Part shown: piece by piece, positions 1-40,154 of the stretch | Numbering within the stretch: the stretch's first letter is position 1 | Layout of the letters: each line of letters starts with the position of its first letter | Origin: a virus | Virus record (IMG/VR): IMGVR_UViG_3300031227_000141 | Location: 1 to 40,154 of that record | DNA: 40,154 nt | Direction: 5' to 3' (one strand) | Notes under the pieces: model-generated | Database searches by the model: none | What the model was told of the DNA's origin: nothing | Seen by the model: only the letters and a program-made list of their open reading frames with translations | Translations under genes and position numbers: made by a program

Positions 1-190
1 AGAAACCCTGCTCACCTTCCGTGGTATCTTCCTCTTGTCCGCTGACAAAAGACTCGGCGATTTCAGTGATCTGCTCGTCGCTAAGAGACTCGATGTCGAC
101 GCCCTGGCCTTCCAGGTACTCGACGAGCTCGTTCTCTGCCGTTTTTTCCATATCGTTTGTGCCGTAGACACTTGCCAAAAAATCGTTCAT
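1..190 (-). CDS. Acidic protein, 3'-truncated by window edge (possible capsid-assembly protein)
   Basis: The first 63 codons of a leftward gene are visible and the reading frame is open to the window edge. ATG at 190 is preceded by GGAG with six bases between, and the start lies 11 bases after the prohead protease stop, so the gene is in the same operon. The visible part is strongly acidic (many Glu and Asp) and carries the string MEKTAEN near its N-terminus, similar to short EK-x-A peptides in neighbouring virion genes. Its position directly after a prohead protease is where scaffold or major capsid genes often lie in tailed phages, so an assembly role is a fair guess, but no family is recognised. 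Confidence 0.75.
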   Translation of the reverse strand, partial: MNDFLASVYGTNDMEKTAENELVEYLEGQGVDIESLSDEQITEIAESFVSGQEEDTTEGEQGF

Positions 191-200
191 GCTGAACTCC

Positions 201-2024
201 TTACATTCGTGATGCGTATTCTTTTCCTTTTTTAGACGCTATCTCCAAAACCTTCTTCAAATAAGGTTTGGCTGTTGGATAAGCGGCCACCAATCCACCC
301 GAAACTAACGCTGTGCTGACCCCAGGAGAGCTAGCGACAAGCTTGCCCGCCATTCCCAACTCTTTCCCACGCTGCTCTTCCTCTCTAAGATGTGCTGACA
401 GCATGTAAACTATTGGGGCTGTGCCTATAATGGGAAGAACCCATTTACCAGCACCAGCAGTTTTTGTACGCCCTGAGAGAGAATCATCGAGATCGGAGCC
501 TATAATCTCTGAGAGAATACTAGCGTCCTTCTCAATGGTCAGCACACACGACTCCATTACTTCAGGCAGGCGCTGCCTGTACCCAAGATAAGCGGCCCCT
601 ATCTTGTCGAGTAAGGGAGTAGACGCCTCTTTTATAGAAGGCTTTTTGTCCATGTGCGGGCGCACTCTTAATCGGCTCATTCTTCTACGTAATGGTGGTA
701 AGTACGCAGAGCGTTCCGATATTAATGATGTAAGTAATCTGGCTATAGCGGGAGAAAACATCTCCGGACCCATTTGAATAGAGTCATTGGCGCACTCAGC
801 CGGAGCGAATACACAGTCGTCCAACTCAGGGTCGGTGACTCCCATCTTAATGACGATAATCTTCTGAAACTCTCTTGGTTTCAGAGGTATCCCCAAACCA
901 GCCAGTGTGGACAGTGTATTTCCTAGGGGGTATTTAGACAGCCTATCCAACGTGTGATCTGGTATATCTTTTTCACTGTTGGAGAGCAACGCTACAGTAG
1001 GGCTATCCAGGTTAGTGGCCAGCTTCTTATCTATGTTGGCCGCCTTAGACAGCTTCCCCTCTTTTTTGATAGGTTTTTGGAAGAAGAACGACGTTGGTTC
1101 TGGTTCTCTTTTAGCCTCTGCTATCTTTTCCAGCTCGTAGTCCAAATCAAGGTCGTGGCCGTACAGGTCAGCTATATAAGCGGACGGGGGCTCCCCTCCG
1201 CGTGCACAAGCAGAGCAGCCAAAGCAGCCATACCCAGTAGCACTACACTCTTTACCGACATTAGCTAGTTTCTTCATGACCCTGGCAGTCTTATCTGCTC
1301 CGATAAAAACGAAGCTTATATCGAAGAACCTAGGATGCAGATTAACGACGTATACCCTGCCACCATTGGGAAGAGTTTTCCCCATCATGGTGCGTGCGTG
1401 CTCGCAGTAATCCGCTCTAGTCCGGGCTAAACCGGGGATCGGTTTAGCAGCGTGCCTCTCCAGCAACTCACGGGCCGGTACGTTTATAAGTTCACGCCAG
1501 TCTGGGTTGCATATACTGCACACGTCGAACGGAACCTTGCACCCCATAGACACTTCGGGGAACTGACCGGATTCTATTTTTTCTATGACGTCCAGACCGC
1601 CATTGACTTCGGCAAGATGTCTGTCCAAAGATACTATCAATTCCACTCGGTGCATCTTCGGATTCCAAGCAGCCAGATCAACTCTACCGAAAGAGTTTCG
1701 AGGATCTTTATTCTTGTGGTGCCTATAAGGAAAGGCGTACCTTTCAAATGTCTTATAGCCGTAGTCCTCAGGTCCTTCGTAACCAAGGACATCATCCGGG
1801 AATGCGTCCCCGTTGATATTAGGTCCCCAGTACTCATGAGAGCCAAGAGCATTGACCAGCACGTATATCTTAGCCGGGTCTGGGTCCAGAGCGTCCATGA
1901 ACTGAGCTACTTTAGGCAACAGAGGAGCAGCAAACTTCTCCAGGGATGCGGCTTTGTTGATAACAACAGCTGCATTCTCCCCGGTCCTCTCGTTGAAATT
2001 TTTGAAGCTCAGTATTTTGTTCAT
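201..2024 (-). CDS. Prohead maturation serine protease with long C-terminal extension
   Basis: This probable prohead protease of the HK97/Mu-I-like class should cleave scaffold and capsid precursors during head maturation. The N-terminal 245 residues carry the family pattern: a His pair at 102-103 (YRHHKNKDP) followed by FGRV, a beta segment, then the serine in PEVSMG (Ser159) and a DISFVF strand near 235-240. An unusual insertion after the serine has Cys169-x2-Cys172 and Cys207-x-His209, which could bind zinc. A second cluster, Cys260, 267, 270 and 273, follows. The remaining 300 or so residues are atypical and include two hydrophobic stretches (about 525-545 and 570-587). At 607 residues it is about two to three times the usual length, so a protease-scaffold fusion is possible. 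It is one base from the upstream gene. The fold assignment is fairly secure. The role of the extension is unknown. Confidence 0.82.
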   Translation of the reverse strand: MNKILSFKNFNERTGENAAVVINKAASLEKFAAPLLPKVAQFMDALDPDPAKIYVLVNALGSHEYWGPNINGDAFPDDVLGYEGPEDYGYKTFERYAFPYRHHKNKDPRNSFGRVDLAAWNPKMHRVELIVSLDRHLAEVNGGLDVIEKIESGQFPEVSMGCKVPFDVCSICNPDWRELINVPARELLERHAAKPIPGLARTRADYCEHARTMMGKTLPNGGRVYVVNLHPRFFDISFVFIGADKTARVMKKLANVGKECSATGYGCFGCSACARGGEPPSAYIADLYGHDLDLDYELEKIAEAKREPEPTSFFFQKPIKKEGKLSKAANIDKKLATNLDSPTVALLSNSEKDIPDHTLDRLSKYPLGNTLSTLAGLGIPLKPREFQKIIVIKMGVTDPELDDCVFAPAECANDSIQMGPEMFSPAIARLLTSLISERSAYLPPLRRRMSRLRVRPHMDKKPSIKEASTPLLDKIGAAYLGYRQRLPEVMESCVLTIEKDASILSEIIGSDLDDSLSGRTKTAGAGKWVLPIIGTAPIVYMLSAHLREEEQRGKELGMAGKLVASSPGVSTALVSGGLVAAYPTAKPYLKKVLEIASKKGKEYASRM

Positions 2025-2025
2025 T

Positions 2026-2571
2026 CTACTTCCAGAGGGTTCCCGGATCTTCTTTGTGCGTTTGCGACAAGGCCTTTCCCATCATATCGGTGGGAACCTT
2101 CACTCCTGCCTGAGAGATACTCTGGAGTTTAGCCCTAGCTTCGAGTAAGCTCTTTACCTCTTCAGGATCTATCTTCGGGACTCCGGACTCATCGGCCCTA
2201 GAAGCGGCCCTTCTCACAAACTGCCCAGCGATCACAGGGTTCTGGGCGAACGGTGCATTGAATCTATGCAATACATCGAAGGCCAACTCTCTGGTGACCG
2301 GCTGGTACTTTTGCAGGTCAGGGTTGGTCTTCATCATCTTGCCATAATATCTACTTTTGCCGAGTACGCGTTTTGAGGACTCTATCCCCTCATCAACGCC
2401 GGTGAAGGCTTTAGCGGCAACGTAGCCGCCCGTAGCTAGGCCCGCTCCCGCCAACGCTCCCGCAAGGTATCTGGAGTCTTTTATTTTCTTCCACGGTATA
2501 GCAGCTCTCTTTTCAAAGGCACTCCAATTACCCGATGCTACCTTCTCGAATGCTTCTTGTCTTGTATCCAC
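2026..2571 (-). CDS. Small virion-module protein with EKxA motifs and a Gly/Ala hydrophobic segment
   Basis: A 181-residue protein with no recognised family. The first 25 residues contain two copies of a short motif, AFEKVA and AFEKRA. Next comes a Gly/Ala-rich hydrophobic stretch (about residues 36-56) that could cross a membrane or pack in a virion core, then a charged helical region. Similar N-terminal motifs occur in the genes at 12084-12404 and 12406-13050. The start overlaps nothing: the upstream gene stops two bases earlier. Its place between the prohead protease and an unknown head-region gene suggests an internal head or core component, by context only. Confidence 0.7.
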   Translation of the reverse strand: MDTRQEAFEKVASGNWSAFEKRAAIPWKKIKDSRYLAGALAGAGLATGGYVAAKAFTGVDEGIESSKRVLGKSRYYGKMMKTNPDLQKYQPVTRELAFDVLHRFNAPFAQNPVIAGQFVRRAASRADESGVPKIDPEEVKSLLEARAKLQSISQAGVKVPTDMMGKALSQTHKEDPGTLWK

Positions 2572-2573
2572 TG

Positions 2574-3473
2574 TTAGCTCCTTGCCGGATTGATTCTATT
2601 GACATTCCTCTTAATAAAATCATCCATTAAGTACTCTTCCCTGGACAGCATGGCCAGCATCCCCTCTGTTTCAGCCACCATCTCGGCTACTTTCACCATG
2701 CCTTCGATAGAGACGGACAGGGAGTGCTCTCTGTTGACAGCTATGTAAGCTGATTTACTCATCCCTATGGTCAGCTCATCGCCGTCACGTTTGAATCTAC
2801 GCATAAGCTCTTCAGCTATAGATCCAGCCGTAGCAGCGGCAATCTTTTCATTCGGACTTACCTGATCTATGACGTTAAGCACGTCACCAAAGGTGTAGCC
2901 CTCTGCCAGTGTAGTCTGCGCTTCCTGCGCGGCGTCACTAACAGTAACCATCAGAGTGTTCTTTAGAGAAGCAAGCTTCGATCGCTCATGTTCCACTTGG
3001 CCACTGATCTTGGAATGCATAGACCAGAAGGAGTGCAAGGGAGACTCTTCGCCGAGAGTCTCCCCCGACGTGGGTGGAAAGAGCTTTTCGATTGGTATTT
3101 CTAAAGAAGCAGCTTCTTTGTAATGGACTGGTGGGGAGTCATAGTCCATTACGGGAGGACCTGTTGGTTCGTCTCCACTATCACCGTCGGAGGGCATAGC
3201 CTCTCGTACGCCGTCCCTGGAAGCCAGATCAAACTCTACGTTCTTCTCGGCTTCTCCCTGGAACAACTGATCGAAAGCGTGGATGTTAGCAAACTCAACG
3301 ACCCTGGAGATCTGACGGTCGTTGATGTCGGGCGTATCGTGCAGTGTTTCGGATATGGCCTTGTTCAGAGACACGCCGTCTTTCAAGAATTTTTTAGCGG
3401 CCTGCTTACCAATAAACTCTAGCCGCTCTGGCTCGATCGAACCAGTAGATGTATCTACAAAGGTTGAGGGCAT
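2574..3473 (-). CDS. Virion/head-region protein of unknown function
   Basis: A 299-residue mostly helical, acidic protein with no recognised domain. It is the first gene of the head-assembly block and lies just downstream of the leftward promoter at 3508-3537. The ATG at 3473 has only a weak GGAAA upstream. The middle (about 85-120) is rich in Asp, Pro and Gly and looks like a linker. KEAASLEIPIEKLF and NEKIAAATAG carry the K-x-A pattern seen across this module. It leads an operon containing the prohead protease, so a scaffold, core or neck role is possible but unproven. Confidence 0.7.
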   Translation of the reverse strand: MPSTFVDTSTGSIEPERLEFIGKQAAKKFLKDGVSLNKAISETLHDTPDINDRQISRVVEFANIHAFDQLFQGEAEKNVEFDLASRDGVREAMPSDGDSGDEPTGPPVMDYDSPPVHYKEAASLEIPIEKLFPPTSGETLGEESPLHSFWSMHSKISGQVEHERSKLASLKNTLMVTVSDAAQEAQTTLAEGYTFGDVLNVIDQVSPNEKIAAATAGSIAEELMRRFKRDGDELTIGMSKSAYIAVNREHSLSVSIEGMVKVAEMVAETEGMLAMLSREEYLMDDFIKRNVNRINPARS

Positions 3474-3507
3474 AGCAGAGTTTCCGAATGCTTTGGGCCG
3501 CAGTCCT

Positions 3508-3537
3508 AGGATATTGACTAGGTACCACGATTGTCAA
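3508..3537 (-). promoter_or_regulatory. Sigma70-like promoter for the head-assembly block
   Basis: On the minus strand a perfect TTGACA (3537-3532) is followed after 18 bases by TATCCT (3513-3508). The predicted start of transcription is near 3501, about 28 bases before the ATG at 3473. The -35 box forms one arm of the inverted repeat shared with the opposite promoter. Confidence 0.55.
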
Positions 3538-3551
3538 GTGTTTTTCTTGAC
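3533..3551. repeat. Perfect inverted repeat joining two divergent -35 boxes (possible operator)
   Basis: GTCAAG (3533-3538), seven bases TGTTTTT, then CTTGAC (3546-3551). The left arm is the -35 region of the leftward promoter and the right arm that of the rightward promoter. A dimeric repressor could bind here and control both directions. The helix-turn-helix gene at 3600 is the obvious candidate. The repeat itself is directly seen, its role is inferred. Confidence 0.5.
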
Positions 3552-3575
3552 CTATTTCTCCAATGATATTAAAGT
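3547..3575 (+). promoter_or_regulatory. Possible sigma70-like promoter for the HTH gene
   Basis: TTGACC (3547-3552) is followed after 17 bases by TAAAGT (3570-3575), giving a start of transcription near 3582, about 18 bases before the ATG at 3600. The -10 match is modest. The position between two divergent genes supports it. Confidence 0.4.
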
Positions 3576-3599
3576 TATATCACTAGGTGGAGGCCTAAA

Positions 3600-4274
3600 A
3601 TGAACCTCATCTCTATCGCAGAAGCCGCCGCGATTTTAGAAGTCAGCACTAGAACTGTGTACAGCTACATCTTAAAGGGCCTGATACGAAAGGGGGAAAC
3701 CCAATCTACGGTGTCCGAAGAAGACGTACGCCTGCTCAAAGAAAGCAGGTATCTGGAGGAATTTACGCGGGTTGATTCGACTACAGTCAACAACTTATTG
3801 GTTAGAGTGAGGAGGCTAGAAAAACAAAACGAAGCACTTATTTCTTTATTAGGGGCTAGAGGAAGTCAACAAACGCTAACTGAAAGCCAACTAGTTGGAC
3901 TGCACGCACTATGCTCCAGGATAGAAAAGAGCCAGAACGTAGCCATCACGGACATCCAAGCAATAGCTCTTCTAATGATCCACATAGACGAACCCGGACT
4001 TACTAAGCTATGCGAGCTCAAGAAAGACAGCAAAGCCTGGGTGGTTCTCGTTAAAACAATGCGTAGAGTCATTCCAGGACTCCCGTCGTTCAAACAATTC
4101 CTAGGCGACCCCTTTATGGTGAAGACGCAGAAGATGCTGTTGCTTGGGTATGATAGGCTGAAAGAAGCAATAGTCCTAAGAGCAGAAATACACGGAGACA
4201 TCTACAGTAAAGGGGTCTCCTCCCTCCTGTCAGACAAACCATCCCGTAAGATACTGAAATTGCTAAAAATTTAG
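3600..4274 (+). CDS. MerR/excisionase-type helix-turn-helix protein, probable regulator
   Basis: A 224-residue protein with an N-terminal winged-helix DNA-binding segment of the MerR/excisionase kind: residues 4-31 read SIAEAAAILEV, turn, STRTVYSYILKGLI, followed by a short basic wing and an acidic VSEEDVRLLKE. Residues 60-83 look like a short coiled coil (VNNLLVRVRRLEKQNEALISLL), which would allow dimerisation. The C-terminal 130 residues are not recognised. GGTGGAGG (3587-3594) is a strong SD for the ATG at 3600. It is the first gene of a rightward island facing the head block, and a perfect inverted repeat lies 50 bases upstream, so it may regulate itself and the opposite operon. DNA binding is well supported by the motif. 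The target is inferred. Confidence 0.8.
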   Translation: MNLISIAEAAAILEVSTRTVYSYILKGLIRKGETQSTVSEEDVRLLKESRYLEEFTRVDSTTVNNLLVRVRRLEKQNEALISLLGARGSQQTLTESQLVGLHALCSRIEKSQNVAITDIQAIALLMIHIDEPGLTKLCELKKDSKAWVVLVKTMRRVIPGLPSFKQFLGDPFMVKTQKMLLLGYDRLKEAIVLRAEIHGDIYSKGVSSLLSDKPSRKILKLLKI

Positions 4275-4358
4275 CGTTATTGTTCCATAAGAGATTTGAA
4301 GGGAAAGGTACAGTTCTCTTCAAAACTCGAAGAACCACTTTTACCAAAAGGAGAGACA

Positions 4359-4688
4359 ATGGGATTCAAGGACACAATGAAATCGATTCTGGGTAACGAG
4401 AATACCCAGAACGCCATACTGTTTGGCTTGGGCGCTGGTGCCGGAGAGGCAGCAAAACGAACGAACGCCGGAGAAGCTCTCGGTGCGCTGCACCCCGCCG
4501 TGCGCGTAACTGTGTGCGGACTCACCTTGCTCGGTGCGGGCGCTGCGGCCAGGTCGGCGGCCAAAAGCCTCAAGAACGTGCGCGCCGCCCAAGCGGCCAA
4601 GAAAGAGGCCGAGGCCAAGGAGCCGAAAGCCGAGGCCGAGCCGAAAGCCGAGGCCAAGGAGCCGAAAGCCAAGAAGAAAGCGGCGTAA
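4359..4688 (+). CDS. Small Ala-rich hydrophobic protein with Lys/Glu/Pro repeat tail
   Basis: A 109-residue protein. The ATG at 4359 has AAAGGAGAG seven bases upstream, which favours it over any earlier start. The N-terminal half is rich in Gly and Ala, with two hydrophobic segments (about 19-29 and 47-62) that could be membrane spanning. The last 35 residues consist of repeated EAKEPKA/EAEPKA units ending in KKKAA, resembling the disordered basic tails of histone H1-like or nucleic-acid-binding proteins. It follows the HTH gene by 84 bases and is closed by a strong terminator. Function is unknown. Membrane anchoring with a charged cytoplasmic tail is one possibility and DNA condensation is another. 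Confidence 0.7.
   Translation: MGFKDTMKSILGNENTQNAILFGLGAGAGEAAKRTNAGEALGALHPAVRVTVCGLTLLGAGAAARSAAKSLKNVRAAQAAKKEAEAKEPKAEAEPKAEAKEPKAKKKAA
4611..4670 (+). repeat. Imperfect tandem repeat encoding the Lys/Glu/Pro tail
   Basis: Three adjacent units of 21, 18 and 21 bases (4611-4631, 4632-4649, 4650-4670). The first and third are identical and the middle one lacks one codon. They encode the EAKEPKA-like repeats at the end of the 4359-4688 gene, a layout typical of slippage-driven length change. Confidence 0.85.
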
Positions 4689-4702
4689 AGCCGCAGAGGA
4701 TA

Positions 4703-4730
4703 AGGGGGCTCGCGCCCCCTAGCTCTTTTT
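4703..4730. terminator. Rho-independent terminator between converging genes
   Basis: AGGGGGC (4703-4709), loop TCGC, GCCCCCT (4714-4720), then CTTTTT (4725-4730) on the plus strand. It lies between the rightward gene ending at 4688 and the leftward terminase ending at 4736. The T run favours rightward termination. Confidence 0.85.
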
Positions 4731-4735
4731 AGCTA

Positions 4736-6475
4736 CTAAAATACGTCAGGTCTTCTGTGAGGAAGTGTAGAGGCCAGGAAGCAGTACAGGAAAGAGTGAA
4801 AGGAGTCGTCCGTACTTCCTGGGTTATGTTTGTACTCATCCACTCTGGTCTGCTCGTTGAACTCAGAAAAGATGTTCATGAAATCCTGTGCGAAGGGCTT
4901 TCTAAACTCCTCCCACCGAGGGAACCTGAAGACGTTCCTGTTTTTTATAGCCTGGAAGACATCGGACATGATCTCTGTTCTGTTGACCATGAAGCGCTTA
5001 GCCTTAGGCTCCCACTTCATCTTCTCGCGCATAGAACTAGCGTACTGATAGATCATGACCCGCTTCTCGCCGTATCGATTCACTAGCTTACGGTTCTGGT
5101 AGAAGCCTCCACCGTAATCGCAACCAATAACGACAGGCTTCCACTGGTCTATGATGCGGATAATCTTCTCTACCTGCACGGTTGGGTCTATCTCCTGTCC
5201 CTCAAATCTGTACTGCAGAAACACGGTGAACCTGTCGTCTATATAGGCCGCCAGCGTAAGGACGGTGAACGAGGTGTGATGGATGCCATCTGCACCCCAG
5301 TCCAGCCCGGCGAATACAGCCCCTCCGGCTGCTAACTGTTTACGCAAGCCTACTATGGACTCGGAAGACATAGTAAGGTTTTCGTCGCAGTTTGCGAAAA
5401 CATCTTGCTGAGTAAGAGGGCGGCTACCAGAGTCGTAGCTAAGGCCTAGAATCTCATTGTAAAAGCGAGCGCGTCCATAGCGTATCTGATTATCAAGGAT
5501 ACTGGCCCAATCCACAAAGGGGACCATCAGCTGAGATATCCGATAACCTTCGAAGGGGGAAGCCGTACGCGGGTCAGGGTTCATGGACACCCAACTGGCA
5601 TCTTCATGGGCAGCGGTAATCGGTGCGCCGCATTTGTCACAGACCAGCCCGAACTTCCCTATGCTCTTCTCACTGACAATGTTCCAATAGCGGTAGTCCC
5701 CGCCGCCGCAGTTATCGCACGGGATCATCCACTCATTCTGAGTAGAAAACTCTGACCAGTAATACTCAATCGTATTGTCCAGGGTCTTAGGGGTTCCAGA
5801 GTACGTAAATATCTTGAAAGGGGAATGGAAAGCGCACTGCTCAATAACCGGGATATTATCCACCGAAACATCCTGGATCTCATCTATGTTGATTTTATCT
5901 GCCGGGATACCGCGGACGCGATCAGCAGATAAGAAGGCGTACCGGTAACGAATCATGGACCGGTTCACAGACTGCTTGATATTTATATTATCCACTAAGT
6001 CCAGCGGAAAGAAGGGCTTTAGTTTAGGACTCAGCTCGATGACGTTCTTGATGCGTTCTTGGGAGAACTCCTTAGTCTGCGTGTGTGTAGGGGACACGTA
6101 CAGGGTCGAAAAGTTAGACAGGATGCATGTGTACGCAAGGGAAGTGTTCCCTAGTGTCGTAGACTTTTCCACCTGTCGGCCGCACTTCAATAGAAGCTTA
6201 TTCGACTGTGTGTTGTACGGGTCTAGAAGGTAACGCCTGTCGTCAAAAGTGAATGGAATCAGCTTATTATTTACCTTGTCCGGGACTCTTATATAGAACT
6301 CGACAAACTGCGAGGGAAGAACCCTCTGTAAGCCCTGCGCCCGCACTGTCTTCAGCTTCTCCCCGATGTATTGAAACTCAGGGACAAGGATCGGGCTACC
6401 CGACCCATTCACGGGCCTTTGCCTTACTCTTCCGAATGTTTGCGCCAGATGCCTATTTCTGTTTACCAATGGCAT
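4736..6475 (-). CDS. Terminase large subunit (packaging ATPase and nuclease)
   Basis: This is the motor ATPase that packages the genome and the nuclease that cuts it. With the ATG at 6475 it has 579 residues. The ATPase half shows a Walker A-like loop GRQVEKST (99-106) and Walker B INIDEIQD (195-202), then the coupling segment TYSGTPKT. A zinc-ribbon pair, Cys253-x2-Cys256 and Cys279-x2-Cys282, precedes the nuclease, as in GpA-like terminases. The RNase H-type nuclease has acidic residues in AGLDWGADG (Asp392), GCDYGGG and the final STDDSFHSF. A TTG 36 bases further upstream is in frame but forms the first three bases of a TTGACA box and lacks an SD, so the ATG is preferred. Family membership is secure. 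The gene forms a leftward unit between a terminator and a divergent gene. Confidence 0.95.
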   Translation of the reverse strand: MPLVNRNRHLAQTFGRVRQRPVNGSGSPILVPEFQYIGEKLKTVRAQGLQRVLPSQFVEFYIRVPDKVNNKLIPFTFDDRRYLLDPYNTQSNKLLLKCGRQVEKSTTLGNTSLAYTCILSNFSTLYVSPTHTQTKEFSQERIKNVIELSPKLKPFFPLDLVDNINIKQSVNRSMIRYRYAFLSADRVRGIPADKINIDEIQDVSVDNIPVIEQCAFHSPFKIFTYSGTPKTLDNTIEYYWSEFSTQNEWMIPCDNCGGGDYRYWNIVSEKSIGKFGLVCDKCGAPITAAHEDASWVSMNPDPRTASPFEGYRISQLMVPFVDWASILDNQIRYGRARFYNEILGLSYDSGSRPLTQQDVFANCDENLTMSSESIVGLRKQLAAGGAVFAGLDWGADGIHHTSFTVLTLAAYIDDRFTVFLQYRFEGQEIDPTVQVEKIIRIIDQWKPVVIGCDYGGGFYQNRKLVNRYGEKRVMIYQYASSMREKMKWEPKAKRFMVNRTEIMSDVFQAIKNRNVFRFPRWEEFRKPFAQDFMNIFSEFNEQTRVDEYKHNPGSTDDSFHSFLYCFLASTLPHRRPDVF

Positions 6476-6492
6476 AGTTAGAGCGTATAGTA
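6462..6492 (+). promoter_or_regulatory. Possible promoter for the 6524 gene, overlapping the terminase promoter
   Basis: On the plus strand TTTACC (6462-6467) is followed after about 18 bases by TATAGT (6486-6491). The start of transcription would be near 6498, leaving a 26-base leader containing AAGGAG before the ATG at 6524. It overlaps the opposite promoter, so the two could compete. The hexamer matches are modest. Confidence 0.3.
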
Positions 6493-6511
6493 GCCTGTAC
6501 GTACCTGTCAA
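6484..6511 (-). promoter_or_regulatory. Sigma70-like promoter directly abutting the terminase start
   Basis: Minus-strand TTGACA (6511-6506), 16 bases, TATACG (6489-6484), then eight bases to the terminase ATG. Transcription would start about one or two bases before the ATG, which would give an essentially leaderless message. No SD is visible before the ATG. Confidence 0.45.
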
Positions 6512-6523
6512 GGAGATACTGAC

Positions 6524-6877
6524 ATGGACTTAGAAAAATGGTTGCAGGGAGTGGGGAGATCGATAGCCGCTGCCGTCGGGGCTGAGTTAAGCAGCGTGTC
6601 AATAAAAGGCACTGAGCACAGAAAACAGGTGACGATAACCCTAACCGGTAACAGCCCATTGTACCGAATGACAAGGACAGAAGTCAAAAGAGTAGCGCAA
6701 GCTATGGGCACTGAGCACGGGATACATGTAGGAGCCACTAAGATAAGCCCGTACACGTTCCAAATGGAGCTTTTCGTGCCACCCAAGAAAAGAATATTTG
6801 TGTTAGATACTATGACTCAGGACGAAATACGAGAGCTAAAGCGCGCCTCTTTTCTTAAGGCGAATAAGCCCGAATAA
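6524..6877 (+). CDS. Lone rightward small protein, unknown
   Basis: A 117-residue protein of mixed charge with no recognised family. The ATG at 6524 has a good SD, AAGGAG, eight bases upstream. It begins with an amphipathic helix (MDLEKWLQGVGRSIAAAVG), followed by beta-like segments (KQVTITLTG, YTFQMELFV) and a charged end. It is the only rightward gene between two leftward ones. Its start lies 48 bases from the terminase start and its last 42 bases overlap the end of the metallopeptidase gene on the other strand. The balanced amino-acid content and SD make it more credible than the opposite reading frame. It may be a separately expressed accessory gene. Confidence 0.7.
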   Translation: MDLEKWLQGVGRSIAAAVGAELSSVSIKGTEHRKQVTITLTGNSPLYRMTRTEVKRVAQAMGTEHGIHVGATKISPYTFQMELFVPPKKRIFVLDTMTQDEIRELKRASFLKANKPE

Positions 6878-7507
6878 CAGGCCTGCTCCCCCCAAAGCCA
6901 AGGCTCCTTTTGCTCTGTTTCTGTGGAAAGACAAGTCGTAAGATTTTAAGGCCTCTGGCTCTACAGCCGTTTTATCCTTGCTCTTCTTTACTTTAGACCA
7001 GGCTTCCCTTTCTATGTCCATGACTTGCTTGGTGAACGCGCGTCTGGACACAAGACTCAGAGGGCCGGGAAGGGAGTAATGCTTAGATTTTATATGGCCT
7101 AGCTCATGCTCTAGAATTACCTTCGTTACCTTCTTTGGGACTACTACAAAAGGCTTCCTACTCTTAGGGGTAAACCCGGCCATCCCATTTATTCTGTCAT
7201 CCAGTACCTGCTTCATGTCGATCTTTGCAAGTACACGGTCTTCTGCCCCGTACTCGTGGCCGTACCTCTTCATGAACGCGTTGACTTCTCTCTTAGTAGT
7301 GATGGGCTCCACCCCTTTAGGGAGCTTGATGTCCTTTATTTCTACTTTCTCCGCTTTCATAACGGCAGCCCAGTCGGGCGGGCTTGTCAATAAAGCCTTC
7401 CCGGCATCAGCGATCCCTACAGCTACTATCGGAATAGACATAGCCGTAAGAGCAGAGGCACCGGGAGCCCTCTTCAGCTTATCGAAAAATGTACTAAGAC
7501 CGGACAT
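6836..7507 (-). CDS. Membrane-associated HExxH zinc metallopeptidase-like protein
   Basis: A 223-residue protein with the zincin motif HELGH (residues 134-138) in a helix (VTKVILEHELGHIKSKHYS). IEREAW (165-170) downstream offers a Glu as third zinc ligand. Hydrophobic segments at 17-33 and about 200-216 flank the catalytic part, and the C-terminus is basic (RLKKRGAL), suggesting insertion in or contact with a membrane at both ends. It is the last gene of the leftward tail/RNA polymerase block, with an SD GAGG before the ATG. The motif is clear. Activity, substrate and whether it is packaged in the virion are unknown. A peptidoglycan or protein target during entry or lysis is one reading, processing of virion proteins another. 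Confidence 0.72.
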   Translation of the reverse strand: MSGLSTFFDKLKRAPGASALTAMSIPIVAVGIADAGKALLTSPPDWAAVMKAEKVEIKDIKLPKGVEPITTKREVNAFMKRYGHEYGAEDRVLAKIDMKQVLDDRINGMAGFTPKSRKPFVVVPKKVTKVILEHELGHIKSKHYSLPGPLSLVSRRAFTKQVMDIEREAWSKVKKSKDKTAVEPEALKSYDLSFHRNRAKGALALGGAGLLFGLIRLKKRGAL

Positions 7508-7530
7508 AGGAACCTCACGACGCTGCCGAG

Positions 7531-8043
7531 TTACCCCAGCATTATCTTGAGTAAGGGCTTTAGCTCCTCGTTTATGCTAGTGAGCAAAGCGGAGAACATT
7601 TTAGCCTCATCGGGGGATAGCCCGTAGCCTTCGGCCCTAAGGCACCAGCTGTCAGAGCCTACCCCGAAACTCTCTATCCCTGCCACCTCTTCTTTCAGCA
7701 TCTCCAGCCTGCATCGTTTGTTGGCAAAAAGCTTTTGCCACTCATCAGCGATGACCTGCCCGAACCTGTCGTGCAGAATGTACCCTCTTCTTTTGGCCTC
7801 AGAAACCATGTCCACAGCCATGCTTCTTGGAGGATAAAAATGAAAGACGACACCGTCCTCCTTTTCAGAGAACCCTACTATAAACGAGTCTGCCTGTAGA
7901 TACTTCAGCACCACGGGAGCAGCCGCGAATGTTTTCAAAACATCCTGTAGGCCCTCAAGCTCTTCCTGGGAAGCAGGCTTAGCGTTCTTCGCTATTGGCA
8001 CGTCCTCTTTCAAAGCTACCCTCTGCTGTACTTGATCGTTCAT
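7531..8043 (-). CDS. Virion-module protein, unknown
   Basis: A 170-residue protein with no recognised family. Its start overlaps the stop of the upstream gene as TAATG at 8043, so translation is probably coupled. It has a helical N-terminus, a beta region near 50-75 (SFIVGFSEKEDGVVFHFYP) and a helical C-terminal half. No membrane segment or Cys cluster stands out. Its place among tail-tip and virion genes suggests a structural or assembly function, without direct evidence. Confidence 0.7.
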   Translation of the reverse strand: MNDQVQQRVALKEDVPIAKNAKPASQEELEGLQDVLKTFAAAPVVLKYLQADSFIVGFSEKEDGVVFHFYPPRSMAVDMVSEAKRRGYILHDRFGQVIADEWQKLFANKRCRLEMLKEEVAGIESFGVGSDSWCLRAEGYGLSPDEAKMFSALLTSINEELKPLLKIMLG

Positions 8044-8966
8044 TAGTGTACCTCTCCTTCTTCTTCAGCGGCAAAATCGCCTTCAACAAATTCCGGAGTT
8101 CCCTGTAAGTTGGCGGACAGAGATTCCGAGTGACGTCCTTCCGTAAGCGTATTCATATCGCTCAAGTAAAAAGAACCTCGTTCTAGCCTGAAGCTCTCAA
8201 ACTGAGCCAGCATTTCCTGTATTTTTACATCACTGTCTGTCAGTTGCTTAGCAGCCCCTACTATGGAGCCAGCTAGTTTTGTCATCATCTCCACCTTGTC
8301 CTTACTAATAGACAAGTGGGCGGTCTCTTTGAACGTACAGTACAGGTCAATCAGAATACTCCGTATGATGTCCCTAGTCTCTACGTCAGGGTCCAGATGA
8401 AGCCTAAACAAAGCAACGTCTCTGCCTCCACGGACGATAGCCATCTTCTCTTCTATGTTTGGGTCTTCCTGGTTTCCGTCTGAGAGGCTCTGTATGTACC
8501 TTACCCACCTGGATAAGTCCATCTCCTCGACGTTGAAAAAGAAGTGGCTGAACACTTCCACCGACTTGTATCCAAAGAGCCTTTCGAAGTTCTTGTTCAG
8601 AAGCTTTGCCACTTCAACAAAGGGCGCTCCTCCCAATAGAAGGCCCTCAGCCTTCCTGCGTATAGCTGGAGTGGTGAGTATTTTCTGGGCTTCTACATAC
8701 TGCTTTGTTGGATGGAATGACTGGTATATCCTATGCTCCCTAAGAAAATTCGCGGAAGCTTTATGCCTTTTATTGTGAGGCTGAAAGGCAGAAGGAAAGC
8801 TCATCTCCTCGAACAGATCCAACGTGTACTCCTCAGTGGCGGGAGCCATCCCAGCATCCTGTAAAAGACGCGCTACCCTCGCCCTTCTATCCGACTGAGT
8901 AGCTGTATGCATCCTGGCCAGGATACTTTTTATGAAGTACTTGGCCGGGTGTATTTCCAGTTCCAT
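8043..8966 (-). CDS. Helical protein of unknown function in the virion operon
   Basis: A 307-residue, mainly helical protein. Residues about 110-155 (GAPFVEVAKLLNKNFERLF, then a segment ending in FNVEEM) resemble the helix-turn-helix found in some phage small terminases and related DNA-binding proteins, but the match is only by eye and the gene is separated from the large terminase by several others. The C-terminus is acidic and disordered-looking (EGDFAAEEEGEVH). It is coupled to the next gene through TAATG. A small terminase or neck function is possible. It is best called unknown. Confidence 0.72.
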   Translation of the reverse strand: MELEIHPAKYFIKSILARMHTATQSDRRARVARLLQDAGMAPATEEYTLDLFEEMSFPSAFQPHNKRHKASANFLREHRIYQSFHPTKQYVEAQKILTTPAIRRKAEGLLLGGAPFVEVAKLLNKNFERLFGYKSVEVFSHFFFNVEEMDLSRWVRYIQSLSDGNQEDPNIEEKMAIVRGGRDVALFRLHLDPDVETRDIIRSILIDLYCTFKETAHLSISKDKVEMMTKLAGSIVGAAKQLTDSDVKIQEMLAQFESFRLERGSFYLSDMNTLTEGRHSESLSANLQGTPEFVEGDFAAEEEGEVH

Positions 8967-8981
8967 CGCTAAACTCCAGTG

Positions 8982-10934
8982 TTAGGAGACATTCTTAATG
9001 TCTGACCTCTGCTTCACTTCTTTCAGTCCCTCAATCACGCTTTCCATGTGATTCATGGCCCGCTCTATGGAGCCCTCCGGTACTTCTTGAAGGCCCAGTC
9101 TAGACGCCATGAGAAGCTCCGCCAACTTGGTCACTGAGCTCTCCAAACCGGGAAGGTACTTGGAAAAGTTCTCGACATTCTCGGCGTTGAGAAAGTTCAA
9201 AGACAGGACGTTGTCTATGGTTGTAGCATCCGGAATGTCTGCCGCTGCCTTTATGAGCTCCTCGGCTGTCGCTAGTGTAGGTTTAATCCTAGGAAGAGCT
9301 TCCAGTCTGGCGGCTGCCCTTTTCTCGGCTACAGCCTCGTGCACTTCCATAGGGATCAATGCCTCGAACGCTCCTCTTAGCTCAACAGATGTATGGATGT
9401 TGGCCTCTGCCATTTTCTGTAGGGCGACTCCCTCGTCCACGCCAATACAACTGAGAGCCCACAGAGCATCACCAGTAGTGACGTACTCTTTGTGCTTCTC
9501 CGCCATCTTTTCAAAGGCAGGCCCTCGTACGGAGTAACGGTCATCTTCGTGGTAATGAATAGCGATGAAGTCTGGGTACGCTCTCTTAACGATGTGCTCG
9601 TTAGGATCTGATGCTACCTGCAGATGTTCAGAAGCCAGGCCAACAAAAGAGTAATCGCTAGGGATTACGTAGCGTCTTTCCCCCACACAAGCGATCTTGG
9701 ACAGGTGAGGCTGATCTGTATGAAGGAGACGGACAGGCCCTCTCTGATCCCAGCCCAGGTACTCCACGCCATCACTAACCTGTATTGCGTCTCCTATCTC
9801 CAGAGGCACTGTGGCTTCACCCGTTGCTTCCTTGTAAAAGAAGCCAAGGCCGCCCGGCTCAGAGTAAGACATCTTGACGGACTCTGTGGGCATAGCCTTA
9901 CCGGCTATTTTCTCTTGCATGGCAAACCCGCCGTCCGTTACGAACAGACTCAGGCCTGTTTTCCCATTGACCAGGTCCTCGATGCCCGGTATGCAGATGC
10001 CTGTGCAGTCTTCTCCGCTGGCCTTTTTAGTCATGCAGCCGCCGAAGTGATTTGTAACGAGCTGTACATCCTGCATGGTCTCTTTAGGGCTAGAGGCGCA
10101 GGCCACCTTCACGCCAGCCTCATCGACCGCATCGACGAACTCTCTGCCCATCATAGCGTCCGCCTCTACAGAGGATAGCTTCTTCTCCACGGGTCTGAAC
10201 GCTTTTCTATTGGCGTACTTTACCCTGTACCCGTCTTGAAGCTTCTCCACCAACACAACGTCAGGAACTATCCGCTCATCTACAGAGGCGGTCTTTTCCT
10301 CTCCGTCTGAGACCTTATCCAGGAACTCCAGCAAGCGCGCCGATGTCCCTGACTCGTCAAAAGCTCTTTTCACAAACGGGTCTGTTAGAACGCTACTGAG
10401 TACAACCAGGTCTTCCTCTCTTACGGTAGGCGCTATGTCCATGAGAATAGAGGCAGACTTCGTAGAGCCACTGGCATTGTCGCTTCTCTCTGGAGGCATC
10501 AGAGAACTGACCAGGGAATCTTCTTTCGGTGTATCTGCGGCCACATCCGTAGTCGGAGGATGCAAGAGCGCTTTCTTCAACCTCTGCTCCGTAAGGGGAT
10601 AAGTATCTCCCTTAAAAAGGAACATGTCGAACGGCGAAAGCTTCTTGTTCTTGATGATGATAGGTATGAGAACCTTCTTGATCCCTATCTCCTCCGCGTC
10701 TTTCTTGGAGAGGTTAGTAGGCTGAGACACGACCAGCGTACCTAACGCATAGCCCTCCTCGACCGCCTTGTCTTTGAAGGTTACCCCCACTCTAAAGCCA
10801 CTAAGGAAAGGCAACTGTTGGTGGGCAGCATCGAGAATCTCCTGGGCCCAAGCTTCGGCGTTGTCCCCCAGCTTGGTGTCTATGGCCAGCTTCTCGAGCG
10901 GTTTCCTGTTCTCATCCAAAAATAACCCGTTCAT
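8982..10934 (-). CDS. Large virion-module protein, unknown (probable structural)
   Basis: A 650-residue protein encoded directly after the spike gene. It has no recognised domain. The N-terminus contains PLEKLAIDTKL, similar to the short EK-x-A motif near other N-termini in the module, and the same pattern recurs inside (EEKTASVDE, AFEKMAEKHKE, LQKMAEAN, LSKIACVG). The middle part (about 330-470) is beta-rich, with a Cys group (GGCMTKKASGEDCTGICIPG). The last 150 residues are helical. The ATG at 10934 has GAGG upstream. Length, position and composition fit a tail or baseplate structural protein, inferred from context only. Confidence 0.75.
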   Translation of the reverse strand: MNGLFLDENRKPLEKLAIDTKLGDNAEAWAQEILDAAHQQLPFLSGFRVGVTFKDKAVEEGYALGTLVVSQPTNLSKKDAEEIGIKKVLIPIIIKNKKLSPFDMFLFKGDTYPLTEQRLKKALLHPPTTDVAADTPKEDSLVSSLMPPERSDNASGSTKSASILMDIAPTVREEDLVVLSSVLTDPFVKRAFDESGTSARLLEFLDKVSDGEEKTASVDERIVPDVVLVEKLQDGYRVKYANRKAFRPVEKKLSSVEADAMMGREFVDAVDEAGVKVACASSPKETMQDVQLVTNHFGGCMTKKASGEDCTGICIPGIEDLVNGKTGLSLFVTDGGFAMQEKIAGKAMPTESVKMSYSEPGGLGFFYKEATGEATVPLEIGDAIQVSDGVEYLGWDQRGPVRLLHTDQPHLSKIACVGERRYVIPSDYSFVGLASEHLQVASDPNEHIVKRAYPDFIAIHYHEDDRYSVRGPAFEKMAEKHKEYVTTGDALWALSCIGVDEGVALQKMAEANIHTSVELRGAFEALIPMEVHEAVAEKRAAARLEALPRIKPTLATAEELIKAAADIPDATTIDNVLSLNFLNAENVENFSKYLPGLESSVTKLAELLMASRLGLQEVPEGSIERAMNHMESVIEGLKEVKQRSDIKNVS

Positions 10935-10944
10935 TTTATGCCTC

Positions 10945-12081
10945 TCAGTCTGAAGTTACGCTTGCTCCAGTGAGCCCTGTTACTTGTTGAAGCAAAGAAG
11001 TCTCTGTCGGGACTGCTCCCCCGTGCGCGTGCACGTTGAACGCAGCCGTCAAAGCCTGTAGTTCAGCGTGCAGAGCCAGAGGCCCCTTAGATCCATTATT
11101 TATCTTAACTCCGCCTGCACCGCAAGTAATCATTCCTCTACCCGCACCGGCCTTGAAATTTCCAACGGAGTTGAAGTCGCCTTTGTGGGCCACGGGGCCG
11201 TCCAGGCTAATTATGTCAGAAGTTATTGTGCACACGCCGGATTCTATTCCAAACTCAACAGCGCTGAATCCAGCTGACACGGCTTCCATGGCCATGCCCT
11301 GTAAGGATTTGAAGGTAATAAGACCGGTCGGGTCCATAATTAAACTACAGGCAGCCATAGAAAAATTGTCCGGAGCAGACCCTACTTGAGTCGTCCCCCA
11401 TCCCTCTGGCATGACGTGTATGGCCAGGCCTCCTAGCTCATTTCCTGCGACCTTCCCTCCAGCTATTATAAAGGCAGCTCCCTTGCCGTCCGAGGCCATC
11501 GCTTTAGCCTCTATACGCATAGAGGTTGGGAGCATTCCTGTCGGTTCCAGAAGCCGCTGTACATTAAACCGAATCCCTCCGGCCATAGTGTGCAGCTCAT
11601 AGTTCTGGCAAAAGTCCTTTATGTAATTGTTAACCGGGATGTACAGTCGCCTGCACACCTTAGTGGCCGCTATGTCGATCACGCCTCCTCTGCGAACAAA
11701 AACGTAGTTCCCGTCTACAGTACCGGCGTAAATATCTCCTGGGTGCATGAGAGGCCTGTTCCCCCTCTGGCTCTTGTCTTTATCGTCACTGTCATCCACA
11801 GCTGGTCCTGTGTAGCCAAGGACAACCGGCTTTTCATCTTTAGTAGAGGTAGTCATCACGTACGAAATAGCACCAACCTCTGGCATGAAATGGAGGCCTC
11901 CACCGTGCGATGCGTGCATGTAAGGAACGCTGTACCCCACGTCAAAGAACTGCTTTGCTCCGCCTATCTCCGCAACGTCCATGGTGAACCTGTCCACGTC
12001 CACAGCTACTACCGAGCAGCGGTAAACAGAAGGAGTTGAACTATCGCTAGTCGACCCACCTTTTTGGTTCGGCTCAGCCAT
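10945..12081 (-). CDS. Baseplate spike / tail-tip puncturing protein (gpV/gp45/gp5-like)
   Basis: A 378-residue protein with the architecture of membrane-piercing tail spikes. The N-terminal part (about 18-95) looks like an OB-fold (YRCSVVAVDVDRFTMDVAEI, then VPYMHASHGGGLHFMPEVGAISYVM), followed by a segment reading GDIYAGTVDGNYVFVRRGGVIDIA as in gp45-type proteins. The rest is short, Gly-rich beta repeats that would form a trimeric beta-helix. Near the end is FNVHAHGGAVP, an H-x-H motif like the one that binds an iron ion at the tip of P2-type spikes. The gene is three bases from its upstream neighbour. The general assignment is good, while the exact family (P2 gpV, Mu gp45 or T4 gp5-like without lysozyme) cannot be fixed by eye. 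Confidence 0.82.
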   Translation of the reverse strand: MAEPNQKGGSTSDSSTPSVYRCSVVAVDVDRFTMDVAEIGGAKQFFDVGYSVPYMHASHGGGLHFMPEVGAISYVMTTSTKDEKPVVLGYTGPAVDDSDDKDKSQRGNRPLMHPGDIYAGTVDGNYVFVRRGGVIDIAATKVCRRLYIPVNNYIKDFCQNYELHTMAGGIRFNVQRLLEPTGMLPTSMRIEAKAMASDGKGAAFIIAGGKVAGNELGGLAIHVMPEGWGTTQVGSAPDNFSMAACSLIMDPTGLITFKSLQGMAMEAVSAGFSAVEFGIESGVCTITSDIISLDGPVAHKGDFNSVGNFKAGAGRGMITCGAGGVKINNGSKGPLALHAELQALTAAFNVHAHGGAVPTETSLLQQVTGLTGASVTSD

Positions 12082-12083
12082 TC

Positions 12084-12404
12084 TTACCTTCTAGGCCCGT
12101 TCAAGACGCGCCTCGCTCCTCTATAAGCACCTACACCAGCAACAGTACCACCAGCAGCTACGCCAGCAGCGGGTACCCAATGTTTAGCTACAGCCTTATA
12201 ACCGCCGCCAGCCATGCCAGGGTTCAAGACACGTTGTTTCAACGTGCTTCCGGCAGCTGCCGCTCCTTTGTTGTACTTCCCGGACAAGTACTTGAGTTGC
12301 TTAGCTCCGGTGGTAGCGAACCCTTTAACTGCCTTCAAGGCAGTTCCCAGTATAGCTATCTTTTCGAACTCGTCAGAGAAAGCCTGCATCTGTACTCTGT
12401 CCAT
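12084..12404 (-). CDS. Small Gly/Ala-rich membrane-like protein with N-terminal AFSDEFEKIA motif
   Basis: A 106-residue protein. Residues 8-17 read AFSDEFEKIA, almost the same as AFSDEMRKIA at the start of the next upstream gene product. The rest is basic with Gly/Ala-rich hydrophobic stretches (about 78-95) and ends in RR. There are two bases between its start and the upstream stop. No family is recognised. The shared N-terminal peptide and the small basic, hydrophobic body suggest an internal or injected virion protein, which is inference. Confidence 0.7.
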   Translation of the reverse strand: MDRVQMQAFSDEFEKIAILGTALKAVKGFATTGAKQLKYLSGKYNKGAAAAGSTLKQRVLNPGMAGGGYKAVAKHWVPAAGVAAGGTVAGVGAYRGARRVLNGPRR

Positions 12405-12405
12405 A

Positions 12406-13050
12406 CTAACCTCCGAATTCTACGCCCACGGCCTTGTAACGCGGGTCCATTTTAGAGCTGAGAGTGCGTACCATCTTAGAGTATTCTCCACTCATAGCGG
12501 CGGCACCTTTTGGGTCTTTCTGTTTCATATCAGCATAAGCTTTCTGTACAGTAGACAGAAGCTGCTTAGGATCGTTCTGACCAAAGGCCTTATCTCCATA
12601 ATTACCGATCAAATGAGTCATCTGCTTGCTGTAGACTCCGCCCTTTTGGAGTACGTGCCTATTCTTCTCACTCCAAGCGTCATGCTTTGGATTAGGCCTG
12701 TTCTTCTTGCGTATACCCATTAGACTGCCTATACCGCCAACAGCAGCAGCACCAGCTAAACCACCGATAATACCGGCAGTTCTTGGCCTTACTTTTGCGG
12801 CTAGTCTGCCGAAACGCTTGCCTGCGCCTACGGCCTTCTCCGCCGAAGAGGCGTAGCTATACCCGCCACCTCCAGCAGCTCCGACCGCGCCGTACAGACC
12901 GGCATGAACAGCGCCTCTTCTCTTGTCGTAGCCGTAACTCTTTGTGTGGCTAGGAGGAGCATTCCTTGGATGCTGGTTATAGCCAACAAGAAAAGTACCT
13001 GTGCTGGCTATCTTCCGCATCTCATCTGAAAAAGCTGTGAACCCTGCCAT
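12406..13050 (-). CDS. Gly/Ala-rich basic protein with N-terminal AFSDEMRKIA motif
   Basis: A 214-residue protein encoded immediately after the RNA polymerase gene. Residues 6-15 read AFSDEMRKIA, the motif also seen in the 106-residue neighbour. Two Gly/Ala-rich hydrophobic segments (about 49-66 and 92-112) could span a membrane. The C-terminal half is helical and basic with lysines and glutamines. CTCTCCT on the plus strand just before the start is the complement of an AGGAGAG SD. It is unknown by family. Its tight linkage to the polymerase and spike makes a virion or injection role plausible. Confidence 0.7.
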   Translation of the reverse strand: MAGFTAFSDEMRKIASTGTFLVGYNQHPRNAPPSHTKSYGYDKRRGAVHAGLYGAVGAAGGGGYSYASSAEKAVGAGKRFGRLAAKVRPRTAGIIGGLAGAAAVGGIGSLMGIRKKNRPNPKHDAWSEKNRHVLQKGGVYSKQMTHLIGNYGDKAFGQNDPKQLLSTVQKAYADMKQKDPKGAAAMSGEYSKMVRTLSSKMDPRYKAVGVEFGG

Positions 13051-13058
13051 GCTCTCTC

Positions 13059-16000
13059 CTAATAAAAGAAAGGCTTATCCTCAGTGCCTTCCCCGAAACT
13101 AGTGCCGTAAGCCATACCAGGTATTGGATTAGGACTATGCAGCAAAGAAACATGCCCTTTAGCCGCTGCGTCTACCATCGTTTCTTTGAGGCGTTCAAAT
13201 TGAAGCTTTGCCATCCAGTCTTCCTGCATGTCCAAAGGTGTCTGCTTTCCTCGAAGCAGTAACTGCGCTTTAGCTGGCTTTCCACCAGCACGCCCTTTCT
13301 CATTCCACTTCAACACTTCGTTGAAAGGAACTACGTCACCTATGTACCAGCCCGGCTTATCTCCGGGGTCGTCTATCTTAGAATACCCCATCATGTTTCT
13401 CGCCACAACCTCTGCGTGACGCCTATCTATACGCACTCCCTCGTTCTTGTAAGTAGTAAAAAGATCTTCCGCAAAGTTTTGCTGTACTGCCTTAGGCCCT
13501 ACGAGAGGTAGCAGTTGGTGCGGATTAATAGGACCTGTGGATATCCTCTGTCCTTTCTTGATCCGCGCTCCGGCATTTGCCAAGACCTCTCTATCACGAG
13601 GAACGTAGTGTCTCTCGTCGCCCACAAACAAGTTCCAGCCACCAGCCGGGTCCTTACTCTTCCTAGTGACCAGCCCATCTGCCTTTGCTAGAATAGCTGA
13701 GCCCTTCAGTATCTGCGGCATACCCAACAAGCTTTTGACCCGCCCGTATGCTGACTGCATCTCGGCCCCGGCGTACGTCTCACCACCGTCGTGTGCCTCC
13801 ACCTCTCCTGGCTCAAACACACCGCCGGTATGGAAAGCTTTCATCGCCATATTAACTAGTGGCTCACCAAAAGCCTGGGAGGCTACAACGCCGATGTTGT
13901 CTCCTATATTGGGGTGCGTCCCAGTCTCTATCACGCCCATACACTTCTGACACACACCGTCCCCGTGCTCGCACCTTATTGGAGACCTAACCACTACGGA
14001 ATTCACTTTATTGTTCCGCAGTTTTGTCATTACCTCAGGGGTGATGAGGGTGTCTTTCTTAAACTTAGAAACGCCAGTTCTAGTGTCTACAGCCAGGTGT
14101 CTGTTGAGGATGGAATCATCTTCTGTCTTCAGCTTGATCCCTTTGTTCGTCCCACAATCATTTCCTGTGACCATTGTGGCGATGTTGGACGCAACTATCT
14201 GTTTCGTCATGTACCCTGGGTCCTGTACGGACATCTGCCTCTCTATAGATCCCTTCCTAGACCCGTGCATGGCTGTGAAGTAATCCCCTACATCAAGCCC
14301 TTCTGAGTAGGAGTTACGAATCACCTGAGGGACCATAGATCCGTCGGCCATTCTCACTATCGCAGGAGAAGCCAGTATCTGTTTGGCTGAAGCCCACTTT
14401 GCTTTTGCTCCAGACCTGATCATCTCGTTTATAGCGTTAGTTTCTTTCGCCGTGTCTAGTTCCTTACGGACAGCCTTGTCCATAGCGCCTAGTATTTTAT
14501 CGGTCTCTGCGTTTATCCTCTTGTTTTTCTGGTCACTGGTCAGGATGGTGTTATTTAGCGTCATACGAATACTGCTGTCCAACCGAGCCAGAAACGGGTC
14601 CCTGGTTTCTTTCAGTGGAGTGATGTCGTCCAGACCGATAGTAAACCCGCTCTGGTACGCGTAGTCATTTCCTAGGTCCTTGAACGCATTTACTACCGTT
14701 GGGAACTCATTTGGGTGATTCTTGGCCGTCTGGGTGAAGGCTTCCTTTATCCTATCGTTACCCATAAGTTTGTCTTTATCGTGCAGTACGTTCAGCCTAT
14801 CCGCTACCGCCGTAGGGAGAGCTTTGTACATCATATGCCTGCCCACTGTAGACGCCTTGCCGCCTATGATCACAACGTCAGTTGCTTTGAGGTTCCCCTT
14901 ATTGAACTCTTTAGCAGCCTCGTTGTACGAGCCGAACTTCTTGTTTGTCCTAGTTCCCCACTTACTTAGTTCGTATAGGCCCTGTACAGCCTCGTTGGAG
15001 GGGGTGTACATAACGCCGCCATGCGTTGTGCTGAACAGATTGTTTGAAGGGAGCATCTTTCTGGACTCACCAACAGCCTCATCTGAAACAGGCACGTAGG
15101 CAGACATCGTGTCCCCGTCGAAGTCAGCGCCAAAGCCGCCAGTGACCAGCGGGTGGACCTGCACGGCGCTTCCGCCAATAAGCTTCGGGAAGAAAGCCAT
15201 CACGTTGTACTTGTGGATAGCCGGGTCTCTCTTGAGCAGTACAGGACGATCCTTAACAATGGACTCTAAGTAGGTCCGCACAGACGGGTCGTCATTGTCA
15301 ACAAGTTTCCTGGCTCTTAAAGGGGTGTACCCCGATAGAGACATCTCTCGAATTACGAACGGTTTATACATCTCCAACGCGGCTTTGTAGGGAATACCGA
15401 CCTCATCCAGACCAAGAGAGGGCTCCGGAACAATAGTAGAGCGCATGGACATATCCTGCTTACGCCCTATCAGGTTCTTCTGGAAAAACCCATGGGAAGG
15501 TTTCTTACCGACCACGATGTTAAGGATGCCCTTCTCAACTCTTCTATTCTGGGTAGCGAACCCCTGAAGAGCCTTTAAGCCATCGTATAGCTCATCGTGT
15601 AGAGCCCCCTTGGTTTCGTCCGGAGAGTCCGGATCAAGCGTCTTCAACCCGTCGTTAGTAAGCGCCAGTCCCTTGTACAGCTTGTTCAGGTCGTACACTT
15701 CCAGCGCAGCGCCTTTCCCGGCCCTGGGCCTATCGGCTACGTAGCCTTCCCAGTTAGCCTTTGTGATGGGCCTGAACACCGGAGGTATTACGGGGACTGC
15801 CTGCATGATGTAGGCTTCTGCTGGTTTAAGTTTTACGTTCTTCAACGCTTTCAGGTACCGTATCTTAGCTACAGATTTGTCCCGTGTCGGGCCGTGCTGT
15901 GTCTTTACCTTCTCTTCCAAAGTAGACAGAGTGCTGTCCACATCTATGGCTTCCAGCTTTTTCTTTATCAGTTCCGGACCCGTTACCCCTTCTTCCGAAT

Positions 16001-19000
16001 AGGTTCCCTTCAGCGCTCTGCCGAAGTTAGCCCCTAAGCCTGTCAAGTCCTTTATAGGCTTCTCGAAGAGAGGATTAGGCATGGGCTCCTGAAGATCAAA
16101 ATGAGACCACCTGGTGCCATTCAGCCCTCCAGTTATGTGCAGATCGAAAAGACCTCCCGTCATCGGCTTCAGGTCTTTCCCGCGTATCATAAGCCCAGGA
16201 TCTGACAGAGCACCGCCCGATGTCTTTCGGGTCTGCTCATCGGTAATTGGGGAAAGAAACATCTTGTTTCCTTCCTTCACGGTATCAACGCCCATTCCCC
16301 TAAGATACGCTAGGAACTTGGTATAAACGAAAGGAGTCTTTGGAGGAGGTATGGCGTCTCCAGCCTGCAGCTTCACCCAGAAATCCTCGTCCATGTCGCC
16401 CTTGTAGGTATGGGCCTCCCGTATATTAGCCTTGGCTCCGTGGGCCAGTAACCCGTACAAAGTAAGAGGGTCTAGGGCCTGGGCCCCTGTCCCGGACTTG
16501 GGGGACTGATTTATGTCGTAAGGACTACCAAAGCCGCCGGACCTGGCTGACAACTTCTTTGTGACCTGGTGTTTCTGTTTGAGGATGTACTGCCTGCCTG
16601 TAAATATTTTACCCAGGCTTCTCCCCGTTGTAGGGTCAATCAGCTCTTCTTTGCCAGAGGGATCGAACCCGTTCTTACGGAGCAGTTCCTTGACTTCCTC
16701 CACCTTATCCTTGCCGGGACTACCGAAGCTGTCTATCTTAATGGGCTTTCCTAGCTTGAAAGCTACCTTAGCCGCGGCTGTCTCCAGAAGCTGGCCCGGA
16801 TTTATTCTTCCGTGAACGCCCGTGGGGTCCATGATCACTTCTATAGGCAGACCGTCTTTTGTATGTGGAATCTCGTGATCCGGAACTATCTTCGTAACCA
16901 CACCTTTGTTAGCGTGGCGTCCCACGATCTTATCTCCCAGTTGAATAGGCTCGGACGTCCTTGTGTAGACCTTTATCTTACCTGGGGACTTGTGCACTTT
17001 AGAGACTGTAGCTGGACCGGCACCGTCCCAGATTATGGGATCTACCTTAAACTCACTTCTGAAAGCTTTTGATATTTGCTTTCCTTCCAGAGTCGGGTCC
17101 CGCCTAAGCAGCTTCCCTATAACCACGTCACCTGGGTTCAGTACTACGCCTTCACGGACGATGCCGTCGTCATCCAGTTTCTCCTCTTGCTCCGCTGTAA
17201 GAGGAGCGGATTCCCCTAAGAACCTGCGCTTGTTGAGTAGGACATCCTCGTTTATCTCTATCTGGTCTTTGTGCAGATGATCTGAGGACATTTTCTTAGC
17301 CGCTGACTCAGACAGCACTATCCCGTCATCAAAGTTGTACCCTTTGTACGGTAGGTACGCTATGCGTAGGTTACGCCCAATAGAGAACACGCCGTCCTTG
17401 GTGAAGTTAGTATCAGCCAGCAGTTGGCCTTTCTTTACCGTGTCCCCCGCCTTAACCACAGGAGTAGAATCTATCATCATCCTGTCTTCGTTGAGCGGAA
17501 ACTCATCGTACAGAGGGATGCGGACTTTCTCTCCAGTGTGGCTTTTCAGGACTATTCCGTCCTTGCCTACTCTCTGCACGATACCTGCGGCAGGGGAATG
17601 CCTAGCAAACCTCTGCCCGAATATCTCCTCGAAGCTGGTATTCGGATCTTCGGAAGCAGACTGAATAAGGGGAGCTTCAGGGTGAGTGAGGCCGACGGCT
17701 TGCTCTTGTTGCCTGGAGGCCATAGACGCCCTGTTTCCCTGATCATTCATCAAGAACGGGATCATGTTAGACGACAGATCAAACAAAGCCCTAGGACTTT
17801 TCATGACATAATCTGCCTTCGTGTAGGGGATTACGTCGATCCCGCCGTCTTTGGTCCAGGTCTTGACTTCTTTCTCTACGGGTACCGGAGTGTCCCCCTG
17901 CCATTTAACCTGGTCTGGAAGAACCACGTTCGTTGACGCAGCCTCCATCGGGTCTATGTAAACGGTCTTGCCCGTTTTACGATCGTATACCGGGGTGTAG
18001 GTAGTATTTCCTACCTTCTTTACGCCGATAGGAAGATGCAGGGTTATGCCTATCTTCTCTGATTCTGGGGTGTGTATGGGGTCCCTAAACCCAAGATGCG
18101 ATTCATCCAGATATCTAGCGGAGTCCTCCACGCCCTGATCAGTTTCAATACCCTTTTTACCCATCCTGGTGACGACAGTATGGTTCGATAGCATGTCCAG
18201 CGGGTTCGTCTGCACCGGGCTTCTACCGAGATTAAAGGTCTGTGGCTTGAAAGCGTTTATTACGTACTTCTTGAAGACGTCAGCGGAGAATACCCCGTCT
18301 ACCGTATCCGGTACCGTAGGGCTTGAGAGTCTTCTATTGAGGGCGTTCTTTATCTGAAACTTATTGTCCTGTGTTACGTGTTCATAGACCAGATCGTCCA
18401 GTCCGTGGATATTAGCAAACTCTATCGAGTTCCTGTTGTCCGGTTTCTCATCCCCTCTGGCTACTGACAGTAATCTTTTTGAGGAAGCAAGGAGAGCGTC
18501 TCCAGAGGCGTAGCTAAAAGGCTTTCCCAAAGTTTTCTTTGTTACTTTAGGATCGAAAGTAGCTTCCTTCAACCACTCACTCGCCCACACCTTGGCCTCT
18601 TCCATAGTTTCGACTTTAGGGAGCCCGATGGACTTACGCCATTTATTTATGTCCTGTAGCGGGTTCTTGGGGATATTGTCGTTGTATATCTTATTTCCCC
18701 ACGCCTCTTTCATCTTATCCGAGGACACTCCTGCTACCGACAGTAGCGAGACCAGGTTGAAGTTCGTAGATCCACCGTAGTTAGCTTTGAAGGAATGGGC
18801 TTCAGGGTCAAAAAATAGCTTCAACCTACGCCGTTTGGCTGACTGCTGGAAGTTCAGCATAGACTCCAGCTCGCCGTTGGCCATAATGCGTGTGTACACA
18901 CCAGGCTTCAGCCTGTCTTGGAACCCGGTCTGGAACTCCTTGCCGTTAACGATGTAAGACCACCTGTCAGTGATCCTGGGGAGCTGAGCGAGAGTGACGG

Positions 19001-19253
19001 TGCTGGTGTCGGTATGCCCCGTCTTGTTGTCCGTCAGTTTAATCTTTGCCTTTACTGGCACAGCCCACGTACCGTCTCTCAGCTTCACCTTTTTTTGCGT
19101 AGCGTAGTCGTCTGCGGTGTATTTATCGTCCACCCATATCTCTTTGAGTTCCAGTTTTTTCTGTCCGTGCTCATGGGGGAAGTGGGAGGCTATGGCGTCC
19201 ATAGTTTTTTTCTTAAGTTCTTTGAACGGAACTTCGGGATTTATATAGGACAC
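13059..19253 (-). CDS. Single-chain multisubunit-type RNA polymerase (beta and beta' fused)
   Basis: A DNA-dependent RNA polymerase of about 2064 residues with beta and beta' in one polypeptide. The beta half (to about residue 950) has HTPESEKIGITL (fork region), MIPFLMNDQGNRASMASRQ, GYNFDDGIVLSE and GDKIVGRHANKGVV with GVHGRINPGQLLE. The beta' half has GRKQDMSMRSTIVPEPSL, LLKRDPAIHKYNVMAF and the catalytic GADFDGD (Asp codons within 15111-15125, residues about 1377-1381). It also has the zinc site NDCGT plus CEHGDGVCQKC and the trigger helix SQAFGEPLVNMAMKAFHTGG. The usual Asn of NADFDGD is Gly. The beta' N-terminal zinc finger was not found. E. coli beta plus beta' total about 2750 residues, so this version is trimmed. 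GTG at 19253 is preferred because AGAGG lies seven bases upstream and an earlier GTG (19352) precedes the promoter. It leads the tail-tip block. No alpha, omega or sigma gene is seen here. Identity is secure. Packaging in the virion is inferred from its place. Confidence 0.93.
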   Translation of the reverse strand: MSYINPEVPFKELKKKTMDAIASHFPHEHGQKKLELKEIWVDDKYTADDYATQKKVKLRDGTWAVPVKAKIKLTDNKTGHTDTSTVTLAQLPRITDRWSYIVNGKEFQTGFQDRLKPGVYTRIMANGELESMLNFQQSAKRRRLKLFFDPEAHSFKANYGGSTNFNLVSLLSVAGVSSDKMKEAWGNKIYNDNIPKNPLQDINKWRKSIGLPKVETMEEAKVWASEWLKEATFDPKVTKKTLGKPFSYASGDALLASSKRLLSVARGDEKPDNRNSIEFANIHGLDDLVYEHVTQDNKFQIKNALNRRLSSPTVPDTVDGVFSADVFKKYVINAFKPQTFNLGRSPVQTNPLDMLSNHTVVTRMGKKGIETDQGVEDSARYLDESHLGFRDPIHTPESEKIGITLHLPIGVKKVGNTTYTPVYDRKTGKTVYIDPMEAASTNVVLPDQVKWQGDTPVPVEKEVKTWTKDGGIDVIPYTKADYVMKSPRALFDLSSNMIPFLMNDQGNRASMASRQQEQAVGLTHPEAPLIQSASEDPNTSFEEIFGQRFARHSPAAGIVQRVGKDGIVLKSHTGEKVRIPLYDEFPLNEDRMMIDSTPVVKAGDTVKKGQLLADTNFTKDGVFSIGRNLRIAYLPYKGYNFDDGIVLSESAAKKMSSDHLHKDQIEINEDVLLNKRRFLGESAPLTAEQEEKLDDDGIVREGVVLNPGDVVIGKLLRRDPTLEGKQISKAFRSEFKVDPIIWDGAGPATVSKVHKSPGKIKVYTRTSEPIQLGDKIVGRHANKGVVTKIVPDHEIPHTKDGLPIEVIMDPTGVHGRINPGQLLETAAAKVAFKLGKPIKIDSFGSPGKDKVEEVKELLRKNGFDPSGKEELIDPTTGRSLGKIFTGRQYILKQKHQVTKKLSARSGGFGSPYDINQSPKSGTGAQALDPLTLYGLLAHGAKANIREAHTYKGDMDEDFWVKLQAGDAIPPPKTPFVYTKFLAYLRGMGVDTVKEGNKMFLSPITDEQTRKTSGGALSDPGLMIRGKDLKPMTGGLFDLHITGGLNGTRWSHFDLQEPMPNPLFEKPIKDLTGLGANFGRALKGTYSEEGVTGPELIKKKLEAIDVDSTLSTLEEKVKTQHGPTRDKSVAKIRYLKALKNVKLKPAEAYIMQAVPVIPPVFRPITKANWEGYVADRPRAGKGAALEVYDLNKLYKGLALTNDGLKTLDPDSPDETKGALHDELYDGLKALQGFATQNRRVEKGILNIVVGKKPSHGFFQKNLIGRKQDMSMRSTIVPEPSLGLDEVGIPYKAALEMYKPFVIREMSLSGYTPLRARKLVDNDDPSVRTYLESIVKDRPVLLKRDPAIHKYNVMAFFPKLIGGSAVQVHPLVTGGFGADFDGDTMSAYVPVSDEAVGESRKMLPSNNLFSTTHGGVMYTPSNEAVQGLYELSKWGTRTNKKFGSYNEAAKEFNKGNLKATDVVIIGGKASTVGRHMMYKALPTAVADRLNVLHDKDKLMGNDRIKEAFTQTAKNHPNEFPTVVNAFKDLGNDYAYQSGFTIGLDDITPLKETRDPFLARLDSSIRMTLNNTILTSDQKNKRINAETDKILGAMDKAVRKELDTAKETNAINEMIRSGAKAKWASAKQILASPAIVRMADGSMVPQVIRNSYSEGLDVGDYFTAMHGSRKGSIERQMSVQDPGYMTKQIVASNIATMVTGNDCGTNKGIKLKTEDDSILNRHLAVDTRTGVSKFKKDTLITPEVMTKLRNNKVNSVVVRSPIRCEHGDGVCQKCMGVIETGTHPNIGDNIGVVASQAFGEPLVNMAMKAFHTGGVFEPGEVEAHDGGETYAGAEMQSAYGRVKSLLGMPQILKGSAILAKADGLVTRKSKDPAGGWNLFVGDERHYVPRDREVLANAGARIKKGQRISTGPINPHQLLPLVGPKAVQQNFAEDLFTTYKNEGVRIDRRHAEVVARNMMGYSKIDDPGDKPGWYIGDVVPFNEVLKWNEKGRAGGKPAKAQLLLRGKQTPLDMQEDWMAKLQFERLKETMVDAAAKGHVSLLHSPNPIPGMAYGTSFGEGTEDKPFFY

Positions 19254-19286
19254 AGAAGTACCTCTGCTAGAGACAATACCGCCCTT

Positions 19287-19316
19287 ATGGTACGACCCTA
19301 AGACTTGGAATGTCAA
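19287..19316 (-). promoter_or_regulatory. Sigma70-like promoter for the RNA polymerase/tail-tip block
   Basis: Minus-strand TTGACA (19316-19311), 18 bases, TACCAT (19292-19287). Transcription would start near 19280, 27 bases before the preferred GTG at 19253 and after the longer in-frame start at 19352, which supports the shorter protein. Confidence 0.5.
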
Positions 19317-19378
19317 CCATTTTATCGCATAAGAGAACCGATATAGGCCCACGTTTATTCTTAACGAAAGGAGTGCCC

Positions 19379-19525
19379 ATGGACAGGAAACCGAAAAAGA
19401 GAACGACCGTAAAGAGGCCTAAAGAACGCATATTGGTAACGGAATCCTTCGAGACTAAGCTTGCGAAGGCGGTCGGAGCCAGCCCCAATACTAAGATAAA
19501 AGTAGCGGGTGCAAGAGATGCGTGA
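19379..19525 (+). CDS. Small basic protein, unknown
   Basis: A 48-residue protein. The ATG at 19379 follows AAAGGAG closely, which decides the start. It is very basic (MDRKPKKRTTVKRPKER) with a short helical, less charged C-terminus. It is the first gene of a rightward island between two leftward virion blocks. Its stop overlaps the start of the next small gene. It may bind nucleic acid or an acidic partner. No family is recognised. Confidence 0.6.
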   Translation: MDRKPKKRTTVKRPKERILVTESFETKLAKAVGASPNTKIKVAGARDA

Positions 19526-19613
19526 GCTCTTAATGACCGCATTTCTGTGCGGCGTTTTGACGGTTGTGGTGATCGCGCTTGGCAAAGTTTCGTTTAGTGA
19601 CCAGCAATCATAG
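19518..19613 (+). CDS. Tiny single-span membrane protein, putative
   Basis: An open frame of 31 residues overlapping the previous stop (ATG at 19518, stop TGA of the previous gene at 19523-19525). The sequence begins MRELLMTAFLCGVLTVVVIAL and ends in a short polar tail (GKVSFSDQQS), which is one hydrophobic helix with a charged end. No clear SD precedes it, but coupling to the upstream gene is possible. It could be an inhibitor, holin-like or anchor peptide. Existence as a real gene is likely but not certain. Confidence 0.5.
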   Translation: MRELLMTAFLCGVLTVVVIALGKVSFSDQQS

Positions 19614-19623
19614 GAGGAGAACC

Positions 19624-19884
19624 ATGAAGTTGGCCACATGTCCATTCCTACTTGAGTGTCAAGGTGGAGGAGGGAATTGGAACGGAGCTGTGTTCGTCAT
19701 TGAAAAGGCGAATAGCCAAACAGCAAAGTGCGGAAGGGTAAACTGCAAAGAGTGCTCTATCATGCCAGAAGCCGATTGGATTTGTCCTGAGTGTATCCAG
19801 GAGACAGATCTACTGCCCGGTTTCTACGGCAAGGGAGAATGCAGTCGTTGCAAGAAATTCAGTATCGCCCTCCAGGCAACATAG
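19624..19884 (+). CDS. Small Cys-rich zinc-ribbon-like protein
   Basis: An 86-residue protein. The ATG at 19624 has AGGAGGAG three to four bases upstream, stronger than the earlier in-frame ATG at 19579. It contains nine Cys residues, arranged as single Cys at 6 and 12, CGRVNCKEC, CPEC (WICPEC) and CSRCKK. CPEC and CSRC form a typical zinc-ribbon pair about 17 residues apart. The fold is probably zinc-stabilised and may bind nucleic acid or a protein partner. It sits in the rightward island with another small Cys-containing gene directly after it. No family name is justified. Confidence 0.72.
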   Translation: MKLATCPFLLECQGGGGNWNGAVFVIEKANSQTAKCGRVNCKECSIMPEADWICPECIQETDLLPGFYGKGECSRCKKFSIALQAT

Positions 19885-19894
19885 GGAGGAGTAG

Positions 19895-20131
19895 ATGCCA
19901 GACCAAAAGTGCGATGAGTGCGAGGAGGGGCTACAAGGAGACGAATTCGTTATGTTCAGAAAGGCCAGGCTCAGAGAATCTGACCGTGGTCTGGTATTTG
20001 GTACGGGCAGCGCCCAAGATGAAGTAGACGACGCATACTTCATGCACACGGAGTGCTTCTTCAAATACATGATGAGAGAAGAACCTGAACTAGTGGCGGC
20101 TCTATGCAGAGCTAAGTGTGGACTACCCTAA
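19895..20131 (+). CDS. Small Cys-containing protein, unknown
   Basis: A 78-residue acidic protein with CDECEEG near the N-terminus and HTECFF, then CRAKCG at the end. Two pairs of Cys (with a His) could form a single zinc site. GGGAGGAG precedes the ATG at 19895. It ends just before a strong hairpin that separates the island from the portal gene. It has no recognised family. Together with the previous gene it may form a small regulatory unit. Confidence 0.68.
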   Translation: MPDQKCDECEEGLQGDEFVMFRKARLRESDRGLVFGTGSAQDEVDDAYFMHTECFFKYMMREEPELVAALCRAKCGLP

Positions 20132-20138
20132 AAGTAAA

Positions 20139-20171
20139 GTGCCGGGCCCCGATCTATCGGGGTTCCGGCAC
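20139..20171. terminator. Hairpin terminator between converging genes
   Basis: A long stem: GTGCCGG pairs with CCGGCAC, CCCCGA pairs with TCGGGG across a TCTA loop, with a small internal bulge. It lies between the rightward gene ending at 20131 and the portal gene ending at 20200. No perfect T run follows, though the downstream side is T-rich (CTTTATTTTTAG). Confidence 0.75.
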
Positions 20172-20199
20172 CTGTAAATGGCGACTTTATTTTTAGTCT

Positions 20200-22221
20200 C
20201 TACACTAGGCCCGAAGACGGGTCCCGCCTAGGCGGCTTCTGATTAGGTAAAGGCATCGAACTAGCGGACATAGGCTGCCTATTCTCTTGCTTCTGGCCGA
20301 GCATAGAAAGGACCAGAGCGTAAAGCTGCTGATTCTGCTTAGCTAGGGTGTTTAGAGCAGCAAACCTATCGACGTCATTTTCCATTGTAGATATTGCATC
20401 AGCCACTCGTTTAGCGGCATACCCCATAGACACGCCGCCCGGAGAAGCGGCTGACTGCATAGACAGCTGAGACTGCATTTCCTTCGGAACGTTCTGGGGT
20501 TGCTGGTTACTCTGTGGGTACATACTAGCCTGTGCAGGCGCACCAGCAGGGCCCTGGCCCGGAGGAGCTTGGCCCGGAGGAGCCTGGCCCGGAGGTTGCT
20601 GTCCAGCGCCGGGTGGTTGGCCTGCACCAGCAGCGGGAGGAGGAGCAGCTGCGCCGCCTCCGCTTAGATCATTCTGCATGGCCATCTGTTGCTGGGTCAT
20701 GACACGCTGCACCTTGCCCTGGATAGTGGCCTGAGAGATCTGCATTTTCTCCTGAGCAGCAATCTGCTTGTCGATCTCCTCTGATTTTCTCTTTTCCTCT
20801 ATCTCAAGCTCGAAGTTCGAGTCCTCAAGCAGCGTGCGGTCACTAAGCTTCTGCGCCTGATTCATCTGGAAGTAATAAGCCGATCTCTGGAGATCATCAG
20901 CCATCTTAAACTTCTCATGGCGCACCGGAATCTTGGTCCAGTCCATGTAGGTGGCCGTAGTATCGAGCACAAACCTAACCATAAGCAGCTGATCCTGCAG
21001 ATAGCCTATGAATTCGTTTTCCAGGAACCTGAGCGAGACGTTACTTCCGCTGTACGAAAGACCGCCAAACACAAACTCTACCGGGAAGCCCATACCAGAC
21101 ACGATCTGTTCGGCTACGCCTCTGATCTCCTGATGCACCATGAGGGCTTTTCCCTGGCCGCTTATGGTCTCGTGCCCCATCGGTATGGGGAGAATCGGTA
21201 TGTAGTTATTGTCGTACTTCCAGCGGGTTATCTCTTCTTCTATCTCGCCTCTCCACTGGGCCAGATCCACCATTCTGTACGGGTCAGACGTGGAGCTGCC
21301 TGCTTGAGGGAAGATGACCCTAAGAGGCACTACGTGGTCTGTCGCTATGGCTTCCTGGGCTTTACGAAGGATCTGCATGTAGAACGTGTCCTTCAGAACC
21401 GGAAGTATCATTGGCATTCCCCAACCATTCCACGATGCCCGCTCGTCCGGGTGGGATATGTTGGCTCGCCTCATATGGTACACGTTCTTCGGATTGAGAA
21501 TCAGGTTCTTTTTTAGCCTGATAGCCCTGAGGTAGATATCGGGAGTGGTCTCTACGATAGAGCTTTTCCCGATCCTCAGGTCGTTGCCGAGCGTTTTAGG
21601 TATCTTGTACAGATAGGTGTAAGTGCCCGTCGTCTCGTTGTAGTCTATCCGGATATTCTCTGGATTCCACCGTATGAGCTTGATGTCCCGGTAGGACTTG
21701 TAGTAGTGATCTATGACCTTCGCTTTGGTCTTCTCCCCGCACACAGGGCAGGTAAGCTCAAAGTGCATACTTCTGAACTTCCAGTGCTTTCTTAGGTTCT
21801 CTACCCTGTCCCTGGATTTACACTTCCTGCACTCCAGGAATTTGTAGAAGGGGAACACAACCGAGATAAAGGCGTTGCCGTAGCAAGCCCTGTCCAGCCC
21901 GGCTTCTATTTGGAATGTACGGAGGTTCAAGACGTCTTCGAACAGATGCTTCCACTGCTCTTTCAACCGGTAGTCCGTCGTTTCGTATATCAGATTTCTG
22001 ATTGGGTAGGCCGCCATTTTATAGCAGACGGCGTTGATTATGGGATTGGATAGGAAATAGTACCTACACCACTGGAAAAGCGTACGTATGTCGCTCGGTA
22101 AGTAGGTCTGCGCTATGTCAAAGAAAGGACTCGGGTAAGACAAAGCTGACCCAGATCTTCTGGACGTAAACCTATACCCGGTTCCAGGGCCCTTCGATGC
22201 GTAAAAGTCGTTAATACCCAT
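20200..22221 (-). CDS. Portal protein
   Basis: The portal, a ring at the head vertex through which DNA enters and leaves. The 673 residues include an N-terminal stem region (SPFFDIAQTYLPSDIRTLF, FLSNPIINAVCYKMAAYPI) and the typical portal segments AGLDRACYGNAFISV and, near 260-290, NVYHMRRANISHPDERASWNGWGMP. Next are KAQEAIATDHVVPLRVIFP and SGMGFPVEFVFGGLSYSGSNVSLRFLENEF. A zinc-ribbon insertion with Cys131-x2-Cys134 and Cys158-x2-Cys161 is unusual for portals. After residue 500 the tail is Gln, Pro and Gly rich, with tandem PPGQA units, then a short helical end. The start at 22221 overlaps the upstream stop (TAATG). The assignment is good from motif layout and context. The tail is probably disordered. 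Confidence 0.88.
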   Translation of the reverse strand: MGINDFYASKGPGTGYRFTSRRSGSALSYPSPFFDIAQTYLPSDIRTLFQWCRYYFLSNPIINAVCYKMAAYPIRNLIYETTDYRLKEQWKHLFEDVLNLRTFQIEAGLDRACYGNAFISVVFPFYKFLECRKCKSRDRVENLRKHWKFRSMHFELTCPVCGEKTKAKVIDHYYKSYRDIKLIRWNPENIRIDYNETTGTYTYLYKIPKTLGNDLRIGKSSIVETTPDIYLRAIRLKKNLILNPKNVYHMRRANISHPDERASWNGWGMPMILPVLKDTFYMQILRKAQEAIATDHVVPLRVIFPQAGSSTSDPYRMVDLAQWRGEIEEEITRWKYDNNYIPILPIPMGHETISGQGKALMVHQEIRGVAEQIVSGMGFPVEFVFGGLSYSGSNVSLRFLENEFIGYLQDQLLMVRFVLDTTATYMDWTKIPVRHEKFKMADDLQRSAYYFQMNQAQKLSDRTLLEDSNFELEIEEKRKSEEIDKQIAAQEKMQISQATIQGKVQRVMTQQQMAMQNDLSGGGAAAPPPAAGAGQPPGAGQQPPGQAPPGQAPPGQGPAGAPAQASMYPQSNQQPQNVPKEMQSQLSMQSAASPGGVSMGYAAKRVADAISTMENDVDRFAALNTLAKQNQQLYALVLSMLGQKQENRQPMSASSMPLPNQKPPRRDPSSGLV
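20554..20595 (-). repeat. 15-base tandem repeat in the portal tail
   Basis: Two full and one partial copy of a 15-base unit (CTGGCCCGGAGGAGC and close variant, 20554-20568, 20569-20583, 20584-20595). They encode repeated PPGQA in the disordered portal C-terminus, where copy number could vary. Confidence 0.85.
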
Positions 22222-23011
22222 TATACAGATGCCTGTGGACGAGGTTTGTGTGCGAAGGCCCTACCAATAGCTCGACCTACTGGCTTGGCTGCAGCGTCTG
22301 CACCGAGCATACCCATAATGCCCATCCCCGGCAGAAGCCCCCACGCTGCCGTGCCTGCAGCGTTACTAAAGGTATCCTCGAACTTACGCTTCTCCCCTGG
22401 TTTTGGTTTAGTGACAGCTTCTCTCGCCAGTCCTGCTCCTGACATGCCAATAAATGACTTGTTCCCCACGGGCATGTAACGGGTGTATTTGCCAGCACCA
22501 GTCCAGCCTCTAAGGCCAGCCTCTCCCGCGGCTGCGTGTATCTTGGAGCGCACGCCTTTCTGACCGGACATGACATCTTTAAGGGGAGTACCCTTGTATA
22601 CGTCCTTGTACTTATCTTTGCCAAAAGAGCGGCCCTATTTCTTAAAGCCGGAAGCCTCATCTTCCCCCAAGCCCCACCTACCGCTCCGCCTAGCGCTCCT
22701 CCGACTACCCCGGCTTTTAGCGCCTTGGCTCTTGCTTCTTCCGGGGAGTATCCCTGGCCCCTGGCCCTCATGTACGAAAGCCCCCCAGTACCGGTACCAG
22801 TAATCGCGGAGGTAACAGCCCCTCTTCGTACAGCACCCTTTAGACCTTCATTTGTGTACTTCGTTATGGCGTCATCGGCTGCGCCCTTCATGGCCGTGTT
22901 AGTCCCGTGACCTCTCCAGGCTGTTTTAAGGTATTTGCCGACACTCTTCCCCGCGGCCTTGGCTGCAGGTACTACGAACTTCTGGAAGATTGCATCCTTT
23001 TCCATGGTCAT
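22221..23011 (-). CDS. Gly/Ala-rich virion-module protein, probably made by -1 frameshift
   Basis: Two reading frames appear to encode one protein. The first (from ATG at 23011, overlapping the upstream stop as ATGA) has sensible Gly/Ala-rich, basic content to about residue 132 (RAALLAK), after which the same frame turns into Cys/Trp/Pro-rich, unlikely sequence until 22277. From 22616 the -1 frame reads DKYKDVYKGTPLKDVMSG and stays natural to the stop at 22221, which overlaps the portal start. Slipping back one base after GCA AAG (22621-22616) joins the two into 263 residues. A small hairpin, AAGGG-TACTC-CCCTT, follows. The internal ATG at 22571 has no SD. Alternatives are a sequencing indel, or two separate genes. 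Function is unknown. The content suggests a membrane-active or core protein. Confidence 0.6.
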
Positions 23012-23916
23012 AGTACGGTCCTCATCTGCTGCTGCAGGAGATTCCTACGCATCAGCATGTAATCCCTAGCCGTAATTAGTTTGTAGAAGGAAGCTTCGTC
23101 AGGCTCGTCGTAGTGCTCCTTTGCTATTTCAGACGTCGGATCATCGGAGAATTTCTCCCACAGACTCTTTGTTTTAGTAGGATCGATCTCCAAAAACACT
23201 TCGACGTTAGTTCCTTCCTTCTTATCGACCCCTTCAGCTGGTTTATTGTTAAAGGGGTGCTCGTCTACGAAACGGCCTGTACAAACGTCACACCTTACCG
23301 GGGTAATGTCAACATCTCTTATGCTTCCGCAATCCAGACACTTGTACTTAGGTTTAGCTAAATACTCCTCCGCGAAGGCGAGAGGCTCCGGGAGGAAGTC
23401 CACCCCGTCCATCATAGCCGAAGCAGCTATAAACCCGCCGACCTCAAGGGAATACTTTTCCTTTCTAACCATAGAAGCTATATCAATAGCCGCCATGCAC
23501 TGCATCACGTTAGGTCGTACAAGTACCTGAAAGCTGGGCACATTATTATTTAGAGCTTGACAGACAGGAACGAAGGCTTCCCAAAAAACCCAGAAGGCTT
23601 CGTTAGCATGTAAAAGTTTTATGGCGTTTATCTTGCTCTTCACAAGCTCGCTGATGTTCTTCTCGCCGAACTCTGATGCTATCTCTGCGTACACCGTTTG
23701 AGGCAACCACATAAGCCACTCGGGGCCCAGCTCCTTAGTCAAGAAGATGTCCAGGATCACGGGGTGTGTGTCGTGGTGTCTGAATAGGTTGACTTTAGTG
23801 ACCGGTGTACCGACGGTATCGTCGTAAGACTCTTCCGCTACTTTTTCTTGTAGCTCCTTACCCCCCTTGTCGCCAAAGAGGATAAATTCCATCAAAGCTT
23901 GTTCTGATTCTCTCAT
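23008..23916 (-). CDS. Zinc-binding protein upstream of portal, unknown
   Basis: A 302-residue protein with a zinc-ribbon pair Cys193-x2-Cys196 and Cys209-x2-Cys212 (YKCLDCGSIRD, RCDVCTGRF) between a helical N-terminal domain and a shorter charged C-terminal part. The N-terminal half contains DTHPVILDIFLTKELGPEWLMW and several Trp/Phe-rich helices. Its stop overlaps the next start (ATGA) and its start is close behind the 562-residue gene, so all belong to one operon ending in the portal. No family is recognised. Zinc ribbons are shared with the portal and terminase of this phage. A head-tail connector or portal-assembly role is a guess from position. Confidence 0.75.
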   Translation of the reverse strand: MRESEQALMEFILFGDKGGKELQEKVAEESYDDTVGTPVTKVNLFRHHDTHPVILDIFLTKELGPEWLMWLPQTVYAEIASEFGEKNISELVKSKINAIKLLHANEAFWVFWEAFVPVCQALNNNVPSFQVLVRPNVMQCMAAIDIASMVRKEKYSLEVGGFIAASAMMDGVDFLPEPLAFAEEYLAKPKYKCLDCGSIRDVDITPVRCDVCTGRFVDEHPFNNKPAEGVDKKEGTNVEVFLEIDPTKTKSLWEKFSDDPTSEIAKEHYDEPDEASFYKLITARDYMLMRRNLLQQQMRTVL

Positions 23917-23921
23917 AGTAC

Positions 23922-25610
23922 CTACGATTTCGTGGTAGCGTTGATGTCACTAGCCATCCTCATCAGAATCAGCTTATGCGGGTCAGGCATACTGAGGAAG
24001 ATGCCTTTCGGGTCCTTCGTGAACGCCTTAACAAAGTCCTCCGAGAACTGCTCGGTCAGCTTCTTCCTCTTCCCAACCGAAGAAGCCAGTTCCTTAAGGG
24101 CGTCTTCGTGTACGATCTCTCCATTCATTTTATGCATCCAATCCTCTGGATGCTCCTGAGCTATCTTAGTCAAGTCCCCAACAGTCGAATAGTAGGGATC
24201 TGCAATGCGGGTATCCCACAGCCTATCTATGCCGGTCTGCTCGTCAAATTCCCGCACAAGCTCTGCGTAGGTTGATGCGTCCATTAAACCAGCGACCTTT
24301 ATCAGCTCGCTGAGGGTATCGTTCTGAGCTTCATCCAGGTACTGTCTCCTCTGCTCAAGGAACATTCCCCTGGAAGGGTCGTAGTCAGCAGAAGCGTATT
24401 TTGTAACCGCAATAGCAGGCTCCAGGCCCACGTTGTGCATAGCAGCGGCCAGCTTAACGCAATACGCCCTGCGAGCCGACGGGTGGAGGTACCTGCTGTT
24501 CTCATCGAAGTAAGTGGCCGCCTGCTTGATCTGAGTGAAAGAATTCATGGGGTACTTCTCAGCAGAAGCAGCCTTGCCCAGCCCGGTCGGGCCTGGGGCC
24601 CCTACCATGCCTGTAGAATTACTGATCGTATTACTCCGATTAGCTGCCATGGTTTTCATTCCTTTGGCGTTCATCTGGAACTGGCCCATTGGGTTTGGTG
24701 TTTGCGGAGAGGGCATGAACATGGCGGACTTCTCTTGGAGGTTATCTCGCCCTTCCCCCAGCCCTCTGCCGCCGCCTTTGCCGTAACCAGGCCCTTCCAA
24801 AGTACCAGGGCCGGTGTTTTTATTCCTGCGAAGACCACTAGGCATTCCCTTGCCTTTTCCAGCGCCTTTCTGGCGTCCTGTAAACGCGGCCTTCCCCGCT
24901 TCTTTCTTCTTCAGAAGCTTATGGGTTCCGTAAGCGCCCCCGCCGACTACTCCAGTCCCAAGCGCAGCTGCTCCAGCAATACGACCTTTCCTAAGGACAG
25001 TCTTCATAGGCTGACCGGAAGGAAGACCGCTTACGTTCTTAAAATCTGCGGCCTTATAGCCAGCATTTTTTAGATCCCTTGGGTCGATGCCCGCCTTGAC
25101 TCTCTTGGTGAAGAATTTAGCTGCCTTACTCTTTATGCTTGCGGTCTTGTCCGCTTCTCCTGGAGGATTCACAAGGAACCGCTTCACCTGCCCGTTCCCC
25201 TTGTAATCCAGGACAGTGTTGTCCTTCCCGCCGCTTACCTTTCCGTTCCTGATGAACGTACCCACAGCACCGCCAACTCCATAGGTCTCGGCGAACTTCT
25301 GTAGGGAGGCGGCCGCGGCCACTTTGTCCGTTTCAGGGAGCTTGTCCTTATTTTGATGGAAATAAAGACACTGCAGGAAGGTAGTCACCTGGTCAATACA
25401 AGCGAACTTACGCAGAACTGTGCCGTCAGGTTCGCCGTACAAAAGGGCAAACCGATCGTCCGGCATTCGTTCCATCTGTTCAGCTGTTCGTACGTCAGCT
25501 TGTTTAATGAAGTCCGGTAGACTATCTGTGGTAGGGAAGGCCAATTTCAGGACGTCGCCGTGAAGGTCGTCCTGAAGGTCAAGAAGCTCTCGTCTCAGGC
25601 TTGTATGCAT
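23922..25610 (-). CDS. Large virion-module protein, unknown
   Basis: A 562-residue protein beginning at ATG 25610, which has GGAG seven bases upstream and is preferred to the in-frame TTG at 25622. The N-terminal part is helical. Residues about 210-232 are a hydrophobic Gly/Ala segment (IAGAAALGTGVVGGGAYGTH), followed by a long Gly/Lys-rich and Met/Asn/Pro-rich disordered region. The C-terminal 200 residues are helical (ATYFDENSRYLHPSARRAY). K-x-A strings recur (FIKQADVRTA, DKTASIKS, LIKVAGL, LTKIAQEH). It leads the portal operon under a strong promoter. Size, composition and place point to a structural or internal virion protein. No family is recognised. Confidence 0.75.
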   Translation of the reverse strand: MHTSLRRELLDLQDDLHGDVLKLAFPTTDSLPDFIKQADVRTAEQMERMPDDRFALLYGEPDGTVLRKFACIDQVTTFLQCLYFHQNKDKLPETDKVAAAASLQKFAETYGVGGAVGTFIRNGKVSGGKDNTVLDYKGNGQVKRFLVNPPGEADKTASIKSKAAKFFTKRVKAGIDPRDLKNAGYKAADFKNVSGLPSGQPMKTVLRKGRIAGAAALGTGVVGGGAYGTHKLLKKKEAGKAAFTGRQKGAGKGKGMPSGLRRNKNTGPGTLEGPGYGKGGGRGLGEGRDNLQEKSAMFMPSPQTPNPMGQFQMNAKGMKTMAANRSNTISNSTGMVGAPGPTGLGKAASAEKYPMNSFTQIKQAATYFDENSRYLHPSARRAYCVKLAAAMHNVGLEPAIAVTKYASADYDPSRGMFLEQRRQYLDEAQNDTLSELIKVAGLMDASTYAELVREFDEQTGIDRLWDTRIADPYYSTVGDLTKIAQEHPEDWMHKMNGEIVHEDALKELASSVGKRKKLTEQFSEDFVKAFTKDPKGIFLSMPDPHKLILMRMASDINATTKS

Positions 25611-25653
25611 GTCTATCTCCAAGAACGGAAATTACACGAATCCCGTACGAAAT

Positions 25654-25681
25654 TGTATAAGTCCAAGCCCCCTAATGTCAA
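25654..25681 (-). promoter_or_regulatory. Sigma70-like promoter for the portal block
   Basis: Minus-strand TTGACA (25681-25676), 16 bases, TATACA (25659-25654). The start of transcription would be near 25647, giving a 37-base leader to the ATG at 25610. The bases before the -35 (CAC) match those at the 3537 promoter. A plus-strand TATAAG (25656-25661) overlaps the -10 and could serve the opposite operon, though no good plus-strand -35 was found. The rest of 25611-25765 holds nothing else seen. Confidence 0.6.
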
Positions 25682-25765
25682 GTGAAATTACGGCACCCTT
25701 TTTTTACATAAGTCCTAAGATTTAGCCCAGACCCAGAATTATCCCCGACAACGAAAGGACAGAGC

Positions 25766-26140
25766 ATGGCAGAAGACAATTGTTACGGTCGTTTATTTGA
25801 CTCTGACGCTATCTCGTGCAGGTCCTGCATCCACGCAGAAGATTGCCAGAGACTGTCTGAAGGAGGGAGCGTAAACTACACATCAAGGAGGTACGGAAGT
25901 GGGAACAGCAGCAGTAGAAGAGCGCCCTCTGACTCTAGCTACCGCTACACCGCCCCCAGCACAGCGCGCCCACTGAGTAAAGAAAGAGCCACAACCCTTC
26001 CAGGACCTATGCCTAGGACAACCGGCCCGTCAGAAGGAGAAAACAAGTGGCGGCGCTTGGCTAAAAACACTACCCTGTCCGTAGCCGAGATGTCATTGGC
26101 GCAGATGTACCTGTTCATTTGCGACATGGATTGGGAGTAA
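25766..26140 (+). CDS. Small protein with N-terminal Cys cluster
   Basis: A 124-residue protein and the first gene of the rightward replication module. GAAAGGA precedes the ATG at 25766. Cys6, 18, 21 and 27 (spacing C-x11-C-x2-C-x5-C) could bind zinc. The middle is rich in Ser, Arg, Tyr and Pro and probably disordered. The C-terminus has a short helical stretch (TLSVAEMSLAQMYLFICDMD). It is followed after three bases by a regulator gene. No family is recognised. A regulatory or early function fits its position. Confidence 0.68.
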   Translation: MAEDNCYGRLFDSDAISCRSCIHAEDCQRLSEGGSVNYTSRRYGSGNSSSRRAPSDSSYRYTAPSTARPLSKERATTLPGPMPRTTGPSEGENKWRRLAKNTTLSVAEMSLAQMYLFICDMDWE

Positions 26141-26143
26141 AGA

Positions 26144-26641
26144 GTGTCGTTCCTAAAAATCAGTGAGCCAAGAAGTTTCCTCAGACAAACAAGAATGCGG
26201 AAAAAACTATCGAAGAGCGCCCTGGCCCAAAAGGCCGGGGTGGACCGGCAGACAATCATCCGACTAGAAAGAGAGGAGTCAACCCACCAACCCAGCCTAA
26301 ACACGCTAACGAAAGTGTGCAGAGTCCTAGGCATAATTCACGAGAGGGACCTGCTGAACACGGCCTTTAACACCCTGTCCGGTGGGGCCAACATCCCGGC
26401 GATACAGCCGACGGTGATGCTGAACATATCAGCCAGAGACAAAGTAAAGATGCGCGAGACTTTGAAGAGGCACGTAAAGCGCCTACTAAAAGACTTCGGT
26501 CTGCTGGACAAAGTAGACGCAGCGGTCATGGAAGAGATAGACGCAGGACTGGATAGGGCCGTGCGTCTCACCCTGCAAAAGCGTAAGGAGGAAGGCCTAC
26601 AAAATGGAATTCAGTATGAGGATGAAGGAGAGGAGTCCTGA
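26144..26641 (+). CDS. XRE/Cro-type helix-turn-helix regulator
   Basis: A 165-residue protein starting with GTG at 26144. Residues 13-60 form a typical XRE helix-turn-helix (RQTRMRKKLSKSALAQKAG, DRQTIIRLER, then LNTLTKVCRVLGI). The remaining part is charged and helical (KVKMRETLKRHVKRLLKDFG), perhaps for dimerisation. GGGAG and AAAG lie upstream. The end overlaps the helicase start by 38 bases. It probably controls transcription, perhaps of the replication module or of the opposed portal operon from which it is divergently placed. The DNA-binding assignment is firm. The target is inferred. Confidence 0.85.
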   Translation: MSFLKISEPRSFLRQTRMRKKLSKSALAQKAGVDRQTIIRLEREESTHQPSLNTLTKVCRVLGIIHERDLLNTAFNTLSGGANIPAIQPTVMLNISARDKVKMRETLKRHVKRLLKDFGLLDKVDAAVMEEIDAGLDRAVRLTLQKRKEEGLQNGIQYEDEGEES

Positions 26642-28808
26642 TGCAGCGTACGTAAGCAACAACCTGTGGCTTCCACGGAAGCACGTACACCTCGCCTCTA
26701 TCGAACGAGCACTCACTTATTGGGATGAACTGGGGCATCCTTTTCTGTACATGTTCTCCTACTATCAGGACCACATAATTGTGCCAAGGAGCTTTATCGA
26801 ACCCAAAAACTACCCCAAGTACGCGTTCCCCTTCATCGACGTGAGGCAGACCTCCTTCGAGGAAGTAGATGTGCAGTTCCACTTGCCTGCGCGAGAGAGC
26901 CACCCTACCGACATCAGGGGGAGGGACGCTTTGGTAAAGACAAGGGGCGGGATACTGGAGTATGCCTGCGTAGCCGGAGACACTATACTTAATGTCAATA
27001 GAGGCGGAAAAGGCTTCAAAGTAACCATAAAAACAGCGTACGAAAGGCAAGAAGGGGGGCGGTACGCCTGGGATTCGACAATCTCTACAAGAATCCGTTC
27101 TGATATGGGAGGGCACATAGGTCTAAATAAAGTGCTTGCCATTCTCTATAAAGGCAAAAGAAGGACTAAGTACCTAGAGCTGAAAAATGGCGCGAACTTA
27201 CGAATAACTGAAGACCATGAGGCTTTAACAGAAAGGGGCTACGTAAAAATTAAAGACCTGATAGTCAACGAAGATAGGGTGGTAACGGACGGCTGGCTAG
27301 TAAGCAGAAGCACACACAAGCCAAAACAAGTGTACAGGCGATCCAGTTGGTACAAGCACCACCCGTACGTTCGATACCAGAAAAGAAAGGACCGTACAGC
27401 CCTAGTCTACGCAATAGAAACACACCGCGCCGTGTATGAGGCTAGACTAAACAACTTACCGTTCAAAGAATTTAGAGAGCGTTGTCGCTCCGGTGACATA
27501 AGTGAGCTCACTTTTGTTGATCCCTCTAAATTTCACATTCACCACAAGGATGGGAACATCCACAACAATACACCAGACAACCTAGAAAGCCTTCCGGCAG
27601 AAAAACACTTAAAAATACACAGGCCTGGGAGTAAGGCGTTCGGCCACGGAGAACTCATGCCTAGCTTAGTGGTCGGTCTATCCGACGGCGGACTTGAAGA
27701 AGTGTATGACATAGCGTGCGCGGACCCTCACCACAACTTCGTAGCCAACGGAATTGTTATTGCAAATTGTGGCAAGGGAAAAACACTAGTGTCCGTAGCC
27801 GCGTGGGTGATGAAGAAAGTACCCGCACTGGTAATCGTGGATGACCAGGGGCTGCTTAGCCAGTGGAAGAAGGTCCTGACCCAAGAGGATAAGCACCTAA
27901 AAGGACTGGCTGTGTCGGATAGCAAGGGAAACCCCATCACGGTAGGGCATGTACAGCGCGACGTGCTTGACTTTGAAGGGCACCCCATCACCGTGGCTAT
28001 GATCCACACGTTAGTGAAGAACCCTAAGCGATGGGACGAGAGGTTCCGCAGATACTTTGGGGTAGTGATCTACGATGAGGTCCACACCATTGGTGCGCCT
28101 ACCTTCTCCAGAGCAGCGCCTATGTTCAACGGGACCCGGTGGGGCCTTACGGCCACGTACCCTAGAGAAGACGGGATGGAGTCAGTGTACTCCTACCACA
28201 TAGGGCCCGTGATAGACAGTGACCTTACGCATGAGTTAGTCCCGACCGCGGTGTTCCTAAGATCGGGTATCCGGGTAGATTTTGATAAACACGAGGAGAA
28301 AACAGCCGTAACTGACGTACGAGGGGAGGTAAACATATCCAAGTACAGGACTTGGCTCGGGAACCATGAGGAGAGAAACAACAGGATAAGTCTAATGATT
28401 CAGCAATCCCTGACAGTGGGAAGGAAAATACTGGTATTGACCCACTGTAAAGCTCAGGCAGAATTAATGCATAAGCGCTTTCCTTCGTCCGGTATTATTA
28501 CCGGTAGCGTGGATAGGGACGAAAGGCTGACCATGCTGCTGGACAAGCCGCTGACCTTTGCTGTCGTAAAATGCGGTAAGCGAGGGCTGGATGACCCCAG
28601 CATAGACACAATCTACTACCTGACGCCGTTCAAATCGAAAGAGATGCTAAATCAATCAATGGGAAGGGCCCAGAGAGCTGTTGAGGGAAAAAGAGAAGTG
28701 CTCCTGTTCTTTATCGAGGATGAGGACAGAATGTCCAGGGGATTGCTAGGAGAAGTTAAGCGCCTACTCGTTGGAGCAGGCATCAAGTACACCAACGAAA
28801 AGCTATAG
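26604..28808 (+). CDS. SF2 DNA helicase interrupted by an HNH intein
   Basis: The precursor has 734 residues. Removing the intein (122-388) leaves a 467-residue helicase. Its N-terminal domain (1-121) precedes a P-loop re-formed on splicing as A|CGKGKT (Cys389-Thr394). Further motifs are the DEVH box (491-494, VVIYDEVH), GLTATYP (514-520, motif III-like) and QSMGRAQRAVEGKR near 640-670 (motif VI). This resembles UvsW/XPB-type superfamily 2 helicases of phages, which act in branch migration and replication restart. AGGAGGAAGG precedes the ATG at 26604 and the start overlaps the regulator gene. The helicase class is secure. UvsW equivalence is an inference from phage context. Without splicing the P-loop would be broken, so intein removal is needed for activity. 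Confidence 0.92.
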   Translation: MEFSMRMKERSPDAAYVSNNLWLPRKHVHLASIERALTYWDELGHPFLYMFSYYQDHIIVPRSFIEPKNYPKYAFPFIDVRQTSFEEVDVQFHLPARESHPTDIRGRDALVKTRGGILEYACVAGDTILNVNRGGKGFKVTIKTAYERQEGGRYAWDSTISTRIRSDMGGHIGLNKVLAILYKGKRRTKYLELKNGANLRITEDHEALTERGYVKIKDLIVNEDRVVTDGWLVSRSTHKPKQVYRRSSWYKHHPYVRYQKRKDRTALVYAIETHRAVYEARLNNLPFKEFRERCRSGDISELTFVDPSKFHIHHKDGNIHNNTPDNLESLPAEKHLKIHRPGSKAFGHGELMPSLVVGLSDGGLEEVYDIACADPHHNFVANGIVIANCGKGKTLVSVAAWVMKKVPALVIVDDQGLLSQWKKVLTQEDKHLKGLAVSDSKGNPITVGHVQRDVLDFEGHPITVAMIHTLVKNPKRWDERFRRYFGVVIYDEVHTIGAPTFSRAAPMFNGTRWGLTATYPREDGMESVYSYHIGPVIDSDLTHELVPTAVFLRSGIRVDFDKHEEKTAVTDVRGEVNISKYRTWLGNHEERNNRISLMIQQSLTVGRKILVLTHCKAQAELMHKRFPSSGIITGSVDRDERLTMLLDKPLTFAVVKCGKRGLDDPSIDTIYYLTPFKSKEMLNQSMGRAQRAVEGKREVLLFFIEDEDRMSRGLLGEVKRLLVGAGIKYTNEKL
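26967..27767 (+). mobile_element. Intein with HNH homing endonuclease, in the helicase P-loop
   Basis: A 267-residue intein. It begins with Cys122 in CVAGDTILNV (block A), has the block B pattern LRITEDHEAL (Thr202, His205) and ends with VYDIACADPHHNFVANGIVIAN, followed by Cys389 of the C-extein. Between the splicing blocks lies an HNH endonuclease domain: HIHHKDGN (311-318), NNTPDNLE, then His335 and His339. The residue before the terminal Asn is Ala (A387) where most inteins have His. Such inteins can still splice, sometimes slowly. Insertion in the conserved P-loop is typical of homing inteins because it is hard to lose. Confidence 0.9.
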
Positions 28809-28817
28809 GAGGATTGG

Positions 28818-29207
28818 ATGGACGAAAAAGCTAAGGACAATAAGGGGACTGTCGTAGTGGTCTCTGACGGAACGAGGAGGTACATCGGAACAGTAAGGCG
28901 GCAAGTCGTGACTAGTCAGTTACACTCTGAGTTCACGCTCGATGGAGTGTTCGAGGTAATGACTTTCACGCAGCCTGTGGCAGCCGGAAAAGGGCAGCAA
29001 ATGCAGCGACTAGTGGCCCTCACGCCAATAGACGACTACAAGACGACCCTCGACGGTTTCGTTATCAAGGCATCTAACTGGTACTTTCCGGGTGAACAGA
29101 GAGACGGAGAGTTCGCAAAGAGGTACGAGGAGTCAGTTTTGCAGGCGCGGGCTGCTGAAGCCGACATCGTGATCCCAGGAAGTGGGTCTAATGTTAGGCA
29201 GCATTGA
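28818..29207 (+). CDS. Small protein, unknown
   Basis: A 129-residue protein encoded nine bases after the helicase, with AGGAGG before the ATG at 28818. The N-terminal 75 residues appear beta-rich (KGTVVVVSDGTRRYIGTV, then ALTPIDDYK) and could form a small barrel. The C-terminus is helical and acidic. Its last 17 bases overlap the next gene. No family is recognised. Linkage suggests a helper of replication or repair. Confidence 0.72.
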   Translation: MDEKAKDNKGTVVVVSDGTRRYIGTVRRQVVTSQLHSEFTLDGVFEVMTFTQPVAAGKGQQMQRLVALTPIDDYKTTLDGFVIKASNWYFPGEQRDGEFAKRYEESVLQARAAEADIVIPGSGSNVRQH

Positions 29208-29937
29208 GCACCCGGATTACGCGGAGTGCAGGCGCTGTCCTTACCACAAAAGCAGAGAAAGAATTGTCTTTGGAGAAGGACACTTAAAAGCAGACATAGT
29301 TATAATAGGAGAAGCCCCCGGAGCAGAAGAAGACTGCACGGGCAGGCCATTCTCCGTTACTACTCACACAGGTGACTTTGGCGGGATATCCGGTCGATGG
29401 CTGTGGGACATGGTAGCCATGTACACCAAAGAGCCGGAGATCAAGAAGCTTATCGCCAAGAAGTCCCCCAGCATCGACGAGTACGAAGTTCTGAGGGACA
29501 TGCTCCTGGAAAGAGAAAAAATCTATGTCACAAACGCACTCTGCTGCAGAATGCCTGAGGAGTCTAAACCCGTAAAGAAAATCCTCATGGCGTGCAAACA
29601 CAGGCTAGACTACGAAATATACGCCGTAGACCCAAAAATAGTGATAACAGCCGGAAGGTTTGCGCTGAGCACTATGATGGGAGAGACAATCCATTCCATA
29701 GGTAAAGAAGTGGGCGACCCAAGGCCTGCATTCATCCAAGGGAAACTAGGCACTGTACCCTATCTAGTCTTCCCCACGTACCATCCCGCCGCGCTAGCAC
29801 GGCGTCCCGACTGGGGCCTTCCTACTAGCCTGTGCGACGTGAATGTTATGGCCATAGGGGAAGCGTTCGACACCTTGGACTTTATCAACAACATCTACCA
29901 CGAAATACCAATGCCAGAACGAGGAGGAAAACCATGA
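29191..29937 (+). CDS. Uracil-DNA glycosylase, family 4/5-like
   Basis: A 248-residue enzyme expected to remove uracil from DNA. The ATG at 29191 is favoured because AGGAAG lies before it. An in-frame GTG nine bases upstream is an alternative. Motifs in order are Cys13-x2-Cys16 (AECRRCP), GEAPGAEEDCTGRPF (motif A), ISGRWLWDM, YVTNALCCRMPE and MACKHRL (the other two Cys for a 4Fe-4S cluster), and TYHPAALARR (motif with the conserved His). About seven extra residues lie between GRPF and GISGRW compared with common family members. It lies in a chain of overlapping genes. The family is secure. The exact subclass (UDGa, UDGb or UDGX-like) cannot be settled by eye. Confidence 0.88.
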   Translation: MLGSIEHPDYAECRRCPYHKSRERIVFGEGHLKADIVIIGEAPGAEEDCTGRPFSVTTHTGDFGGISGRWLWDMVAMYTKEPEIKKLIAKKSPSIDEYEVLRDMLLEREKIYVTNALCCRMPEESKPVKKILMACKHRLDYEIYAVDPKIVITAGRFALSTMMGETIHSIGKEVGDPRPAFIQGKLGTVPYLVFPTYHPAALARRPDWGLPTSLCDVNVMAIGEAFDTLDFINNIYHEIPMPERGGKP

Positions 29938-30413
29938 AAATAGTGGGTGGAAGAAAACCTGTAGTCGCGGAAGCGGAAGCGCCGCAGGAAGTACGGGACG
30001 CGTACGACGCTTTCCTAAGCATCAGGAATACCCTTTTGCAGCAGTTGGATGCTTTACAGAAACTGGACCCGAAAGGATGGGAGAAGCTGCAAGAGCTGGA
30101 AGAGATGCACGACGAGGCAGCGAAGCAGCTGTCCGATACGTGCGAGAGGGAACGCGCTGAGATAGGGAAAGTAAAGTTGAAGCCGAACTTCGCCAAAGGC
30201 TACGACATCGACAAGTTCCTGAGACTGGCCAAGAAAAAGAAGATCCTCCCAGAATTGAAGAAGATGGGGGTCATACGCACAATCGTAGATCAGAAAGCAG
30301 CAGACGAGTATCTGAAGAGATACCCGGAAGACTTTGAGGACTTCAAGAAAGAAGCGTGGGTTGAAGAATTCAAGTTCTATGCTGTTTACGGGATACCGAA
30401 GGTGAAAAGATGA
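29934..30413 (+). CDS. Helical charged protein, unknown
   Basis: A 159-residue protein. The ATG at 29934 follows GAGGAGG closely and overlaps the glycosylase stop as ATGA, which decides the start over earlier in-frame codons. Residues 19-75 look like a coiled coil (repeated Leu with Glu, Lys and Gln). The C-terminal half is Lys-rich with aromatic residues at the end (EEFKFYAVYGIPKVKR). It has no recognised domain. Coupling to neighbours suggests a replication accessory function. Confidence 0.75.
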   Translation: MKIVGGRKPVVAEAEAPQEVRDAYDAFLSIRNTLLQQLDALQKLDPKGWEKLQELEEMHDEAAKQLSDTCERERAEIGKVKLKPNFAKGYDIDKFLRLAKKKKILPELKKMGVIRTIVDQKAADEYLKRYPEDFEDFKKEAWVEEFKFYAVYGIPKVKR

Positions 30414-30790
30414 TCAGTCCTATTGTGCACGCGCACATAGACTTGTCTGTTACCGACACCACGCGAAAAGTAATCATCTTTAAGGACAGCGCCACACCGC
30501 AAATGGAGGAGGAAGAATTGGCTTACCTGAAAGAAAAGCTGGGAGATGGAAAGGGAAGGGTCACCAGAGAAATACCGTTCAAATTCTGGACGTCCGGTAG
30601 GGACGGAGGGGTTACCTTCGGCACGACGGTTACCCTGAGCGTAAACTGCGACAGCGACGACGGTGTTATGAAGGACGTCGACCGATTCCTTTACAACGTC
30701 GCGCTTGATTTGAACCTCACAACCCTGGAGGAGTTGGAAGGGATAGCGCACGACTACTTCGAGAAGACGAGAAAAAGGAGAATCACATGA
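30410..30790 (+). CDS. Small replication-module protein, unknown
   Basis: A 126-residue protein whose start overlaps the previous stop (ATGA) and whose end overlaps the next start (ATGA), so the three genes are translationally linked. The N-terminal half has beta-like strands (HIDLSVTDTTRKVIIFKD, VTFGTTVTLSVNC) and the C-terminal half is helical and acidic, with a basic end. A small DNA- or protein-binding fold is possible. No family is recognised. Confidence 0.72.
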   Translation: MISPIVHAHIDLSVTDTTRKVIIFKDSATPQMEEEELAYLKEKLGDGKGRVTREIPFKFWTSGRDGGVTFGTTVTLSVNCDSDDGVMKDVDRFLYNVALDLNLTTLEELEGIAHDYFEKTRKRRIT

Positions 30791-31128
30791 GCAAGACGAA
30801 TCTCGGAAAAGGTCTGCTCGTCATGGACAAGGGCAAACTGTACGTTACTGGGGTCCATCTGCAGCCTGCCCTAGAAAGTGGGGCCTTCCCAACCGTGGAG
30901 TTGGAGTATCAAATAAACGACAGTAAGAACGAAAGAGTTGCTCGGGGGGTTTTCTACGTAAAGAAGGATGACATCCCCCTGGCAGAAGCAGAAGCGCTAA
31001 TTTCGAAGTGCGCTCATGTCGCCGCTAAGTACGCTTTTATGGAAGAAGGAGTTGCAATCACACAAGAGGCCGAGAGCGTGAAAGAGTCGTCTAAACCTCC
31101 AGATTCGTCCGCACCTAAATCGATTTAG
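30787..31128 (+). CDS. Small beta-rich protein, unknown
   Basis: A 113-residue protein linked to the previous gene by ATGA. It starts with beta-like segments (GKGLLVMDKGKLYVTGV, TVELEYQI, ARGVFYVKK), followed by a helix (AEALISKCAHVAAKYAF) and a Ser/Pro-rich disordered tail. It ends the first sub-operon. A promoter for the helicase-primase set follows. No family is recognised. Confidence 0.7.
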   Translation: MSKTNLGKGLLVMDKGKLYVTGVHLQPALESGAFPTVELEYQINDSKNERVARGVFYVKKDDIPLAEAEALISKCAHVAAKYAFMEEGVAITQEAESVKESSKPPDSSAPKSI

Positions 31129-31170
31129 CCGTGCGGTAGAAAAAAAACAAGATTAGGCCGCATTATTCGA

Positions 31171-31199
31171 TTGACATTCGCATTTTCCGGCCCTAAAAT
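31171..31199 (+). promoter_or_regulatory. Strong sigma70-like promoter for the helicase-primase-polymerase set
   Basis: TTGACA (31171-31176), exactly 17 bases, TAAAAT (31194-31199). The start of transcription would be near 31206, with GGAGG before the ATG at 31221. This is the best promoter match in the window. The rest of the 92-base gap holds an A run after the previous stop and nothing else seen. Confidence 0.75.
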
Positions 31200-31220
31200 A
31201 GCCAGTTCCTTGGAGGAAAA

Positions 31221-32804
31221 ATGTACGACATCGAGGTGAAGCTACTTTCAAAAATCCTGTTCACAGGGGACTTGAAAGAGGTGTCGAAGTTCGGTGTCAA
31301 GGCTACTTACTTCAGTCATGCAGAGACCAAATCGTGCTATACGGCCATATTCAAATGGTTTAACGCAATCCACACAAAAGGAGACGTTCCGACTCTCCGG
31401 ATGATGCAGAATGAGTTCCCGAGCTTGCCCTTGAAGGAAGAGCCGAGGGACACGATAAGGACTTTGTGCAGAACGCTGGTTGACGACCACCTCAGACGGG
31501 AGCTAGAGGAAGGTGCCAATGACGCGGTAATCACATCCCGCACCCACCCAAGGGAAGCCTTGGAAGATTTATCCGAGTTGGTGAAGAGACTGTCCGTCGC
31601 TTCTGGTTACTCAAGGGACATAGATTTATCGACAGCGCACGCTGATCTATTGAGCGAGTACTTCCTGGTAAAAGACTCAATGGGTCTGCTAGGAATGCCT
31701 TGGCCTTGGAACACCATGAACACGCACACTCTCGGAATGCAGGACGGAGAATTCATTGTCATCTACGCTAGACCTAAGAGCAAGAAAACGTGGCTAATCC
31801 TGTACATGGCGTGCCACTGCTATATGCACGCAAACGCCAGAGTTCTCTTCTATACAAAAGAAATGGCCCCTAGCCAAATCTGTCGCAGAACCGCGGCCAT
31901 ATTAACCGGTCTGGACTACGGCAGATACATCAAAGGGGAGCTATCTAACGAAGAAGAGAAGATGTTCGAGGACGTCATGACGTCGTTAGCGGCTGATGAG
32001 CGGGATAACCGCAACAAGAGGGGGAGTAAACGAAAGTTCATAATAACCAGCGATAGCGACGCAAACGCAGCAGGTCTGATAGGGCTAGAAGCAAAGATCG
32101 AGGAACTTGAGCCTGACATAGTATTCATTGACGGGCTGTATCTTATGAAGGACGACAGAACCGGAATGAGATCCACAAAGCACGGAAATATTACTAACAT
32201 AACTCAAGACACGAAACTACTGGCCCTCAGGAAAAAAGTGCCGATCGTCGTTACCACGCAGGCTAACAGAGAAGGAGACGAGATAAAGGGATCTAGTCTT
32301 AGAGAGTTGGGATACTCGGATAGTTTTGGGCAGGATGCTGACATCCTTCTAAGAGTTATGCCAGTTGACCACCCTAAATCGAAGATCCCTCTCGTCGTCA
32401 TGAAGGTATCTGGAGCAAGGGAAATGCTGCTTGACGCTTTTGTTGTAAACGGCCAACCGGCCTCAAACTTCGGAGAGTACGCAACCAGCCTAACCCCAGA
32501 TATAGCCGATGCAGCCGGTATGAAAGCGGGAACTTCCCCGCCCTCTAAAACAAGTAGTAGCTACACCAACAGCGCAAGCAGCGGCAGTACAGACAGTAGC
32601 AGCGCAGGAGACAACAACGTAGACCACGGAGATGGAGAAGGGAGTGCAGCAGATAACAAAAACGCAGCGACTAACCCAAGGAAAAACGCAGCAAGTAGGA
32701 GGGGCCTAACAGCAGCCAGCAAGCCCAAGGCTAGAGAGCAAACCCAGCAAAGACGACCGAGGCCGCCGAACGCGGTAGCGCCAAGAAGATTCTCCCCGCC
32801 ATGA
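31221..32804 (+). CDS. DnaB-type replicative helicase
   Basis: A 527-residue helicase of the DnaB/gp41 class. The N-terminal helical domain (1-125) is followed by the RecA-type ATPase: MPWPWNTMNTHTLGMQDGEFIVI, P-loop ARPKSKKT (183-190), TKEMAPSQICRR, Walker B IVFIDGLYLM, then TTQANREGDEIKGSSLRELGYS and KVSGAREML. The P-loop lacks both of the usual glycines (GRPGxGKT type), though the Lys-Thr is kept, so nucleotide binding may be altered. The last 95 residues are low-complexity (Ser, Asn, Ala, Gly, then Arg/Pro/Gln) and probably disordered. The stop overlaps the primase start (ATGATAA). Class is secure. Confidence 0.9.
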   Translation: MYDIEVKLLSKILFTGDLKEVSKFGVKATYFSHAETKSCYTAIFKWFNAIHTKGDVPTLRMMQNEFPSLPLKEEPRDTIRTLCRTLVDDHLRRELEEGANDAVITSRTHPREALEDLSELVKRLSVASGYSRDIDLSTAHADLLSEYFLVKDSMGLLGMPWPWNTMNTHTLGMQDGEFIVIYARPKSKKTWLILYMACHCYMHANARVLFYTKEMAPSQICRRTAAILTGLDYGRYIKGELSNEEEKMFEDVMTSLAADERDNRNKRGSKRKFIITSDSDANAAGLIGLEAKIEELEPDIVFIDGLYLMKDDRTGMRSTKHGNITNITQDTKLLALRKKVPIVVTTQANREGDEIKGSSLRELGYSDSFGQDADILLRVMPVDHPKSKIPLVVMKVSGAREMLLDAFVVNGQPASNFGEYATSLTPDIADAAGMKAGTSPPSKTSSSYTNSASSGSTDSSSAGDNNVDHGDGEGSAADNKNAATNPRKNAASRRGLTAASKPKAREQTQQRRPRPPNAVAPRRFSPP

Positions 32805-33805
32805 TAAAACAATTCTTGGATAATAGGCTTCGCGGGTCTGAGTTATCGGGAGACAACCATCTATCGGCATTCTGCCCATTCCATTCAGGAGGAACGGAGA
32901 GACACAGGTCATTCTCCGTAAACCTGGATACAGGACTTTGGTGCTGTTATGCCTGCCATGAATCCGGAGGAATTCACAAGCTCCTTAAGATGCTTGGATG
33001 TCCCCCTTCTGTGACGACATCGATACAGGAGAACGTCCAAGACACTAGGAGAAAATACGCTAAAAAAGCTAACCTAGCTCCGGTGAAAGACGAAGACACA
33101 GTACTGGAGGAGCCTCTCCTTGGGGTGTACGATTACTGCCCCAACGTTCTTGTTGAGAAAGGGTTTGACCCCAGCCTTCTAAAGGCATTCGAGGTTGGGT
33201 TCGACAGAAAGCGTTTTAGAATAACCTATCCGATCAGAAGCATGGACGGAGAACTGATTGGGGTGTCAGGAAGGAGGATACTGGAGGATGAACTAGAGTA
33301 CTTTGAAAAGTACAAGCTGTACACGTCAGAGATAGACGAGGACGCGAATCTAAAAAAACCCTACCGGAGACCGACCCTGAAAGGGACACTATGGAACGGG
33401 CACAGAGTAAGGCTTGCTCAAGCTTCGAAAACGTATTCATTCGTAATTGTAGTGGAAGGGTTCAACGCCCTTTTACGCGCAGTAGAATATGGGTACCCGA
33501 ACACAGTAGCCACATTCAATGCCCACATATCTGCTAATTCAGGGAAAGTTCGTAGGATAGCTCAGCAGGATCTTATTGTAGAGTTCAGTGTTCCCGCAAT
33601 ACTGTTCTACGACAATGACCCGGCTGGAATCGATGGGACAATGAGATCAGGGACCAGACTAAGTAGAGTACTACCAGTGTTGGTAGCTAGATATCCTAAA
33701 TGCAAAGAAGGAACTCAGCCGGATGACCTCAGTAGAAACGAATTCTACGAAGCGGTACAGAAGGCAGAGCACTTCACAGACTGGAGGAAACACAATGCGG
33801 TATAA
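32801..33805 (+). CDS. DnaG-type primase
   Basis: A 334-residue primase that makes RNA primers for replication. The N-terminal zinc finger has Cys25-x2-His28 (CPFH) and Cys49-x2-Cys52 (CYAC), the CHC2 type. The TOPRIM region has VIVVEGFNALL (Glu219, with Asn where Asp is frequent) and LFYDNDPAG (Asp271, Asp273). It is shorter than bacterial DnaG (about 580) and lacks the C-terminal helicase-binding domain, as in some phage primases. Its start overlaps the helicase stop. Its stop overlaps the start of the next gene. Together helicase and primase form the priming unit. Confidence 0.9.
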   Translation: MIKQFLDNRLRGSELSGDNHLSAFCPFHSGGTERHRSFSVNLDTGLWCCYACHESGGIHKLLKMLGCPPSVTTSIQENVQDTRRKYAKKANLAPVKDEDTVLEEPLLGVYDYCPNVLVEKGFDPSLLKAFEVGFDRKRFRITYPIRSMDGELIGVSGRRILEDELEYFEKYKLYTSEIDEDANLKKPYRRPTLKGTLWNGHRVRLAQASKTYSFVIVVEGFNALLRAVEYGYPNTVATFNAHISANSGKVRRIAQQDLIVEFSVPAILFYDNDPAGIDGTMRSGTRLSRVLPVLVARYPKCKEGTQPDDLSRNEFYEAVQKAEHFTDWRKHNAV

Positions 33806-35063
33806 TCAACGCTCTAGCCAAAGAGGCAAAACCAAGGGCGGGTTCGGAGGAGCTAACTTTTCTGACAGGTGGGCTCCTCCCAAAACAATGAACGGAGATC
33901 CGGTTATGATTATAGCCGGGTCGTACGAAGAGTACATCGACGAGAACGGGAACTTCATCGCCGAGCCTAAAGAGAGGCCCCTGCTTCCAGCGTATCACTA
34001 CCGGGAGCACAGGATGGTTATTGGTAAGAGCTTCCGCTCTTTGGTGTGCAGAGAGGGGTGGGACCCGGACGATCGCAAGGATTGCGTGCCCTGCTACCTG
34101 AAAGAGCATGACCCGGAGAAGTGGGCGAAGGTCATAGACTCCAGACAGAAGCAAGGGAAGACCGTGCCCGGAAAACCAAGGGACGCGTGGGCCCATACAG
34201 TTGTGGTGCTGAAGAGCTGCCACAGTGTACCGGCTATCCACAAGGCCACAGGGAAAGAGATCACCCGGCAGGACGGTAGCGCTGTGATGGAGACCGTAGA
34301 GTGCGAAGGCCGTAACTGCAAGCACTGCAAAGAAGGACACGATATGGTGTTTGGTCGCAGGGCGTGGTGGTCCACCGGATCACTTCACTATGACCATCTC
34401 CTCGGCATCTCGGACAACATCGCCCAGTCCTGCAAGAACTGCGGCGGGCGCATTATGGCCACTAAGCTGGTCTGCAAGAAATGCAGTGCCATCCTTCTGG
34501 ACCGGACCTCTACTCAGCACAGTGACGAGCAGATAGAGCAGCAGGCTCACAAGCAGGTGTACTGCCACAACTGCGGTAGCAGGGACTTTCCTGTGGACGT
34601 AGACGGGCTGACTTGCGACGGTTGCAGCGACCCGGTACGCGCTGATCTTACCGAGATGGTCATATGGCTTAAACGCCAAGGAGAAGGAACGCAGACAGCG
34701 GTGCAGATGGTACGGTGCCAAACGCCGAAAGAGTTCCAGGTTCCCGAGGCCTTTAAGGGAGAGAGCAACTTTGTCTTGGACATCGTACAAGACCTCATGT
34801 CTCCGTTCGATTTCGAGCAGGGCGTGCTGAAACCCCCTCCCCTGAAAGTGCAAGCAGCGAGGATAGACGTAGAGAATCCGTTCGGTGAAGAAAATCCGAG
34901 CGACCACTCCGCTGACTACCAGCCGCAAAAGACGCAGACGATGCGGCCTGGGAATCCGGGAGGTGCCGCGCAGCAGCAGCCGCTGAGGCAAGAGCCCCAG
35001 ACCCAAGGGCAGACACGTAAGCCCCCGCCCCGGCCGGACGGAAGAAGACCATCAAGATTCTAA
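33795..35063 (+). CDS. Multi-zinc-finger replication-module protein (candidate ssDNA-binding protein)
   Basis: A 422-residue protein between primase and DNA polymerase. GGAGG lies just before the ATG at 33795. It has up to four zinc-site candidates: Cys85, 97 and 100, Cys170, 175 and 178, a ribbon at Cys213, 216, 227 and 230, and another at Cys257, 260, 274 and 277. The last 50 residues are rich in Pro, Gln and Arg with a basic end. No known family was matched by eye. Gene order (helicase, primase, this, polymerase) is the usual place for a single-strand binding protein, and phages such as T4 use zinc-containing ones, but a zinc-ribbon adaptor or nuclease cofactor is equally possible. Confidence 0.75.
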   Translation: MRYNQRSSQRGKTKGGFGGANFSDRWAPPKTMNGDPVMIIAGSYEEYIDENGNFIAEPKERPLLPAYHYREHRMVIGKSFRSLVCREGWDPDDRKDCVPCYLKEHDPEKWAKVIDSRQKQGKTVPGKPRDAWAHTVVVLKSCHSVPAIHKATGKEITRQDGSAVMETVECEGRNCKHCKEGHDMVFGRRAWWSTGSLHYDHLLGISDNIAQSCKNCGGRIMATKLVCKKCSAILLDRTSTQHSDEQIEQQAHKQVYCHNCGSRDFPVDVDGLTCDGCSDPVRADLTEMVIWLKRQGEGTQTAVQMVRCQTPKEFQVPEAFKGESNFVLDIVQDLMSPFDFEQGVLKPPPLKVQAARIDVENPFGEENPSDHSADYQPQKTQTMRPGNPGGAAQQQPLRQEPQTQGQTRKPPPRPDGRRPSRF

Positions 35064-35068
35064 AACTC

Positions 35069-35088
35069 AGGGGGGCTTCGGCCCCCCT
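35069..35088 (+). terminator. Strong GC hairpin ahead of the polymerase gene
   Basis: AGGGGGGC (35069-35076), TTCG loop, GCCCCCCT (35081-35088), eight base pairs capped by a stable UUCG-type tetraloop. No T run follows, and the polymerase SD (AGGAGGG) begins about 12 bases downstream. It may act as an attenuator or a processing/stability element instead of a complete terminator. Confidence 0.6.
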
Positions 35089-35109
35089 ACTCATCAATAG
35101 GAGGGTTAA

Positions 35110-37074
35110 ATGGCTCGCTCTTTTGACCCGTCGCTGGGCGAATCCATTTACGTCGATGATGCGAATGGAGCTATAACTATATGCAACGATTTCTTGAAAT
35201 TGAGCCATATAGCTTTCGATACTGAAACAACCGGGTTGGATAAACAAAGGGACCAGATAGTGCTGTTCTCTCTGTCGGACGGTGTAAGTAGGTTTACACT
35301 CCCTAGGCACTGCCTAAGGTACCTAGCGCCCGTGTTCGTTAACCCAAACATAGTGAAGATATGCCATAACATTAAGTACGACGCGCACATGCTGGAAAAT
35401 GCCGGTATCCCGTTGATGGGTGACTTTCATGATACAGTAGTTATGGCTGGTCTTACCGATGAGAACAGATCGCTTAGGCTAAAAGACATATTCTCAAGAA
35501 CAACGAGTATGCACACAGAGAACTGGAAAGGCTTGATGGACAAGTTCAAAAAGGCAGGCCTAACCCCTAAAAGGGATGCCACAGTAATAACCATAATGAC
35601 CGATATTATGGGTAAGATAGCCGAAGAAGAGCCATTAAGCGAAGCGGAAGAGTTCTGTTTCGACGTGCTGCAGGACTACGCCAGTCAAGACGCGCTGCTA
35701 CACTGGAGATTGTGGGACACGGAGAGGAGACGCCTACAAGACACCTACTTCGGAGGAGAGGACTGGACGGGCTGGGACTTCTTCTTACAGATAGCCGTAC
35801 CGTTCACAAAAACTCTGTTCAACATAGAGCGCAGAGGATTCGCTTTGGACCTACAGTTCCTTAAACAACTAGAGAAACCACTCAAGGACGAGATAGACGA
35901 AGTAGCCAGACAATTCGCAAAGAAAGCTGGGCGAGAATGGAACCTGGCTTCATCAAAACAAATGTTGACCTTCTTCTATGAACTCCTTGGTTACAAAAAG
36001 ATGGTAATTAGAGGAAAGGAGCAAGAAACAACCAGCAAAGATGCGTTAGAGAGGTGGATAGTACAAAAGAGATGTGACTACTCCAAACTTCTACTTGAGC
36101 ATAGGAAGAGATCTAAGATACTCGGTACCTACGTACTCGGTCTGCAGGAAAACTCCTACGAAGGAAGGATACACACCTCCCTAAATCAAACAGGAGCCAA
36201 GACAGGCAGGCTGTCATCTTCCGGACCAAACCTGCAGAACATACCGAACCGTGGGACGGATAAGCTCGGCCTTAGAAAAGCATTCGTAGCTTCTAGGGGA
36301 AAGAGACTTATCGTGGCTGACTATGCACAGGTAGAGATGAGGATATTTGCCCACTACAGCAATGACCAGAACATGCTGGACGCCATTAATAATGGCAAGG
36401 ACCTACACGCGGACACAGCAGCTCGAATGTTCGGCCTAGAGTACGAGCAGATAGTAGCCTCTAAGAAAAAGGCCAAGGCGGACCTAACCGAAGAGGACAA
36501 CGCCATCATAAGCGAAAGATCTAAGGCCAAGACGATCAACTTCGGGATACTGTACGGGATGAGCTCGTTCGGACTGCAGACTACGCTGGCTACGCAGCAC
36601 AACATCGAAGTAGACGAAGAAGAAGCCAAGGGGTACCTGGATCAGTACTTCATAGCATACCCAGGGGCGGCTGCTTGGATAAAGCAGGTAGAACGAGAAG
36701 TGAGCAAGAATCAGTGCGTGCAGACTATCCTCGGTAGGTACAGAAGACTGCCCGATGCGAAGATTGGCAACTACAAGCAGAGGGCTAGAGCAAAAAGGCA
36801 GGCCGTCAACGCCATCATTCAGGGATCGGCTGGAGACGTAATAAACGTAACGATGAACAGCCTTGAGTACGATACAAATCTGAAAAGGCTGCAAGTCAGG
36901 CAGCTTCTACAGATCCACGACGAACTGGTGTTTGAGCTACCCGACAATGATTACGTCGCAGAAGAAGCCAGCAAGATCATCCGGTACATCATGGAGCACC
37001 CTTTCGAGGAGAATCTATCCGTTCCTCTTCTGGTCGATATGGATCAGGGATACGACTGGTCGGAGGCAAAATGA
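35110..37074 (+). CDS. Family A DNA polymerase with 3'-5' proofreading domain
   Basis: A 654-residue DNA polymerase I-type replicase. The N-terminal exonuclease has AFDTETTGLD (Asp37, Glu39), CHNIKYDAHML, and YASQDALLHW, keeping the metal-binding acidic residues. The polymerase part has GRLSSSGPNLQNIP, motif A (LIVADYAQVEMRIFAHYS, around 403), motif B (RSKAKTINFGILYGMSSFGL, around 470) and motif C (QIHDELVFEL, around 601). It has no 5'-3' nuclease domain, as in T7-type and other phage polymerases. AGGAGGG precedes the ATG at 35110. Its stop overlaps the HU start. The Phe in INFG of motif B predicts discrimination against dideoxynucleotides by analogy with E. coli. The identity is secure. Confidence 0.96.
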   Translation: MARSFDPSLGESIYVDDANGAITICNDFLKLSHIAFDTETTGLDKQRDQIVLFSLSDGVSRFTLPRHCLRYLAPVFVNPNIVKICHNIKYDAHMLENAGIPLMGDFHDTVVMAGLTDENRSLRLKDIFSRTTSMHTENWKGLMDKFKKAGLTPKRDATVITIMTDIMGKIAEEEPLSEAEEFCFDVLQDYASQDALLHWRLWDTERRRLQDTYFGGEDWTGWDFFLQIAVPFTKTLFNIERRGFALDLQFLKQLEKPLKDEIDEVARQFAKKAGREWNLASSKQMLTFFYELLGYKKMVIRGKEQETTSKDALERWIVQKRCDYSKLLLEHRKRSKILGTYVLGLQENSYEGRIHTSLNQTGAKTGRLSSSGPNLQNIPNRGTDKLGLRKAFVASRGKRLIVADYAQVEMRIFAHYSNDQNMLDAINNGKDLHADTAARMFGLEYEQIVASKKKAKADLTEEDNAIISERSKAKTINFGILYGMSSFGLQTTLATQHNIEVDEEEAKGYLDQYFIAYPGAAAWIKQVEREVSKNQCVQTILGRYRRLPDAKIGNYKQRARAKRQAVNAIIQGSAGDVINVTMNSLEYDTNLKRLQVRQLLQIHDELVFELPDNDYVAEEASKIIRYIMEHPFEENLSVPLLVDMDQGYDWSEAK

Positions 37075-37343
37075 CGCGAACAGATCTTATTGAGAGAGTG
37101 GCTACGCAGACAGGCCTGCCTAAAGAGAGCGTTCAGGAAGTTCTTGAGAAGATGGCTATTGCCATTAGCATGGGCCTGTCTGATGGAGAGAAAGTGAAGC
37201 TACGCGGGTTTGGTACATTCAGCCCTACGGAAATACCCGCGAGACTTGGAAGGGACTTCAAAGGGAAGAAGATCAAGATAAAAAGAACCGTCTCGGTCTC
37301 ATTCAAACCGTCTATAGAAATGAAGGAGGTACTGAATGGGTGA
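37071..37343 (+). CDS. HU/IHF-family DNA-binding protein
   Basis: A 90-residue histone-like protein. It shows the family order: helices (TRTDLIERVATQTGLPKESV), the beta-arm approach KLRGFGTFSPTEIPARLGRD with lysines (FKGKKIKIKRT), then VSFKPSIEMKEVLNG. It should bend DNA and may help initiate replication or packaging. Its start overlaps the polymerase stop (ATGA) and its end overlaps the next gene start by 8 bases. The family is secure. HU versus IHF cannot be separated by eye. Confidence 0.95.
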   Translation: MTRTDLIERVATQTGLPKESVQEVLEKMAIAISMGLSDGEKVKLRGFGTFSPTEIPARLGRDFKGKKIKIKRTVSVSFKPSIEMKEVLNG

Positions 37344-37722
37344 TACTAATGACGAGCTCCTCAAAGCGCTGGAAGGAGGAGACCCAAAGGCACGGCTGGA
37401 GTTAGCTAAGGCAGCGTCGGATTTCATAAAGGCGTCCATGGAGCCCAGGTACGAGAGTTACTGTGTACGGCGCATGTTTAACGCACCAATTGACATCCCG
37501 GAACCCTGGAAGACAAGGTTCGCTGAAAGGTACAATAAAGCCCTGGAAGGGAGGAAAGAAATGGATAAATACGGAGTGAAGCAAGAGGAGGACACGGACA
37601 AGACCGCTAGCGACAAGAACGTCTGCCCTAAATGCGGAGAGAAACTGGACAAGGACAAGCACGATAAATGGTGCCCAAGCTGCGGCACTGAGCCGTGGGA
37701 GGATAAAAATGGCGAAGGCTAA
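37336..37722 (+). CDS. Zinc-ribbon protein between HU and RecA, unknown
   Basis: A 128-residue protein with a helical N-terminal part and a C-terminal zinc ribbon: CPKCGEKL, then CPSCGTEP, 15 residues apart. A GGAGG lies before the ATG at 37336. Its end overlaps the recombinase start. The ribbon may bind nucleic acid or act as a protein adaptor. No family is recognised. Neighbouring recombination genes suggest a helper function. Confidence 0.75.
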   Translation: MGDTNDELLKALEGGDPKARLELAKAASDFIKASMEPRYESYCVRRMFNAPIDIPEPWKTRFAERYNKALEGRKEMDKYGVKQEEDTDKTASDKNVCPKCGEKLDKDKHDKWCPSCGTEPWEDKNGEG

Positions 37723-38992
37723 ACCAAAAAGCGCCAGGCCATTGACCCCAGAAGAGATAAAGAATAGAGCAGAACGGAAGATTGGAGACTACAATAGGCA
37801 CCACAAACAATCCCAGATACTGGACATAGCAGAAGTGACCATACCGTCCACGTTCTTAAGGTACCCGTTCGGCATACCGTCACTGGACATAGCGACGGGC
37901 GGTGGGGTAGCCGCTGGGTCTGTAGTTGAGCTAGTAGGAAAAGAAAGTCTCGGGAAGACTGCTCTAATCTACAGGTGCATGGGAAGATACCAAAAGAGGT
38001 ACGGAGAGCACTCATGCCTATTCGGAGCTCACCTTGAGAGCTTCGACAAAGTGTTTGCTCGGATGATGGGTCTTATAGTTCCTATGTCAGACGCAGAGAT
38101 AAAAGAGGAAGAAAGACACCAAGGAAGGAAGCTCACGCAAAAGGAGAGAGACTACCTAAAGCGTAAAGTAGGTATCTTCCATGAGATACTCGGAGGGACA
38201 CCAGACATCCTTAACGGCATACTGGAGCTGTCCAAAACAAATCTGTACAGGCTGGGGATACTGGACTCTATTGGGAGCCTCATGTCTGTGGAAGAGGACA
38301 AGGAGGAGGACACAACGCAATCCAAGTACGGAGGTGTGTCTAAGGAGCTTACTCAATTCCAGAAGAACTGGCGCAAAAACATGTCAGTCCCGGACGAAGA
38401 CGGCAACCCGATGCTGACTACCCTTATGGTTGTTAATCAACAGAGGGAGATCATGGGAGGCCGAGGAGGAGTAAGAGAACCGGGCGGAAACGCCCTGAAG
38501 CACCTGAAAGATATCAGCATACGCCTCACCCTAGAGCACAAGCCAGACAGGGCGGATGACCCCACGCAGGACACCTACAAGGAACTTCGATGGCAGATCC
38601 AAAAGGGCAAGGCAGGGTGCCACGATGGCCCTACCGGAGTCATTAGGTTCTTGCTACCGGCTAGAAAAGGCACTGGTCTTTTGCACATAGATGACTCAGG
38701 AGGACCGTACGCCGAACTGGATCTGGTCACCTTGTCTATCGTCACAAAGGTAGCGGGGAAGAATGGCACTTGGCTGACTTACCCGAAGGAAGACATCAGA
38801 AACTTTGACCCTGGAGACCTGAAACCAGACCAGGTACTTCTTAAAGCGCAGGGCGCTGAAAATATGGCCCAGCTATTACGCAATGACCCCACTCTATTCG
38901 AGATAATAAAGGGGAGGTTGTTCAAAGCAGCAGAAGTGAGGGATTATGACGAGTACCTCTACCACACGATGCACACCATTAAAGACGGGTGA
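37709..38992 (+). CDS. RecA/UvsX-type recombinase
   Basis: A 427-residue strand-exchange ATPase. The P-loop is GKESLGKT (77-84), in place of RecA GPESSGKT. FGAHLESFDK follows, in the place of RecA EHALD. A Walker B-type strand is ILDSIGSLMS, and LMVVNQQREIMGGRGGVREPGGNALKH corresponds to the RecA L2 region (with GGNAL as in RecA-type proteins). The long insertion of charged residues near 130-160 is unusual. GGAGG precedes the ATG at 37709. It should form filaments on single-stranded DNA for repair and recombination-dependent replication. RecA/UvsX class is firm. Confidence 0.92.
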   Translation: MAKAKPKSARPLTPEEIKNRAERKIGDYNRHHKQSQILDIAEVTIPSTFLRYPFGIPSLDIATGGGVAAGSVVELVGKESLGKTALIYRCMGRYQKRYGEHSCLFGAHLESFDKVFARMMGLIVPMSDAEIKEEERHQGRKLTQKERDYLKRKVGIFHEILGGTPDILNGILELSKTNLYRLGILDSIGSLMSVEEDKEEDTTQSKYGGVSKELTQFQKNWRKNMSVPDEDGNPMLTTLMVVNQQREIMGGRGGVREPGGNALKHLKDISIRLTLEHKPDRADDPTQDTYKELRWQIQKGKAGCHDGPTGVIRFLLPARKGTGLLHIDDSGGPYAELDLVTLSIVTKVAGKNGTWLTYPKEDIRNFDPGDLKPDQVLLKAQGAENMAQLLRNDPTLFEIIKGRLFKAAEVRDYDEYLYHTMHTIKDG

Positions 38993-39446
38993 CCAATGCG
39001 TAGGCTGTAAACGCGGACAAATGATTAAGCTACTTCCGGAGCATAAGTTCCTAACGTGCAACTTATGTGGAATGAGGGCCCTATACGGGACCGAAAGAAA
39101 GAAAGGAAGAAGCGAGGGACAAAAACGAAGTAGAGAACAAGAAAGGAGCATAGCAAAGAAAGAACACGGAGAGGTTACGCCAGGATCAGGGTGCGGGAAG
39201 AAGCACAAAGACGACGTCCATTGTGACGAGGCAGTCTACGTCTTTAGCGGGCACCCTAGAATCGAAGCCAAGTCTACAAAGCACATAACCTTCAGACTTG
39301 ATAAGCGCGATCTACAAAACCTTGAATCACACGCGAAGGAAGGAGAAGTGCCTATCATGGCTGTTGAGTTTGCACACGGTTCAGAGAAAAGATCTTACTG
39401 GGTGATACCCAGGGAGTATTTAGAAAGGAGGGAAGTCGATGGATGA
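38946..39446 (+). CDS. RecU/Hjc-like PD-(D/E)XK nuclease with zinc ribbon, probable junction resolvase
   Basis: A 166-residue protein overlapping the recombinase end by 47 bases. GAGGG lies upstream of the ATG at 38946. The start is supported because the zinc ribbon needs Cys18-x2-Cys21 (CVGC) and Cys38-x2-Cys41 (CNLC). The linker is highly charged (residues 47-75). The C-terminal part has a nuclease core: KHKDDV (Asp89-90), then EAKS (Glu107, Lys109) and the pattern AVEFAHGSEKRSYWVIPREYL, similar to Holliday-junction resolvases. Neighbours (RecA-like, Cas4-like) fit a recombination complex. Nuclease class is likely. Junction specificity is inferred. Confidence 0.7.
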   Translation: MTSTSTTRCTPLKTGDQCVGCKRGQMIKLLPEHKFLTCNLCGMRALYGTERKKGRSEGQKRSREQERSIAKKEHGEVTPGSGCGKKHKDDVHCDEAVYVFSGHPRIEAKSTKHITFRLDKRDLQNLESHAKEGEVPIMAVEFAHGSEKRSYWVIPREYLERREVDG

Positions 39447-40154
39447 GTACAAGAATAAAGCTCTAATCTACTCCCCTAAAACATGGAAAGGAGTGTCCAA
39501 GAAAACACGGGAAAGGATGGGCGATTTTGAACTGGCGAGAGAGATAGTGCTAAGACTGGAAGACTCAAAACCAATCTCACACTATAGCAAGAGCGAAGCG
39601 GGCTCTAGGGCTCTTAATGTATTTCATCCGTCAGAAATCTCAGGGTGCTTACTGCGTCTGTGGTTTTGCTACAGTGGAGAAAGGGCAGCTGCCAGAAAGA
39701 TTACGGCTGCCACCAGACTGACGTTCCGAATAGGAACAGGCGTGCACGAAATAGCCGTGCTTCCTGTACTAAAGGACATGTTTGGTGATCACTGCCTTCT
39801 TGAGGAACCTATTAGCATAAAAGCGGGTCAGATGTTCCCTGAGGATGATGAGCCGGATGAGCTACTGGTCGTAGGACACACAGACGCCATCATACTGGTC
39901 GATATCCTAGGAATGCTGGTAGGAGTGGAGCTCAAATCCGCTAAAAAGTCCTCGTTCGCTACAGTCATGAAGAAAGGGCCGTACGAGTCCAACCTTATGC
40001 AGAAAGAGACGTACCTAAGAGGCTTCAACGCCGACATATTCTGCGTGCTGTTCTGCAATAAAAATGACTCAGAGCTTATGCCCTTCTACTACGAGCCAGA
40101 CGAAGAAGTCTGGACAGCGATAAAAAGGCGCGTAGGCACTGTTCGATCTCTCGC
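39439..40154 (+). CDS. Cas4/RecB-type PD-(D/E)XK nuclease, 3'-truncated by window edge
   Basis: The first 238 residues of a gene that runs off the window, starting at ATG 39439 with AGGAGGG upstream and overlapping the previous stop by eight bases. It shows the Cas4/RecB-type order: FHPSEISGCLLRLW (Cys70), GTGVHEI (His103), VVGHTDAI (Asp149), VGVELKSAKK (Glu164, Lys166) and LMQKETYL (Gln188). The first Cys could be part of an iron-sulfur site if the missing C-terminus has three more. It should be a DNA exonuclease working with the RecA-like protein. It lies far from any CRISPR array and is not part of one. Confidence 0.85.
   Translation, partial: MDEYKNKALIYSPKTWKGVSKKTRERMGDFELAREIVLRLEDSKPISHYSKSEAGSRALNVFHPSEISGCLLRLWFCYSGERAAARKITAATRLTFRIGTGVHEIAVLPVLKDMFGDHCLLEEPISIKAGQMFPEDDEPDELLVVGHTDAIILVDILGMLVGVELKSAKKSSFATVMKKGPYESNLMQKETYLRGFNADIFCVLFCNKNDSELMPFYYEPDEEVWTAIKRRVGTVRSL

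Follow-up and report, generated by a model that had tools for sequence, protein, structure and literature searches.

A fused beta-beta' RNA polymerase gene in the structural gene block of a tailed-phage clade

In cellular RNA polymerases, the assembly of beta and beta' uses a platform of small subunits (alpha or its relatives). The gene described here, from a viral DNA fragment of 40,154 nt (the window; about a fifth of a ~200 kb phage genome), carries motifs of both large subunits in one frame, and raises the questions of whether the fusion is genuine, which partners such a chain would work with, and when in infection it would act. Residue numbers refer to P0001, the longest version of the frame (2,097 aa, from a GTG at 19352), in which residue 34 is encoded at 19253.

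Reading frame, start and relatives

A sequence-only reading of this DNA had described a single-frame beta-beta' fusion about 700 residues shorter than E. coli beta plus beta'. Both statements were borne out: the gene is one uninterrupted frame of 2,064 aa, it lies on the minus strand (19253..13059), which had been left unstated, and the size difference is 685 residues (2,749 - 2,064). On the plus strand, the same region has stops throughout. The GTG at 19253 is probably the true start, since the alignment with nearly all relatives begins no earlier than residue 34, and a promoter-like site sits 34 nt upstream of this codon.

13059..19253, minus strand: fused beta-beta' RNA polymerase gene, 2,064 aa (profile matches; relatives begin at the residue encoded at 19253)
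19287..19316, minus strand: promoter-like TTGACA-N18-TACCAT

Relatives of the fused polymerase were found on at least 149 viral contigs. In a tree with bacterial RpoB/RpoC as the only cellular sequences, 56 of them form one phage-only clade (support 1.0), and most of these are fused. The polymerase is split at other places in L084 and L111, possibly by errors, as might be expected if the fusion were an assembly artefact or a misread gene pair (missed stop, frameshift or intron). However, the identical fusion and junction recur in some 50 non-redundant contigs, which come from different metagenomes, and the first polymerase gene of the cultured phages Arash and D69 also crosses the beta-beta' junction. 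Because the uninterrupted frame is shared by tens of independent contigs, chance, a missed stop or an intron is ruled out as its source, and the relatives reduce the likelihood of an artefact to a negligible level. A contaminating bacterial rpoBC operon was likewise rejected: the top cellular hits reach only 26-32% identity and are encoded as separate genes, and the neighbors of the polymerase gene are phage genes.

Domain layout and predicted structure

The fused protein matched Pfam models with E-values down to 2.4e-62 (beta) and 5.7e-23 (beta'), and the beta half matches the bacterial beta profile across nearly its full length. The top NCBIfam model by E-value (3e-158) is that of the fused Helicobacter beta/beta', although the score of 528 bits is far below the curated family cut-off of 5,372. 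AlphaFold models of the two halves had mean pLDDT values of 86.7 (beta) and 88.0 (beta'), Foldseek matched them to RpoB (E ~1e-73) and RpoC (E ~1e-63), respectively, and both methods recovered the overall fold of RpoB plus RpoC. The GYNFDDG, GRHANKG and ADFDGD motifs, the trigger helix and the one zinc site listed in the earlier reading were all located in the frame. The features below are all on the minus strand.

16269..19253, minus: beta half, residues 34-1028, with protrusion/lobe, fork, double-psi barrel and C-terminal region (profile, AlphaFold, Foldseek)
18162..18224, minus: equivalent of the rifampicin pocket, 377-397
17322..17342, minus: GYNFDDG motif of beta, 671-677
16902..16922, minus: GRHANKG motif of beta, 811-817
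16257..16283, minus: beta-beta' junction, residues ~1024-1032, TVKEGNKMF (alignment with cellular RpoB C-terminus and RpoC N-terminus)
13062..16268, minus: beta' half, residues ~1029-2097
16107..16124, minus: position of the absent N-terminal beta' zinc ribbon, LNGTRW, 1077-1082 (alignment)
15564..15692, minus: clamp helices, 1221-1263 (alignment to beta' 260-309; two long helices in the model)
15111..15128, minus: catalytic ADFDGD, 1409-1414, equivalent to beta' D460/D462/D464 (alignment)
14184..14291, minus: bridge helix, ~1688-1723 (helix 759-794 of AlphaFold part B)
13941..13973, minus: zinc site C1794/C1801/C1804 (with C1733), equivalent to beta' C888/C895/C898 (with C814)
13722..13895, minus: trigger helices and loop, 1820-1877 (model and alignment)

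Aligned with the ends of cellular RpoB and RpoC, the two halves meet with almost no linker between them. The N-terminal zinc ribbon of beta' is gone, with about six residues replacing about 38 in all relatives shown in the alignment; the only zinc site present is the equivalent of the second beta' site of E. coli, the first being absent. The DxDGD triad and the matching beta residues of a bacterial-type two-barrel core are present, the trigger helix ends in FHTGG, and the tip of the trigger loop (1851-1865) is of low confidence in the model. In the rifampicin-pocket equivalent, eight of the ten contact positions examined are unlike those of E. coli. In bacteria, the clamp helices are the docking site of sigma region 2. 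As judged from alignment and the predicted structure, all catalytic motifs, the bridge helix, the trigger loop and these sigma-docking helices are kept in the fused core, and the gene product is a complete bacterial-type RNA polymerase core in one polypeptide, predicted to be catalytically competent.

Sigma, alpha and the number of polymerases

It had also been noted that no alpha or sigma gene lies nearby. This is true of the contig: no sigma gene was found within the 40 kb window, because the contig is short. It does not extend to sigma in the relatives, which carry one almost universally (an orthologue of Arash Gp10 in 21 of 22 large clade genomes), while alpha went undetected there too, with no match over the cut-off to PF01000 (12 records) or PF01193 (22 records) in searches that detected the controls. 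With the alpha dimer absent, the protein would therefore work like a bacterial core and not as a complete bacterial-type enzyme. A single polymerase locus per genome was present in 20/20 records, and a second polymerase as in phiKZ was looked for in these 20 records and not found.

The fused chain might instead be a scaffold that recruits host alpha and/or sigma, giving a modified host-like enzyme that acts on host-type promoters. The bacterial-like clamp helices fit such a role, as do the TTGACA-N17/18-TAnnAT sites found where several units in the window start, and the host polymerase could, given these promoters, read at least some of the units. We nevertheless consider host-subunit recruitment improbable: a sigma gene of the phages' own is almost universal in the clade, phiKZ-type cores function without alpha (PMC7598289), and when the regions preceding the polymerase gene in about 70 relatives were screened for a common -35/-10 promoter, there was no excess over shuffles, so that the promoter in the window is not taken as a feature of the clade.

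Gene neighborhood

The position of the polymerase inside a block of structural (virion) genes, proposed from the window, is supported, and it is conserved among the relatives. In 59/76 loci, the polymerase has a portal homologue upstream of it on the same strand, and in 64/79 loci it has the spike-like gene and/or the next structural gene downstream.

20200..22221, minus strand: portal homologue, upstream of the polymerase (33% and 30% identical to proteins of Vibrio phage D69 and Arash, respectively)
10945..12081, minus strand: baseplate-spike-like gene, downstream of the polymerase (assigned by reading the sequence only)
4736..6511, minus strand: terminase large subunit (phrog_675, 2.9e-67; PF05876, 2e-12)

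The Arash counterpart of the portal homologue is annotated as portal and is found in particles. The spike-like gene has no Pfam or PHROG match and is conserved beside the polymerase. The matches to phrog 25354 and 24349 are to entries of unknown function.

Particle proteins and proposed role

Published mass spectrometry of Arash particles recorded 3,516 spectra and 128 unique peptides for Gp206, its spectra being more numerous than those of any other particle protein, the major capsid protein included, together with 1,210 spectra for Gp216 and 467 for the sigma Gp10 (PMC10585845). Gp206 was published as 'beta' (PMC10585845); by its sequence it comprises beta followed by the first half of beta', with the ADYDGD motif. 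This assignment makes sense of the Arash data: the protein detected most in the particles is the polymerase core.

Two other explanations of its detection were considered. The polymerase could be a non-virion enzyme, produced in the infected cell for middle or late transcription and carried over into Arash particles from abundant expression. Carry-over was allowed as a possibility by the Arash authors, and the same preparation held many replication and metabolic enzymes, some with many spectra and only two unique peptides (PMC10585845). Yet the polymerase tops all Arash particle proteins in spectra, its gene is flanked by portal and spike/terminase genes throughout the clade, the Gp10 gene is within a structural gene block of Arash, and a single polymerase per genome leaves no separate virion enzyme; carry-over is, on balance, unlikely. 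The great abundance in particles would also suit an internal head protein that has lost polymerase activity, but this is very improbable, as the catalytic Asp triad is intact in 56/56 clade members, and inteins in relatives lie exactly at active-site motifs, where they would not persist unless the spliced product mattered.

The evidence favors, with good though not high confidence, an RNA polymerase for early transcription that consists of one chain, is guided by sigma, lacks alpha and is packaged in the particle. In this phage, synthesis of the polymerase would take place late, from the structural gene block; the enzyme would enter the particle together with a Gp10-type sigma and be injected with the DNA, where it would start early transcription from phage promoters, with the fusion taking over the assembly job that the alpha dimer has in cells. 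Since there is one polymerase per genome, later genes would be transcribed by this core using a different sigma, by the host polymerase, or by both. The wider proposal has about an even chance of being correct: that the whole tailed-phage clade packages a self-sufficient, alpha-free, one-chain polymerase with its own sigma, a minimal sigma-dependent enzyme found in nature, in which the fusion has taken over from alpha as assembly platform and the zinc ribbon has disappeared, and that early infection is independent of the host enzyme and probably rifampicin-resistant.

If core and sigma travel in the particle, these phages need no host enzyme to start transcription, with consequences for host takeover and for resistance to inhibitors of the host polymerase. 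A clade with a bacterial catalytic core and sigma docking in one chain, for which alpha went undetected, offers a natural experiment on the purpose of the platform, and a chain of 2,064 residues with a sigma of about 235 residues would make a compact, easily produced sigma-dependent polymerase.

Comparison with known systems

The kind of polymerase is already known (mReC phages, 2020) and the family is partly published; a core in one chain, with a packaged sigma of its own, seems to be a variant that had not been described. The one-chain build, the missing zinc ribbon, the lack of alpha and the sigma partner were not brought together in the literature searched. The mReC phages are Caudovirales with deeply branching beta and beta' (Weinheimer and Aylward 2020, PMC7481178). 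By description, they resemble the present case in having cell-like beta/beta' found by ordinary profiles, on IMG/VR contigs, among tailed-phage genes (PMC7481178); they form a phage-only clade apart from bacterial RpoB/RpoC, as do the 56 members here, and metagenome 3300017989, the source of relative L096, also supplied two published mReC representatives (PMC7481178). The main text on mReC makes no mention of fusion in these phages, sigma, alpha, particles or inteins, and gives names to only three mReC representatives (PMC7481178). The mReC terminases with a Pfam match belong to PF03237, with 14/31 having no match (PMC7481178), whereas the window terminase matches PF05876 only, the Pfam versions being different.

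Salmonella phage Arash and Vibrio phages D69, D181 and D148 belong to the same clade, with a Gp10-type sigma and the order portal, small gene, polymerase. Identity is about 30%, and their core is split after the catalytic domain (P0001 ~1496|1501), in contrast to the one chain here. The phiKZ/AR9-type phages also encode a multisubunit-type core without alpha, and one of their two enzymes is packaged, but these enzymes have 4-5 chains and no bacterial sigma homologue (PMC7598289, PMC13282480), whereas the clade here has one enzyme with a fused chain, a bacterial-type sigma, and much closer similarity to cellular enzymes.

The fused RpoBC of Helicobacter and Wolbachia is a natural head-to-tail beta-beta' fusion, as here, but is cellular and larger in its models (2,839-2,890 positions). 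Those fused enzymes function with alpha. The polymerases of YonO, crAss-like phages and P23-45 are single polypeptides with both barrels, some of them virion-borne (P23-45 gp96, PMC10770324), but they are highly divergent and unalignable to cellular enzymes over most of their length, while both halves of the present protein can be aligned with the cellular subunits nearly in full.

Gene arrangement

The polymerase described here is a one-chain core with its active site and sigma dock intact, encoded in a structural gene block, in a clade with a sigma of its own throughout and no alpha detectable in its large records. The 40,154-base window is collinear with G001, a larger viral contig of 201,921 bases, and therefore represents about one-fifth of a genome. 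The polymerase gene lies within a minus-strand structural block, with a portal homologue upstream and a spike-like gene, more structural genes and terminase downstream; the opposite arm carries a DnaB-type helicase and DNA polymerase A.

13059-19253, minus strand: fused beta-beta' polymerase gene, a single uninterrupted frame
20200-22221, minus strand: portal homologue, upstream of the polymerase

This arrangement is conserved among relatives: portal is found upstream on the same strand at 59 of 76 loci, and the spike-like gene and/or the next gene lies downstream at 64 of 79. The portal homologue has a zinc-ribbon-like, Cys-rich segment near residues 130-172 (weak PF08271).

Polymerase domains and predicted structure

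Read from GTG 19352, the frame has 2,097 residues (P0001, the numbering used here), and from 19253, the more likely start, 2,064. Pfam analysis of P0001 revealed Rpb2 domains 3 and 6 followed by Rpb1 domains 2, 3 and 5, all collinear (domain 3 below the curated cut-off). The top NCBIfam model by E-value was the Helicobacter fused beta/beta', and the single-subunit RpoB and RpoC models each match their own half. Profiles built from 48 relatives cover bacterial beta almost end to end, and beta' from roughly residue 150 nearly to its C-terminal end. Two overlapping halves were modelled separately by AlphaFold with 48 relatives in the input, giving pLDDT 86.7 and pTM 0.77 for residues 34-1130, and 88.0 and 0.86 for residues 930-2097. 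Foldseek matched the halves to bacterial RpoB (best E 1.6e-73) and RpoC (1.1e-63).

Alignment with cellular RpoB and RpoC (Salmonella RpoB for the beta C-terminus) places the beta C-terminus (phage TPFVYTKFLAYLRGMGVDTVKEGN) directly before about residue 14 of beta', into which it passes with hardly any linker. Where bacteria have the N-terminal beta' zinc ribbon of about 38 residues, P0001 has about 6, and the rest of the shortness of P0001 presumably reflects the absence of insertions specific to the E. coli lineage. The second beta' zinc site is retained in the window polymerase; within the clade it has been lost at least twice separately (locus L013; loci L107, L117 and L147). Every one of the 56 clade members checked has the catalytic triad D1410/D1412/D1414, and the clamp helices, the sigma docking site in bacteria, are seen in both the alignment and the AlphaFold model. 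Because eight of the ten rifampicin-contact positions examined differ in P0001, the enzyme is predicted to be rifampicin-resistant.

Relatives and phylogeny

A first scan found 14 viral contigs with 40-45% identity to the window polymerase, and a profile scan at least 149 relatives, of which 80 were retained. Most have one frame of about 1,980-2,210 residues. A FastTree phylogeny of 124 sequences (56 fused or split phage polymerases, RpoB/RpoC pairs from 66 bacteria, and two phages whose beta and beta' genes are separate) recovered the 56 as one clade (support 1.0), separate from both other groups; the tree covers phages and bacteria, and the age of the clade lies outside its reach. In one subgroup (Arash, D69, L107, L114, L117 and L147; support 0.98) the polymerase is split near residue 1496|1501. 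The simplest reading is that the clade began with a fused polymerase and the split came later, since fusion marks the deepest branches and split members still have the beta-beta' joint. By alignment, Gp206 of the cultured Salmonella phage Arash (OQ632216.1; L016:11932-16509), annotated as beta subunit, comprises beta and the first half of beta', including ADYDGD, and Gp216 the remainder of beta'. In phiKZ-type enzymes, a split after the catalytic barrel, at a place comparable to that in the Arash subgroup, has been noted to coincide with the cyanobacterial split (PMC7598289). In Vibrio phage D181 (L064:2968-10950) the polymerase gene is broken in three, and its beta part is interrupted by a homing endonuclease gene.

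Sigma, alpha and promoter-like sites

The Arash sigma Gp10 has orthologues in Vibrio phage D69 and G001. With a three-sequence profile this sigma family was found in 21 of 22 large records, although the match in G025 reaches no better than E 3.6e-4. The one record without it, a 133 kb fragment, carries a different sigma-like gene. Searches for alpha with two different models gave nothing above cut-off in the large records (PF01000, 12 records; PF01193, 22). All 20 records analyzed have a single beta-barrel place per genome (one broken by an intein).

The window contains five TTGACA-N16-19-TANNNT sites against 1.05 expected, most of them at unit starts and one just before the polymerase gene.

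3508-3537, minus strand: promoter-like site at a unit start
19287-19316, minus strand: promoter-like site at a unit start
25652-25681, minus strand: promoter-like site at a unit start
31171-31199, plus strand: promoter-like site at a unit start

Three of the promoter-like sites share TTGACATT. Judged by sequence, the sites could serve the host polymerase or the phage enzyme.

Particle proteins and comparison with known polymerases

In Arash particles, Gp206 was the most-detected protein (3,516 spectra, 128 unique peptides, 100% coverage), with 1,210 spectra for Gp216 and 467 for the sigma Gp10 (PMC10585845). The preparation contains many enzymes, and its authors accept that abundant proteins may have been carried over into it (PMC10585845), so packaging is likely, short of proven. 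The polymerase would be made late, packaged together with a Gp10-type sigma, and injected, and may then carry out early transcription.

This kind of polymerase is already known from the mReC phages, which have deeply branching beta and beta' (PMC7481178), and the window phage is likely a member, judged against the published main-text description. Fusion, sigma, alpha and particles go unmentioned for mReC phages in that main text. Reviews describe jumbo phage polymerases as split and sigma-free, whereas the window enzyme is one chain in a clade with its own sigma. Among the mostly open-access main texts searched, no paper was found describing a one-chain core together with a packaged sigma, so that, with mReC phages already published, the present case is a variant within a known kind.

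Inteins

The window polymerase is intein-free; the helicase gene has one.

26604-28808, plus strand: helicase gene with an in-frame intein that bears an HNH endonuclease (PF14890, PF13392)

In relatives, in-frame insertions giving LAGLIDADG and Hint/intein matches break the polymerase gene at no fewer than six positions, among them ADFDGD, the trigger loop and the GRHANKG region. One to three inteins occur at recurrent sites in the frames of L129, L143:8040-17618, L142, L134, L003, L006 and L131, and that of L129 (8091-18866) reaches 3,591 residues with three inserts. The insert at the catalytic motif in L003:14165-15691 has unusual ends (DFDG-N-C...V-W-D-T), and the boundaries restoring DGD are non-standard. 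Enlarged portal genes (953 aa in L003 and L004, 1,439 aa in L006) and terminases (1,026 aa in L005 and L009) probably also contain inteins.
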